Shown here piece after piece: positions 1-64,000 of a stretch of 64,000 nt of DNA. The notes beneath the pieces are model-generated. The model did not search any database. It was not told the DNA's origin and saw only the letters and a program-made list of their open reading frames with translations. Made by a program: the position numbers and the translations under genes. Numbering within the stretch: the first letter of the stretch is position 1; every line of letters starts with the position of its first letter. Source of the stretch: Punctularia strigosozonata HHB-11173 SS5 (lineage: Eukaryota > Basidiomycota > Agaricomycetes > Corticiales > Punctulariaceae); contig NW_006767436.1 of the NCBI RefSeq assembly GCF_000264995.1, positions 347,414 through 411,413 on the forward strand. Direction: 5' to 3'.

Positions 1-2408
1 GACTACGAATCCGACATCATCACCCTTGAAGATGGACTCGATCAAGGCGACCCGTTCTCATCAACGGGGATGATATTTTACATTGACCGGCTCCTACGCG
101 AAGCACCAGACAGAGCGGACGGAGAGGAATCATTCGGCTTTGCGGACGACACGGGATTCCTGGCAATCGGCGACACCCTGGAAGAAGCAGCGGGCAAAGT
201 AGAAAGCTGCATGGTACGGGCGAACGGGGCCCTCGACTGGAGCGAAGCTACGAACTGCAAATTCGGACTCGAGAAAACAGTATGCATCGGGTTCACCAGG
301 CGACGAGAACCGAACCCAGAAAGCACTCCCAAAACGAGGCCGGCCGAGAGGCCCAAGATCAGCATCAACGGGACGATCATCAAAATGGCGGAATCAGCTA
401 AGTGGCTCGGAATCATTATAGACCAAGAACTACGCTTTCACGAGCACGCAGCGTACGCATTGAAGAAGGGCACTGACTATATGCAACACTTTCGCCGACT
501 AGCACGCAACGCCTCCGGAGTATGGCACCGATACCTCAGGAAGTTTTACCTCACAATCGCTCTCCCAAGAATGCTATACGGGGCGGACGTCTGGCTATCC
601 CCACCAAACATCAAGAACCGGTCCAGCCGGCGGTTCATCGGCAAGATGGCAACCGTGCAACGACAGGCAGCGCTACACTCCACCGGGGCCCTTCGAACGA
701 CGCCAACGGACATACTGAACGCGCACGCGGATCTAGCCCCCTTCGACATGGCGGTACACGACATGCTCCACCGCAACACGGTACGGATATCGACACTGCC
801 AAAGACGAACCCCCTGGCCAAATGTGCGAGCCGGGCGTCAAAGAGGTACGTCAAAGCACATCGAGGACCCCTACACGAACTCTACAGGGAATTCCGGATC
901 GACCCACAACGCATGGAGAAGATTAGTGCCACAAGGGAGGGACCACGACACTCGAGACCGTTCACCATCGCAATCCCACCGAACAAGGAGCAGGCGAAAA
1001 CGGCCGCAGAGGAGAACCAAGCGGACGTACAGATATACACGGATGGATCAGAGATCGACGACAAGGTCGGCGCAGCGTCGGTCCTATACTACCGCGATAA
1101 GCATATCGGAACGCTCCGCTACCACCTAGGATCAGCTAAGCACTATGGCATTACCGAAGCAGAACTCGTAGGTCAGCTCATGGCAGCGCACATGCTTTCG
1201 CAGATCTCTCGCCACAAGGACGGATTCGATACGGCCACGATCGGGGCAGACAGCACCTCCACCCTAATGTCAACAGCGTCGCAGAAGCCCAGGGGAGCCC
1301 ATTACATCATGGACGAAACGCATAGGATCATGTCGAACGTATCGGACCGAGTCGGAGACGAGATCGAAATCGCAATGGTTTGGACGCCGGGTCACGTCGG
1401 CATCGAAGGGAACGAGAAAGCGGACGAAGAGGCGAAAGCGGCAGCCCAAGGGACATCCAGCCCGGCGAGTACTTTACCTAAACTACTACGCAAACCGCTT
1501 CCCTGGAGCAAATCTGCAGTGCGAAAGACATACAAGAAGGAAGCAAAGGCGATACGAGAAAAGCGAGAACGTCAATCCAAACATGTCCGGCGCATCAGGC
1601 AACTCGACCCAAAGTTCACGCCGAGCCACTTCAGGAAGCTGGCTCAAGTCCTCCCGCGCAAACAGCTATCGCTTCTCATCCAGCTACGCTCAGGACACAT
1701 CGGACTGAACAAACACCTCCACCGCATCAAGAAATCTCCGATGCCTATATGCCCGCATTGCAGAACCTACCCGGAAACGGTATCACATTTCCTCACACAA
1801 TGCTCGGAATACAGGGAACCTAGGAGAAAGCTTCGTGCGGAACTGGGACACAAGGCGAGTAACATTAAGTACTTGCTATCGGACTCGAAGGCACTGCCGG
1901 CCCTCTACAGGTACATCACGGAAACAGGTCGATTCGCGCAGACACACGGCAACGTCGACATAGACGAAGATCGCTGGGTGGACCCATACGACAGGGACAA
2001 GGAGAAGAGGGACCGACGGAACCAGAGATCGAGGGAGCTACGGGAAGGGAGAGACGAAGGAGGAGGCGGTGAGGGGTAGCTTTCCTCCCGCCAGTTTTCC
2101 CCAAGTGGTTTTATGGCGGGAGGTTTTAACGCGCCCAGGAGACGATGAACGAACCGGGAAGGACAGGAACTGCGACGACGGGAAGCACAATGCGACACCT
2201 ACCACAACATACCATCACGCACCGCCTAACCAGGCGCCCAAGCCGATCAGATCCAAACCTGAGAGGCAGTGGTTTTGACCGGAAGAAGTCAACGGAGACG
2301 GATAAGATTGGGATAGAGGCATACGCTTGTACAGTAACGTCTAACATATGGCACGCCCGCAACGGACGTTAAACAAAGGAAAAAAAAAAAAAAAAAAAAA
2401 AAAAAAAA
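1..2408 (+). mobile_element. 3' part of a LINE (non-LTR retrotransposon), Tad/I-like
   Basis: The reading frame is open from the first base to the stop at 2077-2079, so the 5' part lies outside the window. It begins inside the reverse transcriptase (motif GLDQGDPFSS, then FADD in place of YADD at about nt 142). An RNase H domain follows at about nt 1020-1450 with the acidic set: D in YTDGSE, E in ITEAELVG, D in GADSTS and D in GNEKADEEAK. A C-x2-C-x7-H-x4-C zinc knuckle sits near nt 1750-1800 (CPHC...HFLTQC). A roughly 300-nt 3' UTR ends in an uninterrupted run of 29 A at 2380-2408. The RT, RNase H, knuckle order and the poly(A) tail point to a Tad- or I-like fungal LINE. No stop or frameshift was seen in the visible part. 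The target duplication cannot be checked because the 5' end is missing. Confidence 0.9.
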
Positions 2409-3762
2409 CATGGTTGTGAACGAACTTGTGGAGAGACCTATCAAGCGGCAATCATATGATATCTGACGCGCATCCTACTTAGACTACTTATTTGTTTATC
2501 GACCAACAGTCCAACGAACAACAGAAGGCTACATGCATGATATCGGACGCCAACGCCAACGTACCCACGACTGTCAGGGAACGGGGAGCATGCGGAGACG
2601 CTTCCGGAAGCCAGAAGCTCGCAAAGCGAGAGATTTCGGATCCTTCAGGAAACCCGGGAGGCATGCGTTCTCCACGCATCGGACATGGCACGGATCATAC
2701 GCGCGGGCCGTGTCCTTGCTCAGTAACCTCTCTGGAGACCGGCGGTGTGATATGACGACTCAATTGTACGCGTATCCGAGGTGATCCACAGATGGATCGT
2801 CGGCGCCGGATGGTGCTAATGCTGGGAAGATAAGGGTGCCGCACCGTTACACCATGGGGTCTGATCCTGAGCGGTACTGAATGCAGAAGAATAAGCTTTG
2901 CGCGACGGAGACGGAGCACAGCAGTCAGCACAAGTCATATCGGACGTAGATGAAGACGGATCTGGCGCGAGGGAGGGAACTGCGCAGCGCCATGAGTCGC
3001 TGGTATGTTTTGTGTTTGGCCTTCCCTTCCCAGAACGCTAATATGGGTAAGTTGAGCCCTCAGTACCGGTGCTCGAGGTACACGTTGAAACGGGAGTCAT
3101 GTCCCCTTGTCCAGAGCAATGAAAACTTAGATCCAGACATACATCCGTCGTGATATCATCGGAGTCTTTCCAAGTGGTGAGTCGAGTCGAAGTCCTGCAA
3201 GAAGAGAGCAAGCCAGATTTAGCGGAACGACAAGGTTGATGCCCGTCTTGCGTGTGAGAAGATGCGCGGTGCATGCGATTCTCAGATGGAGACGCAGCTG
3301 TCCTGTGTCTGGAAGGACAGCTATGGGGTGCGCAGCTCGGTTCGCCATGGGCCTGGAGGCGCGATCTCATCGCCGTTCTGAGGAATTCCACCTCAAGTCC
3401 GACGTGTTAATCCGAGGATTCACGCGCGACTGCAATAGATCTATGGGCACCCGGCACAGTGCGTCAATTGCACTTGCAACATGGGGTATATGTGAGTGAG
3501 GAGTAGCGCCAACCCGTTGCGTCGTCGCGGAGGAATGTGGAGAAGTTCAGGCACGGGAGACGATTTACGCGGGACGCCAGCCGCGGCGACAAGCGAATGC
3601 GTGCTAGGCCCGAGTTGTCCCGGACGTCGGAGTCGCCGGAACACGGCCCGCGGGCATCAGCCGGGGGTGCGCTATATCTCTCGCGCCCTTTCACAAGCAT
3701 GCGGCGCCATCCCCCTCTAACCTTAACCGGCCCTTCAGTCTTCGCCGTCGTCCAGCACAGCG
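2409..3762. other. Intergenic, no gene recognised
   Basis: Only short overlapping open frames on both strands are present, none with a recognisable motif or convincing splice pattern. It separates the LINE tail from the first host gene. Confidence 0.5.
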
Positions 3763-4502
3763 ATGAGCATCACCGTTGACGATCTCGTCGCCAGTTTTGG
3801 CTCCAGCCACATCGGCCAGGAGGCCATGGACCTCGCTGCGCTCCAGGTTCGTCTGACAATCTTCCCTCAAACCGACGGGGTTTTTTCTCATACCCGTGTC
3901 CCCGCCGACAGTCTCAGCTTGCTCAGACGCTTTTCGCGCACGCGTTACCGCAACAGCATTCCCAGTCGATCCCAAACCGCGAGATCGGATACCAGCCGTG
4001 CAATACGCCCATCGCGTGCACCCCCACGTCTCCGACCGGCTCGTTCCCGTGGAGCCAGATGCGCACTGAGAGACGCAGCGCGAGCCTTTGCAGCCGCCGC
4101 TCGGTCGACGATAGCATGCTCACCGACGACGAGGACGAACGGTTGGTCGAGGAGCAGCTCCTCGGCGGCTCGTCCTCGACGACCACCGCCGCCCCCTCGC
4201 AACAGCATCAGATGCAGACTTCCTGGTCGGCAGCGCTCGACGAGCAACAGCAACAACACAGCTCGTCGCTCTTCGCGACGACTGACCCGTTCTACGTGGC
4301 TGCGAGCAACCCTGCGCCCGCCGCGCCCTCGGTTTTCGCCCAGGTCGGCCGGCCGTCCCAGCAATCGCCCTTCCTGGCGCAACAGACGCAACCGTTCGGC
4401 GGTTCACAGGCACACGCTGCTCCGAATCCGTACTTCGCGCAGCAGACGCCACGCTTGGGCATCGCTCCGCAGCAGCGTAGCTTATTCGTAACCGGGGCAT
4501 AA
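3763..4502 (+). CDS. Unknown small protein, Gln/Ser-rich, two exons
   Basis: Exon 1 is 3763-3846 and exon 2 is 3912-4502; the 65-nt intron (gttcgt...gacag) is phase 0. The product is about 224 residues. The first 28 residues (MSITVDDLVASFGSSHIGQE) look like a short helix. The middle has a compact block rich in Pro, Thr and Ser ending in FPWSQMRTERRSASLC, then an acidic stretch (DDEDERLVEE) and a Gln/Ala-rich tail. The acceptor side offers three in-frame AGs (3911, 3917, 3926), so isoforms differing by two or five residues are possible. I do not recognise a family. Length, low complexity and basic/acidic alternation suggest a regulatory or scaffold protein, but that is inference. Confidence 0.6.
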
Positions 4503-5770
4503 CTCTGTTCTGAAACCGGGGTTCCCTCACCCGCCAACCCCGCGCCGTTCCATTCATCAAGTTACGAAACATACCCCGCTCTCGCACAGCCTTGCCACCC
4601 CTCCTCTCTCACTTTGTACTACTCTCGCTCTGCGAAGTCCGCAGCGGCCTCACTTGGCACACAATACGGAATGTAACAAAGCGTAGCGTGCACGCTTCTA
4701 GTGCCGGGTCCTTGGGATCCTCTCGGATACCTCGGATACTCGCGTGGCATGCGTCATGCGAAGAATCTGCCTCCGGACCGCATCATGGCCGCACCATTCC
4801 GCCAGGTACACGTATCGGCGAAACCTCTTGCTTATCTGCGGAGCTACACGTCCTTTCCCGGACACGGTCATATGTCCTCCTACCGATGCCGCTCCTCACG
4901 GACTCCCCACTTGCATAACACAACACTTACACCATCCTGGGACTCTTTCCACTTCATCCGTCGCTACCCCTTTTGTTATCATCAACAGCAAATAACTCAA
5001 GTTACGATACCTCCCCGAACCCGTTCCCGTTCACGCACCTCGACTCCACTCCACTGACCTCCCTGGTCTGAAGTATTTGATCTCGGATAATTGTAGACGT
5101 ACTTTTCTTCTTACTCTCCATTCAACGCAAGACCTCCTTTTTTGTTGTACGTGTAGAATGTAGTTATAATGCGCGATTTTACGGCGTTGGTCGTGGATCC
5201 TCACATAATTGGTCCTGAGTCGGGATATTCGTGAGATGGATGCTGCAAGTCTGCGTATCTGGTTCTCCATTTGCAGCGGTGCAGGGAGCGACAGCATTTC
5301 GATGTCCGACAGCCCTTGTCCTTACCGTCGCTATATCGATAACCAAAGGCGGTGTGAACCTATTCAGACCCTGCTTCGACATACATCCAAGGTTCGAGAT
5401 CGGGCTCGAACCAACGCTCTAAGCGGAGATTCCTAGGCAACGTTGAGGCAACGGCATTGATTATCCTTGTACGTGTCAAACCGATGGAACGATCGCGGTG
5501 AGATCATATTGGAAGTAAAATGGGTGGTATACACATGTCAACCAGCCTCCGGGCTCGTCGTACGATCTGGGCTCACGGGCTAGCCCAACGGTGCAGGCTT
5601 CTCTCCGGGCATGGAATGCCCGAGATTGCAGGGTCCCCGCATAGATGCCATCTGCATGCTATTTAACATAGCAGGTAAACTGCGTACGCGGGCCGCGTGA
5701 GGTGCAACACGAGAATACAGAAAGCCACGGCATATATATTCGTGACAACTCATAGCAAAACAGAAATCGT
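4503..5770. other. Intergenic, no gene recognised
   Basis: No convincing coding frame on either strand. Composition is less GC-rich than in the genes. It ends at the target duplication of the hAT-like element. Confidence 0.5.
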
Positions 5771-5778
5771 ACAAGAAG
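5771..5778. repeat. Left target-site duplication of the hAT-like element
   Basis: ACAAGAAG directly before the left inverted repeat, identical to 6171-6178 after the right one. Confidence 0.88.
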
Positions 5779-6170
5779 TAGTGTTGCCGCCAAGTTGAGT
5801 TGAAGTCAATTCCAACTCAACTCAACTTGCAAAAACGACAACTCAACTTGGCTTGTGGGCCTCGAGTTGGACTTGCGTGAGCTTGCGAGTTGGCACTGCT
5901 GTTATCCCACGTTCAGCGACACTACCGATTGGTCCATGCAGAGAATCGGTTCACACGATGAAAACGTGGCCTTGGCTGAACGGCTTGATTGTCAGGGTGC
6001 CAAACATTGACCTGCCACAGCTCAATGTCGCTGCTAGGTCCGGTCGCAGGGTGGGAAACTGTCCGCCAACTCGCAAGCCGAACTCACAAATTGGCTTGTC
6101 GTAACTTGATAAGCAAGTTATTGCAATTTTGTCAACTCGGCTCGACTCAGCTTGACTTGCGGCAACACTA
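5779..6170. mobile_element. Non-autonomous hAT-like element (MITE), 392 bp
   Basis: The ends are perfect 12-bp inverted repeats: TAGTGTTGCCGC at 5779-5790 and GCGGCAACACTA at 6159-6170, and the inversion continues imperfectly inward (CAAGTTGAGTTG against CAGCTTGACTTG). The element is flanked by a perfect 8-bp direct repeat, ACAAGAAG, at 5771-5778 and 6171-6178. Eight-base duplications and ends of the form YARNG are typical of hAT transposons. The interior has no transposase and is built largely from short variants of CAACTCAACTTG and its complement. The exact ends and target repeat suggest a fairly recent insertion. It depends on a transposase from elsewhere. Confidence 0.88.
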
Positions 6171-6178
6171 ACAAGAAG
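6171..6178. repeat. Right target-site duplication of the hAT-like element
   Basis: ACAAGAAG directly after the right inverted repeat, identical to 5771-5778. Confidence 0.88.
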
Positions 6179-7375
6179 GTACCGTCGAGAGCTGAAACGA
6201 GGAGGGGTCCTACTCGCATTCACGGATAAGCGACAGATCGTTGTTCAAGTTTGTCTAGAGCACAGCGGCGCATCCATCATCCGTATCAACTCGCTACTGG
6301 ACGATGGACAGACATATCCACTTACCTATCCACAAAAATGGTCATGCCGGTGAAGTCTAATTTAAGACAGCAAAGACTGTTCGTGGGATGACGGGGTTCG
6401 AATATCGAACGCGTGTTCTCCATCGTGTAAAGCCTAGTATTCCCAGGTATGTGCGGAGGTCCAATATCGACGTAGGGACATTTAAAGAAATATAATGCGC
6501 CCGGAACTGCATGGCCATGTAAGCGGGTTTCCCCTATGCGGAACTATGGAAGACGATATTTAGCATGAAAGTCTGTGGGGTGGGACGTACATATCCTCGA
6601 CGTATCAAAGGAGTACCACCCGCAGCGAGTGTCTCGTCAAGATCTGAGGTATGTAGCCAATGCCGAAGTAGCCAAATTCAAGGAGACGATGGTCTGGGAG
6701 TGGCCACGTATTTCTTCATGAACACGAGATGGCAATACCTGTGAGATCTGAGGTAGAGAATATGCATGTACAAGCTTCAGATCATTTAGTTGCTTAAGCA
6801 TCAGGGATGACAGCAGAGTGATCACTGAATCGTTCCATCATCAGGTAAGGTGGTGAAAAGATCGTTCCGTACCACTGTTTCATATGTGCTCCAATAGTAG
6901 AAAGGTCAGCCTGAGATTGCGATTGAGATACCAATGCGAGTTGAACCTTTTCCTGTATGATGAAATCGCTCCGCGATGCAGGCGAATCTGGGGGTGTTTA
7001 GTGCGGCACGCTGTTTCACGGGAGCCACCTACTTACGTCGCCGTCAAAACCGTTGTCAAATATCCTTTAGGTTGCCGAGGCTATGCTGAACGCACTCAAG
7101 GGCTAGCGTCAATGTCTTTATCTCGGCTTCTGTGTTGACTTGTGCACGGATTTAGACATGCATCCTTCAGCGAAGTGTGACTACATTCATGCTTCATGAA
7201 GTTACTAACACCAAAGATCTTCATGCGTAACTCCGATATGACCATTGCTTGTCCCGCATGCGTTCTCAGGACAGGTAGCCGATCGTTTCGTTACGTAGGC
7301 AGTGTCTTCCAGCTTTCTGTACGTTATGGTCAGCTCACCCCTAAAACGATGCATGTATGGGTTGTCACCGAAGGA
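6179..7375. other. Intergenic, no gene recognised
   Basis: No sustained frame with a family motif on either strand. It may hold further decayed sequence downstream (minus-strand sense) of the fragment at 7381-7663. Confidence 0.4.
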
Positions 7376-7380
7376 CGAGG

Positions 7381-7663
7381 TCATCCGGCTGCAATTTCGA
7401 GCATGCGCATGATATGTCTCGCTGCGGCGCTCTCGACAGAGGCAATTCTGCGTGCCAAAAGTCGACTATCGTCGTTGTAGGCCTTTGCTTTCTGAGCGAA
7501 AGTATGCGCACCCAAGTCGACGTTCATAAACTCCTTCATGTACCTCAGCAGTCTTGGCTTGCGGTAGAGCGGTACCCAGAACACCTTCGAGATAATCGCC
7601 GACGATCGGGACGGCCTTTGAGGCCACTGTCACGACCTCCAGAGTCTGCACCGTTCTATCCAT
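7381..7663 (-). pseudogene. Fragment of a helical N-terminal domain like those of fungal NLR-like proteins
   Basis: Read on the minus strand from an ATG at 7663, the first frame gives MDRTVQTLEVVTVASKAVPI followed by VGDYLEGVLGTAL. This resembles the hydrophobic helical start of many Agaricomycete STAND/NLR-like proteins. The theme then continues in another frame (MKEFMNVDLGAHTFAQKAKA, then ESAAARHIMRMLE). The switch falls near the sequence gctgaggtacatgaag and looks like a small indel. No NACHT or repeat domain follows. I read it as a decayed remnant. A short intron could also explain the frame change, so the assignment is tentative. Confidence 0.35.
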
Positions 7664-7670
7664 GCTGAGT

Positions 7671-8402
7671 CGTACAGGTGAAGATGAACGCCGCCACTCG
7701 TAGGTTGGCTCAAGTCATAGGTCTCGGACGAGATAGCACCTGATAGCCTCGGATATGAATATGCGGAACAGCCATGTCGATCACCATTGACACCTGATGC
7801 TGAGCTACCTAGCTCGTTTCGACCTGCTAGCATCGATAGCCAGAGCATACTTGCTATCGCATTCACCAAGGTCAAATGTATTCTCGCGTAGTCCAAGTCG
7901 CCATGAGGTGAAAGGTGAGGCGAACGTAAAGAGTCAGCTATCTTGGAGCTTCAGGCATGTTGCCAATCCCGTTCTTATGCTAATAGCAAACAAGTTGGCA
8001 AAAACGAATGTCATGCAGGGTCGTTCTGCTGCCCGTGCCCGGAGAACAAGGGAAACAAGGATCTGGACCTGTGTCAGCAACACGAGACGATTTAGGCCGT
8101 GGGAATTGTTTCGGCGGGAGGTCCAGGTCGCCGCGCACGTCGCCCCTTCCCTTCTCATCGCCGCCAACGTTGACGAAGCCCCGGCGTCCGTCGTTGAGCG
8201 CAGCGATCGCAAGAGGTCCGTCTCCCATCATGCTCGACCTCCGCGCTGCTTCACGCTCTGATCCTGCCTCGCTTTCTGCTCTTTTTCTCTGACGCACGCG
8301 CACCCGTCCGTCTACTTTCACAGTCTCGTCATCGTCGCCTGCTTCGTTTTCGCTTTGCGCATCTGCCCCTGCGCGTAGCGTGCTATTGCTACTTCTGTGG
8401 AG
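7671..8402. other. Intergenic and 5' region of ARS2
   Basis: No supported gene. The last 150 bases are pyrimidine-rich, as expected of a basidiomycete 5' UTR or promoter. Confidence 0.4.
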
Positions 8403-11400
8403 ATGTCGACATGGAATGCGTCTGGGGGCGCGCCGCCGTACCCACCGCCGCCGCGCCGCTCGCGCTCGCGCTCACCTAGCTCGTACCGCGGCGGTGCGGG
8501 TTACCCCCCGCCCTACGGCGACTACCGCGCCGACTGGGACGCGTACGAGCGTGACCGGGCGTGGGCGAGCTACGAGCGTGAACGTGCCGCGTACGACTAT
8601 GGGCGACGCGGCCGGAGCCGGAGCCCGTCGATGGACGAAGGTGTGTACACATTTGACTCCTCGCATCGCGTTGGGCTGACGCGGTGCTTCTTCCGCACAG
8701 CTGGGAGGAAACGAAGGCGTTCGCAGTCTCCGTACGATACTCGGTACGACCCGCGGCCGCGCTACGACGAATATGGTGCGCTTTTTTTCTGGTCGTCGGT
8801 GAATAACTGCAGGCGATCTGATGCGTTACCTTTCGTAGATCGATCCGGTCGCTACTCGCCTCACCGCGGTGGGCCATATCCCCCATACGGCTCGTCACGT
8901 CATGCTCCGCCCGACCCACACACGTTCGACTACCCGTCGTCGCTGAAGCAGTACGCGGAGTGGTTCCGGTACCATTATCCCACGCAGGCGACGGAAGAGG
9001 ACAACCTGGACAAAGCGGCAGAGCAGGAGGCCGGCGACGGCAGCAAGCCACGCAACGGGATCCGCGCCCGGTGGGAGAAGTACAAAAAGGAGTTTGCTGC
9101 CACGCAGGTGCGTCGACTCGTGTCGCACTTATATGCGGTGGATAGAAGTCTGACTGGGGTATCAGTTGCAACGCATGTTTGACCACCACCGAAAGTCGCC
9201 TTGGTTTGCGGAGAAGTACGACCCGGCGCCGGAGTACGCGAATATGCGCATGCGCGTGCGCAAGGTTGGGTGGAAGGGCCGCATGACGGCTTTTCTCGCT
9301 GACCTCGACGCGGGCAAGTTCGACCCCGCCTTTACCGAGCCCGAGCCCGAGCCGGCTACGTCGCCCGTAAAAGAGACTCCGACGCCGGCGCCCGCTCCCG
9401 CCGAAAGCACGGCGAACGGGAACGGGAGCGCCGCGGTGAAAACTGAGGACGAGGCGGCTGCCCCGGGCGGCGAGGAGGTCAAGAACGAGCAGGAGGACGT
9501 GCAGCTCGAGGACGCCGCGGGGGAGGACGATCCGAGCAAGGCGGAGGCGAATGGCAAAGGGCCGGTCGATAAGCGCATCCTAAACCGCGGCGAGGAGGTG
9601 ACGGCTGTGACGGAGGGGAACCAGGTCATGATCCGGACCATTCCGCCCGACATCGGACGAGCGAAGCTCGAAGATGTGAGTGTCGCCGTGCCTTGTGAAC
9701 GGCGTGTAACTCATGTCACATGGCATCATAGGCGATTGCCAGCATGCCGGGCTTTGTGTACCTGGCGCTCGGCGACCCGTTGCAGAAGAGAAACTACTAT
9801 CGCGCTGGGTGGCTCAAGTTCCGCGAGGATGCGGATATGCCCTCGATCATGTCCGAGCTGAGCGAGAAAAAGGTGCGCGATGCGCCATATATTCACGCAG
9901 GACGCCCTAGCGCTAACAAAAACATATATTCGTTCCCTCTCCAGATCGAGGGCTTCAAGCTACACGTGACGCACAACACCAAGCCGTTCGTGAACCGGGT
10001 GAGGTACGCGCCCGAGGTCGCGAGCCGGCCCGATCGTTTGCAGAAGGACCTTGCGAACGTGAAGGCGCTCGCGGCCGTGCTGGAGGACGAGTACACGAAG
10101 TTGCGCACGTTCAAACCTGAGAAACCCAAGAAGCCGACGGAGGGTACCGAAGGCGAAGGCGAGAACGCGGGTGGCGAGGGAGAGGGTGTGAAGAAGGAGG
10201 AGCAGAAGGAGGAGACGATGGACGTGGATGAGGAGGAAGACCCGGAGCCGAGGGAGCGGGGGAGCGAGGCGGTGGAGAGGAAGGTGGGGCAGTTGATGGA
10301 CGGTTTCGTGCAGGCGGGGTTGATCGATCCGGCGGACGAGAAGGCGTTCCAGGCTAAGAAAGTGAGCGGTTTTTTTTTGTTTTCGATTCATATATCGTTG
10401 CGCGCGGATTCTGATGTGCGCGTTTGCGATAGACTGTAGTAACGCTGGATCTGTACCTCGCGTATCTCCGTGCCGCGTTCCATACATGCTACTATTGCGC
10501 GGTCGTGACGGACCACGTTGAGGAGCTGCAGCGGAAGTGCATCAAGCATGAGAGGAAGCCGTTGAGCAAGAGCTTGAGGGAGGAGTATGAGCGCGAGGTA
10601 GCGAATCGCGAGAAGGCGGAGGCGGAGGCGAGGGAGAAGGTGGAAGAGAAGGAGGGTGAGGGTGAAGGTGGTGGAGCGGAAGGCGTAGAAGGCGGTGAAG
10701 GGGGTGATGGCGAGAAGAAGGAGAAGGAGGAGGGAAAGGAGAGGAAGAGGAGGGAAAGGGGGGAGAATCGGGATTGGAAGCGGAACGGTCGGTTGGCTGA
10801 ACCCTGATGGGAGTGCAGATACTGACCATTGTCGGATGCTGGTAGATGAGAGGTGGCTGGAATGGCTTGACAGCAAGGCTGCTCTATTAATCAACAGAGA
10901 CGGCGTGGACCCGAGGGACTACGGCGGGAAAAGCTACGATGAGTACGTATCTCGTCACCCTCTTGGCATTATTACGTGAACGAGCATCCATGTTATTATC
11001 TAGGGAGCTGTCAAAGGCCGTCGAGCCTTACATCAAGCAGGAGGACGAGAGCAAGTTCCGCTGCAAAACGTGCCAGAAGCTGTTCAAGGCGACTTCGTTC
11101 GTGGAAAAACACATCTCGAACAAGCACCCGGAGTTGATCAAGCATCTCGACGAGGTAAAGCGACCACCATCTTGGTGCTTATCACCGCGACCCCCCCAAA
11201 TCGCTGATGATCCTTCTCTCATTAGATTCCTTATTTCAACAACTTTGCGCTCGATCCGCACCACATCCAGCCGTTCACGCACCCGCCCGCGCCGGTCGGA
11301 AACAGCGCGCCACCCCCTCCGCAGGCGTACGGCCTGGCTGGGCCCGCCTACCCCGCGGGTGATTACGGCCGAGGCGGGTTCTACGGCGGCGCGCCGTATG

Positions 11401-11774
11401 CGCAAGGCTATCCGCCCCCGGCGTATGCCAACGGCGGCGGGGGCTATTGGGACCCGTACGCTGCGCAGGCCGCTGCTGCCGCTTACCCGCCGTACGCGGG
11501 GCGGCGGTTGGGCGACCGGATCGGCGGGTACGCGCCGCCGGGGTATGATGCGCCCGGAGACGGGCTTCCCCCCGCTGCGCCGGGATTGCCGCCGAAGCCG
11601 TCGCAGGCGATCCTCGAGCCGGGGCCGGGGGGAGGGGGCAGGAGAAGGAACACGGGCCCGCCGCCGCCCCCGCCGCCCGACGCGAAGGAGGATCCGAGGG
11701 CGGCGGCGGGTCGGAAGGTCAGCTACCACGATATGGACCTCGTCGCGGAGGGCGATGTGGAGCTGCAATATTGA
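8403..11774 (+). CDS. ARS2: ARS2/SERRATE, nuclear RNA effector protein
   Basis: Ten exons: 8403-8640, 8701-8775, 8839-9107, 9166-9675, 9732-9872, 9945-10361, 10433-10787, 10846-10942, 11004-11154, 11226-11774; about 933 residues. In animals, plants and fission yeast this family bridges the nuclear cap-binding complex to RNA processing or decay. The N-terminus is RS/RG-rich (RRSRSRSPSS). The SERRATE/Ars2 N-terminal domain spans about residues 128-240 (HTFDYPSSLKQYAEWFRYHY, then MFDHHRKSPWFAEKYDP). An RRM-like core with long acidic inserts follows (GFVYLALGDP, TLDLYLAYLRAAFH). The C-terminal C2H2 finger is near residues 719-743 (FRCKTCQKLFKATSFVEKH), followed by IPYFNNFALD and a Gly/Pro/Tyr-rich tail. 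The intron 9873-9944 is 72 nt with no in-frame stop; removing it restores EKK-IEGFKLH, as in the family. Other introns change phase and are well supported. Confidence 0.93.
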
Positions 11775-12153
11775 GCGCGGTTTCGGTGCTTGCTGCCTTC
11801 GGTGCCGTGGTTTGGGCGTTTTTTTCTTTTGTATGTACATACGATTTCCTGAACGCGCTTTGCGGTTGCGTGAACACGGCGTGTGTGGCGCGAGTCCGCG
11901 TGGAACGTGGACGGCGTTGTGGGATTCTATTCAAGGCAAGGCACCGGCGGGCGGGGGACGGGAATAGCGCGCGCCCCGGTCATGGCTTACGTAATAAAGC
12001 AGCAGAGCTGTGGAGTGCGCGGCAACGACCTCAAGCGGCAGTACCTTCCTCCTTTTTCTCCGTACAGAAACCAGACGCGGTCGCCTCTGCACCACCACCG
12101 CCCGCTCGACGCAGGCAACGGCCTCGACGACGACGACGACGACGCCCACTTCC
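11775..12153. other. Intergenic between ARS2 and SSK1
   Basis: About 380 bases holding the ARS2 3' end and the SSK1 5' region. The frame is open without an ATG ahead of the chosen SSK1 start. No other gene seen. Confidence 0.4.
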
Positions 12154-15100
12154 ATGTCTGCGCCCAAGCTGCCCGTCGTCCGCCTTCCCGTCGTCTACAG
12201 CAGCGGCACCCAGACCGATCCCGACGCCGCGGGTTCGGACGGCGTTATGGTCGAGCTACCGTCCTCGTCCAAGTTTGCTTTCGCCTGGCCGAAGGACGGC
12301 ACGGCTCCCCCTGGAGGCGCGGCGGCGCCGTCGACGATCATGGAGCGCGTGCCTGCGCTGGGCGATTCGGCGTCCACGTCGGACGCGGATACGGACGCAT
12401 CGGACGCGCACAGCGATCACGAGGCGGGCGGGAGGGTCCCGGATAGGATTGACGGACGTGCAGGGGTGGCGCAGGGGACGGACGCGGGCCAGCAGGATCT
12501 AGAGGAACAGGACACGGAGGGCAGCGAATACACGCCCACCAACCGGCTGCACCTCGACGAGAACCCGCTCGAGGTGCCCCAACCCGCAGAAGGCCCGCCG
12601 CCGCCCCTGCCTCGCCTCACTCGCGCCTTCTCGATGCCCGTCCCGTCCCAGCTCGGGCACCTCAAGAACCCGCGTCGGGGGTTCTCGAGCATCAGCAGCA
12701 ACTCGCCACCCCAGACCGCGCTCGAGAGCCCGATCGCGCAAGACGACTCGCCTTTGTGGACCCATGAGCTCTCGCTCGAGCTCGCCGACTGGGCGCAGAT
12801 GGTCATCCAGACCCTCCTCCAGCTCTCGCCGCCGCAGGTGCTCGATCCGGCCAAGGAGCAGTTCTCCGCGTGCTCGCTCTCGATCCCGACCCCGTCCATC
12901 TCGGCCATGTTCACGAGCATGAAGAACCTAAACTATATGTCCGCCAATATGTCCACGTTCGCCTCCGGCCTGCCCAGTCCGCCGCTCACGTCCGGCTCGG
13001 ACCGCCTCCCGTTCTCGAACGGTGTCATCTCCGACTTTGACATCGGCGAGACGCTCCAGAGCCTGGGCGACTCCATGAGCGGGTTCGCCGCGGACGCCGG
13101 CGTGGATCTCGTTATATATCACGGCGACGTGGGCCTCAAGCACGTCTCGGTCAGGGGCGACGAGTGTGGGATATCGTACACCATAACGCATGTGAGCGCT
13201 TCCCGCGGAAACAACGTTGTGTTCCGGCCCCTTGTGCTGAACACAGCCCTAGATACTGCGGCAAGTCATCTCCACGGCCAAACGTGGCGACTCCATCGAA
13301 ATAGGCCTCTTTATCGCCGACACCACGCCCCTCACGCCCGAACCGGATGACGGCGCTCATCCGCACCAATTCGGCAAGCTGCGCTGTGCGATCGACATCG
13401 CGCACAAGTTCTTGCCCGATCCAGCGCCGACCACGGGCACGCTCGACTCGCCGCCGCCCTCGCCCACCGCGACGCGCCCCGAACCGAACTACAGCTCGTC
13501 CGTCCTCCGCCGTCTGCTCCGCCTCCAGGACGCGAGGTTCCTCCCCGCGGTCCCGCCCAAGACGTTCTCGCTCGGCCGCGGTTGCGAGGTCGTGTTCACC
13601 CTCCCGCGCGGCGACCCGGCGGCGGTCAACCCGTCCGTCGGGCTCACGCCCGAGGAGGCGCCGTACGGGCACGTGCGCATCGCGAGCGAGCCGACGCTCG
13701 ACGAGCTCCAGGCGTTTGCGGAGACGCTGAAGGGCCGGAAGGTCACGCTGTACGCGAGCTCGAAGGGCTCGTTCGCGCACCATCTGTCGAGCTACCTCAC
13801 CGCGTGGGGGTTGGACGTCAGCCACGTCGCGCCCGAGACGGGCGTCGGAGAGGGAGAGCAGGAGCCTACGGATGCGGGGTTGGAGAGTATACCGGAGATG
13901 GCGACGACGGAGGCGGTGAGCGGGAGGAGCATGTTCGGGCCGGGGTCGGTGGGATCGCGGATGACGCCCCCGCTGAGCGCGTCGTCCGTGGACGGGTTTC
14001 CTTCGACGTTGCCCGATTCGGCGTCGGCGCCTGCCATGCCGAATGCGTCGGTCCCCGCTGCGCAGCATGCGCCGCTGGTGTTCATCGACGACGACGTCCT
14101 GGTGCTTCGCGAACGGCTCAGGAAGGCGCGCGCGGAACAGCCGTACCCTCTACATATCGGTCGCAAGCGGCCCTCGCTCGCGGCGAACCACCGCCCGCGC
14201 TCGTCGCCGCACGTCGCGCGCTCGCTCGGGCTGCCCGTGCAACAGGGCTCCGCCGCTCCCGGCTCCTCGAACGCGTCCGCCGGCTTCGCGCCGTTCAACG
14301 CTCAGACGCAGCCGAGCGTGATCATACACTTTACGAGCCTGACCAACTACAAGCTCGTCAAGGACGCGGTGCAGTCCATCTTCTTCCAGCCTGCGCAGGC
14401 GCGCGTGCCGGAGGTGATCGTGATACCGAAGCCGGCGGGGCCGCGGCGGTTCCTCACGGCGCTGCACACGGCGGTGACGAAGCCGGTCGTCGACCCGTTC
14501 TTCGCGCCGATCGCGACGAGCCCGATGTCGCCCGGCCTCGCGTCGCCGTTCTTCGGATTCCCGCCCGCGCTGCACCACGCGACGGCCAACAACGCCGGCG
14601 GTAACGCCCACGTTGGCGGCGTCGGATCGAGCGGACAGAATAGTAGCAGCGGCGGAAGTGGAAGTGGAAGCGGAAGCGGAAGTGGAAGCGGGGGAGGGTC
14701 GAGCAGCGGGAATAATAGCGGGGGGAACGGTCATGGCGGACGGACGCCTGGGTCGCCGCCGTCGAGGCCGCTGAGTGGGCTCAGGGGAGGGTCGGAGAAG
14801 ACGCGCAGCCCGGGCGAGGTGGTTATGGGCGGTGCGCACGGGCACCATCCGCTCCCGCCGAGCCCGCTCGCGACGAGCGAGGGGATGGAGTATTTTGCGG
14901 AGGCGGCGGAGAAGCTGGGGACGAGCCCGAGCTCGGGGTTGGTGATACAGAGCCCGGACGGGCAGCCGGCGGCGATCTTCTTTCATCCGAGGCCGAAGGG
15001 GTCTGGGTCGGGGCGCGCGCAGACGTTGGGTCCCGGTGTTGGGCTGGGGTTGGTGGAGAAGGGGACGGGTACGGTGGTGGGGAGTCCGAGGGTGGGGAGT

Positions 15101-16980
15101 AGGAGACAGAGCGGGGAACGTGGGGTAGAGAGGGAGGAGAAGGGGAAGGGGAAAGAGAGGGAGAGGGAGGAGAAGGAGAAGGAGAAGGAGAGCGTGCAGC
15201 AGCAGCAGCAGCAACAACAACAACAAGCGGGTCCATCGACGCCGGCGAACGTGAAGAAGAGCCCGGTGCTCGCGGCGACGGCGTTGGCAGAGGCGCGTCG
15301 TCCCGCGACGATGGTGACTGCACCGACGCCGTCGCCGTCCCCGTTACATGTCGAGACTCCGCCGAGCTTGCAGGCGATCGTGTCGGCGGGGATGCAGGTG
15401 ATCTCGCCCGACGCGGTGAGCACGCCGGGGCTGCCGAGGCCGGTGAGGCGACAGAGCGGGGTCATGCTGGAGAGGGAGAGGAGGGAGGGCACGCCGCCGG
15501 TCAGTCCGAGGAGCGATGGGGCGGACAGCGCCGGAGGGCACACGCCGAGGATCGTGAGGAGGAGGAGGAGTCAGGCGCCCAGGGGGAGTCCGGTGGTGAA
15601 GCCTGCGGCGACTGCTTCTGGCACGGGCGGGGAGAACAAGGTCGTGCCGCCGATCAGCGTGTTAATCGTCGATGGTGAGCATATTTGCGTTCGTATGGGC
15701 AAGGCGAGGAAGGGCGCTGACGACCGTACCTTGTTCTTAGACAACCCGATCAATCAGACGATCTTGTCGACGTTCATGAAGCGGAAGAAGATCAAGTATG
15801 ACGTGGCGAAGGATGGGGCGGAAGCGGTTTCGAAGTGGCGGACGGGAGGGTTCCATCTGATCCTGGTGAGTGCTCATGTCCAGAAACCTGTCGTGCGATA
15901 CTGTGTACTGATTACATGCGTGTTCGTGCGCAGATGGACATTCAGATGCCGGTCATGGACGGTATACAGGCGACGAAGGAGATCCGGCGGATCGAGAAGA
16001 TGTACGGCGCCGTCGGGCCAGGGACGCCCTCGTCCGACCTGGGCACGCCGTCGGAAGCGGCCTCGTCGCTCTCTGCCGACTCGCGGATCACGAGCCTCAA
16101 CCTCAGCTTTGGGGCGCCCCCTCCTCCGTCGCCGTACCGGTCTTCGGTGATCATCGTGGCGCTGACGGCGAGCTCGCTGCAGAGCGACCGAGTAGCGGCG
16201 CTGGCGGCGGGGTGCAACGACTTTCTGACGAAGCCGGTGTCGCTCGTGTGGTTGAACAACAAGATCATCGAATGGGGGTCGATCAAGGCGTTGCAGATGT
16301 GGGCGGATCTGAGGCCGGAGGGGGCGAGCGTGCGGGCGGTGAATTCGGGGCAGGTGGCGCAGGCGATGGCGAGGGGCGTGGCGAGCCGGTTGCATGTGCC
16401 GGAGGGGAGGGCGACGCCGGGGGTGAGGAGTCGCGAGGGGAGTTTGTCGAGGGTGGGGGAGGAGTTGGTGCGCCGGGAGCAGAAGGAGAAGGAGAAGACG
16501 AGGGCGGGTGTTCGGGCTGGAGAGGCGAGGAAGGAGAAGGAGAGGTCGCCTGGAGCGGAGACGAGCGCGAGCGACAGCGACCTCGCGGCCAAGTCGGTGC
16601 TCACCCCGCCGTCGGACCTCGCCTCCGCTTCCGCGTCCTTGTCGAGCGCCAGCGCCAGCGCGTCGTCGCTCCCTAACGCGGCGTCGGCCACGTCTTCGGA
16701 GACTGCCGTGGACCTCGAGACGATTCCTCCGACGATCACGGCAGCTGGCGCGGCGTCCGAAACCTTAGATCCCGATCCGGCCTCAAGGGCGTCGACGCCC
16801 GCGTCGTCTTCGGCCGCGCCGTCGTCCTATCACACGCCCGCCGACGGGGGCTCTTCGCCCCGGGATAGAGACTCCGACGACGAGGCGCCGCTGCCCGGCG
16901 CGTTCCCGACGCCGAAAGCGGTCGACTTCGCGCGGGAGGAGGAGGGGGAGTCACACGTGCCACCGCTCGCGTCCGAATGA
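12154..16980 (+). CDS. SSK1: SSK1-type response regulator of the HOG stress pathway
   Basis: Four exons: 12154-13191, 13253-15674, 15741-15865, 15934-16980; about 1543 residues. SSK1 receives phosphate from the histidine phosphotransfer protein and controls the MAPKKK of the HOG pathway in the cytoplasm. The receiver domain (about residues 1147-1314) has the acidic pair in VLIVDDNPINQ, the phospho-acceptor Asp in LMDIQMPVMDG, Thr in VALTAS and Lys in LTKPV, so it looks active. It carries a loop of roughly 50 residues after KEIRRIEKMYG, as in fungal SSK1. Upstream regions resemble a degenerate histidine-kinase core (about 204-366) and a dead receiver (about 507-752). Gly/Ser repeats, a basic-acidic block and a poly-Gln run near nt 15200 separate the two receivers. 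The first in-frame ATG is used as start. Confidence 0.92.
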
Positions 16981-18006
16981 CGGTGCGAGGCGGCTTTGGG
17001 GGTTCTGAGCTGGATCGTGCTCCCGTTGGCGGTGGTGCGCGTTGTGTATCCCCAGGTCGCCGGGCTGTTGTTCCAAAAGACGAGTCTATTCTGAGGTGGA
17101 CCGAACGTGGCTATGGACCCCCCGGTTCCCGCTCCCCCCCTCTACCTACCTCCTCCCACCTAAACGCCTCTCCTTGATTCCCGCTCCTCGTTGCTCTGCA
17201 TACCTCTTCTCCCCACCTTCGTTCCACGTGTTTGTCTTGTTGCTTCGGATTTTTTCTTATCTCCCTCGTCTCTCGTCTCTCTTTGATGGTCTTTCTTATT
17301 TTTTTTCTGGTCAAGGGTCTTCTCGTCTTTCCTCTCCTCAGGGTGTTAGGCAACGGGCTCCGTTATATTCTGGCATCGCACGCACACACGAAGTTATTCG
17401 CACTATACACCACAGCAATCACCATGTCGCACCAGTATTAGTACACCACACATACACACGCATTTGTATTATTCGATACCGACACGATACCACGCTCACG
17501 GCACCATCGAGGATTTGTCCTGGAAATTTAGACCGGCGGCCCTTGATGGAGATGGAGTGGGAAGGAGAAGGCCGGACCGGGAGTTCGGCGGGGGGAGAAG
17601 GCGTGCGCGCCCTCAGCGAGCGTGGTTCACGCTCCGCCGCGGGCTGTGCGACAGGCGTCCAGCGGCCGCGCACGTGCTCGCCGAAGGTTTAAGGTTAGGG
17701 TGGGGCACCCGTTCCCGCGCGTTCCCTCCCTGGACCTGAGCCGTCCGCGTTTCTGCCCCGGCTTTGATCCCCTTTCCCTCCTCCTCCTCCCTCTTCAGCC
17801 CTCCGTTCCCCGTTCTCCCTCCGCCTTCCCTTCTGCCTGTTCGTCGGGTTTTTTCTTACAGCAAAGCGGCAGAAAGGTCTCTCTCTCCTACCCTTCCCCC
17901 CCAAGCAGCGACCGGCCCTCAGTTGCTGGTGGTAGTCGTCGAGTGTGCCGTGCAGGGCAAGCAGTGTTCATTTCGCGCCCCCCCTCCCAACAGCGAGCCT
18001 GCGACA
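16981..18006. other. Intergenic: SSK1 3' end and JmjC gene 5' region
   Basis: About 1 kb with long pyrimidine-rich tracts near 17100-17330 and 17770-17900, common near basidiomycete transcription starts. No supported coding gene. Confidence 0.4.
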
Positions 18007-21000
18007 ATGCAGGGCGAGATGCACGACCCTCATCTGCACAAGCGCACGTCTATTAACCAGCTCTTGAACCCCGTCGCCGCCGGCGCCACCCCGACCTCGC
18101 TCGACCACGCCGCCTACCACCCGCACCCGCACCACCACCACCACCCGCAACAGCAGCAACAGCAACAGTACGTGACGCCCCCGCCTCCGCCTGCGTACCA
18201 CGGCCCCGGAAACGCGTACGGCCTCCGCGCCGCCACGTGGTCCACCGCCGACAACGCGAACGGGAGCTCGCCGCCGCAACACCAGCCCCAGCAGCAGCAG
18301 CAGCAGCAGCCGCGCAAGCAGGAAGAGGGAGGAGGTTGCGTGTACCAGCACCCGCCGCCGATGCACTACAACCCGTACGCGGCGCCCGACCAGCCGAGGC
18401 GGTACGACCCCCAACAACAACAGCAGCAGCAGCAGCAACACCAATACCCGGCGCAGATGCAGATGTCGCCATGGGCTCACCACGACGGAAGCGGGGCGGT
18501 GATGCACTACGCGGCCGCGGCGGCGCCGCCGATGGCGATCGCGCACATGTACTCGGACGAACGGACCGGCGCGTGACTTTTTCCCCTTCTCTTTCGACGA
18601 TGCGTGCCCCGAGAAAGTGGGAGGGGGGGCCTTATCGCTGACGTCGTTTCCTTTTCCGTTTCTCTAGCTGTACCGGGAGACTACGCGAACGGCGGTATGT
18701 ATGCTTTTTTTTCAGTGACGTCGGGTGGTGTGTGCGTGGTTCTCGAGGCGCTGACGAGGCCTTTTCTTTGGTGTATTAGGAGCTGCGGCCGCGTATCAAG
18801 CTCAAGCTCAAGAACGGCAACAACAGGATGCGCAGATGATGCAGCAACAGCAACAGACATCGCAGACCGTGGAGGACTCCAAAGTTGGACACGGTGCGTC
18901 ACATTCGGACCGTCGCTCTCGCTCTCTACTCGCGATTTTTTTCTTTCTGACACACCGATCGGGGACCCGTTTTGGGATATGACAGATTATCAGAACGGCG
19001 AACGCGCGTCGGTCCGACTCGCGGCGCGCAGCACGATGCCCGCGCCGATGCAGTACTCGCCGGGATACATGGCCTACTACCCGGGCGGGATACCGGCGGG
19101 GATGCCGTTCAACATGATGTCTTTCGCGCCGTACCCCCACGCGGTCGCGATGGCGGCCATGCCGTCGCCGTCGCCCGCGCCCGCGCTCAAGAGGGCGGCG
19201 GAGGAGGAGCAGGACGAGGAGGAGCCGCCGCCGACGACGACGAGGGCGAAGCGAGCGAAGAAGACGGCTGCGGCCAAGGACGGCGGTGCGTCTGCCGCTA
19301 CGAAGCGCGGGTATACGGCGAAGAAGCGCGAGGCGGCGCAGGTTGCGGCGCAGAACGGTCAGTTGCCTCACCCCTCCCCTCACACCATTTCACCTCCCTC
19401 GTTTTTTCATTTTGCGGGCGCTTGCCGACTCCGATCGTCGGCATGGGGCGGCTAGCCGGTGTCAGCCGATAGCGTCCCCCCCCCCCTCCGACAGCCCGCG
19501 CGCGCGTGTGTGTGTCCAAGCGATATGTACTGACGTTTTGGCCTCCCGCTCCCCAGCGAAGATGATGCCGACCGCGGCGTTCCCCGCGGGCTCTGGCGGT
19601 GAGAACGGCAGCAGCGGTCCAGACGCGGCCGCGGCCCCGTCCTCCTCCGCCGCTTCGAAGTCGGGCAGCAGCACCTCCGCCATCGCCAAATCCTCCTCGT
19701 CCTCCTCCCCTTCCTCCGACTTGCCCAGCCCGGGCCAGCTGCACCCCGAGCTCCAGTTCGCGCGCTGCATGTCGAACCGGTACAGGCCCGAGAGCTTCCC
19801 GCGCTGCGTGTCGTGCACGCGCCGCTGGGCGGGGGACACGTGCCGGTTCCAGGGCATCCGGTTCTTCCTCAAGGACGAGAGCCGGAACATCGTCGGGATC
19901 AGCTTTGTGGAGAACCAGAAGCAGGACGCGCCGACGATGTGTTTTCCGAATAGCTGGAACGTGCCGCTCGAGGCGAGGCACACGCGGACGATCAAGGTCA
20001 GTCTCTTGTTTCTTGTTTGCTTCGTTTTGCCCTGCTTGCGACGACGGTCACTACCCCCTCTCCTCCTTGGCGCGAGATGTGTGTGTGATGAGAACGCTGA
20101 CTGAGATGCTGTTCCTGGATGTGGTTTTTTTTGGGGTGGGGGGATTTAGCGGACCGTGGCTAAGGCGCTGTTACCGACGCTCAAGCAGGAGATGGAGCAT
20201 ATGAAGGCACCCGATGTGATTCGCCGTCCGAGAGAAAGCGACGTGCGCGCGACATGCGGTACGCCGTTTCCGTTTTCCTCAATCGGACGTCGTGCCTGCG
20301 TTCTAACGCCGTCCTCTCTCCCGATTTTCGTCTTTTTCCCCCGGTTTCGTTTACGGTTGTGCTGGCGTTCCCTCCGCTCCGCTCCGTCCTCAACAAAACG
20401 TCCCCAAAAAACTCAAAACCTAAAAAACGGAACGGAATGGAACGGAACGGAACGTTACACGTTCTCATCAGACACGTGCATGACGTCCATCTTCTCGACG
20501 AGCTGGATGTGCCGCCTGTGCGGGCGCGAGGCGTGCGCGGAGTGCTTCGCGCAGGTGCGCGAGCTGACGAAGGAGCAGCCCGGGGCGGGCCACGCGGAGG
20601 TCGCGGCGCTCCAGGCGAGGCGCGAGAAGCACGCGCACGCGAACCCGTTCTTCCTCAGCTGCACGCGGCGGAGCGAGCACGGCTTTTCCGACTTTTCGCC
20701 CGTGTCGAGGTTCCACGAGGGCGAGCTGGCGGAGGCGGTGAAGGAGATGGAGGCGATCGCGGCGGCCGACGAGGAGACGGATGGGTCCGTGGCGGCTGGG
20801 GGGGAGGTGGTCGCCGCTGACGGCGAGGATGGTCGACAGCAGGCGCCGACGGCGGGCAAGCCGACGTCATCGTCGTCGTCGTCGGACGCGGCGAAGCACC
20901 CTGCACCCGAGACGAGCTTACCGACGCCGCCCCCCACGACGCTCACTCCGACACCACCAGAGCCTGTGACGGCGACGGTGACGGTGAAGCAGCAGGAACC

Positions 21001-22227
21001 GGACGGGGTGCCCGCGCTGCCGGCGCATGACGTACCGTACTACACTGCGGAGGAGCTCTCGGAGGATCTGTTCCGGGAGGTGTGGGCGCGCGGGGAGCCG
21101 CTGGTCGTGACCGGTCTGGGGAGGAAGTTTGCGATCGAGTGGACGCCGGCGTACTTTGTGGAGAAGTACGGGTCGCAGGCGTGCCTGGTGGTCGAGTGCC
21201 AGACGGAGGCGAACAAGCGGACGAACGTGGCCGATTTCTTCGGGCAGTTTGGGAAGTACGAGGGGCGGGAGAAGGTGTGGAAGCTGAAGGTGTGTGTGTG
21301 ATGCCTCTTACTTACTTAGTTGTGCGGCTCGGACGGGCGGGATGACGACGGTGCTGACCGTTTCGTGTCTTTTGAAGGATTGGCCGCCGTCGACGGACTT
21401 CAAGACGGCGTTCCCGGAGCTATACGACGATTTCAGCAACGTCGTGCCCGCGCCGAGCTATTCGAGGAGGGACGGGGCGTACAACATCGCCTCGCACTTC
21501 CCGTCCAACACCATCGCTCCCGATCTGGGTATGATAACATGTTGCTTCTGGGGGCGCGCGCGTTTGCATGCTTATTGACCCACGGGCATCTCGTTGTAGG
21601 CCCGAAGATGTATAACGCGATGGCCAACTTCGAGACGGCGGGCAGCCACGGCTCGACGAAGCTGCACATGGACATGGCGGACGCGGTGAACGTCATGACC
21701 TACACCGAGCGCAAGCCGGATGGGACCGAGGGTTGCGCCGTCTGGGACCTGTTCAAGGCCGAGGACTCGGACAAGATCCGCAAGTTCCTCAGGGACAAGT
21801 TCAGCATAGGCGCCCAACACGACCCGATCCACTCGCAGAGCCACTACCTCGACTCCCAGCTCCGGGCGGAGCTGTGGAAAAAGACGGGCGTGAAGAGTTT
21901 CAGGGTGTACCAGAAGCCGGGCGAGGCGGTGTTCATCCCCGCGGGCTGCGCGCACCAGGTGCGTCGCCCGTGCAACCGCTCATCCGCGCTCGCGTACGGG
22001 GGCCTGACCGTGGTTTGGTGTTTTTTTAGGTGTGCAACCTCGCGGACTGCATCAAGGTCGCGACCGACTTTGTCAGCCCGGAGAACATCGAGCGATGCGA
22101 GAAGCTGACGCGCGAGTTCCGGGAGCAGAACCAGTCGATGGTCTGGAAGGAGGACGTGCTCCAGCTCCGGACCATGATGTGGTTCGCCTGGCTCTCGTGC
22201 TGCCGCCAAGAAAAACAGTTTTGTTGA
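18007..22227 (+). CDS. JmjC-domain protein, KDM3/JHDM2-like histone demethylase
   Basis: KDM3-type enzymes are Fe(II)/2-oxoglutarate oxygenases that remove methyl groups from histone H3 lysine 9 in the nucleus. Downstream exons are firm: 18780-18893, 18986-19357, 19557-19996, 20150-20258, 20472-21289, 21378-21528, 21600-21958, 22030-22227. They encode a Cys-rich block (ELQFARCMSNRYRPESFP, CVSCTRRWAGDTC), a second Cys-rich finger (DTCMTSIFSTSWMCRLCGRE) and the JmjC domain. The iron ligands are H and D of TKLHMDMADAVN and H of IPAGCAHQV. The first exon (18007 to about 18572) is poly-His, poly-Gln and Pro-rich. A 27-nt exon (18668-18694) reads VPGDYANG. The junction from exon 1 to this exon is one base out of phase with the obvious GT (18573) and AG (18667). 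The 213-nt intron 20259-20471 is open in frame, so its retention would add 71 residues. Confidence 0.85.
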
Positions 22228-22824
22228 ACAAGACGAGACGATCGACGACACCGACGTCGGTGTGCGGGGCGCGATGTGCTGCTGTTTGCTTTGCGTTTCA
22301 CTCTGTATTATGCTTTCCCCCCCTTCATCTCTATTTTCGTTGCTGCTGCTTGCGCTGTCAATGGGTGTATGGTTAGTCTGCTCTGGTTTTCGGATCAAGT
22401 CCCGTCGATCTCTCCGTTTTCTTTTGTCTGCTCCATGTCGTTCGCTGCTGCACCCATCACCATGCCCCCCCATCCCACGTGGCTCTCCTACATCTCAGAC
22501 ACTGCACCCATATCACAATAATGCCATCCTATGAAGATGCCAATAGCATACTATTGCATTGCCAGGAATACAAAACATGATATAATCCCTCATCGATCTG
22601 CGACGTCCCAGCCCTCGTGCCCCTGAATGCGAGGGACGAGCTTAAACGTGGTTCCGGTTCGACGACGGATATGGAAGGCGTCGTAGTTCGGAGAGATCGT
22701 TGCCTTGGAACCTCATCTCCTGGACGGATTAGGCATAATTGCTGCGGCGCTGGGAAGAACGCCGCTGGGGAGGAGAAGGCACGCCGCGGGGTGGGAGGCG
22801 CGCACATTCGCCCGTGGAGTGTCG
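22228..22824. other. Convergent intergenic region
   Basis: Lies between the 3' ends of the JmjC gene (+) and NUG1 (-). No gene seen. Confidence 0.4.
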
Positions 22825-25254
22825 TCACCGGAAGAATTTGCCGAAATCGTACGCCTCCTCGCCCGGCGCGACGGCCGACGTCTTCTTCTTCCCTGTGGCG
22901 TTCGCCGGTTTGCTTTTTGGCGCGGGAGCGGTCGTTGTGGGCTTCGTCGGGGCGCGTTTGGTGGCGGTCGGCTTCGCGAGCTTCGCGGCTTTTAACGATT
23001 TTGTCGGGGGCTTGAGAGCGGACTTGGGCGCCGATTTGAGTTGAGGTGCCGAGGGTTTGGAACTCGCTTTGGGTCCGCGACCTTTGGTGGGCGCGGCGAA
23101 CGCGACCTTTTTGGTGGGCCGGGATGGGAAGACCGCTTGCGATGCGCGCTTGCGCTTGCCAGCAGGTGGGTCCTCGTCCTCAGCTTCCTCTTCCTCTTCC
23201 TCTTCATCCTCTTCATCGTCTACTTCCTCATCTACTTCATCTTCATCGCTGCTCTCGTCGGCTTCTTCCTCATCTGCATCGTCATCCACATGCATCTCCA
23301 CGTCCTCGTCCTCGTCAGATCCGTTTTCGTCGTCCTCGTCCTCGTCCCACGGCGCGTCCACCGCCACCTTCCTCTCATCCACTGACCCCGGCGCCATCTT
23401 CACCACGCCCTTGCCCCCGCTCTTCCGCCTCTCCCGCCTGCTCTGCACGCCAGCATCCTCCAGCACCTTCTCGTCGTCCTCCGTAAAGCCACCCCCTTCC
23501 GCCTTCTTCGTCTTCTCTTCCTCGCTAGCAGATGGAGGGGGCGGAGGCGGCAGGGTGTACCACGGCAGCTTGCCCGCGGCCCAGTCGCGGAGCACGAGCC
23601 TGGCCGCGCCGGCGTGGTCGAGCGCGCCGCCCTTGCGCACGAGGCCGGACGCGCGCGCGAGCGCGGCGAGGAACGCGGTGGCGTCGCCGGGAGCGAAGGC
23701 GGGGAGAGCGTAGTGCACCATCAGGTCCTGCGTGTCCGCGCGCGCGACGAGGTGCGCGACGGGGGGCAGCGGGTCTTTGAGCCGGTCGAGACGGCCGCGC
23801 GCGCGGAGGAGCACGTCGCGGACCCGGAGGGCGTCGCGGGACTCGGGGGTCGTAGTGTCGGGGCTGGGAGGGGAGGGGACGAGGCCTGGTGTGTCGATGA
23901 GGGAGATGGTTGAAGACGAGGAGGAGGAGCGCGAGAGGGAGAGAGAGATGCGAGAGGGGCGTAGGGTGGTCGAGGGGCCGAGGGGCGGGGCGGAGGCTGA
24001 GGGCGTGCGGTAGATGGGGAGCGCGGCGCGGCCGAGGAGGGAGTTGATGAAGGACGATTTGCCCGACTGTGGCGTGCTATGGGTCAGTGATGAGCGATGT
24101 GAAGAAAGCAGTGTAGGCTCACGTTGGTCACTCCCAATACGGCGACGGTGAATGGCTCATCACCAGTTTCGTCTTTGGACCAGTCTTCAAACTGGGAAAG
24201 GACTCCGTCGACGCCGACGGCGTCATCTGCGCGTTCAGATGTTTTCTTCGTTCCTTCCTTCATTCGCGATGTGTATGGAGAGGAGGAGGAAGTAGACGGG
24301 GTAGAGGAGGGCAGGAACGCAGAGGCGGAGCGGAAGAGCAGGACGGGTGCAGAGGTGGACGTGCGGAGGTGCTGTGTCCAGGCGAGGAGCGACTCGCGGG
24401 GACACGTATCTATGAGGGCAGAACGGTGAGCATTCACTCGCGAAGCAATGCAATGTATGTATGCCCACCAATTTTGTTGAGGACGAAGAGCAATTTCTTC
24501 CCGCCTTCCTTGGCTAACTCCTCAATATGCGCGCTGCGGAATGCGGCGGGGTCGCGGGCATCGAGGACGTATACTAGCGCGTTCGACTTGTCAAGCACGG
24601 CACGGAGCGTCGGCAGCGTGGGATCAACGAGCGTCGGCACCTCGTCGTCGTCGTCGCCCTCATTTGCCGCGGTTGCCGGCGCCTTGCCCTTGGCAGAACG
24701 AGAGACGCTGGATGATAGTGTGTGCACTCCATCGAAGGCCTGAGACGAGACATCTTCTGTTTGCTCTTCGGCATCGGAGTCGTCCTCGTGGTCGGCGGCG
24801 GAACCAGAGGCAGCGGCGGCCTTCGCAGCTTTTTTCGCGTCTTTGTGGCGCTGTTTTTCTTCCTCAGCCTGCGAGATATAATTTCAGTGCTGTCCGTTAC
24901 AAGAGTTATTTGCAAAGGGGAAAACCAACCTTCCGTCGCTGCTCCTGCACCTCGGCTAGGATCTGGTCTTTGTACGGGAAGTTGTTCGGGATGCCCGGGT
25001 CTTTCTTGTGCTCTGTGCACATCAACACTTAGATCCATTACGCAGCGTAGCTTGTGAGGCTTACTTGATTTCCACTGAGGGGTTTTCTTCGCCTCTTTTT
25101 TCGCCTTCTTCCTGCTCTCGGACACCTTGTGCTTGATCTTCTGGCGTTGGTTTGTGGTGCCGCGCTTCGACGTCTCTATAAGCTACATCAGCATATGCCT
25201 CGCGCCTTCCTTTCATTGAGAGTATTAAGACGTACTCTTGCGTATCCTCGGCAT
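22825..25254 (-). CDS. NUG1: NUG1/GNL3L nucleolar circularly permuted GTPase
   Basis: Six exons read downward: 25254-25236, 25175-25065, 25012-24930, 24868-24469, 24409-24123, 24066-22825; about 713 residues. The family helps assemble and export the 60S ribosomal subunit from the nucleolus. The basic N-terminus (MPRIRKKTSKRGTTNQRQKI) and the KKDPGIPNNFPYK motif are family hallmarks. G motifs occur in permuted order: DARDP, then NKID (G4, split by an intron), then the P-loop GVTNSGKSSFINSLLG (G1, split after GVTN), then DTPG (G3, residues SLIDTPGLVP). The C-terminal half holds a long acidic run and ends in a Lys/Ala/Pro-rich tail. The first exon is only 19 nt; start chosen because it gives the conserved basic N-terminus. 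It converges with the JmjC gene. Confidence 0.93.
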
Positions 25255-25433
25255 CCTTGCAGCAATTTCACGAAGGTGGTGGGTAAGGTGAAAAAGGAAG
25301 GTATGAGTGGCTGTGCTCATTTCGGCGTTCTCCGTGCCATTTCGGAGTGACGTTGGGTGCTTGGCAGCGGCATCCGAGGAGAGCCTCTCGTCTGTTTAAC
25401 CGTGCCAGCAATCCACCACACGACTCTGCAGCG

Positions 25434-27700
25434 ATGGACGCGCTGTTAGTCCCGCTGTGCAACGCGACAGGTGCATCGCTGGACCAAGTGAAGGTATGCA
25501 TATACTCTCTGTGTTCGCGCACGGAGCGACGTGGTAATCGGGCGTTTCTTTCTTTCAGCTCATAGCATGTCTGCTCGTGTCATACCCCCTCGGCTCGGTG
25601 TTCATCCGTCTGCCACGAACGCAGCCAGCATTGAAACACCTGTTCAACATCGCGGTCTGCACGTTCTACTTCATCCCTATGCTGAATTTGCGGGGCGGGC
25701 TCGCGCAACTATGGCTGGACGTGCTTGGCACGTACATAATAGCGGAACGAGTGCGAAGTCCGCGCATGCCGTGGATCGTGTTTGGGTGAGGTATCTCAGT
25801 GCAGTAATGAATTGATGAGTGCGCGCTGACGAGCTGTAGACAGGTTACTCATGTCCCATCTGCTAGTAAAGTACGTCGGAAGCAGGGTGCCTCTGCAACT
25901 ACGGAACTTATATTGCTCACACAGCCATTTTGCCCGCGAGATGTCCGGACTGGGATACGAAACCTTTGAAATCACAGGCCCACAGATGGTGCTCGTCATG
26001 AAACTGTCCACCTTCGCCTGGAACGTGCACGATGGTCGAAGGCCCATCTCCGTCAGTTCTCTCCCCACGATCATCTTCATACTGTGTCTTTCTTCGTTCT
26101 GGCATATGTTGATTTTCTTCGTCGTATGTAACAACAGGACCTGGACAAATGGCAACAAAAGAAGCGCGTGACGGCCTACCCCTCCCTCCTTGCCTTCCTC
26201 GGGTATGCCTTCTACTTTCCCGGCGCGCTCGTCGGCCCCTACCTAGACTTCGCGTCGTACGCCGCTCTCGTCGATGGCTCAATCTACACCTCCATCGAGC
26301 GCCGTGAGGAGGCCGAGCAGCAGCGGCTCGGCGGCGCCTTCCTCAAACCTCCACCGTTCGACCCGAAGGAGATCGTGCAGTCGCCGATGGAGCAGGTGCA
26401 GAAGCTGGAAGACCACGTCGATAAGGTGTCGCGCAGGGCGGTGCCGTCCGGACGGAAGCGTGTCGCGTATCGCAAGCTCGCGACAGGCCTCGCGTGGCTC
26501 GGGCTATATGTGGTGTATAGCGGGAAGTACAACTATGGGGTCGGCGTGCAGGACTGGTTCGCTCAGAAACCGTTCTTGTTCAGGTTAGGCATTTTGCGTC
26601 CTTAGGTCGCATCCTTGGAGCTGACGGGCAGATCACGATAGGTTTCTTTATTGGCAGGTCTGCGGCACGATGGAACGCTCAAAGTACTACGCACTCTGGA
26701 TGATGACCGAGGTATGCACTCTTCCTCATTCGGACGACCCCACTCTCGACGTCCTTTCTGACAACAAACCTCGCTCAGGGCGCCGCGATCTTCACGGGAC
26801 TTGGCTTCACGGGCTACAGCCTGACCGGCGCCTCACAGTGGGCCGGCGCGTCCAACGTGGACGTGCTCCAGATCGAGTTCGCGCCCAACTTCAAGGTCTT
26901 GCTCGATTCGTGGAACAAGAACACGAACGTCTGGCTGCGCGAATGTGTGTATAAGCGCGTCACGCCGAAGGGGAAGAAACCCGGGTTCCGGTCGAGCATG
27001 ATGACCTTCGGCACGAGCGCGCTATGGGTGAGTATCACTTCACTTCTTCCCTCTCCCTTCTTTCACGATCTGGCTCGCGGCGGGGGCTGACGACGGTCTG
27101 GTTTCTTTGACGTAGCACGGGATCTCGCCGGGTTATTACCTGAGCTTCCTCTTCGGCGGCTTCGTGACGACCCTGGGCCGTCTCTGCCGCTCACACATCC
27201 GGCCTCTACTCCTCCCCGTCCCTCCCCCGCCCGCACCGTCGAGCTCCCCCAATGCACCTCAACCGCAGCCCAGCGCATCCACCGCCAACTCGTCCGCGGC
27301 CGTCTCAGCCACCACCTCCCGCGCCGTCTCTCCTTCGCCCTCCCCTTCTCCTCAGGCTCCTCGATCTCTCTTGAAGACGGTTTACGACGTCCTCGGCACC
27401 GTCATGGCCGTCTCGCTGTGCAACTTCGCGACGGGGCCTTTCATGCTCGGCACGCTCCCGCGCTCGTTCCGAGCGTGGTATAACCTCGATTTCTACGGCG
27501 TCGTCGTCGTCGGCGCCGGCTTGGCGTTTTTCTGGTCTGGAGGAGGCGAGAAGTTGAAGGCGGTGCAGGCGAGGAGGGTCGGTACGGCCGCGGCTGCCGT
27601 TCAGGCGAAGGGGGAGGATGGAACGACGACGTCGTACCAGGTGCCGTCGGTGGATGTGGGGGTGAAGGAGGTAGAGGCCCGCGTTAGGCGGCAAAATTAA
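25434..27700 (+). CDS. ALE1: MBOAT lysophospholipid acyltransferase (ALE1-like)
   Basis: Eight exons: 25434-25493, 25559-25785, 25844-25870, 25925-26051, 26138-26583, 26642-26711, 26779-27027, 27116-27700; about 596 residues. This ER enzyme re-acylates lysophospholipids with acyl-CoA in the Lands cycle. Family motifs include SHLLVNHFAREM, SLLAFLGYAFYFPGALVGPY, QVCGTMERSKYYALW, the Asn region NTNVWLRECVYKR and the catalytic His in SALWHGISPGYY, which is split by the last intron. Several hydrophobic segments fit a multi-pass membrane protein. The third exon is only 27 nt but encodes the conserved GLLMSHLLV piece. It is divergent from NUG1 with only about 180 bases between start codons, so promoter elements may be shared. 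Confidence 0.93.
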
Positions 27701-28948
27701 TCCTGAGCGGGATGAAATCGGAGGTGAATACGAAACGAGGACGTGTCCGGCAAGGTCTCGGATACACGTTGGCAGCGGAGGCCTTTGGCATTACTCATAC
27801 TGCGTGCTGCTGCTATAGCACATAATCACGATCTAAAAGACATTGACGCTGTTCATATTCCCATCGTTATCGAGCTTCGTCTTGCTGAGCAGACCGCAGT
27901 GCCTAAGTGCCTTGTCTCGAAAGCTAACATGCAGTCCAGAGCTTCCGAATACATGAAGGGAAACCTATGGTTAGCCCCTCGTCTCCAAGCCCATCCTGCA
28001 TGTCGGGTTTCCGCCAGCCTCCATGCGTATTCCAAGGTCAAGTGCCTCGCTCGGCGCTCCCGGGCTTCCCAGATATGATGTCGCGTACAGCCCTTCGTTG
28101 GATTGCATCCAAAGACACCAGCTCGATTCATGAGGCGGGCTTGTCACTGCATAGGAGCAGCTGCGGCGTGACCGCAAGGTTCTTCTTACTTCAGAATCGC
28201 ATCGTTGATATACGTGCGATCCGAGGACAGAGCCTCCTCAATGAGGAGCAATACAGATCTAAGAGACAAGGAAGGCTGGGATAGTCAGCTCTTGCTGCGA
28301 AGAATTATGTTCAGACCTCAGCGCTCACCCTTTCTGGGAACTCGCGATCAACCCAGGCTTATCTTCTTCGCCATGCCGGTGAACGTCTACGAAATACCTA
28401 CTGCACGTTGAGTGGCTTGAAACGTGAAGCCAGAACCTTAAGTTCCCGCCACGATAGCTTTGATGCAAGCCCACGTCCACGAGGACCAATATTACGGCAG
28501 GCCCTGTACAGCTGGCTGTACATGGCGGGTTCATAGTGCACTGCTAAGGGAGAACATGTAGAGGAGTCTCGCTTCAGAGCATGTCGCGAAGGTCTTGATT
28601 TTTGTCTCGCAATAGCACACTCGCCGTTTTGCTTCCGATCGCAGGGCACAGTCTCGAAGAACTGAAGATCACAGATTCCAGATTGTCGCCGATTGTATTT
28701 CGGTCAAAGCTGTCCAGGTCCGAAAAGAGCACAAAGCGCAAGCTGTAGAAAGCCAGCTAGAGCCCGTTAGCGCTCGCGCCAAGCTACCGTAGAGAAAGCA
28801 AAAAGGAAAGATAATACAATCCACGACCCACCGCGACTTTGCTCCCTTTCGTTCTCCGCCCTCCTCTCTCCACCGCCTTGGAACCTCCCGAGGCTCCCCT
28901 GACGAATACTACACTAGCTTGAGACTGCCGGAGAAGACGTAGCCAGCC
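27701..28948. other. Intergenic, no gene recognised
   Basis: About 1.25 kb between the acyltransferase and calcineurin B. The last 150 bases are pyrimidine-rich and fit a promoter and 5' UTR. No other signal was seen. Confidence 0.4.
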
Positions 28949-29951
28949 ATGGGTCAATCACCGTCGCAGTTCATGGAGGATATGCAGAAGCGGTCCAACT
29001 GTTAGTTCACTCCCTCGCGCGTCTGCCTTGATATCTGAGGCTCATTTGATCATGGCTTCAACGTGTGTTCCATCCCGATGTCATTGACTAGTCACCGCGA
29101 GCGAGTTGGAACGTCTGAAGAAGCGGTTCATGAAGCTCGATAGGCAAGTCGCCCGTCCGCTCCGCCTACGGGAGCCAAGGCGTTCGGTACTTACCATCAA
29201 CGCGCCTTTCTGCCCGTTCTCTGTAGTGATGGCTCGGGATCGATAGATCGTGAAGAGTTCTTGCAAATACCGCAGATCGCGAACAACCCGCTGGCGTCCC
29301 GGATGATCGCTATCTTCGACGAGGAGTACGTGCCTTATCACCTCGCTGTAGCGACCTGCGCGTGTCTGATGCGCACAACGACCAGTGGTGGAGGAACTGT
29401 CGACTTCCAAGAGTTCGTCGGTGGATTGAGCGCGTTCAGCAGCCGAGGCGGGAGAGAAGAGAAACTTCGATGTATGTCGCACATACTCCGCTCTCCATGC
29501 CAGGGATACTGTCAACTCACCGGGATGCCAGTCGCGTTCAAGGTGTACGACATGGACAGGGACGGATTTATATCAAACGGCGAGCTCTTCCTTGTCCTGA
29601 AGATGATGGTCGGCAACAACTTGAAGGTACGCGCCCATCTTATCATTTCCGCATTTGCGCGCTGATATCGTGGTTCAGGATCAACAATTACAGCAGATCG
29701 TAGACAAGACGATCATGGAGGCGGACAAGGATGGAGACGGCAAGCTCAGCTTCGAGGAGTTTGCGCAGATGGTTTCAAACACGGTCAGTCTTTATCCTCG
29801 CATCACTCCTCACGCCTATGTCCTCTTCATACGGCTCTTCTGCGCCATGATTTCTGCAATGAATAACATCCCGTTGTTTCTCGAGCCGTTGAGCTGACTA
29901 CAACACTTGCAGGATATCGTGAAGCAAATGACCCTCGAAGACCTCTTCTGA
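28949..29951 (+). CDS. CNB1: Calcineurin regulatory subunit B
   Basis: Seven exons: 28949-29000, 29092-29143, 29227-29325, 29386-29471, 29532-29626, 29679-29783, 29913-29951; 175 residues, the usual length. It is the Ca2+-binding subunit of the phosphatase calcineurin. The N-terminus MGQSPSQ fits N-myristoylation at Gly2. Four EF-hand loops are visible: [39 protein letters not shown] and [13 protein letters not shown]. The C-terminus [12 protein letters not shown] is the family signature. The second intron (29144-29226) starts with GC, in the context AG|GCAAGT, and ends with AG; using it restores [11 protein letters not shown], so it is a real GC-AG intron. Confidence 0.96.
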
Positions 29952-31288
29952 CCGTCCATCGACTGCTCCTATGTCTCCCGTCACCGTCTTTCTGCTTTCT
30001 CTCCTAGCATACCCATCAACTGTCGATTTCACCTCCGCTGTTAGGCATAGCACACGTTTCCTCCTCTAACTTGTCCCTTTCTTTGCACGCTATGGGTGAT
30101 GATAGTCTAATGATACTGTAGCGATACCAAACATACCACGAGAGAGAACGAACCGGAGTTCACGCTTTCTAGAATGGCTCACAGAAGTTCGTGAAAGGCT
30201 GATCTTGCTCGCGTCCGACGTCGTGAGCACTGAGCGCGGATGCATTTGGCGAGAGCGGTTGTTACACCGCCATTGGAGAGCCACACCCCTGCAGGCACCC
30301 TATCAAATTCAACACCCCACTCAATCCGTGCTCCACGAGAGCCTCAGATTCAATAGAACAATCACGACGATTGGATATCCCGGACTTTGCTGACGACGTC
30401 CAGCGCTAGCGCTCTATCACGTAGAACACGTTTGGCTCGCGTCTCGCTTCTCGCGCTCTGCTTTACCATACGCCATTTTCTCGCCGCCTCCGAAGACTCA
30501 CTCGCACGGGGTGCTCTCGTAATCGGCATGGTCACTTACCATATTCAATGCTTTCAGATGTTCTGAAGCACACCGTTCAAGCGCAAGGCGGGCGTCGGGC
30601 TATACGCGTTTTCGCGCCCGATGCGCTCGGTACTTATATGGCAGGGAATGGCGAAGACCACCCACCATAGCCTTGTGTCGCCGACTCGGAAGACGTGACG
30701 ATGCAGAGCCTTGCAGAGCATGGTCCGGGACTCGCCGCGCTGCTGGTCGCGAGACGCGTGCTTTCTTTCGCCCTTCCGGGACTCGTTTTCCTTTGCCCCC
30801 AGCAAATCGAAGATGGCAATGTGTTTCCTTGTGTCCCAGATGCGACATATCGGAAGACGTATGAGGACCGACAGACACACATGCGAACTTGCGATGCCGG
30901 TGTGATGGTGCCACTAGCGCGTGTTCATTTGCTTCAGGTTTTCATGGTACGCATCGCCATACCTCCAACGTTCTACCTCAATATGCGTGCACCACCCCTG
31001 TGCAACCTTAAAACGGTAATGTTCCAGAAGACAGATGCGGCCTATCGGATGACGGAACGGACCCACATTGCTGTGAAAGCGTCACTAATGTTTACCTGCT
31101 TTTGCCTTGATGGACGCGCGTTGTCAATCCCTGCCAGCTTCCTATCTCACTCATCTGTCGGTATATGAAGATGGACAACTCCTCGTCCATGATACTCTGT
31201 GCCTATACATCCCTCCTCGCCGCAGTGCTCGTCACGTCTCGGACGGCAGGTGCGGACAGTTGGATCGTATGTCCTCAATGCATGGCTA
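29952..31288. other. Intergenic; includes the source of a local duplication
   Basis: No supported gene. The segment from about 30917 into the start of the next gene (about 31374) recurs at 36606-37052. Confidence 0.4.
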
Positions 31289-31374
31289 ATGTTGTACCAT
31301 CAGACTATCTGTGCCATGGATCGGTCGAAGATAGATTCGGCTGCCACAGAGGAATTCGACCCATGCGTCTGCGT
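30917..31374 (+). repeat. Local direct duplication, copy 1
   Basis: This stretch matches 36606-37052 in the same orientation over most of its length, with substitutions and an indel near the middle. Shared landmarks are ggtacgcatcgccatacct, ttcctatc.cactcatctgt and atggatcggtcgaagatag. It covers the upstream region and first codons of the membrane-protein gene at 31316, so copy 1 is probably the source. Confidence 0.8.
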
Positions 31375-34211
31375 CCTCGAGAGCCCCAGGGACATACCGC
31401 CGAGCGCTGGCTCTTTGACGTCTGACGAAGGCACGCTGCCTCGCACGCCATCGGGCGCACCGAGCTCGCGGCGTACAGCGACCTACACCGGTATAGGCAT
31501 CTATGATGCTGACATTTTCGAGCCTCTGGACGAGAAATATGACGCGAGCTATGGTGACCTCGATGTCCTCGGGAAAGGTTGGCTGGACCAGGCGCCTGGC
31601 AAAAAGGCGTTGCTCCTGCGGTCGTCGTCTGCACCTCGCGTGGTCTCCTACAAGCACGTCTCCCGGGGGATACATGCATCCACTGCGCCCCATGCTCAGA
31701 AGCCGAAGTGGGTTCGGCTGCCCAAGGCGTGGTTATGGGACAAGTCCTTCGGCCGCGTCGATATCATTGTATGGCACTGTCTATTCGTTGCCGTCACTCC
31801 CGCCTTCTTTGCCTTCGCAGTGAAGCTCATCCATGACCTTTCGGTTACTCGAGCTCGTCTGCTGGTGGCCATTCTGTGTGCCGCATTCGGCATACTCGTT
31901 GGATCATCGCTCACTGAACTCGCACAACCGTGGCTCGAGGCTGCACGTCAGTTCTCAATCACACCGCATTTGCCTTTATCACTGACTGTTGGTTTTCGGG
32001 ATAGAACGAAGATTTATACTGCAGAATAGCCAGCTGCATAATCATCGGATGACGTCCTCCAAAGCGACGGACTTGATGACCAGCCCCAAACGTCTCAAGG
32101 CCGCAGTAAGTCTAGCATGGCGACGTCTCAGGTACAACGAGGAATTCCGTCGTCAAGGTCATATAAGGTACGTGGTCGTACTATTTGGCACGGGCATCTA
32201 TCTCAGACAAACTGCAGAGGGCCTGGTGTGGGCAGCATCCTATTCTTTGTTTTTCTCTTCGTGGTTGGCCAGTGCATCAGCTTTGCCTTGGGTCGGGCCG
32301 TCATCATTGACGCGGTCGTGAAGGTAAGGTGTTCAAAAGGACAGACTCGGAATTGGTGCGACCTTGCTGAGCTGAGACGCAACAGCATCAATACAAGACT
32401 GCCGAACTCGTGGCAGTCGCTGCAGACCTTGCTCCTATTGATATACAGAGAGCAAACGCTTCACAGGCAGTCTTCAACGTGAGTCGTTACGTAGTGGTCA
32501 TCGCGAAACACGCGACTCACCTCAACGATTAGGATTACCAGAGCTCGTGGACCTTCTACTCCACGGCAGTCGGCTCCGGCTTGTCTAGAAACGTTTCGTT
32601 TCACCTCACCGGTGATCTGGCCTCTGAATTCGGCAACGACACCGTCTACTTCGCAGAGCTCGAGCCCTCTCAGATGCTGCCCTGGGGATCGGGACTGGGC
32701 TCTTTTGACTCGGACCAAGCGACCCAACCGGACATGAGCCGCGCCTCCGCTCTCAATCCGTCCGAAACACCTGGCTTGGGGAATCTGCTTCGGTATATGA
32801 ATTTGATCAAGCCGTTGCTGGCGCGCCTCATGCTAATTGCGTGCATAAATAGGTTTCCTCGATGGGGCATACGCATCCACTGCCAAAAGTTACCTGACCC
32901 TGCGGTGCACCTGTACGTTCGTTTCTTGCGCTGAAATGATTGATATATGATGCACACTCGCTCAAATTTACCGTAGTCGTCCCGTGGCGGCGTCCGGCAG
33001 CACATACATTTACATCCCTCGAGATCTAATCAAATCGCTGTACGAGTCTTTCGATATCCAACTCCCAGATGCACTCGAGAATACCACTTTTGACCCGAGT
33101 TTGGTTCTGGCCCCGGATGATACCATGCCATCGGGATTTAACGTCAGTGATATCTTATACGGCGGTTCGTATGTTCCTGCGTTGAATTCGCACGTTATCG
33201 ATGTTGATCTGCTATGTGCCGCATAACAGTACGGTTCTACAACAATGGTGTTGGTCACTCTCTTTGGAGTAGACCTACCGACATGGGTGATGCTGGCGAC
33301 GGCTGGAAATCAATTGAGGCTGTTCTGGTTCGGTGAGATTTTCACAACCGATACTGAGCCTAAACTACGAACTGACTCAACACCAGACTCAACAATACCT
33401 ACGCTGATGCCCCTACATTCCCGATATACGGGCCAGAGTCCAACGATACGGCGAGTTTGATAGGCACGTTTTGTTGATTTTTTGTTTTCGCGAAATTTTA
33501 ATGTCTTTGGGGCGTCAGGTTATGACGCGGCCGTATGCATCAGGCTCATCGAACCGTGGATAGTGGAAGCATACAACAGCACGGTCAGCGCGCCAAGCTC
33601 GCTACGTATCGTCTCTAGGCAAGCCGCCGCCGTTCCCCGTGGCCTTGGGACCAAGGATGACACGCCTGGGTTTCTCAACTCCACTGGAAAGTGGCCCGCG
33701 TATGTGGCCGCGCACGGCAACTCAGTGAACCAGATCGAGAAGGTATGTCAGGCGGGTTGATTCTAGTAGATGATACTGACGAGAAACTGGCAGGATAACG
33801 GACGAGACGCATGGTATATACCTTCGCCCACAGTAGGATCTTCCGGTAGAGCTCGGGAAGACTCTTCATCTCACGAGCTTTCTTTAGATGGTCTCCTTCA
33901 CAGATGGGTCCGGTCCCCGCGGTTACACCGAGCTGAATCCCTCACGGGTTGCCGAAACCCGTGCTCTCGCGGACTCGCTGAATCTCTTGCCCTATCTCTC
34001 AGGGTCGGGTCAGTTAACTTCTGTCTCGTTCGCGGACAAGACCTTTGCTTCCGCCAGAGTGGACTGGAGGATCATGGGTACGATCGCTGGCGTCCTTCTT
34101 TCCCTCGGTGTTCTTGCGCGGTTCCTGCCGCACGAGAATCCGAGTGGCATGGAAGTTCAGCCGCGAAACATGAGATCCAAGGATAATATCCCATTATATC
34201 GAGGGGGATGA
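31316..34211 (+). CDS. Four-helix membrane protein with a large glycosylated loop, paralogue A
   Basis: Twelve exons: 31316-31946, 32005-32167, 32218-32323, 32386-32478, 32533-32792, 32853-32912, 32977-33164, 33230-33332, 33387-33463, 33519-33742, 33794-33832, 33888-34211; about 755 residues. I do not recognise a named family. Visible features are a cytosolic-looking N-terminal region, helices near VDIIVWHCLFVAVTPAFFAF, RLLVAILCAAFGILVGSSL and GVGSILFFVFLFVVGQCISF, then roughly 400 residues with many N-x-S/T sites (NVS, NDT, NTT, NNT, NST), and a last helix after ARVDWRIMG. Every splice junction was checked against the inverted paralogue at 47503-50527. The ninth exon ends at a GC donor (33464) where the paralogue has GT. 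An in-frame ATG at 31289 is an alternative start. Confidence 0.8.
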
Positions 34212-34698
34212 CGGTCATGCGGAGCCTTCGCCTACGTAGTGAGTAGTACTACGAACCGTCCGTCGCTTACACAATTATGAATGCTCCTTGTTCTGTTCAA
34301 TGGACTACGAACCCTCGTAGATGTCCCTAGCTTGTATGTACTACATGATATATAGCGATACCAGTTTCCACCTGATGTATGGCCAATAGGCTACGCACGA
34401 TTGCCTGGTGTACTGGAGCTTCGTATCTGAACATATGCTCAACAAACGGCCTCAATGCCATACATCACTCCAGCTGGTTGTACGTTTACAGACGAAGGAC
34501 AGCACTAAGCGCGGAAGAGATACATAGTAGGACTTCGCCATGAACGAATTCGTCCTTGATCACTGCACTCCACACGCACGGGAACGAACACCATAAGTAG
34601 GAAAGCAATGAATTCTGCAAAATGTACGGTCTAAGTCAGCATGATGTATCCGACTGTAATCGATTCAGGGTTTCTCAATTTCTCGTCAATTCTCTGCA
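34212..34698. other. Convergent intergenic region
   Basis: Between the 3' ends of membrane-protein paralogue A (+) and the F-box gene (-). AT-richer than the genes, no coding signal. Confidence 0.4.
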
Positions 34699-36464
34699 TC
34701 AACCGACAACCCGAACGTCATTCACCCAGTTGACATCCCGCCTGGCCCAGGCATCCTTCTCATCACTCCTTCGCCATGTGAACTCCCGGCAGAGCTGCAC
34801 CTCGCGCAGTTGCGGACAAAAACAACTCCAAGCCATCAATGTCTCGAATTGAATCAACTCCGACATGCTGCCGGGCGCCCTATACCATAGATGATGATAG
34901 CCTGGTGATGCCCTCTGGATTATTTCTATAGGATTCTTGGGATTGGCAATTGGCCCCGGTATAGGAAACAATGCAATGGTGTGAAGAGAGGGGGTGCGGG
35001 GGATGAGGTTGGAGCCCTGGCTCATGAGCAATATCTGAGGATGGAATATGCTGAGCGTCGTGGTAGATTCGATTACGGACTGCGCACCTCCGATGGACAA
35101 CCAATCGTATACTTGAGTTCCAAGCTGTGCAAGTCCGGGAACAATGCAAAAACTGCGTACAGCAGATTGACGTCCCAGGCTAGCGTGCTCAGCGACAGTT
35201 CACGGAGTGGCAACTGCACGGGATGTAGTTCCTCCAACACCGATAGTATGGATACATTCTTGGACGGTGGATCCAGCAACGTGCCGGACTCGATAACAAG
35301 GTGCTCTATGGGACTATTGGCAAGCTTCATCGCTAGGCCCTTCGCAGCTGGTCCACGATAGGTGCGAAGCCTGGGAAGCGCATCCTCCGGCATCCACATA
35401 GGATCTCCGTCAAGGGACGTCAACTTGGAAATGCGGGGACAAGACTGTAGCAAGTACTGCAGAAGCGACGAAAATGGAGCTCCCGTTTCTCGCGCCATGA
35501 ACGAATCCTGCCAGGCATAAGTAAGCTCCTCCAGGTCGGCCGTTATGCGCGGAAGTAGCTGTCGAATCTCAGCGACCGGCGATGTGGCCGATACCGACAA
35601 GGTTTCTATCAGATCATTGTCCCGCTGGATCAGCAACCGTAGCCTACGCAAGGTAGGACAGGACAACAGCGAGTAGAAGCGGTGTAGCGGGGCCGGGCGA
35701 ACGTGATCCCAGTCGGGCTGGAACTGTATGGCCCTCGGACCTGTATCGTACACGCCCCAAAGGGTCAGGTCGGTGATCTGCAGGCTGGTGTAGTCTGGGA
35801 GAGAATCGTTGAGAGCAGAAAGTGAGATGATGCAGCCGATAACGTGTAGTTCGCGGAGACTAGGGAGTTCGTGCATGATGGTGAATATCTCATCTGGCAA
35901 GCGCGAATGGGTCATGCTCAATCGACGCAAGCCACTGAGTCCCGTTAGGGTTCCAAGAGCAATGCCGTATAGCGCGTCATCCGCATACAGCTGGACAGGG
36001 CGAAGGTACGTCGATTGATGTCGCTCAGGAAGGGTCCCCCGTGGCATACGTCGTATCGGCGAGATTACCGAGAGACCTGGACCAATTCGCATCACCTCGC
36101 CGGATGTACCGACCAACGCATCCGATTCCAAGGTCAAGGTAGGGTGTCGCATGATCAAACCGGTTTCAATGTATGATATGCTAAACTACGGAAGTTTCGT
36201 TTCGTCAGGTTCAGGAGCCCGATCAACGTGAGCACAACGCACCGTCAAGCTGCGCACAAAAAACCGCAACGCCACATGCTCAGACCAGACAGGGAGGCTG
36301 CGCGCCAATCGCTGGGGATCCGTCCACAGAACGTCTTCGTATAGGTACGGGAGAGCGAGGGCTGCAAAGTCGCGACATACGCGGACAACCTTGAACAGGT
36401 TGCTTGGGCCATCGACGTGTTGCAAGATTTGTTGCACGATTTCGAGGGGAACCCGATCCATCAC
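34699..36464 (-). CDS. F-box protein with LRR-like region
   Basis: Three exons read downward: 36464-36243, 36185-35088, 35034-34699; about 551 residues. The F-box is at the N-terminus (DRVPLEIVQQILQHVDGPSN, then VCRDFAALALPYLYEDV), the expected adaptor to Skp1 in an SCF ubiquitin ligase. The rest has irregular leucine-rich pieces (LSGLRRLSMTHSRLPDEIFT, LPSLRELHVIGC, CPTLRRLRLL). The C-terminus CPQLREVQLCREFTWRR is common in Agaricomycete F-box proteins. At first sight the frame has an in-frame TAG at 36188-36186, but that TAG is the 3' acceptor of a 57-nt phase-0 intron (GTGCGT...CCTGACG...CCGTAG). A second 53-nt phase-0 intron explains the later frame change. Substrate unknown. Confidence 0.85.
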
Positions 36465-36605
36465 GATGGGTGAGGTTAAAGACGCGCGGATATGGTGTGT
36501 ACCATTCAGACCTACAGCCGTTTTCGAAAATCATGAGCGTCGTGAACGACCCTAAAGTGGGGTCACCGCCAGATGCCGGAGGTCATCGTATCGCTGTTGT
36601 TGTCT

Positions 36606-37052
36606 GAGCGCGTGCTCATTTGCTTCAAGTTTTTTGTGGTACGCATCGCCATACCTCTGTCGTTCTACCTCAGTATGCGTGCACCCCTGTGCAACAGACG
36701 CGACCTATCAGAAGACGGAACGGACCCACATTGCTGCGAAAGCGTCACTAATGTTTACCTGCTTTCGCCTCGATGGCGGCTCGTTGTCAATCCTCTCCAG
36801 CTTCCTATCGCACTCATCTGTCGGTATATGAAGAATGGGCAATTCCTCGTCCATGATACTCTGTGCACATACATCCCTCGTATGTATGGGCACAGAGTGC
36901 TCGTCGCGTCTCGGACGGCAGGTGCGGACAATTGGATCGTATGTTCTCGATGCATGGCTAATGTTGTACCATCAGACTATGTGTGTCATGGATCGGTCGA
37001 AGATAGATCCGGCTGCCATAGAGGAATTCGACCCATATGTCTGCGTCCGGCG
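36606..37052 (+). repeat. Local direct duplication, copy 2 (truncated gene 5' end)
   Basis: This stretch matches 30917-31374 and stops abruptly after about 20 codons equivalent to the start of paralogue A: it reads MDRSKIDPAAIEEFDPYVCV against MDRSKIDSAATEEFDPCVCV. Beyond that the sequences are unrelated. No later exon of the membrane protein follows, so it is a promoter and first-exon fragment. Confidence 0.8.
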
Positions 37053-37476
37053 GCGCTTTCGCGTCCATACTACATACATTCAGACAGTCCAACAAACGAT
37101 GAGGTCTCCTATACTTGTCCGAACATCGGGCATAGTCGCCGATAACATGCTGTGGTCTGATTGCAAAAATCTGGACATTTCCCAGTACTTAACGTGTCCG
37201 AAGTGCCGATTTCAGTACTGGACATGGTCTCAGAGCTGACAAGCGCATGGCGTTCATTGGCTAGCACGCTCCAGCTGACGCAACAGATCTGAAGAACGGG
37301 GATGAATGATTCCTGGACCTGATTTGCTTCGGTTCGATTCTGGATCTTCGCCGGGCCTCTCGGACATCTCGGGCACGTGTGTATTTTGGGCCATCTGTGA
37401 TATACTCGCAAGACACATGTATGTGGAACGGAGCACGCCTCAGCGATCTTCAGTCAGGCCAAGGCGAACATCACCC
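37053..37476. other. Intergenic
   Basis: Between the truncated duplication and the BTB-like gene; no gene recognised. Confidence 0.4.
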
Positions 37477-38594
37477 ATGGCGTTAGACATGCACCCAGAC
37501 TACGCCGCTGACGAGGCCGTCCCTCTGTTCTGCTCGGCGGACGCTGTCCATTTTGGCCTTTCGCCAGCGCAATTCTCCGCACTGAGATCGCGCTCCGAAG
37601 GCTTCCGGCACCTGTTGCAGGACGCGAGCCCACCGTCATCAGCGACGGCCGAAGCATTCTCTTGTATTACCACGGCGCCGGCACCGTCGTCGTCTGCGGT
37701 GCTGCTCTCGGAACCTTCGGCTGTTCTATCAGATCTATTCTCGTTCGTCACAGATCATGACGCCCTTCCTGACCTCACGGACGCGCCGCTGGCGAGGCTA
37801 GCGCATCTGTTGGAGGCCGCAGACAAGTATATCTTCCGAGTCGAGGCTCACCTTCTTCGAGCGCTCCTGAGGTAAGCAATCAAACGTCGTAGCCTTGCCC
37901 CCTCTTCTTTCTCACCGCCATTCCCGCAGAGCTCGCTTGCGACAATGCGACGACGTCGAAGACGCCCGTCAAGTGTATGTCGTTGCCGCACGCATGGATG
38001 ACCTGCCGATATGTAAAGAAGCAAGCCGCATCGCGGTCTTAACTCCTGGAACGTCGGCAGTCCGCGGTCCTTGGACTATGGACACACCGCCAAGCTTCTG
38101 GCCCCTTGAATCGGTCAGTATACCTGATCGCTACAAAACAGTCATTGTAAGCCCTCTCGCTCTGTCGTGCGTTACAGCCGGGCATGCACTAAAATGTCTC
38201 CAACCAGCACGACCTCTCCGAACGGCGTGACCGCAAGCTCGCGACGTATCCAACGTGCATACGCCAAGCAGAGCTCGCAGCCCGCCTTGTCTGCGCGCAG
38301 GCTCAACATACGTCCGATCCGTGGCGCTTCCGCCAGTCACACGATTTCACCGGGCTCTGGTACCGCATCCGCGCGCGCCTCCGCCAGCGCAAGTTTGGGC
38401 ATCTTCCCCTCGGGCGGTCGAGGGCCATCCTGGATGAGGTCCTGAAGCAGTCTGACGTTCTGGATCCGCACGGCACCCCCGTGCGCGGGCAATATTTCTC
38501 GCATTTCTGCATGCCGTGTTACGTGCAGCTCGTGGGGCGGCTGGAAGAGGAGCTGTCCTCTTTGCTGACGGAAGCTTCGGCGATGACCATTTGA
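37477..38594 (+). CDS. BTB/POZ-like domain protein
   Basis: Three exons: 37477-37871, 37930-38146, 38208-38594; about 332 residues. The first exon has the layout of Agaricomycete BTB proteins: a strand pair (AVPLFCSADAVHFGLSPAQF), a helix (RSRSEGFRHLLQDA), a low-complexity Ser/Pro insert, VLLSEPSAVLSDLFSFV, and helices in LARLAHLLEAADKYIFRVEA. The second exon continues DVEDARQVYVVAARMDDLPI. The C-terminal part has many Arg and a Cys pair (HFCMPCYVQLV). The domain call rests on pattern recall and is moderately secure. Such proteins often bind cullin-3 or self-associate, but no partner can be inferred here. It converges with the oxidoreductase gene, 257 bases away. Confidence 0.65.
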
Positions 38595-38851
38595 CCATCC
38601 CTTGACTCGGTTCCTTTATGTTATACGTAGTCGCTCTTTACCTTGGGCCACGCCCCGTCAACGCTCATTTTAAATATACCATGCATCCAGCGTCCCTTCA
38701 TATACGTACTAGATAATATACTACATCCTCTATAATAACGATATATGCTACGAATATACAACGTATTGCTACATCAGCCGAGTCCTGATAACCACGCCAA
38801 GCTGTGGTCGAGAGCCTTCCAAGTTTTGTGCAATTGTGTTTTGCGAGACAC

Positions 38852-41800
38852 TTATCCCATCACTTTCACCACGCCCACTTCCCCCCTCCAAAGCGCCGCG
38901 CCGGCCCCGAATAGCTCTGGCGCACGTTCAAACGGGACGACGCCGCCCGCGTCCTTATCCGCGAGCCCGAAGTCAACCGCCTGCGCCTGCGCCTGCGCGA
39001 GCATCGCCGCCAACGCATCGCGCACGTCCCCACCCTCGAGGTCAACGTCCGCCGCAACGCTGATCCACGCGTAGTGTACCATGCGCCGGTACCACCTTCC
39101 ACGCTCGCCAGTGTTCGCATTCCCGTTCATAACGGCGGGTGCGGCAGCGGCCCGTAGGCGGCTCCGACTCCTGCTCAGCCCCCACCGGCTCCTCCTGCCC
39201 GCAGACGACGACGCCACGCTCACCGCGTCTTCCATGCTCGCCCGGCCCCTCACCTCCTCTGTCTCCCCGTCGCCTTGGCCTTGACCTTCTCCCGACCGCC
39301 GGCCTCTACCCTGGCTCGCGCTCCGCGTGCGCTTCAGCGACCCGGACCTGCCCAGCCCGAGCGCCCGCATGCCCGCCTTGAACTGTTCCTGCGCGCCAGG
39401 CACCGGCTTCTCCGGGTGGTCGCCCACGAGCGTCGTGAACTGTGCCGTGCCCCACTCGTCCTCGCACCGACACGTGTTCACCGCCGTGCCTGCCACCGCC
39501 GTCGCTGTCGCAGAGGCGCACCGACACCGCGCGCTCGCGAGCAGCGGCTTGCACGCCTCCCACAATTCCCTTCCGCCCGCCAGATCCAGCACGAACTCGA
39601 ACCGCCTTTCCTCGCCCGCCATCCGCTGCACGACCTCGCCCACCTCGCCCCTTACAACCTCGATATCCTCGCCTCCCAGCCTCCTTAGTCTCGCCTCCAC
39701 CCCCGCGCTTGCCGCCGGGGGGACCACCGCCGTCACCCTCGCCTTTCTTGCCCTCATGAGCTGCACGGCAACCATCGCCGGGGCCCCCTGCGCGCCGAGC
39801 ACAAGCGCGCGCACACTGCCTCCTCCGCCTCCGGTCCCAGGTGCGGGCCCCTTCGGAAAGGTCTGCATAGCCCTGTACGCCTGCACGCCCGCTCCGGCGA
39901 GCACCGAAAGCGCCTCGGTCGTCAGCACCGTCCCCTGCGCTAGCAGACTCGACATCGACGGCGTGGGGGACGCCGCATCCGGGTTATTACGCCGCTTCAC
40001 GGACGGCTGCGGCGCGCGATGCACGCGCCTCCTCTCGATGAGCACAAACTCTGCCAAGGCGCCGCTCTGTGTGGCCAATCACATTCGGTCGTCAACGCTC
40101 GTCGCGTGCAGAAAGCATTGGGAGGGAGAAAAACCAACCTTCCGCACGTCCAGCACGCCGATGACCCACTCGCCCTTGCGCACCCACTCCTCCCTAACCT
40201 CGTTCCCGCACTCCACCGCGCGGCCCACGACCGCGCGCCCAGGCACGAACCCCGCGCCCCTCTCCCTCGCCAAACGCGCGTCCACACCGTCAAGCGCGAC
40301 AGCATGCACTTGTACCAGCACCGCCGACGGGGGCACATACGACGGCGGTGGCACATGGGACGTAAACGCGAGCCTCGTTTCTCCTCCCCCTCCTCCTCCT
40401 CCTCCTTCACCCTTCCCTCCTCCTGCCCTATCATGGTGCTCCGCCTTACGAAACGGCGAGGCGAGCGAGAGCGACGGCAGGCTGAACGACCCCCGCCGGC
40501 GCGCCCGCGCGTGCGCTCCGATCCCCTGCACGACCTCGACCGTCGCCATCGTCGTCTGCGCCTGCCCGCTCCGCGTCAGGTCGACCTTGCCGCGGGCGAT
40601 GTCCGAGGGCGAGCCGGGCTTGTACGCCGCGCGGGGGAGCACGAGCGCCGTGTACCCTCCACCGCCTTGTCCTTCTCCCGGCCCGGCGTACTCCGGCACC
40701 GTCGTCGCGCTCACGGGGACGGAGGACGACGAGGAAGAATAGGTGCGCGAGCGCGGCCGGGCGCCCCGCCTCCTCTGCCCGTGCGCCGACGACTGAGAGA
40801 GCGCGTGCGGGTGCGAATGCGAGTTGGACGCGCGGTGCGGGTTCGGGGTCGACTGACTCACGTACGCGTCCTCGTCCTCGTCCTCGTATACCGTCGACAC
40901 CCGGGTCTTGCCGGGGCCCGCCTGCTCGCGCGCGGAGCGGTTCCGCGTCGGCGGCGGCGGGTGGTCCGGAACCTGCAGCGTCCCGGCGCCGGCGCCGCTC
41001 CTGACCCTCGACAACGACGACGCAGACGAGGGCGGCGAGGACGGGAGCGGCGAGGGTGCGGGGCGCGTGAACGCCGCGGCGGAGAGGTCGATCGTCGGCG
41101 ACGGGAGCGGGAACAGGTCCTCGTCGTCGTCTATGGCGGCAAGCCGGCTCGGGCTCGGGACGGGCACGGGTGTGCGCTCCGGCGACGGCGAGGACGAGCG
41201 CGTCAGCGTGCGCCGGGGCGTCTTCGCGAGCGAGACGGAGGCGCTCGCGGACGGGGGCGAGAGCAGGTGGCGGATGTCGCGCGCCCAGTCGTCGTCCCAA
41301 GACTGCCGATGCGGCGTGAGGTCCTCCGAGTGGCGCCGCCGGTGCGTGCGGCGGAGCGTCTTCTCGTGTTCCGTCTCCTCCTTGCCCTTCTTCTCCTTCT
41401 CATGTCCCTTCGTCGTTTCCTTCTTCTGTCCTATCTCGTCATCGTTCGATTTGCCCTTGTTCTTATCATTGGAGGTGCGGACAGAGGCAGACCTCGCGAG
41501 TGGGACGGGGAGGTCGAGCGTGGAGACCTCGCTCGACGTGGACGCTGTCGTGCTCCCGGACGTCGTCAGCCCGGGCGGGGTGAGGCCAGGCAGTGGCACC
41601 GAAGACACGGCGGAGACGCGGCGCAGGCCGCGGTGCGCCCCCGATTTGGTCGCTTTCGTCGTTGTCGCGGAGGTTGTGGGCGGGGGAGGGGGGTGGCCTT
41701 GATCGGAGTGGAGGGGGGTGGTAGCGTGCGTGGAGGTCGAGAGCGCGGAGGAGAAGAGAGAGCGGCGGTCGTTCGTGCTGGAGGTGGCGGAGCCGGCGGT

Positions 41801-42211
41801 GGAGGCGGACGAGCGCGGCGGGGTGTCGTCGACGTCATCGCGAGCCTTCGCTTTTGCTTTGCCCTTGCCCTTCACCGGGAACGTGAAGGAGCTTGGGGGT
41901 CCATTGGCGTCTGCAGCCTGCTTCTCGCGCGCGTCGTCATCGTTTTCGGCAGTGAGAGAAGTCGCAGGCGAGGATGGAGCGGTGAACCATTCTTCGTCGT
42001 CAGATTCGGGGCCGGAGTCGATCTCGTCGCCCGGAGCCGAACCTAGTGATGCCAACCCCGGAGCCGATCTTAGGGGCGAAGGCGGTACCGAGCCACCGGC
42101 GTCGGAAGAGCGCACGATGACGAGAGACGAGGTTGAGCTCGAGTTGGACGAGTCATATTCGGGTGCGAGCGCGTGTTTCTGGAGGGAACGCAGGAAAGAG
42201 AACGAGGCCAT
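38852..42211 (-). CDS. MDR-family oxidoreductase-like protein with long disordered N-terminus
   Basis: Two exons read downward: 42211-40139 and 40066-38852, about 1095 residues; the 72-nt phase-0 intron is GTTGGT...CACACAG. The first ~570 residues are Ser/Pro/Thr-rich and charged, without a recognisable domain. The second half resembles the GroES-like and Rossmann parts of medium-chain reductases: VLVQVHAVALDGVDARLARE, GRAVVGRAVECGNEV, GEWVIGVLDVRK-SGALAEFV, then a nucleotide-binding loop VLGAQGAPAMVAVQLMRARK. No zinc-ligand Cys cluster is seen, so it would be a quinone-reductase-type member. The Rossmann half is itself interrupted by a basic Ser-rich insert (about nt 39080-39330). Catalytic activity is uncertain. 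The previous codon is TTG, so the first ATG is 42211. Confidence 0.75.
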
Positions 42212-42281
42212 CAACGACGTCAGCGTAACGTCCGTACGTGGCGGAATTTAGGGATGGTTGAGAAGGTATAGAGATGAAATG

Positions 42282-42896
42282 TTAGATGACGATGTGATAG
42301 AATGGCTGTATAGAACGAGAAGGAGAATCGATACGAGCTTGTTTGTTTCGATAAGCCGAAGGAAGAACGGAACGGGGGAAGGGGAGGCGAGATGAACAGC
42401 AAAGCAAGGCACGCACCACGGGGGACTTGGCTTTGCGACTGCCGCTGCCGTTATGTGCGTGAACGTGGGCACGATCCGGGGTCCAAGGTGGAACACGTTG
42501 CGGGGCACGCTGCACCTCGGATGTTGTCGCCGCTCTCGCGCGGGTGGCAGTTGCCGGGCGGTCGCCGTGACCGTGGTGGCTTGTCCTGGTTGCCGTGCTC
42601 GACGACGACGAGCGAGGGCTGGGGTCGGCGGCCATGCGCGCCTCCATCTCCGCCAACACCTCCGACTCGCGCTGCGCCTGGAGCGCGACGCGTTTCATGT
42701 ACTCCGCCGTCGAGTGGTAGTAGTGCTTCCGCGCCGGTGCCGCATCTTGTTGTCCCGCTGAGGATGTTGTTGCGGGACCGGGTGCGGGAGAAGAGGTGGA
42801 AGAGCGGGGAGAAGGCGTGGATGAGGCGTTGGCGTTTGTGCTGTATCGGCGGGTGGGCCGGTTGAGGATGGTCTGCATCATCGTCGGCTTCGGCAT
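42282..42896 (-). CDS. Small hypothetical protein, possible mitochondrial presequence
   Basis: An open frame of about 204 codons from the ATG at 42896. The start (MPKPTMMQTILNRPTRRYST) is basic, Ser/Thr-rich and lacks acids, like a mitochondrial presequence. A short helix follows (HSTAEYMKRVALQAQRESEV, then LAEMEARMAAD). The C-terminal third has odd composition (VVRALLCCSSRLP) and may be intron or 3' UTR read-through; a donor-like GTGCGT lies near the change. No family recognised. It is divergent from ESF2 with 242 bases between starts. Confidence 0.45.
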   Translation of the reverse strand: MPKPTMMQTILNRPTRRYSTNANASSTPSPRSSTSSPAPGPATTSSAGQQDAAPARKHYYHSTAEYMKRVALQAQRESEVLAEMEARMAADPSPRSSSSSTATRTSHHGHGDRPATATRARAATTSEVQRAPQRVPPWTPDRAHVHAHNGSGSRKAKSPVVRALLCCSSRLPFPRSVLPSAYRNKQARIDSPSRSIQPFYHIVI

Positions 42897-43138
42897 CCTC
42901 GCCCTCAGCTCTTGCGCCGCCCTTCGTCAATAAAATCTAGATAATATCACGTCCTAGCGAGAGGCGTGGCACTAGATTATTGAATAGAGACGCGGAGGAG
43001 GAGGAACGGGGAAGTCGAGCGGAGGGCGGGGACACCATAACGCCCGAAAAGGCAATGACGCAAACAGGTCCCAGGAAGTGGCTGTGCTCATTTTGGGCTT
43101 TTGCAGTGATCCTCCTCGCGTTCCCGTCGTCGATAACG

Positions 43139-44447
43139 ATGGCGAGTCCGAATCCAAAGCTTACCAGCGAAACAAAGGGGAGAAAGAAGAAGGGGAAGGT
43201 CTCGGAAGATACGGTCGACGCGAGGTTCGTCATGGACGACGCGTTCGACGAGCAGGAGACTCGCGCCGGCCCGTCCAAGTTGCAAAGCGAGGATGACCAG
43301 GAGGGTCACTCAGACCGCAACGGGGAAGAAGAAGAAGAAGAGCACGAGGGACCAGTGAGCGACGAAGACCATGAGACTGCACACGACGACGGCCTAGGGG
43401 ACGGCATGGACCCGTCCGGCTTCTCCGGGCCCTCCTCCAAGGTCGTCAAGCCGCTCACGCCCGAGGCGCTCGCCAAGTTCCAAGCGGAGCAAGACCGCGC
43501 GGGCGTCATCTACATCTCGCGCATCCCGCCCGGCATGCGTCCGCCCAAGGTCCGACATCTCATGAGCATGCACGGCGAAGTCGGGCGCGTGTATCTCCAA
43601 CAGGAAGGTGCGTCCCCCAATAGATCACCGCCCCTCCCTCCCTCACACTGACGTCGGTTTTGTTCCCGCTGGTTCTGGGCAGATCCCAAGCGCGCGTACC
43701 TCAGGCGAAAACACACGAGCACCAAGAAGCCGCATTTCACCGAGGGCTGGGTCGAGTTCAAGGACAAGCGCGTCGCGCGCGCCGTCGCCGAGATGCTCAA
43801 CGCGCAACCCATAGGTGCCTGCCTCTGTCCCTCTGATTTTCCACCCCCCCCGCGTTGCGCTTCGCTGACGTTTCCCCCGTTTCGCAGGCGGAAAGAAAGG
43901 CAGCCGATGGCGCGACGACGTCTGGACGATGAAGTACCTCCCGCGCTTCAAATGGAACATGCTCACGGAGCAGATCGGTGCGTCCCTTTTTCAAGCTTCC
44001 CTCCCTCACTTTTCTTTTTTCGTTCCTGATCGCAATTGGTTCGAACTTCTGTCACGATATGTAATATATATAGCGCACGAAGCCGCGGTCCACCGCGCCA
44101 AGCTCCGCAACGAGCTCGCCCAATCCCGCGCCGAGCAGCGCGCGTACCTCCAAAACGTAGAGACCGCGCGCGTGCTCGAGAAACGGGCGAAGCGGAAGCG
44201 CGAGGCGGGCGTCGACGTCCAAACTCCCTTCCCCGGGCCCCGGCCCAAGGATCAGCACACCAAGTCAGGGGAGAGTAAAGCCTCCGGGGAAGGGGGAAAG
44301 AAGAGGGCGATGCCACCTGATAAAGAGACGGAGAAAGAGAAAGGAGAGAAGAAAAGACGGAAGGAGGTGGAGAAGGAGAGAAGGGTGGAGATGGGCGAGC
44401 GGGAGAGGGAGGCTAAGCTGGGCACGGTATTGAGCAGTATATTCTGA
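43139..44447 (+). CDS. ESF2: ESF2/ABT1, 18S rRNA processing RNA-binding protein
   Basis: Four exons: 43139-43607, 43683-43814, 43888-43977, 44074-44447; about 354 residues. ESF2 is a nucleolar small-subunit processome factor that stimulates the helicase Dbp8. The RRM is divided over exons 1-3: [63 protein letters not shown], then [20 protein letters not shown]. The fourth exon gives a helix ([20 protein letters not shown]) and a charged Lys/Glu tail. The N-terminus is acidic. All family landmarks are present at the expected order and length. Confidence 0.93.
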
Positions 44448-44836
44448 CCGTGATATAAGATGGAACGCGTCGACGCAAATCCTACGGATGGAACGCGTAA
44501 AGTATAAGGGCATACCGAGTGTTGTTTCATGACGGGAGGTGAGGACGCACGGATGCTGTGGTTGCGACTCGCGAGCGGTGGTACACGCGCTCGGTTCACG
44601 GCTTCACCTCCGACTGTCTTGGACACCGACCGGGATCCTGCACACGATGGCTCCATACTCATCGTTCACCGCTGAGCTCGGACACGGACCTGTCGCCGGT
44701 ACTGAACCGCATCGGTAGTCTATTCAGTGCCTCGCAGCTGCGGCGCTGCGGACCTGTTGCTCCATACAGTACCACCTCCCACACAGTGCATAAAAGACCC
44801 CCCCTTGGCGGCCAGGCGAACTAGCAAACCACACGG
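44448..44836. other. Intergenic
   Basis: No gene recognised; holds the ESF2 3' end and the upstream region of the DUF6593-like gene. Confidence 0.4.
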
Positions 44837-45727
44837 ATGTTCTACAACGTCCACAACGAGGACGCGTTGGAATCTCAAGTGACGCTGCAAGCCTTCGGTG
44901 CTTCGCAGCTCGCGCTCATCGACCCGCCCACCTCGCAGGGCGACGTCGTCCTCGTCTTCTCCCCGGACAACATGCGCAACACGACCGTCTACCAACAAGG
45001 CTCTCATCCCGATCGTGCTCTATATGCCGTCCGCTCCAGGGATCAATACATGATCACCGAGCTCAGTACGGGGCGACTCGGCCGCACCCGAGCTGGTGGC
45101 CAAGATTGAGTATAGATCCATCTTGCCCGATCGAGTGACGCTGAGGGACCGCGGCTACGAAGCGTCGAAGATCAGCGAATGGCTGAAGGAGATGGGTTCG
45201 AAATCCTAGTAAGCATGTCTCATGTTACGAGCTTGAAGTTTCGCAGGATGGTTTCCTCACGCCCGCGATGCTTACAGTGTGGAATTTGAGGCGAGCGGTT
45301 GTCGATACCTATGGAAGACCAGCCTTGTTGGGCAGGTAGCCGTAAGTCTATATTTCGCGCCCGAGATGATCATTGCTATTGGTACTTAAGTACCTCTGAT
45401 TATTCCCTGCTATCAACAGCTGTACGGCGAGGAATCCGGCAAATTGGAACCGATCGCCTGGTACGCCCCGACTCATCTAGGCCCACAGCGTCGTGCCCTC
45501 CACCCCACACAAGCTCTCGGCTACCTGCACATGAGTCGTGCAGCCATGGATATCCGGTGCGTTGGCCCTAACCCCCTTCACCGGTCGCCGCCGACTGGCA
45601 TCTGTGCTCAAGCCCGGTTCCTGTCCGCAGAGATCAGATAGTCGCCTCGTTGCTTGTGGTGCGACTGCGAGCGTGGATCAAACAAGACAAGTGGATGAAA
45701 GTAGGGGCCGGGCCCGTTCCAGTATGA
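44837..45727 (+). pseudogene. DUF6593-like small protein gene with a frameshift
   Basis: The family is a small Agaricomycete protein of unknown function with a beta-rich core. Exon 1 starts at 44837 and carries VVLVFSPDNMRNTTVYQQGS, then DRALYAVRSRDQYMITELST. The expected continuation GDSAAPELVAKIEYRS is one base out of frame at the run GGGG (45070-45073); in the original frame translation stops soon after (RAGGQD*). Downstream pieces are well formed: RVTLRDRGYEASKISEWLKE, an intron 45209-45277, VEFEASGCRYLWKTSLVG, an intron ending at 45419, LYGEESGKLEPIAWY, and a last exon 45631-45727. Apart from that one base the gene looks whole, so it may be a recent pseudogene or a homopolymer sequencing error. 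Confidence 0.7.
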
Positions 45728-46259
45728 GGATAGGTGACTACTACAAGCTCAAGCGCCACAGCGGGTCCGGAACCACGAACGGATTGATACTACTGCTAGA
45801 ACAATTATCAATGTACACCATATCTCAGAAATACGTAAGGCAGAATATCATATCTCTATCTTAATTTAAGAAGTCGTCGATGTGCCGCTCTTCGTCTCGA
45901 ACCATTCAGAGGCTCGGCGGGGTTGCCCGTACAGTATGTAATGACCTCACGTCCCGTCCTTTTCCTCGCTACTCGACCCAACCGACCCAACCTGGCTCGC
46001 ACCCTTCGAATTTGACTCATCCTCACTTCGTACAAGGCGTGCACCTCGGATCCTAGGCCTTCCTTTCTATTAAATCAGACCTCAAAGGCGTCATGACGCT
46101 TATACCGATTACCTAGCCATGCACGTCCGCCATGCTCGCATGGACGCATCTGGCGTGACGGTACATGCCATTGACTAAACAAGACGGCTATCACCCTCCG
46201 ATAACCCAATAATACGCAGATATCGGGCAGACGACTCCGGCAGCACTGTCCGTCCAACG
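45728..46259. other. Intergenic
   Basis: No gene recognised; contains the upstream region of the amidohydrolase gene. Confidence 0.4.
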
Positions 46260-47298
46260 ATGTCCAAGAGCAAGATCGACGTCCACCACCACGTCTACCC
46301 CCCTGTCTTCGCCGAAGGTCTGTCGCACTTCATCGTGGCCAGCACTCGACGTCCTTGCTGATACGGAGCGCGCAGCGTTGACCAAGGCGGGCGGCGACCC
46401 GTCCGGCTGGTACATCCCTCCCTGGACGGTCGAGATCGACCGACAGATCAACGACGCCGTCAACATCGGCACCCCCATCCTCTCCGTGACCGCGCCAGGC
46501 CCCGCGATCGTCAAGGATGCCAAGGGCGCCGCCTCGCTCGCGCGCGCATGCAACGAATACGTCGCCGGCGTGCGCGACGCCTCCCCCGCCGGTCGCTACG
46601 GCTTCTTCGCCTCCCTCCCCTCGCTCTTCGACACCGCGGCCTGCCTGACCGAGCTCGCCTACGCGCTCGACGTCCTCCACGCCGATGGCGTCACCCTCTT
46701 CACGCGCTACGGCCCCGCCAACGCCTACCTCGGCCACGAGGCCTTCGCCCCCGTCTGGGAAGAGCTCAACCGGCGCAAGGCCGTCGTCTTCGTCCATCCC
46801 ACGCACGCCGTCGACCCGCGCCCCGCGAACAAAAACATGCCCTTGCCTCTCGTCGACTACCCGCACGAGACCGGGCGCACCGCCGTCGACATGATCCTCA
46901 GCGGCGCCACGCGCCGCTACGCCGACTGCAAGATCATCCTCTCGCACGCCGGGGGCACCCTGCCCTGGCTCATCCACCGCGTCGTCGGCCTGGCCCCGTT
47001 CACCCCCACCGCGCTCACCGATCTGTCCCAGGACGAGGTCATCGAAGAGGCGCGCAGGTTCTACTTCGACACCGCGCTGTCCGGGAACGACTTCGTCCTC
47101 GGCGCGATCCTCAAGTTCGCCAAACCGGGACACGTGTTGTTCGGGAGCGATTTCCCGAACGCGCCCGAGGGGAGTATCCGGTACAATACCTCCGGGTTGG
47201 ACAGGTTCGTCGCCGAGAACGGAGGCGCCAGCGCGAGCGTCTACAACGAGGCCGCGCTCGCGCTCTTCCCCCGGCTGAAGGAGTTTTACGCTCAGTAA
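46260..47298 (+). CDS. Amidohydrolase-2 family decarboxylase (ACMSD/6-MSA decarboxylase-like)
   Basis: Two exons, 46260-46317 and 46376-47298, about 326 residues; the 58-nt intron is phase 1. Members are metal-dependent TIM barrels that decarboxylate aromatic or related acids. Metal ligands are visible: the HxH in MSKSKIDVHHHVYPP, His in VFVHPTH, His in KIILSHAGGTLPWL, and Asp in HVLFGSDFPNAP. The segment GFFASLPSLFDTAACLTELA and DGVTLFTRYGPANAYLGHEA follow the order of fungal 6-methylsalicylate decarboxylase-like proteins. No polyketide synthase lies nearby, so a catabolic role is as likely as secondary metabolism. The exact substrate cannot be told from sequence. It converges with membrane-protein paralogue B, 204 bases away. 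Confidence 0.88.
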
Positions 47299-47502
47299 TT
47301 TGAAAAGACGTCGCAGACCAAGTCGGACGCGGTGTTGTAGCGTACTGCAATCGTTACCGTCAAACAAAGCACATGCTGCTACTGGTACAGTTCGAATCCG
47401 CGTGTCTCGATGGGCGCGGAGCCAAGTATGACCGAGGGCCGATGCCTGAGCTACCGATCTGCGATGCTGGACGTGCATGTGTCTTGGGAGCAGCAAGTGC
47501 AT

Positions 47503-50500
47503 TCAGTTGGGACCGTGACGCGCCACTTCGCTGGTCGCCTCTCCGTTCCCCAACTTCTCGACCCCGCTCTGACTCACCGCATCCTTTCCCCACAGCGCCT
47601 TCATCCTCCGCCAACTCGGGAAGTGACAGTTGCGCTCCTTCTTCTTCTTCCGGGGTGTGATGTTGATTCCGCCCTGAGTGCTATGCGGAAGAAAACGCGC
47701 CAGGAGGCCCATACATACAAGCGTGCCGAGGAACGGGCCCATGATCCGCCAGTCGACCCTCGCGTTCGCGTATGGCTGGTCCCTGTACGAAGTGGCCCGC
47801 AGCGGCGCGGATCCGGCGAGGTAGGGCAGGAGATTGACCGAGTCCGCTAGCGCGCGCACGGAGGCGACACGGTCGGGATCGAGCTCGGTGTAGCCTTCGG
47901 GACCGTATCCATTAGTGAAGGAAACGACCTGATCGACAGGATCGTGAGGACAGCCTCAAAAGGCGCAGGTGATCAAGAAATCACATACAGTGGGTGACGG
48001 CACGTAAAACGCGTCCTTCCCGTTGTCCTGCGCGTCTCTGGTGAGTCTCACTCTGCTGAATGAGAAGCACACGCGGACCATACCTTGTCAAACTGGTTCA
48101 CGGAATTGTCATGTGCGGCGTCGTAAGCAGGCCCCTTGTTGGTCGAGTTCAGTGCCCGGACGATACCATCCTTCGCCTGTGACGTATCGACGGCGCTTTG
48201 CTTCCTCACGATGCGCAGCGAGCTGGGCGGGCTAACAGTGCTGTTATATGCTTCCACCACCCAAGGCTCGATGAGCCGCAGGCACACCGCCGCGTCGTAG
48301 CCTGCATGCACGAACATCAGCAAACGGTCACGACGGTGTCGAGTATACGCACCTATACGTGTGGATGCGCCGTTGGCGTCCGACACTGGGTCGCTGTAGA
48401 CGGCGAAGCGGCTGGAGGGGACGTAGCTGTCGTTGAGACTAAGCAAGCATCTGTTAGCAATGCCCACGATGAACGATGAAAGAGGATGAGAAACCGCACC
48501 GAATCAGCGTCGTCTCGATTGACTGCCAGCCTCTGCCGTCGTCACCGTAGTTGCGTGTCACAGGAAAACTCCACAGCGAGTGTCCGTCTCCGTTATTCCA
48601 GAACTTCCCTGTCGTAGGCATCAGTCACGTCTCACCGCGATCATTGCGAACCCGACATGCACATACCACCGTAGAGGATATCGCTAGCGTTCAAGCCCGA
48701 GGGAACGCTATCGTTCGCGCTCAAAATTGAACTGTCGAACACGGCATCTTGCATTTGAGAGGGCATCGACATATTGAAAGAGCTGTACAGCGACGCGATG
48801 AGCTCCCGAGTCATAAACACATAGGAAAAGCCGTCGGCGGAAACAGGAACTCTGGCAGGAACAGTAATGTGTCAGTGTCATCTGCAATAGTGGGTAGGAC
48901 CAGAGCACACAGAGTATCTACGGGCCGGGTTAACATCTGGCAGTGCATTCTAATTCCCCATCGAGAAAACCTATGTGCAATCCAAGCGTCAGCAAATATG
49001 TGTCCTATCATATGGAAGATGCTCGAGGCCAAACTAACTGAAGAAGGTTACCGAAGCCAGTGACGGTTGGATTCAACGCGTGCGCGAGGCTGATATCTGG
49101 CCTGTCGTCAGAGTCGATGTTGAATGTACCCAATCCCTTGCCGCCCGGAAGCAGCTGATCGAACTCGATCTCGGCGAAGTACACGGTATCTTCGCCGAAC
49201 TCCTCGGCTAAATCGCCGTCGAGTCGGAATGAGACGTTCCTAGACTGCCCCGCTCGAAAGGCGGCGGGCGAAAAGGTCCATGTGCGTACAAAATCCTGTA
49301 GTCGAGATCAGATCGCTTTCATAACGCGAAGTATGATCACACTTCAAAGGCGGGGAGCGAGGCGCTCGCTCTCTCGACGTCAGCTGCACTGAGGTCTCCG
49401 ACGATTGTGACGGACTTGTGCGATTTCCATTGATGCTGGTATGCACGTCAACAGATTTGGCCAGGGCAAGGTTCCACAAGATTGTACCTTCACGATCGTG
49501 TCAATGATCACACCCCGATCGAGGGCAAAACTGACGGCCTCGCTAATCGAGAGTAGTAGAAGGAAGAAAAGCAAACTTCCGATTCCAGGACCACTGGGAA
49601 ACTTCAATTAGCAGCGCACTTTTCCTCAGGATATTTTCCGCGTACCTGAGATAGTCCACTTGCTCGAAGTCCTTGCTGTGTTTGCGACGTCTACAAATCA
49701 GACTGATAGCGGTCAGGAAGCTCTTAGAACCAAGTAGCAGGTCCAGAATTTTGGAGGTCGTCATCCTATGCTGTTCCAATTGAGTGTTCTGTAGGATGAA
49801 TCGACACACTGCAGACAAGCATGAGATATATCAGCGCCTTCGGAATAAGATAATACTCACACGCCTCCTCGAGCCAAGGATCAGCGAGTGCCGTCAGCGA
49901 CAAGCCGACCAAAAACGCGAATACGTGCCCCGGAATAGCGATGAAGAGGCGAGCTCTCGTAAGGGGTAACTCGTGGACCAACTCAACCCCGCGTTTATAG
50001 AATGCAACCATGGAAGCAACGAGAATAATGTGCAGAACCCATGTGGGGCAGGAAACAGGAAAGCTGGGGAATGCCTTCTCCATGATTTCGGTCAATCCAC
50101 TTGAACAACCAGACTCTGGAGCACGCGGAGCGGTGGGAGAGGATATCCCATGGAAAACCCGCCTTACAGAGCGCAATTCGAACGGCGAGCCAGATGCGTG
50201 GCGACTCCCACTTGTTAGCAGGGGCTCCTGAGAGGTCCGGGTGGAATGCGAATGAGTGCTGCTGCCATGGTGCCTTAGGACTTGAGGTCTCTCGAACGCC
50301 TCGAGTTCTGGAGGAAGATGCGGGCGGAACTGATCTACAGCTACAGGAGTGGAAGCATCCGCGTTCCTACGCCTGGATCCTTGAGGCGCGTTGGAACAAG
50401 CCGCAGGAGGATTGGGTGACATAGCGCTTGCTGGATCGCCCTGCACGATGTTCGTCGGTGCAAAACCCGGCCTTGTCGTAGTGGAGCTGACATGCGGACC

Positions 50501-50527
50501 GGTTTTAGACCGCTCGCGACGTCCCAT
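47503..50527 (-). CDS. Four-helix membrane protein with a large glycosylated loop, paralogue B
   Basis: Reads downward from the ATG at 50527. Clear exons include 50527-49861, 49808-49646, 49593-49488, 49435-49343 and a fifth from 49295; the last exon reads through the C-terminal helix to a stop at 47503. Intron positions and phases match paralogue A wherever I compared them. Shared segments include the helix SGPGIGSLLFFLLLLSISEA, RNVSFRLDGDLAEEFGEDTV, FSRWGIRMHCQ, PSGLNASDILYGG, AGYDAAVCLRLIEPWVVEAY, and ARVDWRIMGPFLGTLVCMGL. It differs in its N-terminal ~190 residues and in a longer C-terminal tail of about 60 residues. N-x-S/T sites again cluster in the loop between helices three and four. 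Function unknown; likely a plasma-membrane or secretory-pathway protein. Confidence 0.78.
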
Positions 50528-51031
50528 GCGTCCTGAGCCTTCAAGAGCGGTTCGTCAGAGAGCAACGCCGGTCATATTGAGATATTACCTGAGATGATGG
50601 TTGGCGCGCCGGACGGCCAAGGGGGCAAAAGACACTGGGCGCGACGGCGTCGCACCTTATATCGTAGGGGTTCATCATAGCTTTGACAGGGATGCATGGT
50701 ACATGTTAGAATCGCCGATCGGCGTCACAAAGGGAAGACATTCTGGTATCGGGGCCGCTTCCGACTCGAAGGCATGGATGTGAAACATGGTCATATTTGG
50801 GTAACGTTATAGATCGGGGTGTAGCGTCGCCCCAGGCGCCAAAGCGGATTGGCTCGAGGAAGGGGGCCTTCATGCATCACGTGCAACACGACCTGTGAGT
50901 TCCAGGCACCGGCCGTGGTTCCCCTTTGTCCTGCAACGACACGAGGCGAGACAAAGAGATAAAGCATAGATATCAACAGCACAACGTCGAAAACAGTCGC
51001 ACATACGATATCCTAGTACCCCGACCATTCA
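50528..51031. other. Intergenic
   Basis: Between the start of paralogue B (-) and the end of KRR1 (-). No gene recognised. Confidence 0.4.
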
Positions 51032-52629
<1,598 letters not shown>

Positions 52630-52887
52630 ATTCCTTCTTTAATATGTGACAAGCTTATATATGGAGCAGACGGGATTATGCAGTCCCAAGGAACTGCAGG
52701 ATGAGCGAGACCGGGCAAGCAGCTGCAAAAGCTGGAGAAAAGGATGTGACCGTGAGAACTCCATAGTCAACGCCGGCCTTTGACGTCTTTCGCTACTATT
52801 CAACACCTTTGTGACCGCCCGCCCACCTCTTCGTTCCCTCTTTCACTTCTGAATCACGACGAACGCGCTTATCCTACGCGTCGCAAA

Positions 52888-54153
52888 ATGGACAACTTTG
52901 TTGATGACTTGACGCCGATGGATGAAGTGCCGCTTTCCTACGACGACACGACGACATACGAGGACCAGGTTACGAACGCGAACTCGAGCCTCGCCAACCG
53001 GATTTCGAAGTCTCGACTCTATTTACTCGAGGAATCTACGCTGCCTAGGGCGGCCAAGGTGCGCTGGCAGAATGTACGTGAACACCCCGATGAAGGAGCC
53101 TGACGTGAGAGTACGTCGGTCGGTAAGCGCAAGCGCGGGGGTGACGAAGAGGGGGAGGAGGAGGTCGCCGAGATCGAGGTCGACGGTGATGATGATGAAG
53201 GTATATCACATTGCTGATAAAGTTTGGCCACATTGGACTAACGTGGCCCCATGTCAGATTCGGTGTATAGGAACAACGCTTTATTACTGCAAGGCACTCC
53301 AATCGGTTCACTGCCTACGTCCCGCCTTTTCGCGTACGCGACTCATTTCGACGCAAAGCCTATGGGTCTGGAGTGGGTGGACGACACGACATGCGTGTTA
53401 GTGTTCGCCTCCAAGGCTGCTGCGCGAACCGCCCACCGCCATCTGCAGAAGTCCGCAGCAGAGGAAGATGACGACGACGGGTTCGTCACCGCGAAACCGG
53501 TTCCCGTTACCTTCTGGCCACCGGAGGAGGTCATCAACAGGACTTTGGGCAAGGGCGAGGGTCTCAAGGGAGTCATTCGTATGCGATGGGCACGGAAGGA
53601 CGACGTGAAGAAGAAGGGGGCAAAGAAGACGAGCCAGTTCTACCGGAAGCATGGAGAGAAGGCGGGGAAGGAGGTGTGGAACCCGATAACGGGACGGGTG
53701 GAGGCACCTCCGGGAGACGACAATTACTCCCAGAAGCGGCGGAGGAGAAGCTCGCCTTTGCCCGGCACCGCGGAACTTGACGATGACATGGACCGTTTCT
53801 TGGCGGAAGGATCACCACCCCCGGATGAGGAGATCATAGAGGATGAATCGCGACCGTCGGGGAAGATGCATGCAGACCGTCTCGCCAGCAATGGAAAAAC
53901 GTTGCTCGAACGCACGTCGATGATGCGGGCACATTCGCCTTCCCTCACATCGCGCTCCGTGGCGCCGTTACCTCGACGTGCCAGGCGCAGAGATGCGGAT
54001 ATGGATCCGGGTTCACTTGAGGGTCGGAGAGGGGGCGAAGGCAGGCGATCCCGTGGAGGAAGGGAACGAGGACAACGCACAGCACCCAGGCCGAAGAAGA
54101 GCCAACAGGAACTGGACGATGAATTAGAAGCATTCTTGAACGAACGTGATTGA
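52888..54153 (+). CDS. NCBP3-like nuclear cap-binding subunit
   Basis: Exons 52888-53058, 53110-53200 and 53258-54153 give about 385 residues. NCBP3 is an alternative cap-binding subunit that also joins the CBC-ARS2 complex on capped nuclear RNA. The RRM-like core matches the family: YRNNALLLQGTPIGSLPTSR, then HFDAKPMGLEWVDDTTCVLV with the WVDD motif in the second core strand, then ARTAHRHLQ. Further on are RMRWARKDDVKKKGAKKTSQ and FYRKHG, the family's second block. The C-terminus, basic then KKSQQELDDELEAFLNERD, resembles the export-adaptor (FoP-like) tail. The first intron is uncertain: donor 53059 gives 51 nt, while donor 53074 would give only 36 nt. ARS2 is encoded about 43 kb away. Confidence 0.78.
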
Positions 54154-54688
54154 AATCCGCCTCATAGAATTCTACATGTCTGTACTGCATCAAGAGATAA
54201 CCCCAGCTCAGTTATTTGAACTGTTTTGCCATCGATGTCCAATATATTGTCAAAGTAGACAGCGCCTCAGAGTTGCAGCCGTCCACTGAGGCCAAGTGGG
54301 GCCCGCCACGAGTATTGACCCGAGCTACCGGGATCGTGCGCCAAGTACGGGAGATCCTGCTCAGCATTGCCGGTTTTTCAACATCATGTCATGGCAGCGC
54401 AGACAAGCTCAGGAGTGCGGGCTTTGCTACGCTACATGCGGCACAAATGGGACATGAACAGATCATTGAATACACCGTCACATATGCATTGTGGTACTTA
54501 CGCCGAGCCTAGGACGGTCCACGAATTATGCAGCACGCACAGCGACCTGAAGCACTCGCTACATAGTGTGCTAATCATGCGGACGAGCAACCAAGCAGAT
54601 ACATCGCAGCGCGAATTGACGTATCCCTCGAATAAGTCTAAGATCAGACCAAAAATATCTAATCACCATAGCCCTCCAGATCGACGAC
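54154..54688. other. Convergent intergenic region
   Basis: Between the ends of the NCBP3-like gene (+) and EAF (-); no gene recognised. Confidence 0.4.
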
Positions 54689-56293
54689 CTAATCTTCGTC
54701 GCTGTCGTCATCCGAATCCGTCGTGTCGCCCTCATACGCGCCCTCGCCGCCCAACAGCTCGCTCATCGTGAGAGGCCGGCCACCTGCGCCTGGCGGAGCA
54801 GCGTCGTCATCGTCACCGTTCACTGCTGCAAGGAACTCGTCATCCGAGTCACCCTCCGCGTCCGCAGCGCCGAGGTCCGCCATCTCGGCCTCGAGCGCGC
54901 CCGCGTCGATCTCCTCGTCCTCGCCCTCGCCATCGTCTTCGCCGCCGTCGAGCGCCAGGGTGAGCTGCGCCTCGAGATCGTCTTCAGGCTCGTGCCCGTT
55001 GAGAGTTAGGGCGGACGTGGATGGCTGCGTGTCCGCCCCGACGACCGCTTCCCAGTCATCATCATCTGAATCATCATCCGCGCCTGCAGGAGGCAGACCC
55101 AGAGACGAGGGCAACACCGTGGAATTGGATGCGCTGGGAAATGAGAGCGATAGCGGATTTGGTGCCGGTGCCGGTGCCCGCGGCGGCGGCGAGGCCGGCG
55201 GGGACGGCCTTTTCCGTTTCCGCGACGGTGATGCCGGTGCCGGTCGCGAAGGCTTGCCAAAGTCGATCACCTCCGCCTCAACGCCTGCGTCTGCGGAAGA
55301 GGTGGGAGGGGGAGGGTCCAAATCCAGCTCAAGGTCAAGGTCAATGCTGTCCGCCTGCTTGAGCTTGCTCGATGACGCAGCCGCGTTGGCAGTGGCCAAC
55401 GGTTTGGGCGTGCGTGAGGGGGTGCCACTCGGGGAGGGAGTGGCGGCCGTGACGGTAGGAACGGCAGGACGAGCGGGCGGAGAAATGGGTTTTCGGGCGG
55501 GGGCCGCTCGTTTTGATGAGGCTGTTGCTGCTGCGAGTATTTCGTCACCGGAGCTTTCTTCCTCTTCTCGACGGATGACCGGCGTCGGGGCTTCATTGGG
55601 CGAGTCTTTGGTTTCAGGCGTCGACAATGAGGCTCCCATAGCTACAGTTCGTGGTAAGAAGAGATATTCCAGACGTATGTCCGAGATTGCACATACGCGA
55701 TCGATTGGCTCGTATAGTTGATTCGTGCGCCCGTACGTGGGTGTTCAGCACGAAATGGGTTTCTATCTTCTCCAGGGTATATTCCTAGCAGCAGGACTGA
55801 GTTTGATCTATCCGCAGGAGCATCGCAAAATGTGCTCACCTGTGTGGCTTCATCATAGATGAGGACGAAGTCCATGTCCCTTGGCTTCGCCGGCTCTTGG
55901 CCCGAATATATCAAGACATCACCTGGCTGTCCTCAAATGAAGTCAGTAATGCATAATCCACAGTGAGGATTGAAAATTGCCTGCGCTGTGCTCGGACGTT
56001 CGACGGTGACGGCCGTCTCTCCCGTCTCCTGGTTCTTCTTCACCTCTATGGTCCCAGGCTTTGTCGGATCGATGGATTCGGGTTTGAAGCCCCCTGATTC
56101 GCAGTAGTACTTTAGGTCCAGGACAGAAGAGGTCTTGAGGACGTGTCTCACATTTAAAGGAGTAAAACTCGCGGTCTGGGATGTTGCCCTTCTTCGTGGG
56201 CGGGGCGATACCCTTTCGTGCCTTGAGCGCTCTGCGCACAGAGCTGCCGATGTTAACGGAGTGCTTTCCGGTGGCGGGAACCCAGTCAGCCAT
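54689..56293 (-). CDS. EAF, ELL-associated transcription elongation factor
   Basis: Five exons read downward: 56293-56152, 56093-55981, 55926-55840, 55784-55697, 55641-54689; about 460 residues. EAF proteins partner ELL to stimulate RNA polymerase II elongation. The conserved N-terminal domain is spread over four short exons: PDREFYSFK-WGFKPESIDP, TIEVKKNQETGETAVTVER, PGDVLIYSGQEPAKPRDMDF, VLIYDEATQ-EYTLEKIETH. The rest is disordered, with Ser/Pro-rich and very acidic tracts (DDDSDDDDWEAVV) ending TTDSDDDSDED, as in animal EAFs whose acidic C-terminus activates transcription. The second intron (55980-55927) begins with GC in the context CAG|GCAATT. The first intron uses the AG in GAATCAG; an earlier AG would break the frame. 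Confidence 0.85.
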
Positions 56294-56556
56294 GGTGGTC
56301 GAATGTGAAGCAACCTCACAGAAGATGGAGTAAAGGTATAAGAGCGGGTGAAGGGCCAAGGCGCTAGGGCGGCAGTAGGGCGGCAGCGACCGACTGCACA
56401 ACCCGGTAGGCCCGGACAATAATAGAATTGCACAGCCACTCACGATCGAAGAGCCGTTCCCAGGTCCGTCACGTGGGGCGAGTAACTTTGGGATGGCCAT
56501 TCCCCGTCGTACGATGCCCTACCGACGAGCGCAGGCTGCGCTGCTGAACGTCCACC
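56294..56556. promoter_or_regulatory. Divergent promoter between EAF and ERG27
   Basis: Only 263 bases separate the two start codons. A CACGTG palindrome inside tcacgtggggcg is at about 56470-56475. Its complement, CCCCACGTGA, partly resembles sterol-regulatory or E-box sites bound by bHLH factors such as SREBP, which control ergosterol genes in some basidiomycetes. The factor is inferred, not shown. Confidence 0.4.
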
Positions 56557-58096
56557 ATGACATACCCAAGACTTGTAGTGGTAGTGACTGGAGCTAACAG
56601 GTGTGGAATGTGGTATCCTTACCTGCAACGTACTTGTGCTAAGCCGCATCAGCGGGGTAGGCTTCGGGACTTGCCAACGTCTTCTCTTCGAGCTCTCACA
56701 GAAGAGCCCACCCGACGCCAAACCTCAAGTCGACCTAGTTACCTCGCAAGAACACGAAAATGACGCGCCAGTGCTTCCATGCGAAGCGCTCACGTTGATA
56801 TTGGCCTGCAGAAGCGTCAAGCGCGCCGAAGCCGCACGGGAACAACTGTACAAGCTACTCGATACCGAGTTGACGCGTCGAAAGCAGCGAGGGTCGTACG
56901 ACGATCACGCAGACCGATTCCGCACAAACTTGCGGATAGAGATCCATTATGTCGACATGGCCTCTATTCAGAGCATCCTGCACTTCGGCGAAGAAGTTGG
57001 CCACAAGTCGGTTCTGCAGTCGCGTCCTCGAGCTATCCTTAATGAACACGGCCCCCTTTCAGGTACTCTTATGTCTCGCACCTCATATGCAACGCTGGCA
57101 TTGCAAGCTACAAAGGAATGGATCCCGTGAAAGCCTGCCTTCAGATCACCCGCTCCCCCATGATGGCCGTCACTTCACCCGAGTACAACTACCAGCATGC
57201 GGGTGAGATGAGCCCGGACGGTTTGGGCTGGGTCTGGCAATGCAACGTGTTTGGCCACTATGTTCTCGTACGTTTTGGTGCAATCTGAATCGTTCTCCTT
57301 GCTGACCTTCAGCCGCGTCCGGCACAGTATCGAACCTTGCAACCCCTTCTCTCTCGGATCCCCAAGAAAGATGTAGGACCAGCTCGTGTGTTGTGGACGA
57401 CATCAATTGAAGCTTCCCCGTACCACTATGCGGAGTACCCGGGCGACTGGCAACTTCTCCGGACCAGCTATTCTTACGAATGCTCCAAATACCAGATTGA
57501 CTTGATCGCCTCTGTGCTGGATAGGCGGTCACGGGAAGATAGCGCAAACGGGGACAGCGTGCCGCGAATACGGCATGTGCTCGTACAACCCGGCGTGGTC
57601 TCGACCAACTTCGCTAACGCACTGATTGGCGCATTCCTCGATATGTTGAAGGTGGTTGCCTTTTACATCGTGAGTTCGTTTCCTCTATTGTTATGTAGGC
57701 GTGCCTCAAACGCATCTACAGGCTCGTGCGCTCGGATCCCCGCACCACACAATCACAGCTTACAAGTCCGCTGTTGCTGGAGTACACATGTGTCTCGTAC
57801 CGTTGTCTGTCATTCCCCTCTACATATCCGCCTTTTCCTCCTCCTCTCCTTCGGAAACGACGGAAAAACCGTTCTCGCCTTCCGTGCTGCGGCCTGCGAA
57901 GAACGACGTCACCAAAAATCCACTGCTGCCTGTGCGCTTCGGCTCGGAAACGGACCGGTGGGGCCACGAGCACGTTGGGCTCACCGTTGTTCAGCAATAC
58001 GAGAAGCATAGAACGCATAGCAGCGAGTTAGTGGACAAATGCGAAGCGCTATACCAGTCTTTCCTCAAGACCGGTACGAAGGGTACGGAAGCTTGA
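56557..58096 (+). CDS. ERG27: ERG27, 3-keto sterol reductase
   Basis: Five exons: 56557-56600, 56653-57006, 57063-57267, 57328-57669, 57722-58096; about 439 residues. ERG27 is an SDR enzyme on ER and lipid droplets that reduces the C3 ketone during C4 demethylation of ergosterol precursors. The cofactor loop is VVVTGANSGVGFGTCQRL, split by intron 1. LILACRSVKRAEAAR, YVDMASIQS, HLICNAGIASYKGMDP, VWQCNVFGHYVL and the catalytic YSYECSKYQIDL (Y-x-x-x-S-K variant of YxxxK) follow in family order. The C-terminal part has GSPHHTITAYKSAVAGVHMC and the conserved ending TVVQQYEKH. An earlier AG at 57312 would add five residues; the chosen acceptor gives the usual GHYVLYRTLQPLL. Confidence 0.93.
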
Positions 58097-58326
58097 TCGT
58101 TATACCCTGAGCTTACGTTTCGTACACCGATTATTTTCATCGCACCTTATGGAAGAGGCGCTGAGCCTGGTCTACGTAATGGACAGCAATATTACGGAAA
58201 AGCACAGTATATACAGATCAATACAACGAGGTAAAATGCTAGCAGAGCCAGTTAAGCCAATGAACCATTGTTTTGGCGATCAACATAAACCCGGCTAACT
58301 GAGAGAAAGCACAAAACACAGCGGGG

Positions 58327-60476
58327 TTATGACACCTCCGACTTGCGCTTCTTTTTCTTTTTCTCGGGCGAGTCGCCGTTCGCCCCATCTGCTTTGCTAG
58401 TAGCGGCAGCCTTTTCCGCCTTCTTTGCCTTCTTCCGTGCCTTGCGCTGCTCCTCGGTCTCTTCAAGCTCCATCTTATGATCCGCTTTAGCATCCAGATC
58501 GGAAACTGGATAGATAATATACACACCGAAACGTCAGCAGCTGGAGGCTTCTCGCTTTCCCTCCGTTTCCTCTTCTTCTCCTTCTTGCTCTCCTCCCCGT
58601 CCACCTCCATCGCATTCTCGTCATCGCTTGCCTCCCCGTCCTCCTTCGCTTTCCCTTTCTCCTTTTCAGCCCGCTTCTTCGCTTTACGCTCCTCCTTCGC
58701 CCGCCGCTTCTCCTCCTTCACGTCCAACACCGCTTTCACCGCCTTCTCCACCGGTGTCTCGCCCTCGCCCTCCCTCTGCGTCGGCACGAAGTCCGCCGCA
58801 GTGTTGTACGTCTTCGCCTCGCCCTTCATCTCGAACTTAGCCGTCTTCTTCGGCCCGTTCGCAAACTGCCGCACGCCGCCGGCGTCCGCCTGGTGCTCGA
58901 GCGCGCGCAGGCGCGACTCGAGCTTGGCCCGGTTCTCGAGCCCGATCGTGGGTGCGTCCGGCTCGGATTTGCCCTCTGCGTCCGTGAGCGCGTCCACGCG
59001 GATGGAAAGCGCCGCCTTGGTGGCGACCATACGAGCCATCTGCCACGAAGAATCGAGATCAGCTGTGTTCGACACCATCGCGTAGCTAGAACGGTGAGGC
59101 GCACCTTGCCCTTCAGCTTGGGGGGTGCTTGGCCGATGAGCGATGCGTGATAGATCAGACCGTACTTGGGCGTATCGTGCTTGGTCTTGAGCGCGCGGAA
59201 AAGAGCCTTCTCCGCGCCGAGGATCTGCACCGTACTGGCGGGGTGCTTCGCGAGGTTGAGCAGGCTGCCGGCATGGCTGATCAATCGCGCGCCGACGAGT
59301 TCGCCGACGAGCGCGGTGAGATTGGGCGCAATGGCGTTCATGCGGTTGCGGAGGTACTCCGCGAGCTGGGTGCGGTAGGCGGATATCTCGATGACCTGGT
59401 CGCAGAGTGCGTGAATGTGGTCAATGTCCGAGTCCGAGATCTCGGTGCCCATGGAGATTTCAGCGGCAGCTTTGATCGTGGCTTCGAGGTCCTCAGGCAG
59501 GATTTTGGAGAAGTCAGTGTTGATGGCGTTCGTGCGGAAGCCTATGACATAGCGAACGCGTTAGCGCCGGAGGTACAGAAGCCAACGGGAGAGGTTGTTT
59601 ACCCATGGCTTTGATGACTTTCGCGTAGGCGAGGTTGTCCGTGAGGATTTTAGCGAGTTCGGGGAAATGCCAGCCATACCATTCCTATGACGGGGGAAGT
59701 TCAGCACGAGTGTGATTGCGGAACTACGATTCCATACCTTTACTCGCATGGCGTAAATGTTGATCTCTTTGTCCAAGTCATCCAGCAGAGCTATCGCCTG
59801 TACTACCATGGTGTCGACCTTGTCGGGGGAGAACTTGAGCTTAAACCTTGAAGCGCATAATTTGAGCAAGAACATAACACGACACAGTATGGGGAGCGTA
59901 CCGTGATAATGAATGGCTAAGACCTAGGCTCATGGTAGCGAGATCCTTAGGGTCCAGACCATCAAGTAGCGAAGCAAGCTGCTCCCGAATACCACGAAAC
60001 AGGTCCTGATACTCCTTGTCCGCGACGACCTTGAGACCGAGCTTCTTGCTGATCGCGCTGCCTGCACAAAGCGATGAGCTTGCAGGAGACAAAAAGTTTC
60101 GTGTCATGGACTAACCAAGCTTGGGATCCACGACGGCAAGTTGCTCCTTGCCCTTTCCCTTCTCTACAATCTCGTCCGACAAGAATTTCTTCAGGCCCTT
60201 CCCGAGTTTACCCTCTTGGATCGCGGTGATTTCCTCTACCGCCGTCGCGGTCGAGGTGAACCGGTGCAAGCCCTTGAGCTTCAAGCTGTCCAACCCGCAG
60301 ATCAGTCCATGTTTCTGTACCACGTCTGAGCATCCATGGCATCCCGTATAGACTTACAGCTTGTTTGCCCGCTCCGGAGTTTCGAATTCTTCCCATAGGT
60401 CGGGGCTGGTGAGCTTGGCCGAGTCGGTGAGCTTGAAAAGACAGAAGCCCAGAGCGGTTTCATATAGCACAAGCAT
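58327..60476 (-). CDS. NOP58: NOP58, box C/D snoRNP core protein
   Basis: Eight exons read downward: 60476-60358, 60285-60116, 60061-59902, 59846-59738, 59684-59603, 59541-59105, 59039-58527, 58473-58327; about 578 residues. NOP58 is a core component of box C/D snoRNPs that guide 2'-O-methylation of rRNA in the nucleolus. Family landmarks: [20 protein letters not shown] at the N-terminus, [69 protein letters not shown], the Nop domain ([63 protein letters not shown]) and the Lys/Glu-rich tail ending [12 protein letters not shown]. All junctions close in frame. Confidence 0.96.
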
Positions 60477-60810
60477 CGTGAGCAGTCAAGCGGAAGTCCC
60501 AAGTAGGCCCCTAGTCTTCAGTCCGCCCGGGCCTTGAAGTGAGCAGACCCGACTGCAGCATGGGCAAAAAAGTTGGTGTGGATCGTGCGAATCTTGTATC
60601 CAAATCGGGATGAGTCCCTGAAGGTGGAGGCTGTCATGTTACCGCGAGAGCGCGTTGCATATGGCGCTCATGAAGGGTCCCAGCCGTCGGCTAATAATGC
60701 GACTGTTCTCGCTTGTTGGCTTATCTGTCCCTAGACGGCTCGTCGCGAGATCAGAAAGTCGAAGAAAAAGTGAAGTCAGAGGCTACGGGAGTCAGAACTG
60801 ATACTCGGCT
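60477..60810. other. Divergent intergenic region, NOP58 and carboxypeptidase
   Basis: 334 bases holding both promoters; no obvious conserved site recognised. Confidence 0.4.
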
Positions 60811-63256
60811 ATGCTCTCTCATCTCCTGGTCGTGCTTGGGTTGGCGCTACTGCAGGGAGCTCAGGCAGCCTGGAGGGATCAGTCTGTGCTTGGCTCAAAT
60901 GCACTACCGACTGCACATGTCTCCGAGCTACTACTGAACGCCTCCGAAATCCATCTCTCGTCGATCACCAACACGCACGGTTACGTCGCGTTGACTCACG
61001 CCAAGTACCCCAGTCATCAGGTTAGGGTCAAAAAGACAGACTTTTGCGATCCGACAGTGAAGTGAGTAGTGATCACGAAAACATTGCGCCCCAGCCCGCT
61101 CTGACCATCGCGCTCACAGTGTATACACTGGATATCTCGACGTTGACGATGGTGCCAAGCATCTGTTCTTTACCTTCTTCGAAAGCCGACGGGATCCTGA
61201 CAATGGTGATATACCCTCGTACCTGCTGCACCCTGCCTGACTCAAGCTTACCCTTAAGATGACGTGATGATGTGGATCAACGGAGGGTGAGTAGCGCGTT
61301 GGTACAGGTGTGGGTGGCTCGCTCACGTCCTTACGTAGCCCGGGATGTAGCAGCATGATGGGACTTCTCATGGAACTCGGTGTGTGCATATATGCCATTG
61401 AATTCGCAGTCCTCCCTGATGACCGTATGCTAGGTCCCTGCCAGATCGACATGAATAACTCGTCGAGCAACGGAACGGTGTGGAACCGGTATTCCTGGAG
61501 TGCGCAGCAACGTCATCTCTCTCTGGAAGCTCGTCGTTGCTTACGCCTTCGCAGACTCCGAGGCGAACATGTTCTTCCTCGACCAACCGTACGCCCGCAA
61601 CAACCCAGTACCGTCGCATTACAACCTCATGTTCCACTCTCCAGAGTAGGAGTCGGCTTTTCCTATGCCGAATTCGGCGAGACGATCAGCACGACGGAAG
61701 ACGCCGCGAAGAATGTGCACGCGTTCATCACCATCTTCTTCGAGACGTTCAAGCAGTTTGCCGGCCGGCCGCTCCATCTCTCCGGAGAGTCGTACGGGGT
61801 GCGTAGTGAACCTGCCTCATGAACCCGTGTATTCCCTACGGTAAGCATATTGACGGGACGGGGTATCATAAACAGGGCCGATACCTCCCCGTTTTCGCAA
61901 GCGAGATCTACGACCAGAACCAGATCGCGAAGGCGGAGAACCGGACGGTGATCAACCTCCAGAGCGTGCTGATCGGTAACGGGATCACGGACATATCTAC
62001 GTGGGTTCTCCTTTGCTACGTATTATCAACGTCGTTTGGTTGACATTGCTGACTTCACGTGAAGCCTGTATGAAGGGCGATACGCGATTGAATGCGGCAC
62101 GTCGGCTTTGGAGGTGCCTTTCCAGTCTATAAGCACCTGCGTGCGCATGAAAACCGCGGTGAGTGACACGATTTTACATGCTCGGCGACCCTGGATGTGG
62201 GGTAACCTCGCCTCGTGAACTTTATCACACATATTGATCAGGGACTGTATGCGCGCAGCTTCCCCGTTGTCAAGCGGCGATGCGCACGAGCTGCATCGAC
62301 TCGTTCGACGCCATGAACTGCGGTGCCTCCGTCGCGTTCTGCGATTCACAGCTGAGTACGGGTTACTGGGCGAGCGGGCGCAACGTCTACGACATCTCCA
62401 AGGTACGTGAGCAGATCTCCTCGTTCCATGAATCCGTCCATTAAACTAACTTATTCCCCGCCTTTTGTTTTTCCCACCATCGCCAACCCAATCGTTCTCC
62501 TGGCCACCTCGGACTCGGATATGACGCCGAAATAGCCCTGCCTCGGTGATGGGCTGTGCTACCTCGAGAACGGCGCGATCAAAGCCTATCTCGACCGCCC
62601 GGAGACGCGCGAGCTGCTCGGTGTCGAAACGCCCAACAACTTCTCCGCCTGCTCGCGCGACGTCGGTGCCGGCTTTGCTGCCCATCTCGACAAATGGGGT
62701 GCGTAGGTCCACACCCTATCTGCATCTCCTTCCTCCTGAACAATGGGGCGATCCCTAACTCTCATGTTCGTTCATGTACACAGCGGTACCCACGCAATAC
62801 TACGTCGCGGGCCTGCTCGAGCGCGGCGTGCGCGTGCTGATCTACGCGGGCACGTACGATTGGCAGTGCAACTGGGTCGCGAACAAGCTCTGGGTCGACA
62901 AGCTCGAGTGGAGCGGGCATGAAGAGTACGTCAAGGCGGAGTGGCGCGACTGGCGCGTCGGCGAGGACGGGGAGAAGGCGGGAGAGACCAAGAGCGCCGC
63001 GGGGGGTCTGCTCACCTTCGCGACCGTGCGCGGGGCCGGACATATGGGTGAGTATACTTATTGCTTTAATCTTGATTGAGCTTCGCCCTGAGGGGGAGGC
63101 TGTCCCCTTGGCGAGATCTGCGAAATGGGATCGCGAAGGCTAAATCGCACGTTTCCTTGACCCGTTACTCACCTACGCTCATATGCAGTGCCGCATGACA
63201 AGCCCGCAGAGTCGCTCGCGATGGTGTCCCGGTGGCTCGCCGGCGCGGATCTTTGA
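60811..63256 (+). CDS. Secreted serine carboxypeptidase, peptidase family S10
   Basis: Thirteen exons: 60811-61061, 61120-61205, 61259-61286, 61339-61379, 61434-61511, 61555-61588, 61645-61798, 61876-62000, 62065-62158, 62259-62402, 62536-62698, 62784-63047, 63189-63256; about 509 residues, all phases closing. A signal peptide is clear (MLSHLLVVLGLALLQGAQA). The substrate-binding segment reads VMMWINGGPGCSSMMGLLME. The nucleophile Ser is in LHLSGESYGGRYLPVF, Asp in VLIYAGTYDWQCNWVAN, and His in VRGAGHMVPHDKPAESL. Many Cys fit the family's disulfides. It is either vacuolar (carboxypeptidase Y-like) or secreted. Exon 3 is only 28 nt and intron 5 only 43 nt, near the lower size limit. Confidence 0.93.
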
Positions 63257-64000
63257 CGAGATCTGAAGCGTCGCGTTCGCCTTGGTATATGGGTCATAGG
63301 GAAGCATCACCGAGTCACTCTTGATCCCGTTCCGTGGCGATGCGCGCAAAAGGCAGTTCCATTGTATACTATGATTCACGTTCCAGTTCATCATGAACGT
63401 ATACAGCCATCATACAGCTATGTTGACCCTGTACGGTGCCTGATTGATGTGTGATGCTCGCCCCGAGTTCACCGTGTTAACTCCCCACCATTCGCCGAAG
63501 CATGTAACCCAATAGAAATAATGATCACCCCCTATACGTCCATGCGTCGAGTTGCGTGCTAACTCCCTCGGGGAGAGCGGACGATTTCCCGACATAGCGG
63601 ATGAGGCTTACATCTCGAACTCAACGCTGGATACACTGTGACCCGCTGGCAGAGAAGCATCGTTACGGACGTTTTGATCAGGAATGGGGAACTCGGAGTG
63701 CGCGCTGATTGGAGACCGTGGTATTTGGAGATCGGGACCCCGAACAGTGGCTCGCTGTCCATTGCCTGTCCAGCGCCGCGTCCACCAGCGTCAGGCTCTA
63801 TTTACGGGATCCCGTTCCCTTGCCTGCCCAATGCGAATATGTTTTTCTCGCCACACCAAGTATACACCCTGTCGGTGATACGCTGGACGATGCTGAGACG
63901 AGCAAGCGATGGTGAGGTGGTATTCAGTGTTGCATGCTGTGACCAGTCTCCGCCGGGGTCCCCCCGCCCCGAAAGCCTGGTAAAGCACGACCAACTCGCA
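63257..64000. other. 3' flank of the carboxypeptidase gene, no gene recognised
   Basis: Short open frames on both strands with no motif. A gene may start or end beyond the window edge. Confidence 0.4.

Follow-up and report, generated by a model that had tools for sequence, protein, structure and literature searches.

The window analyzed here, a stretch of 64,000 nucleotides, lies on contig C4 of the organism's own genome assembly (33.6 Mb, 32 contigs). Spliced translation of its forward strand yielded a gene of four exons (12154-13191, 13253-15674, 15741-15865, and 15934-16980), which, judged from its sequence, encodes an Ssk1-type response regulator with an intact C-terminal receiver (Table 1). 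Ssk1 is usually treated as a one-receiver switch. An earlier note on this DNA had proposed that the working receiver is preceded by the remnants of a hybrid histidine kinase, namely a DHp helix pair, an ATP-binding block and a dead receiver, in that order. The SSK1 peptides quoted in support of this proposal are present in the translation and occur in the order given. Upstream of SSK1, an open reading frame on the same strand (window 10939-11967) matches the ARS2 family over a stretch close to its start (PF04959, E 2e-8).

Table 1. Features of the SSK1 gene and its protein (positions in the window; residues of the protein)
Feature	Position	Strand	Basis or remark
SSK1 coding region including stop, 1543 aa	12154..16980	+	One open frame on spliced translation; identified by PDB match
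SSK1 introns, all GT-AG	13192-13252, 15675-15740, 15866-15933	+	Spliced translation
DHp block of the earlier note, residues 199-265	12748..12948	+	At chance as DHp
CA-like block, exon 1 part, residues 291-346	13024..13191	+	Firm part of hhalign match is 293-359
CA-like block, exon 2 part, residues 347-474	13253..13636	+	Weaker part; N-, D-, and G-box residues lost
Putative pseudo-receiver block, residues 493-765; low-complexity inserts 541-617 and 644-699	13691..14509	+	
A514/S515 replacing the receiver acidic pair	13754..13759	+	Sequence, register by eye
D625, phospho-acceptor position	14087..14089	+	Sequence, register by eye
T707, conserved Thr position	14333..14335	+	Sequence, register by eye
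K739-P740, conserved Lys-Pro	14429..14434	+	Sequence
Low-complexity linker, residues 766-1139	14510..15631	+	61% P, S, G, A, T, Q
Live receiver, residues 1145-1312; D1153/D1154, D1197, T1273, K1295	15647..16284	+	Introns 2 and 3 inside

The live receiver was the only part of the SSK1 protein to score above the Pfam cut-offs. In a PDB sequence search, its closest solved relative was yeast SSK1 (5kbx, E=8.3e-40), with a bit score of 139.6 versus 69.6 for the next chain. The profile match contains a gap of 46 residues (1218-1263), which corresponds to an α3-β4 insert, and F1292 stands at K-3 relative to K1295. An insert after α3 and an aromatic residue (Phe/Tyr) three before the Lys are described for Ssk1 (PMC8510515, in excerpt), so both features match the traits reported there. 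Runs of Ser-Gly, a charged run rich in K and E, and a polyglutamine tract lie in the linker in front of the live receiver.

The usual account of fungi gives them a single Ypd1-type HPt. Elsewhere in this genome, HPt-family matches above the Pfam cut-off lie on two contigs (L065, G000:C10:58211-58354, E 3.6e-6; L066, G000:C2:765934-766065, E 8.4e-6).

Comparison of the SSK1 body with histidine kinase profiles

Profiles were built from bacterial hybrid-kinase loci. Eighty loci were taken, three had no usable open reading frame, and 77 were kept; 76 of these entered the DHp profile, 77 the CA (ATPase) profile, which also includes two kinases from the SSK1 genome itself, and 69 the first-receiver profile (REC1). 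The second-receiver profile (REC2) comprises 40 of the bacterial proteins in which a second receiver was located by motif. The query in every comparison was the single SSK1 sequence, and two aligners were used, hhalign and a cruder, purpose-written profile aligner. Among the 341 decoy open reading frames for the controls, 119 were discarded for a profile match at E up to 1, and the hhalign controls drew on at most 200 windows from those left.

When the whole body (190-775) was the hhalign query, P was 0.0056 for the CA profile and 0.01 for REC1. Windows taken every 40 residues along SSK1 1-1139 with the cruder aligner gave the maximum CA score at 281 and the maximum REC1 score at 481. Pfam reported neither HisKA nor HATPase_c nor Response_reg in the N-terminal part of SSK1, whole or condensed, and neither the CA block nor the body as a whole had any match in the PDB sequence search. 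The exon-2 piece gave 94 stretches in genome contigs, none of which was confirmed as a relative, and one candidate in viral contigs, likewise unconfirmed.

Residues 291-474 resemble the ATPase (CA) domain of histidine kinases, firmly only over 293-359. With hhalign, the match to the CA profile had P=0.0022 and a program probability of only 13%, and its score was reached by one of 200 shuffles and by none of 200 windows from unrelated open reading frames. The greedy setting aligned SSK1 291-474 with profile positions 2-167 of 168, whereas the default setting, at the same score, aligned only 293-359 (profile 4-68). The cruder aligner gave a CA score of 17.0, which 10/2000 shuffles and 17/439 unrelated windows also reached. 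The two aligners concur on both ends of the block and differ in register mid-block; the C-terminal stretch SSVLRRLLRLQDARF...LGRGCEVVFTLP, which the earlier note had not listed, aligns to the profile end in both.

In the hhalign register, the Gly-Asp preceding the N-box is retained (G335-D336), the N-box Asn position is occupied by Q350, and there is no counterpart of DTGIGI or GTGLGL (the D-box position, I395-L400, was placed by eye). Because the nucleotide-binding boxes are gone, the block would not be expected to bind ATP in the manner of a kinase, and, with HisKA and HATPase_c absent from the Pfam scan, we conclude that SSK1 is not an active hybrid histidine kinase. The ATP-binding-like block proposed at ~316-366 falls in a region whose CA similarity is above controls but firm only over 293-359, and it is without the Asn of its N-box. 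A predicted model of the CA half had a pLDDT of 38.1. Elsewhere in the genome, a kinase open reading frame with HisKA and HATPase_c (L008, G000:C11:101833-102168) has, by eye, apparently lost its GTGLGL box; it may represent partly decayed kinases in this genome, and matches of similar size were seen on contig C15.

The proposed DHp helix pair at ~204-265 did not hold up. The DHp profile scored 6.5 against SSK1 with the cruder aligner, a value equaled or exceeded by 849/2000 shuffles and 313/1356 real-ORF windows, and no H-box stood out in SSK1 in an ungapped scan with the H-box columns. Two stretches that look H-box-like by eye, THELSLEL (203-210) and SLSIPTP (241-247), were considered and rejected, neither being the best position in that scan.

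The receiver-like block and its counterparts

Residues 493-765 look like a pseudo-receiver, as far as profile comparison and a low-confidence model can indicate. The hhalign match of SSK1 to the REC1 profile had P=0.0049 and a program probability of 7%, and its score was reached by none of 200 shuffles and none of 173 real-ORF windows. The firm alignment at default settings, with the score unchanged, comprised only 502-539, and the greedy alignment departs past about residue 540 from the register adopted for D625, T707 and K739. With the cruder aligner, 502-757 scored 22.8 against REC1 (16/2000 shuffles and 13/214 unrelated windows were as high), and the first strand-helix-strand of REC1 scored 15.0 (1/2000 shuffles, 6/2087 windows). 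A single-sequence AlphaFold model of the block placed strands and helices in receiver order at low confidence (pLDDT 44.7). Receivers made up most of the top structural alignments of this model by VIA-align, with ShkA (6qrj) among the matches, and Foldseek found no significant match for it. The receiver-like block proposed at ~507-752 has a profile match above controls in its favor; its receiver order is that of a model with low confidence.

The Lys-Pro was correctly said to be kept. The accompanying statement, that the block has no normal phospho-acceptor context, is right in that the acidic pair has been lost but too sweeping otherwise, given that D625, T707 and K739 stand at receiver positions when the register is set by eye. 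In that register the block appears to lack conserved active-site residue(s), which is how pseudo-receivers are defined. Because A514/S515 stand where the acidic pair belongs, we would not expect the block to be phosphorylated normally.

The block also differs from the live receiver in the type of receiver that it resembles. Block 490-770 scored 22.8 on the REC1 profile (8/1000 shuffles as high) and 5.9 on REC2 (662/1000), whereas the live receiver scored 112.9 on REC1 versus 134.0 on REC2. With a REC1-like block followed by a REC2-like receiver, the two are ordered as in a tandem-receiver hybrid kinase. The REC1 preference is not absolute, being found in 57/69 bacterial first receivers that are themselves all members of the REC1 profile. 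A Trp-Gly within the first 50 residues occurs in 19/69 first and 1/40 second bacterial receivers, and the SSK1 block has W531-G532.

A search of the own genome with the SSK1 pseudo-receiver returned only the self-match. One hybrid kinase of this genome (C22; L067:3545-5432, G000:C22) contains a receiver-like block that follows the CA domain and precedes the true receiver. Its HisKA and HATPase_c are clear, and Pfam reports nothing over the receiver-like block, yet this block scores 30.2 on the REC1 profile. The silence of Pfam on the SSK1 body is therefore not decisive, since Pfam misses the C22 block as well. Compared with the C22 inter-domain block, SSK1 498-545, 698-765, and the whole block had scores that were reached by 5, 4 and 39 of 500 shuffles; against the entire C22 stretch, the respective figures were 22, 51 and 213 of 500. 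By summed piece scores, C22 ranked third of 112 receivers, and two further own-genome inter-domain segments, chosen by eye, ranked 104th and 111th. The SSK1 CA block gave no pairwise match to the C22 DHp-CA region (319/500 shuffles as high).

Proposed origin and possible role of the SSK1 body

The earlier note had the blocks in the order of a hybrid kinase. A dead CA-like block, a dead receiver-like block and a live receiver do follow one another above chance, but the DHp that should head the series is at chance. On a narrow balance of probability, we take SSK1 to be the decayed descendant of a two-receiver hybrid histidine kinase (DHp-CA-REC1-REC2). The kinase core and first receiver of the ancestral protein would have died, the CA domain persisting in outline without its ATP-binding residues and REC1 as a pseudo-receiver that lost its metal-binding acidic pair; REC2 would be the working receiver, which, as in yeast, would take phosphate from Ypd1 and control an Ssk2-type MAPKKK. 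Both common descent and the folding of the CA block are inferred here, and we place the proposal no higher because the end-to-end CA alignment needs the greedy setting and the aligners differ mid-block.

It is unlikely, in our estimation, that the receiver-like block alone is homologous, a receiver having been gained or duplicated and having become a pseudo-receiver, with the CA resemblance arising by chance in an α/β region. The receiver block is indeed the better supported of the two, and the CA block is the weaker in the pairwise comparison with C22, in register and in its half-model. However, only a single shuffle and no real-ORF window (200 of each) reached the hhalign CA score, the CA-like block directly precedes the receiver-like block, as in hybrid kinases, and the latter is REC1-like rather than a copy of the REC2-like live receiver.

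We judge it improbable that residues 493-765 form another Rossmann-like α/β domain, reductase-like or flavodoxin-like, even though the condensed block gave four weak, unrelated-looking PDB matches, including the short-chain reductase-type 2pk3 (E 0.014, the best) and 8r2j (E 0.022), and a weak Pfam match to a nitrogenase-type family (E 0.066-0.09). The top Foldseek row was an aminotransferase, and receivers, recognized by title or as known structures, occupied only 10 of the 50 listed rows. Against such a domain stand the preference for the REC1 profile, the Asp, Thr and Lys at receiver spacing, the location between the CA-like block and the live receiver, and the VIA-align rows, which are mostly receivers. 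That the body is mostly disordered and its resemblances are due to chance seems very improbable: both models have low pLDDT, the flanks and inserts are low-complexity, and Pfam finds no family, but the core segments of the body contain 31-41% large hydrophobics versus 16-20% in the inserts and flanks, and the profile scores exceed those of composition-matched shuffles.

If SSK1 does descend from a two-receiver hybrid kinase, the CA/REC1 body would most likely serve, we infer, as a platform on which the MAPKKK module docks or assembles independently of phosphorylation; alternatively, it might restrain the live receiver, much as in ShkA, where the pseudo-receiver binds to the protein's own kinase core and inhibits it (PMC12632262, in excerpt). 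The earlier suggestions were binding of the phosphotransfer protein or dimerization. By analogy, docking or scaffolding seems likelier than either, because in yeast it is the live receiver of Ssk1 itself that Ypd1 contacts as its binding partner (PMC8510515, in excerpt). In fission yeast lacking the homolog Mcs4, the response to several stresses is impaired, whereas losing the Mcs4 phospho-site affects peroxide signaling; whether Mcs4 is a scaffold is left open in the same source (PMC3644883, in excerpt). More tentatively, and with considerable doubt, the whole Ssk1/Mcs4 family could stem from a tandem-receiver hybrid kinase, its body of pseudokinase and pseudo-receiver being a phosphorylation-independent platform for the MAPKKK module that was reduced or lost in some yeasts. 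A dead kinase body, if true, would explain the origin of a one-receiver regulator such as Ssk1 and provide a physical candidate for those Ssk1 functions that are independent of phosphorylation.

Among known systems, Ssk1, SskA and Mcs4 of the HOG/SAPK pathways share with this protein the live C-terminal receiver, for which yeast SSK1 is the best solved match. They are described with one receiver, whereas here, in one sequence, the live receiver is preceded by two further blocks, one CA-like and one receiver-like. In the open-licence literature, as excerpted, we found no description of Ssk1, SskA or Mcs4 as having a second receiver or a kinase-like domain, which is weak evidence. Fungal pseudo-receivers are rare and mostly found in Rim15 (PMC8510515, PMC12632262, both in excerpt). 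The tcsA remnant of the fungus T. marneffei derives from a hybrid kinase gene of which only a receiver protein is left (PMC4863612, in excerpt); its kinase domains are missing, while in SSK1 their outline seems to be retained without activity. Unlike two-receiver hybrid kinases, SSK1 has no detectable DHp and no ATP-binding boxes. It nevertheless shares with the bacterial set and with ShkA the order of CA, REC1-type and REC2-type blocks, and in ShkA a pseudo-receiver occupies the place of REC1 (PMC12632262, in excerpt).
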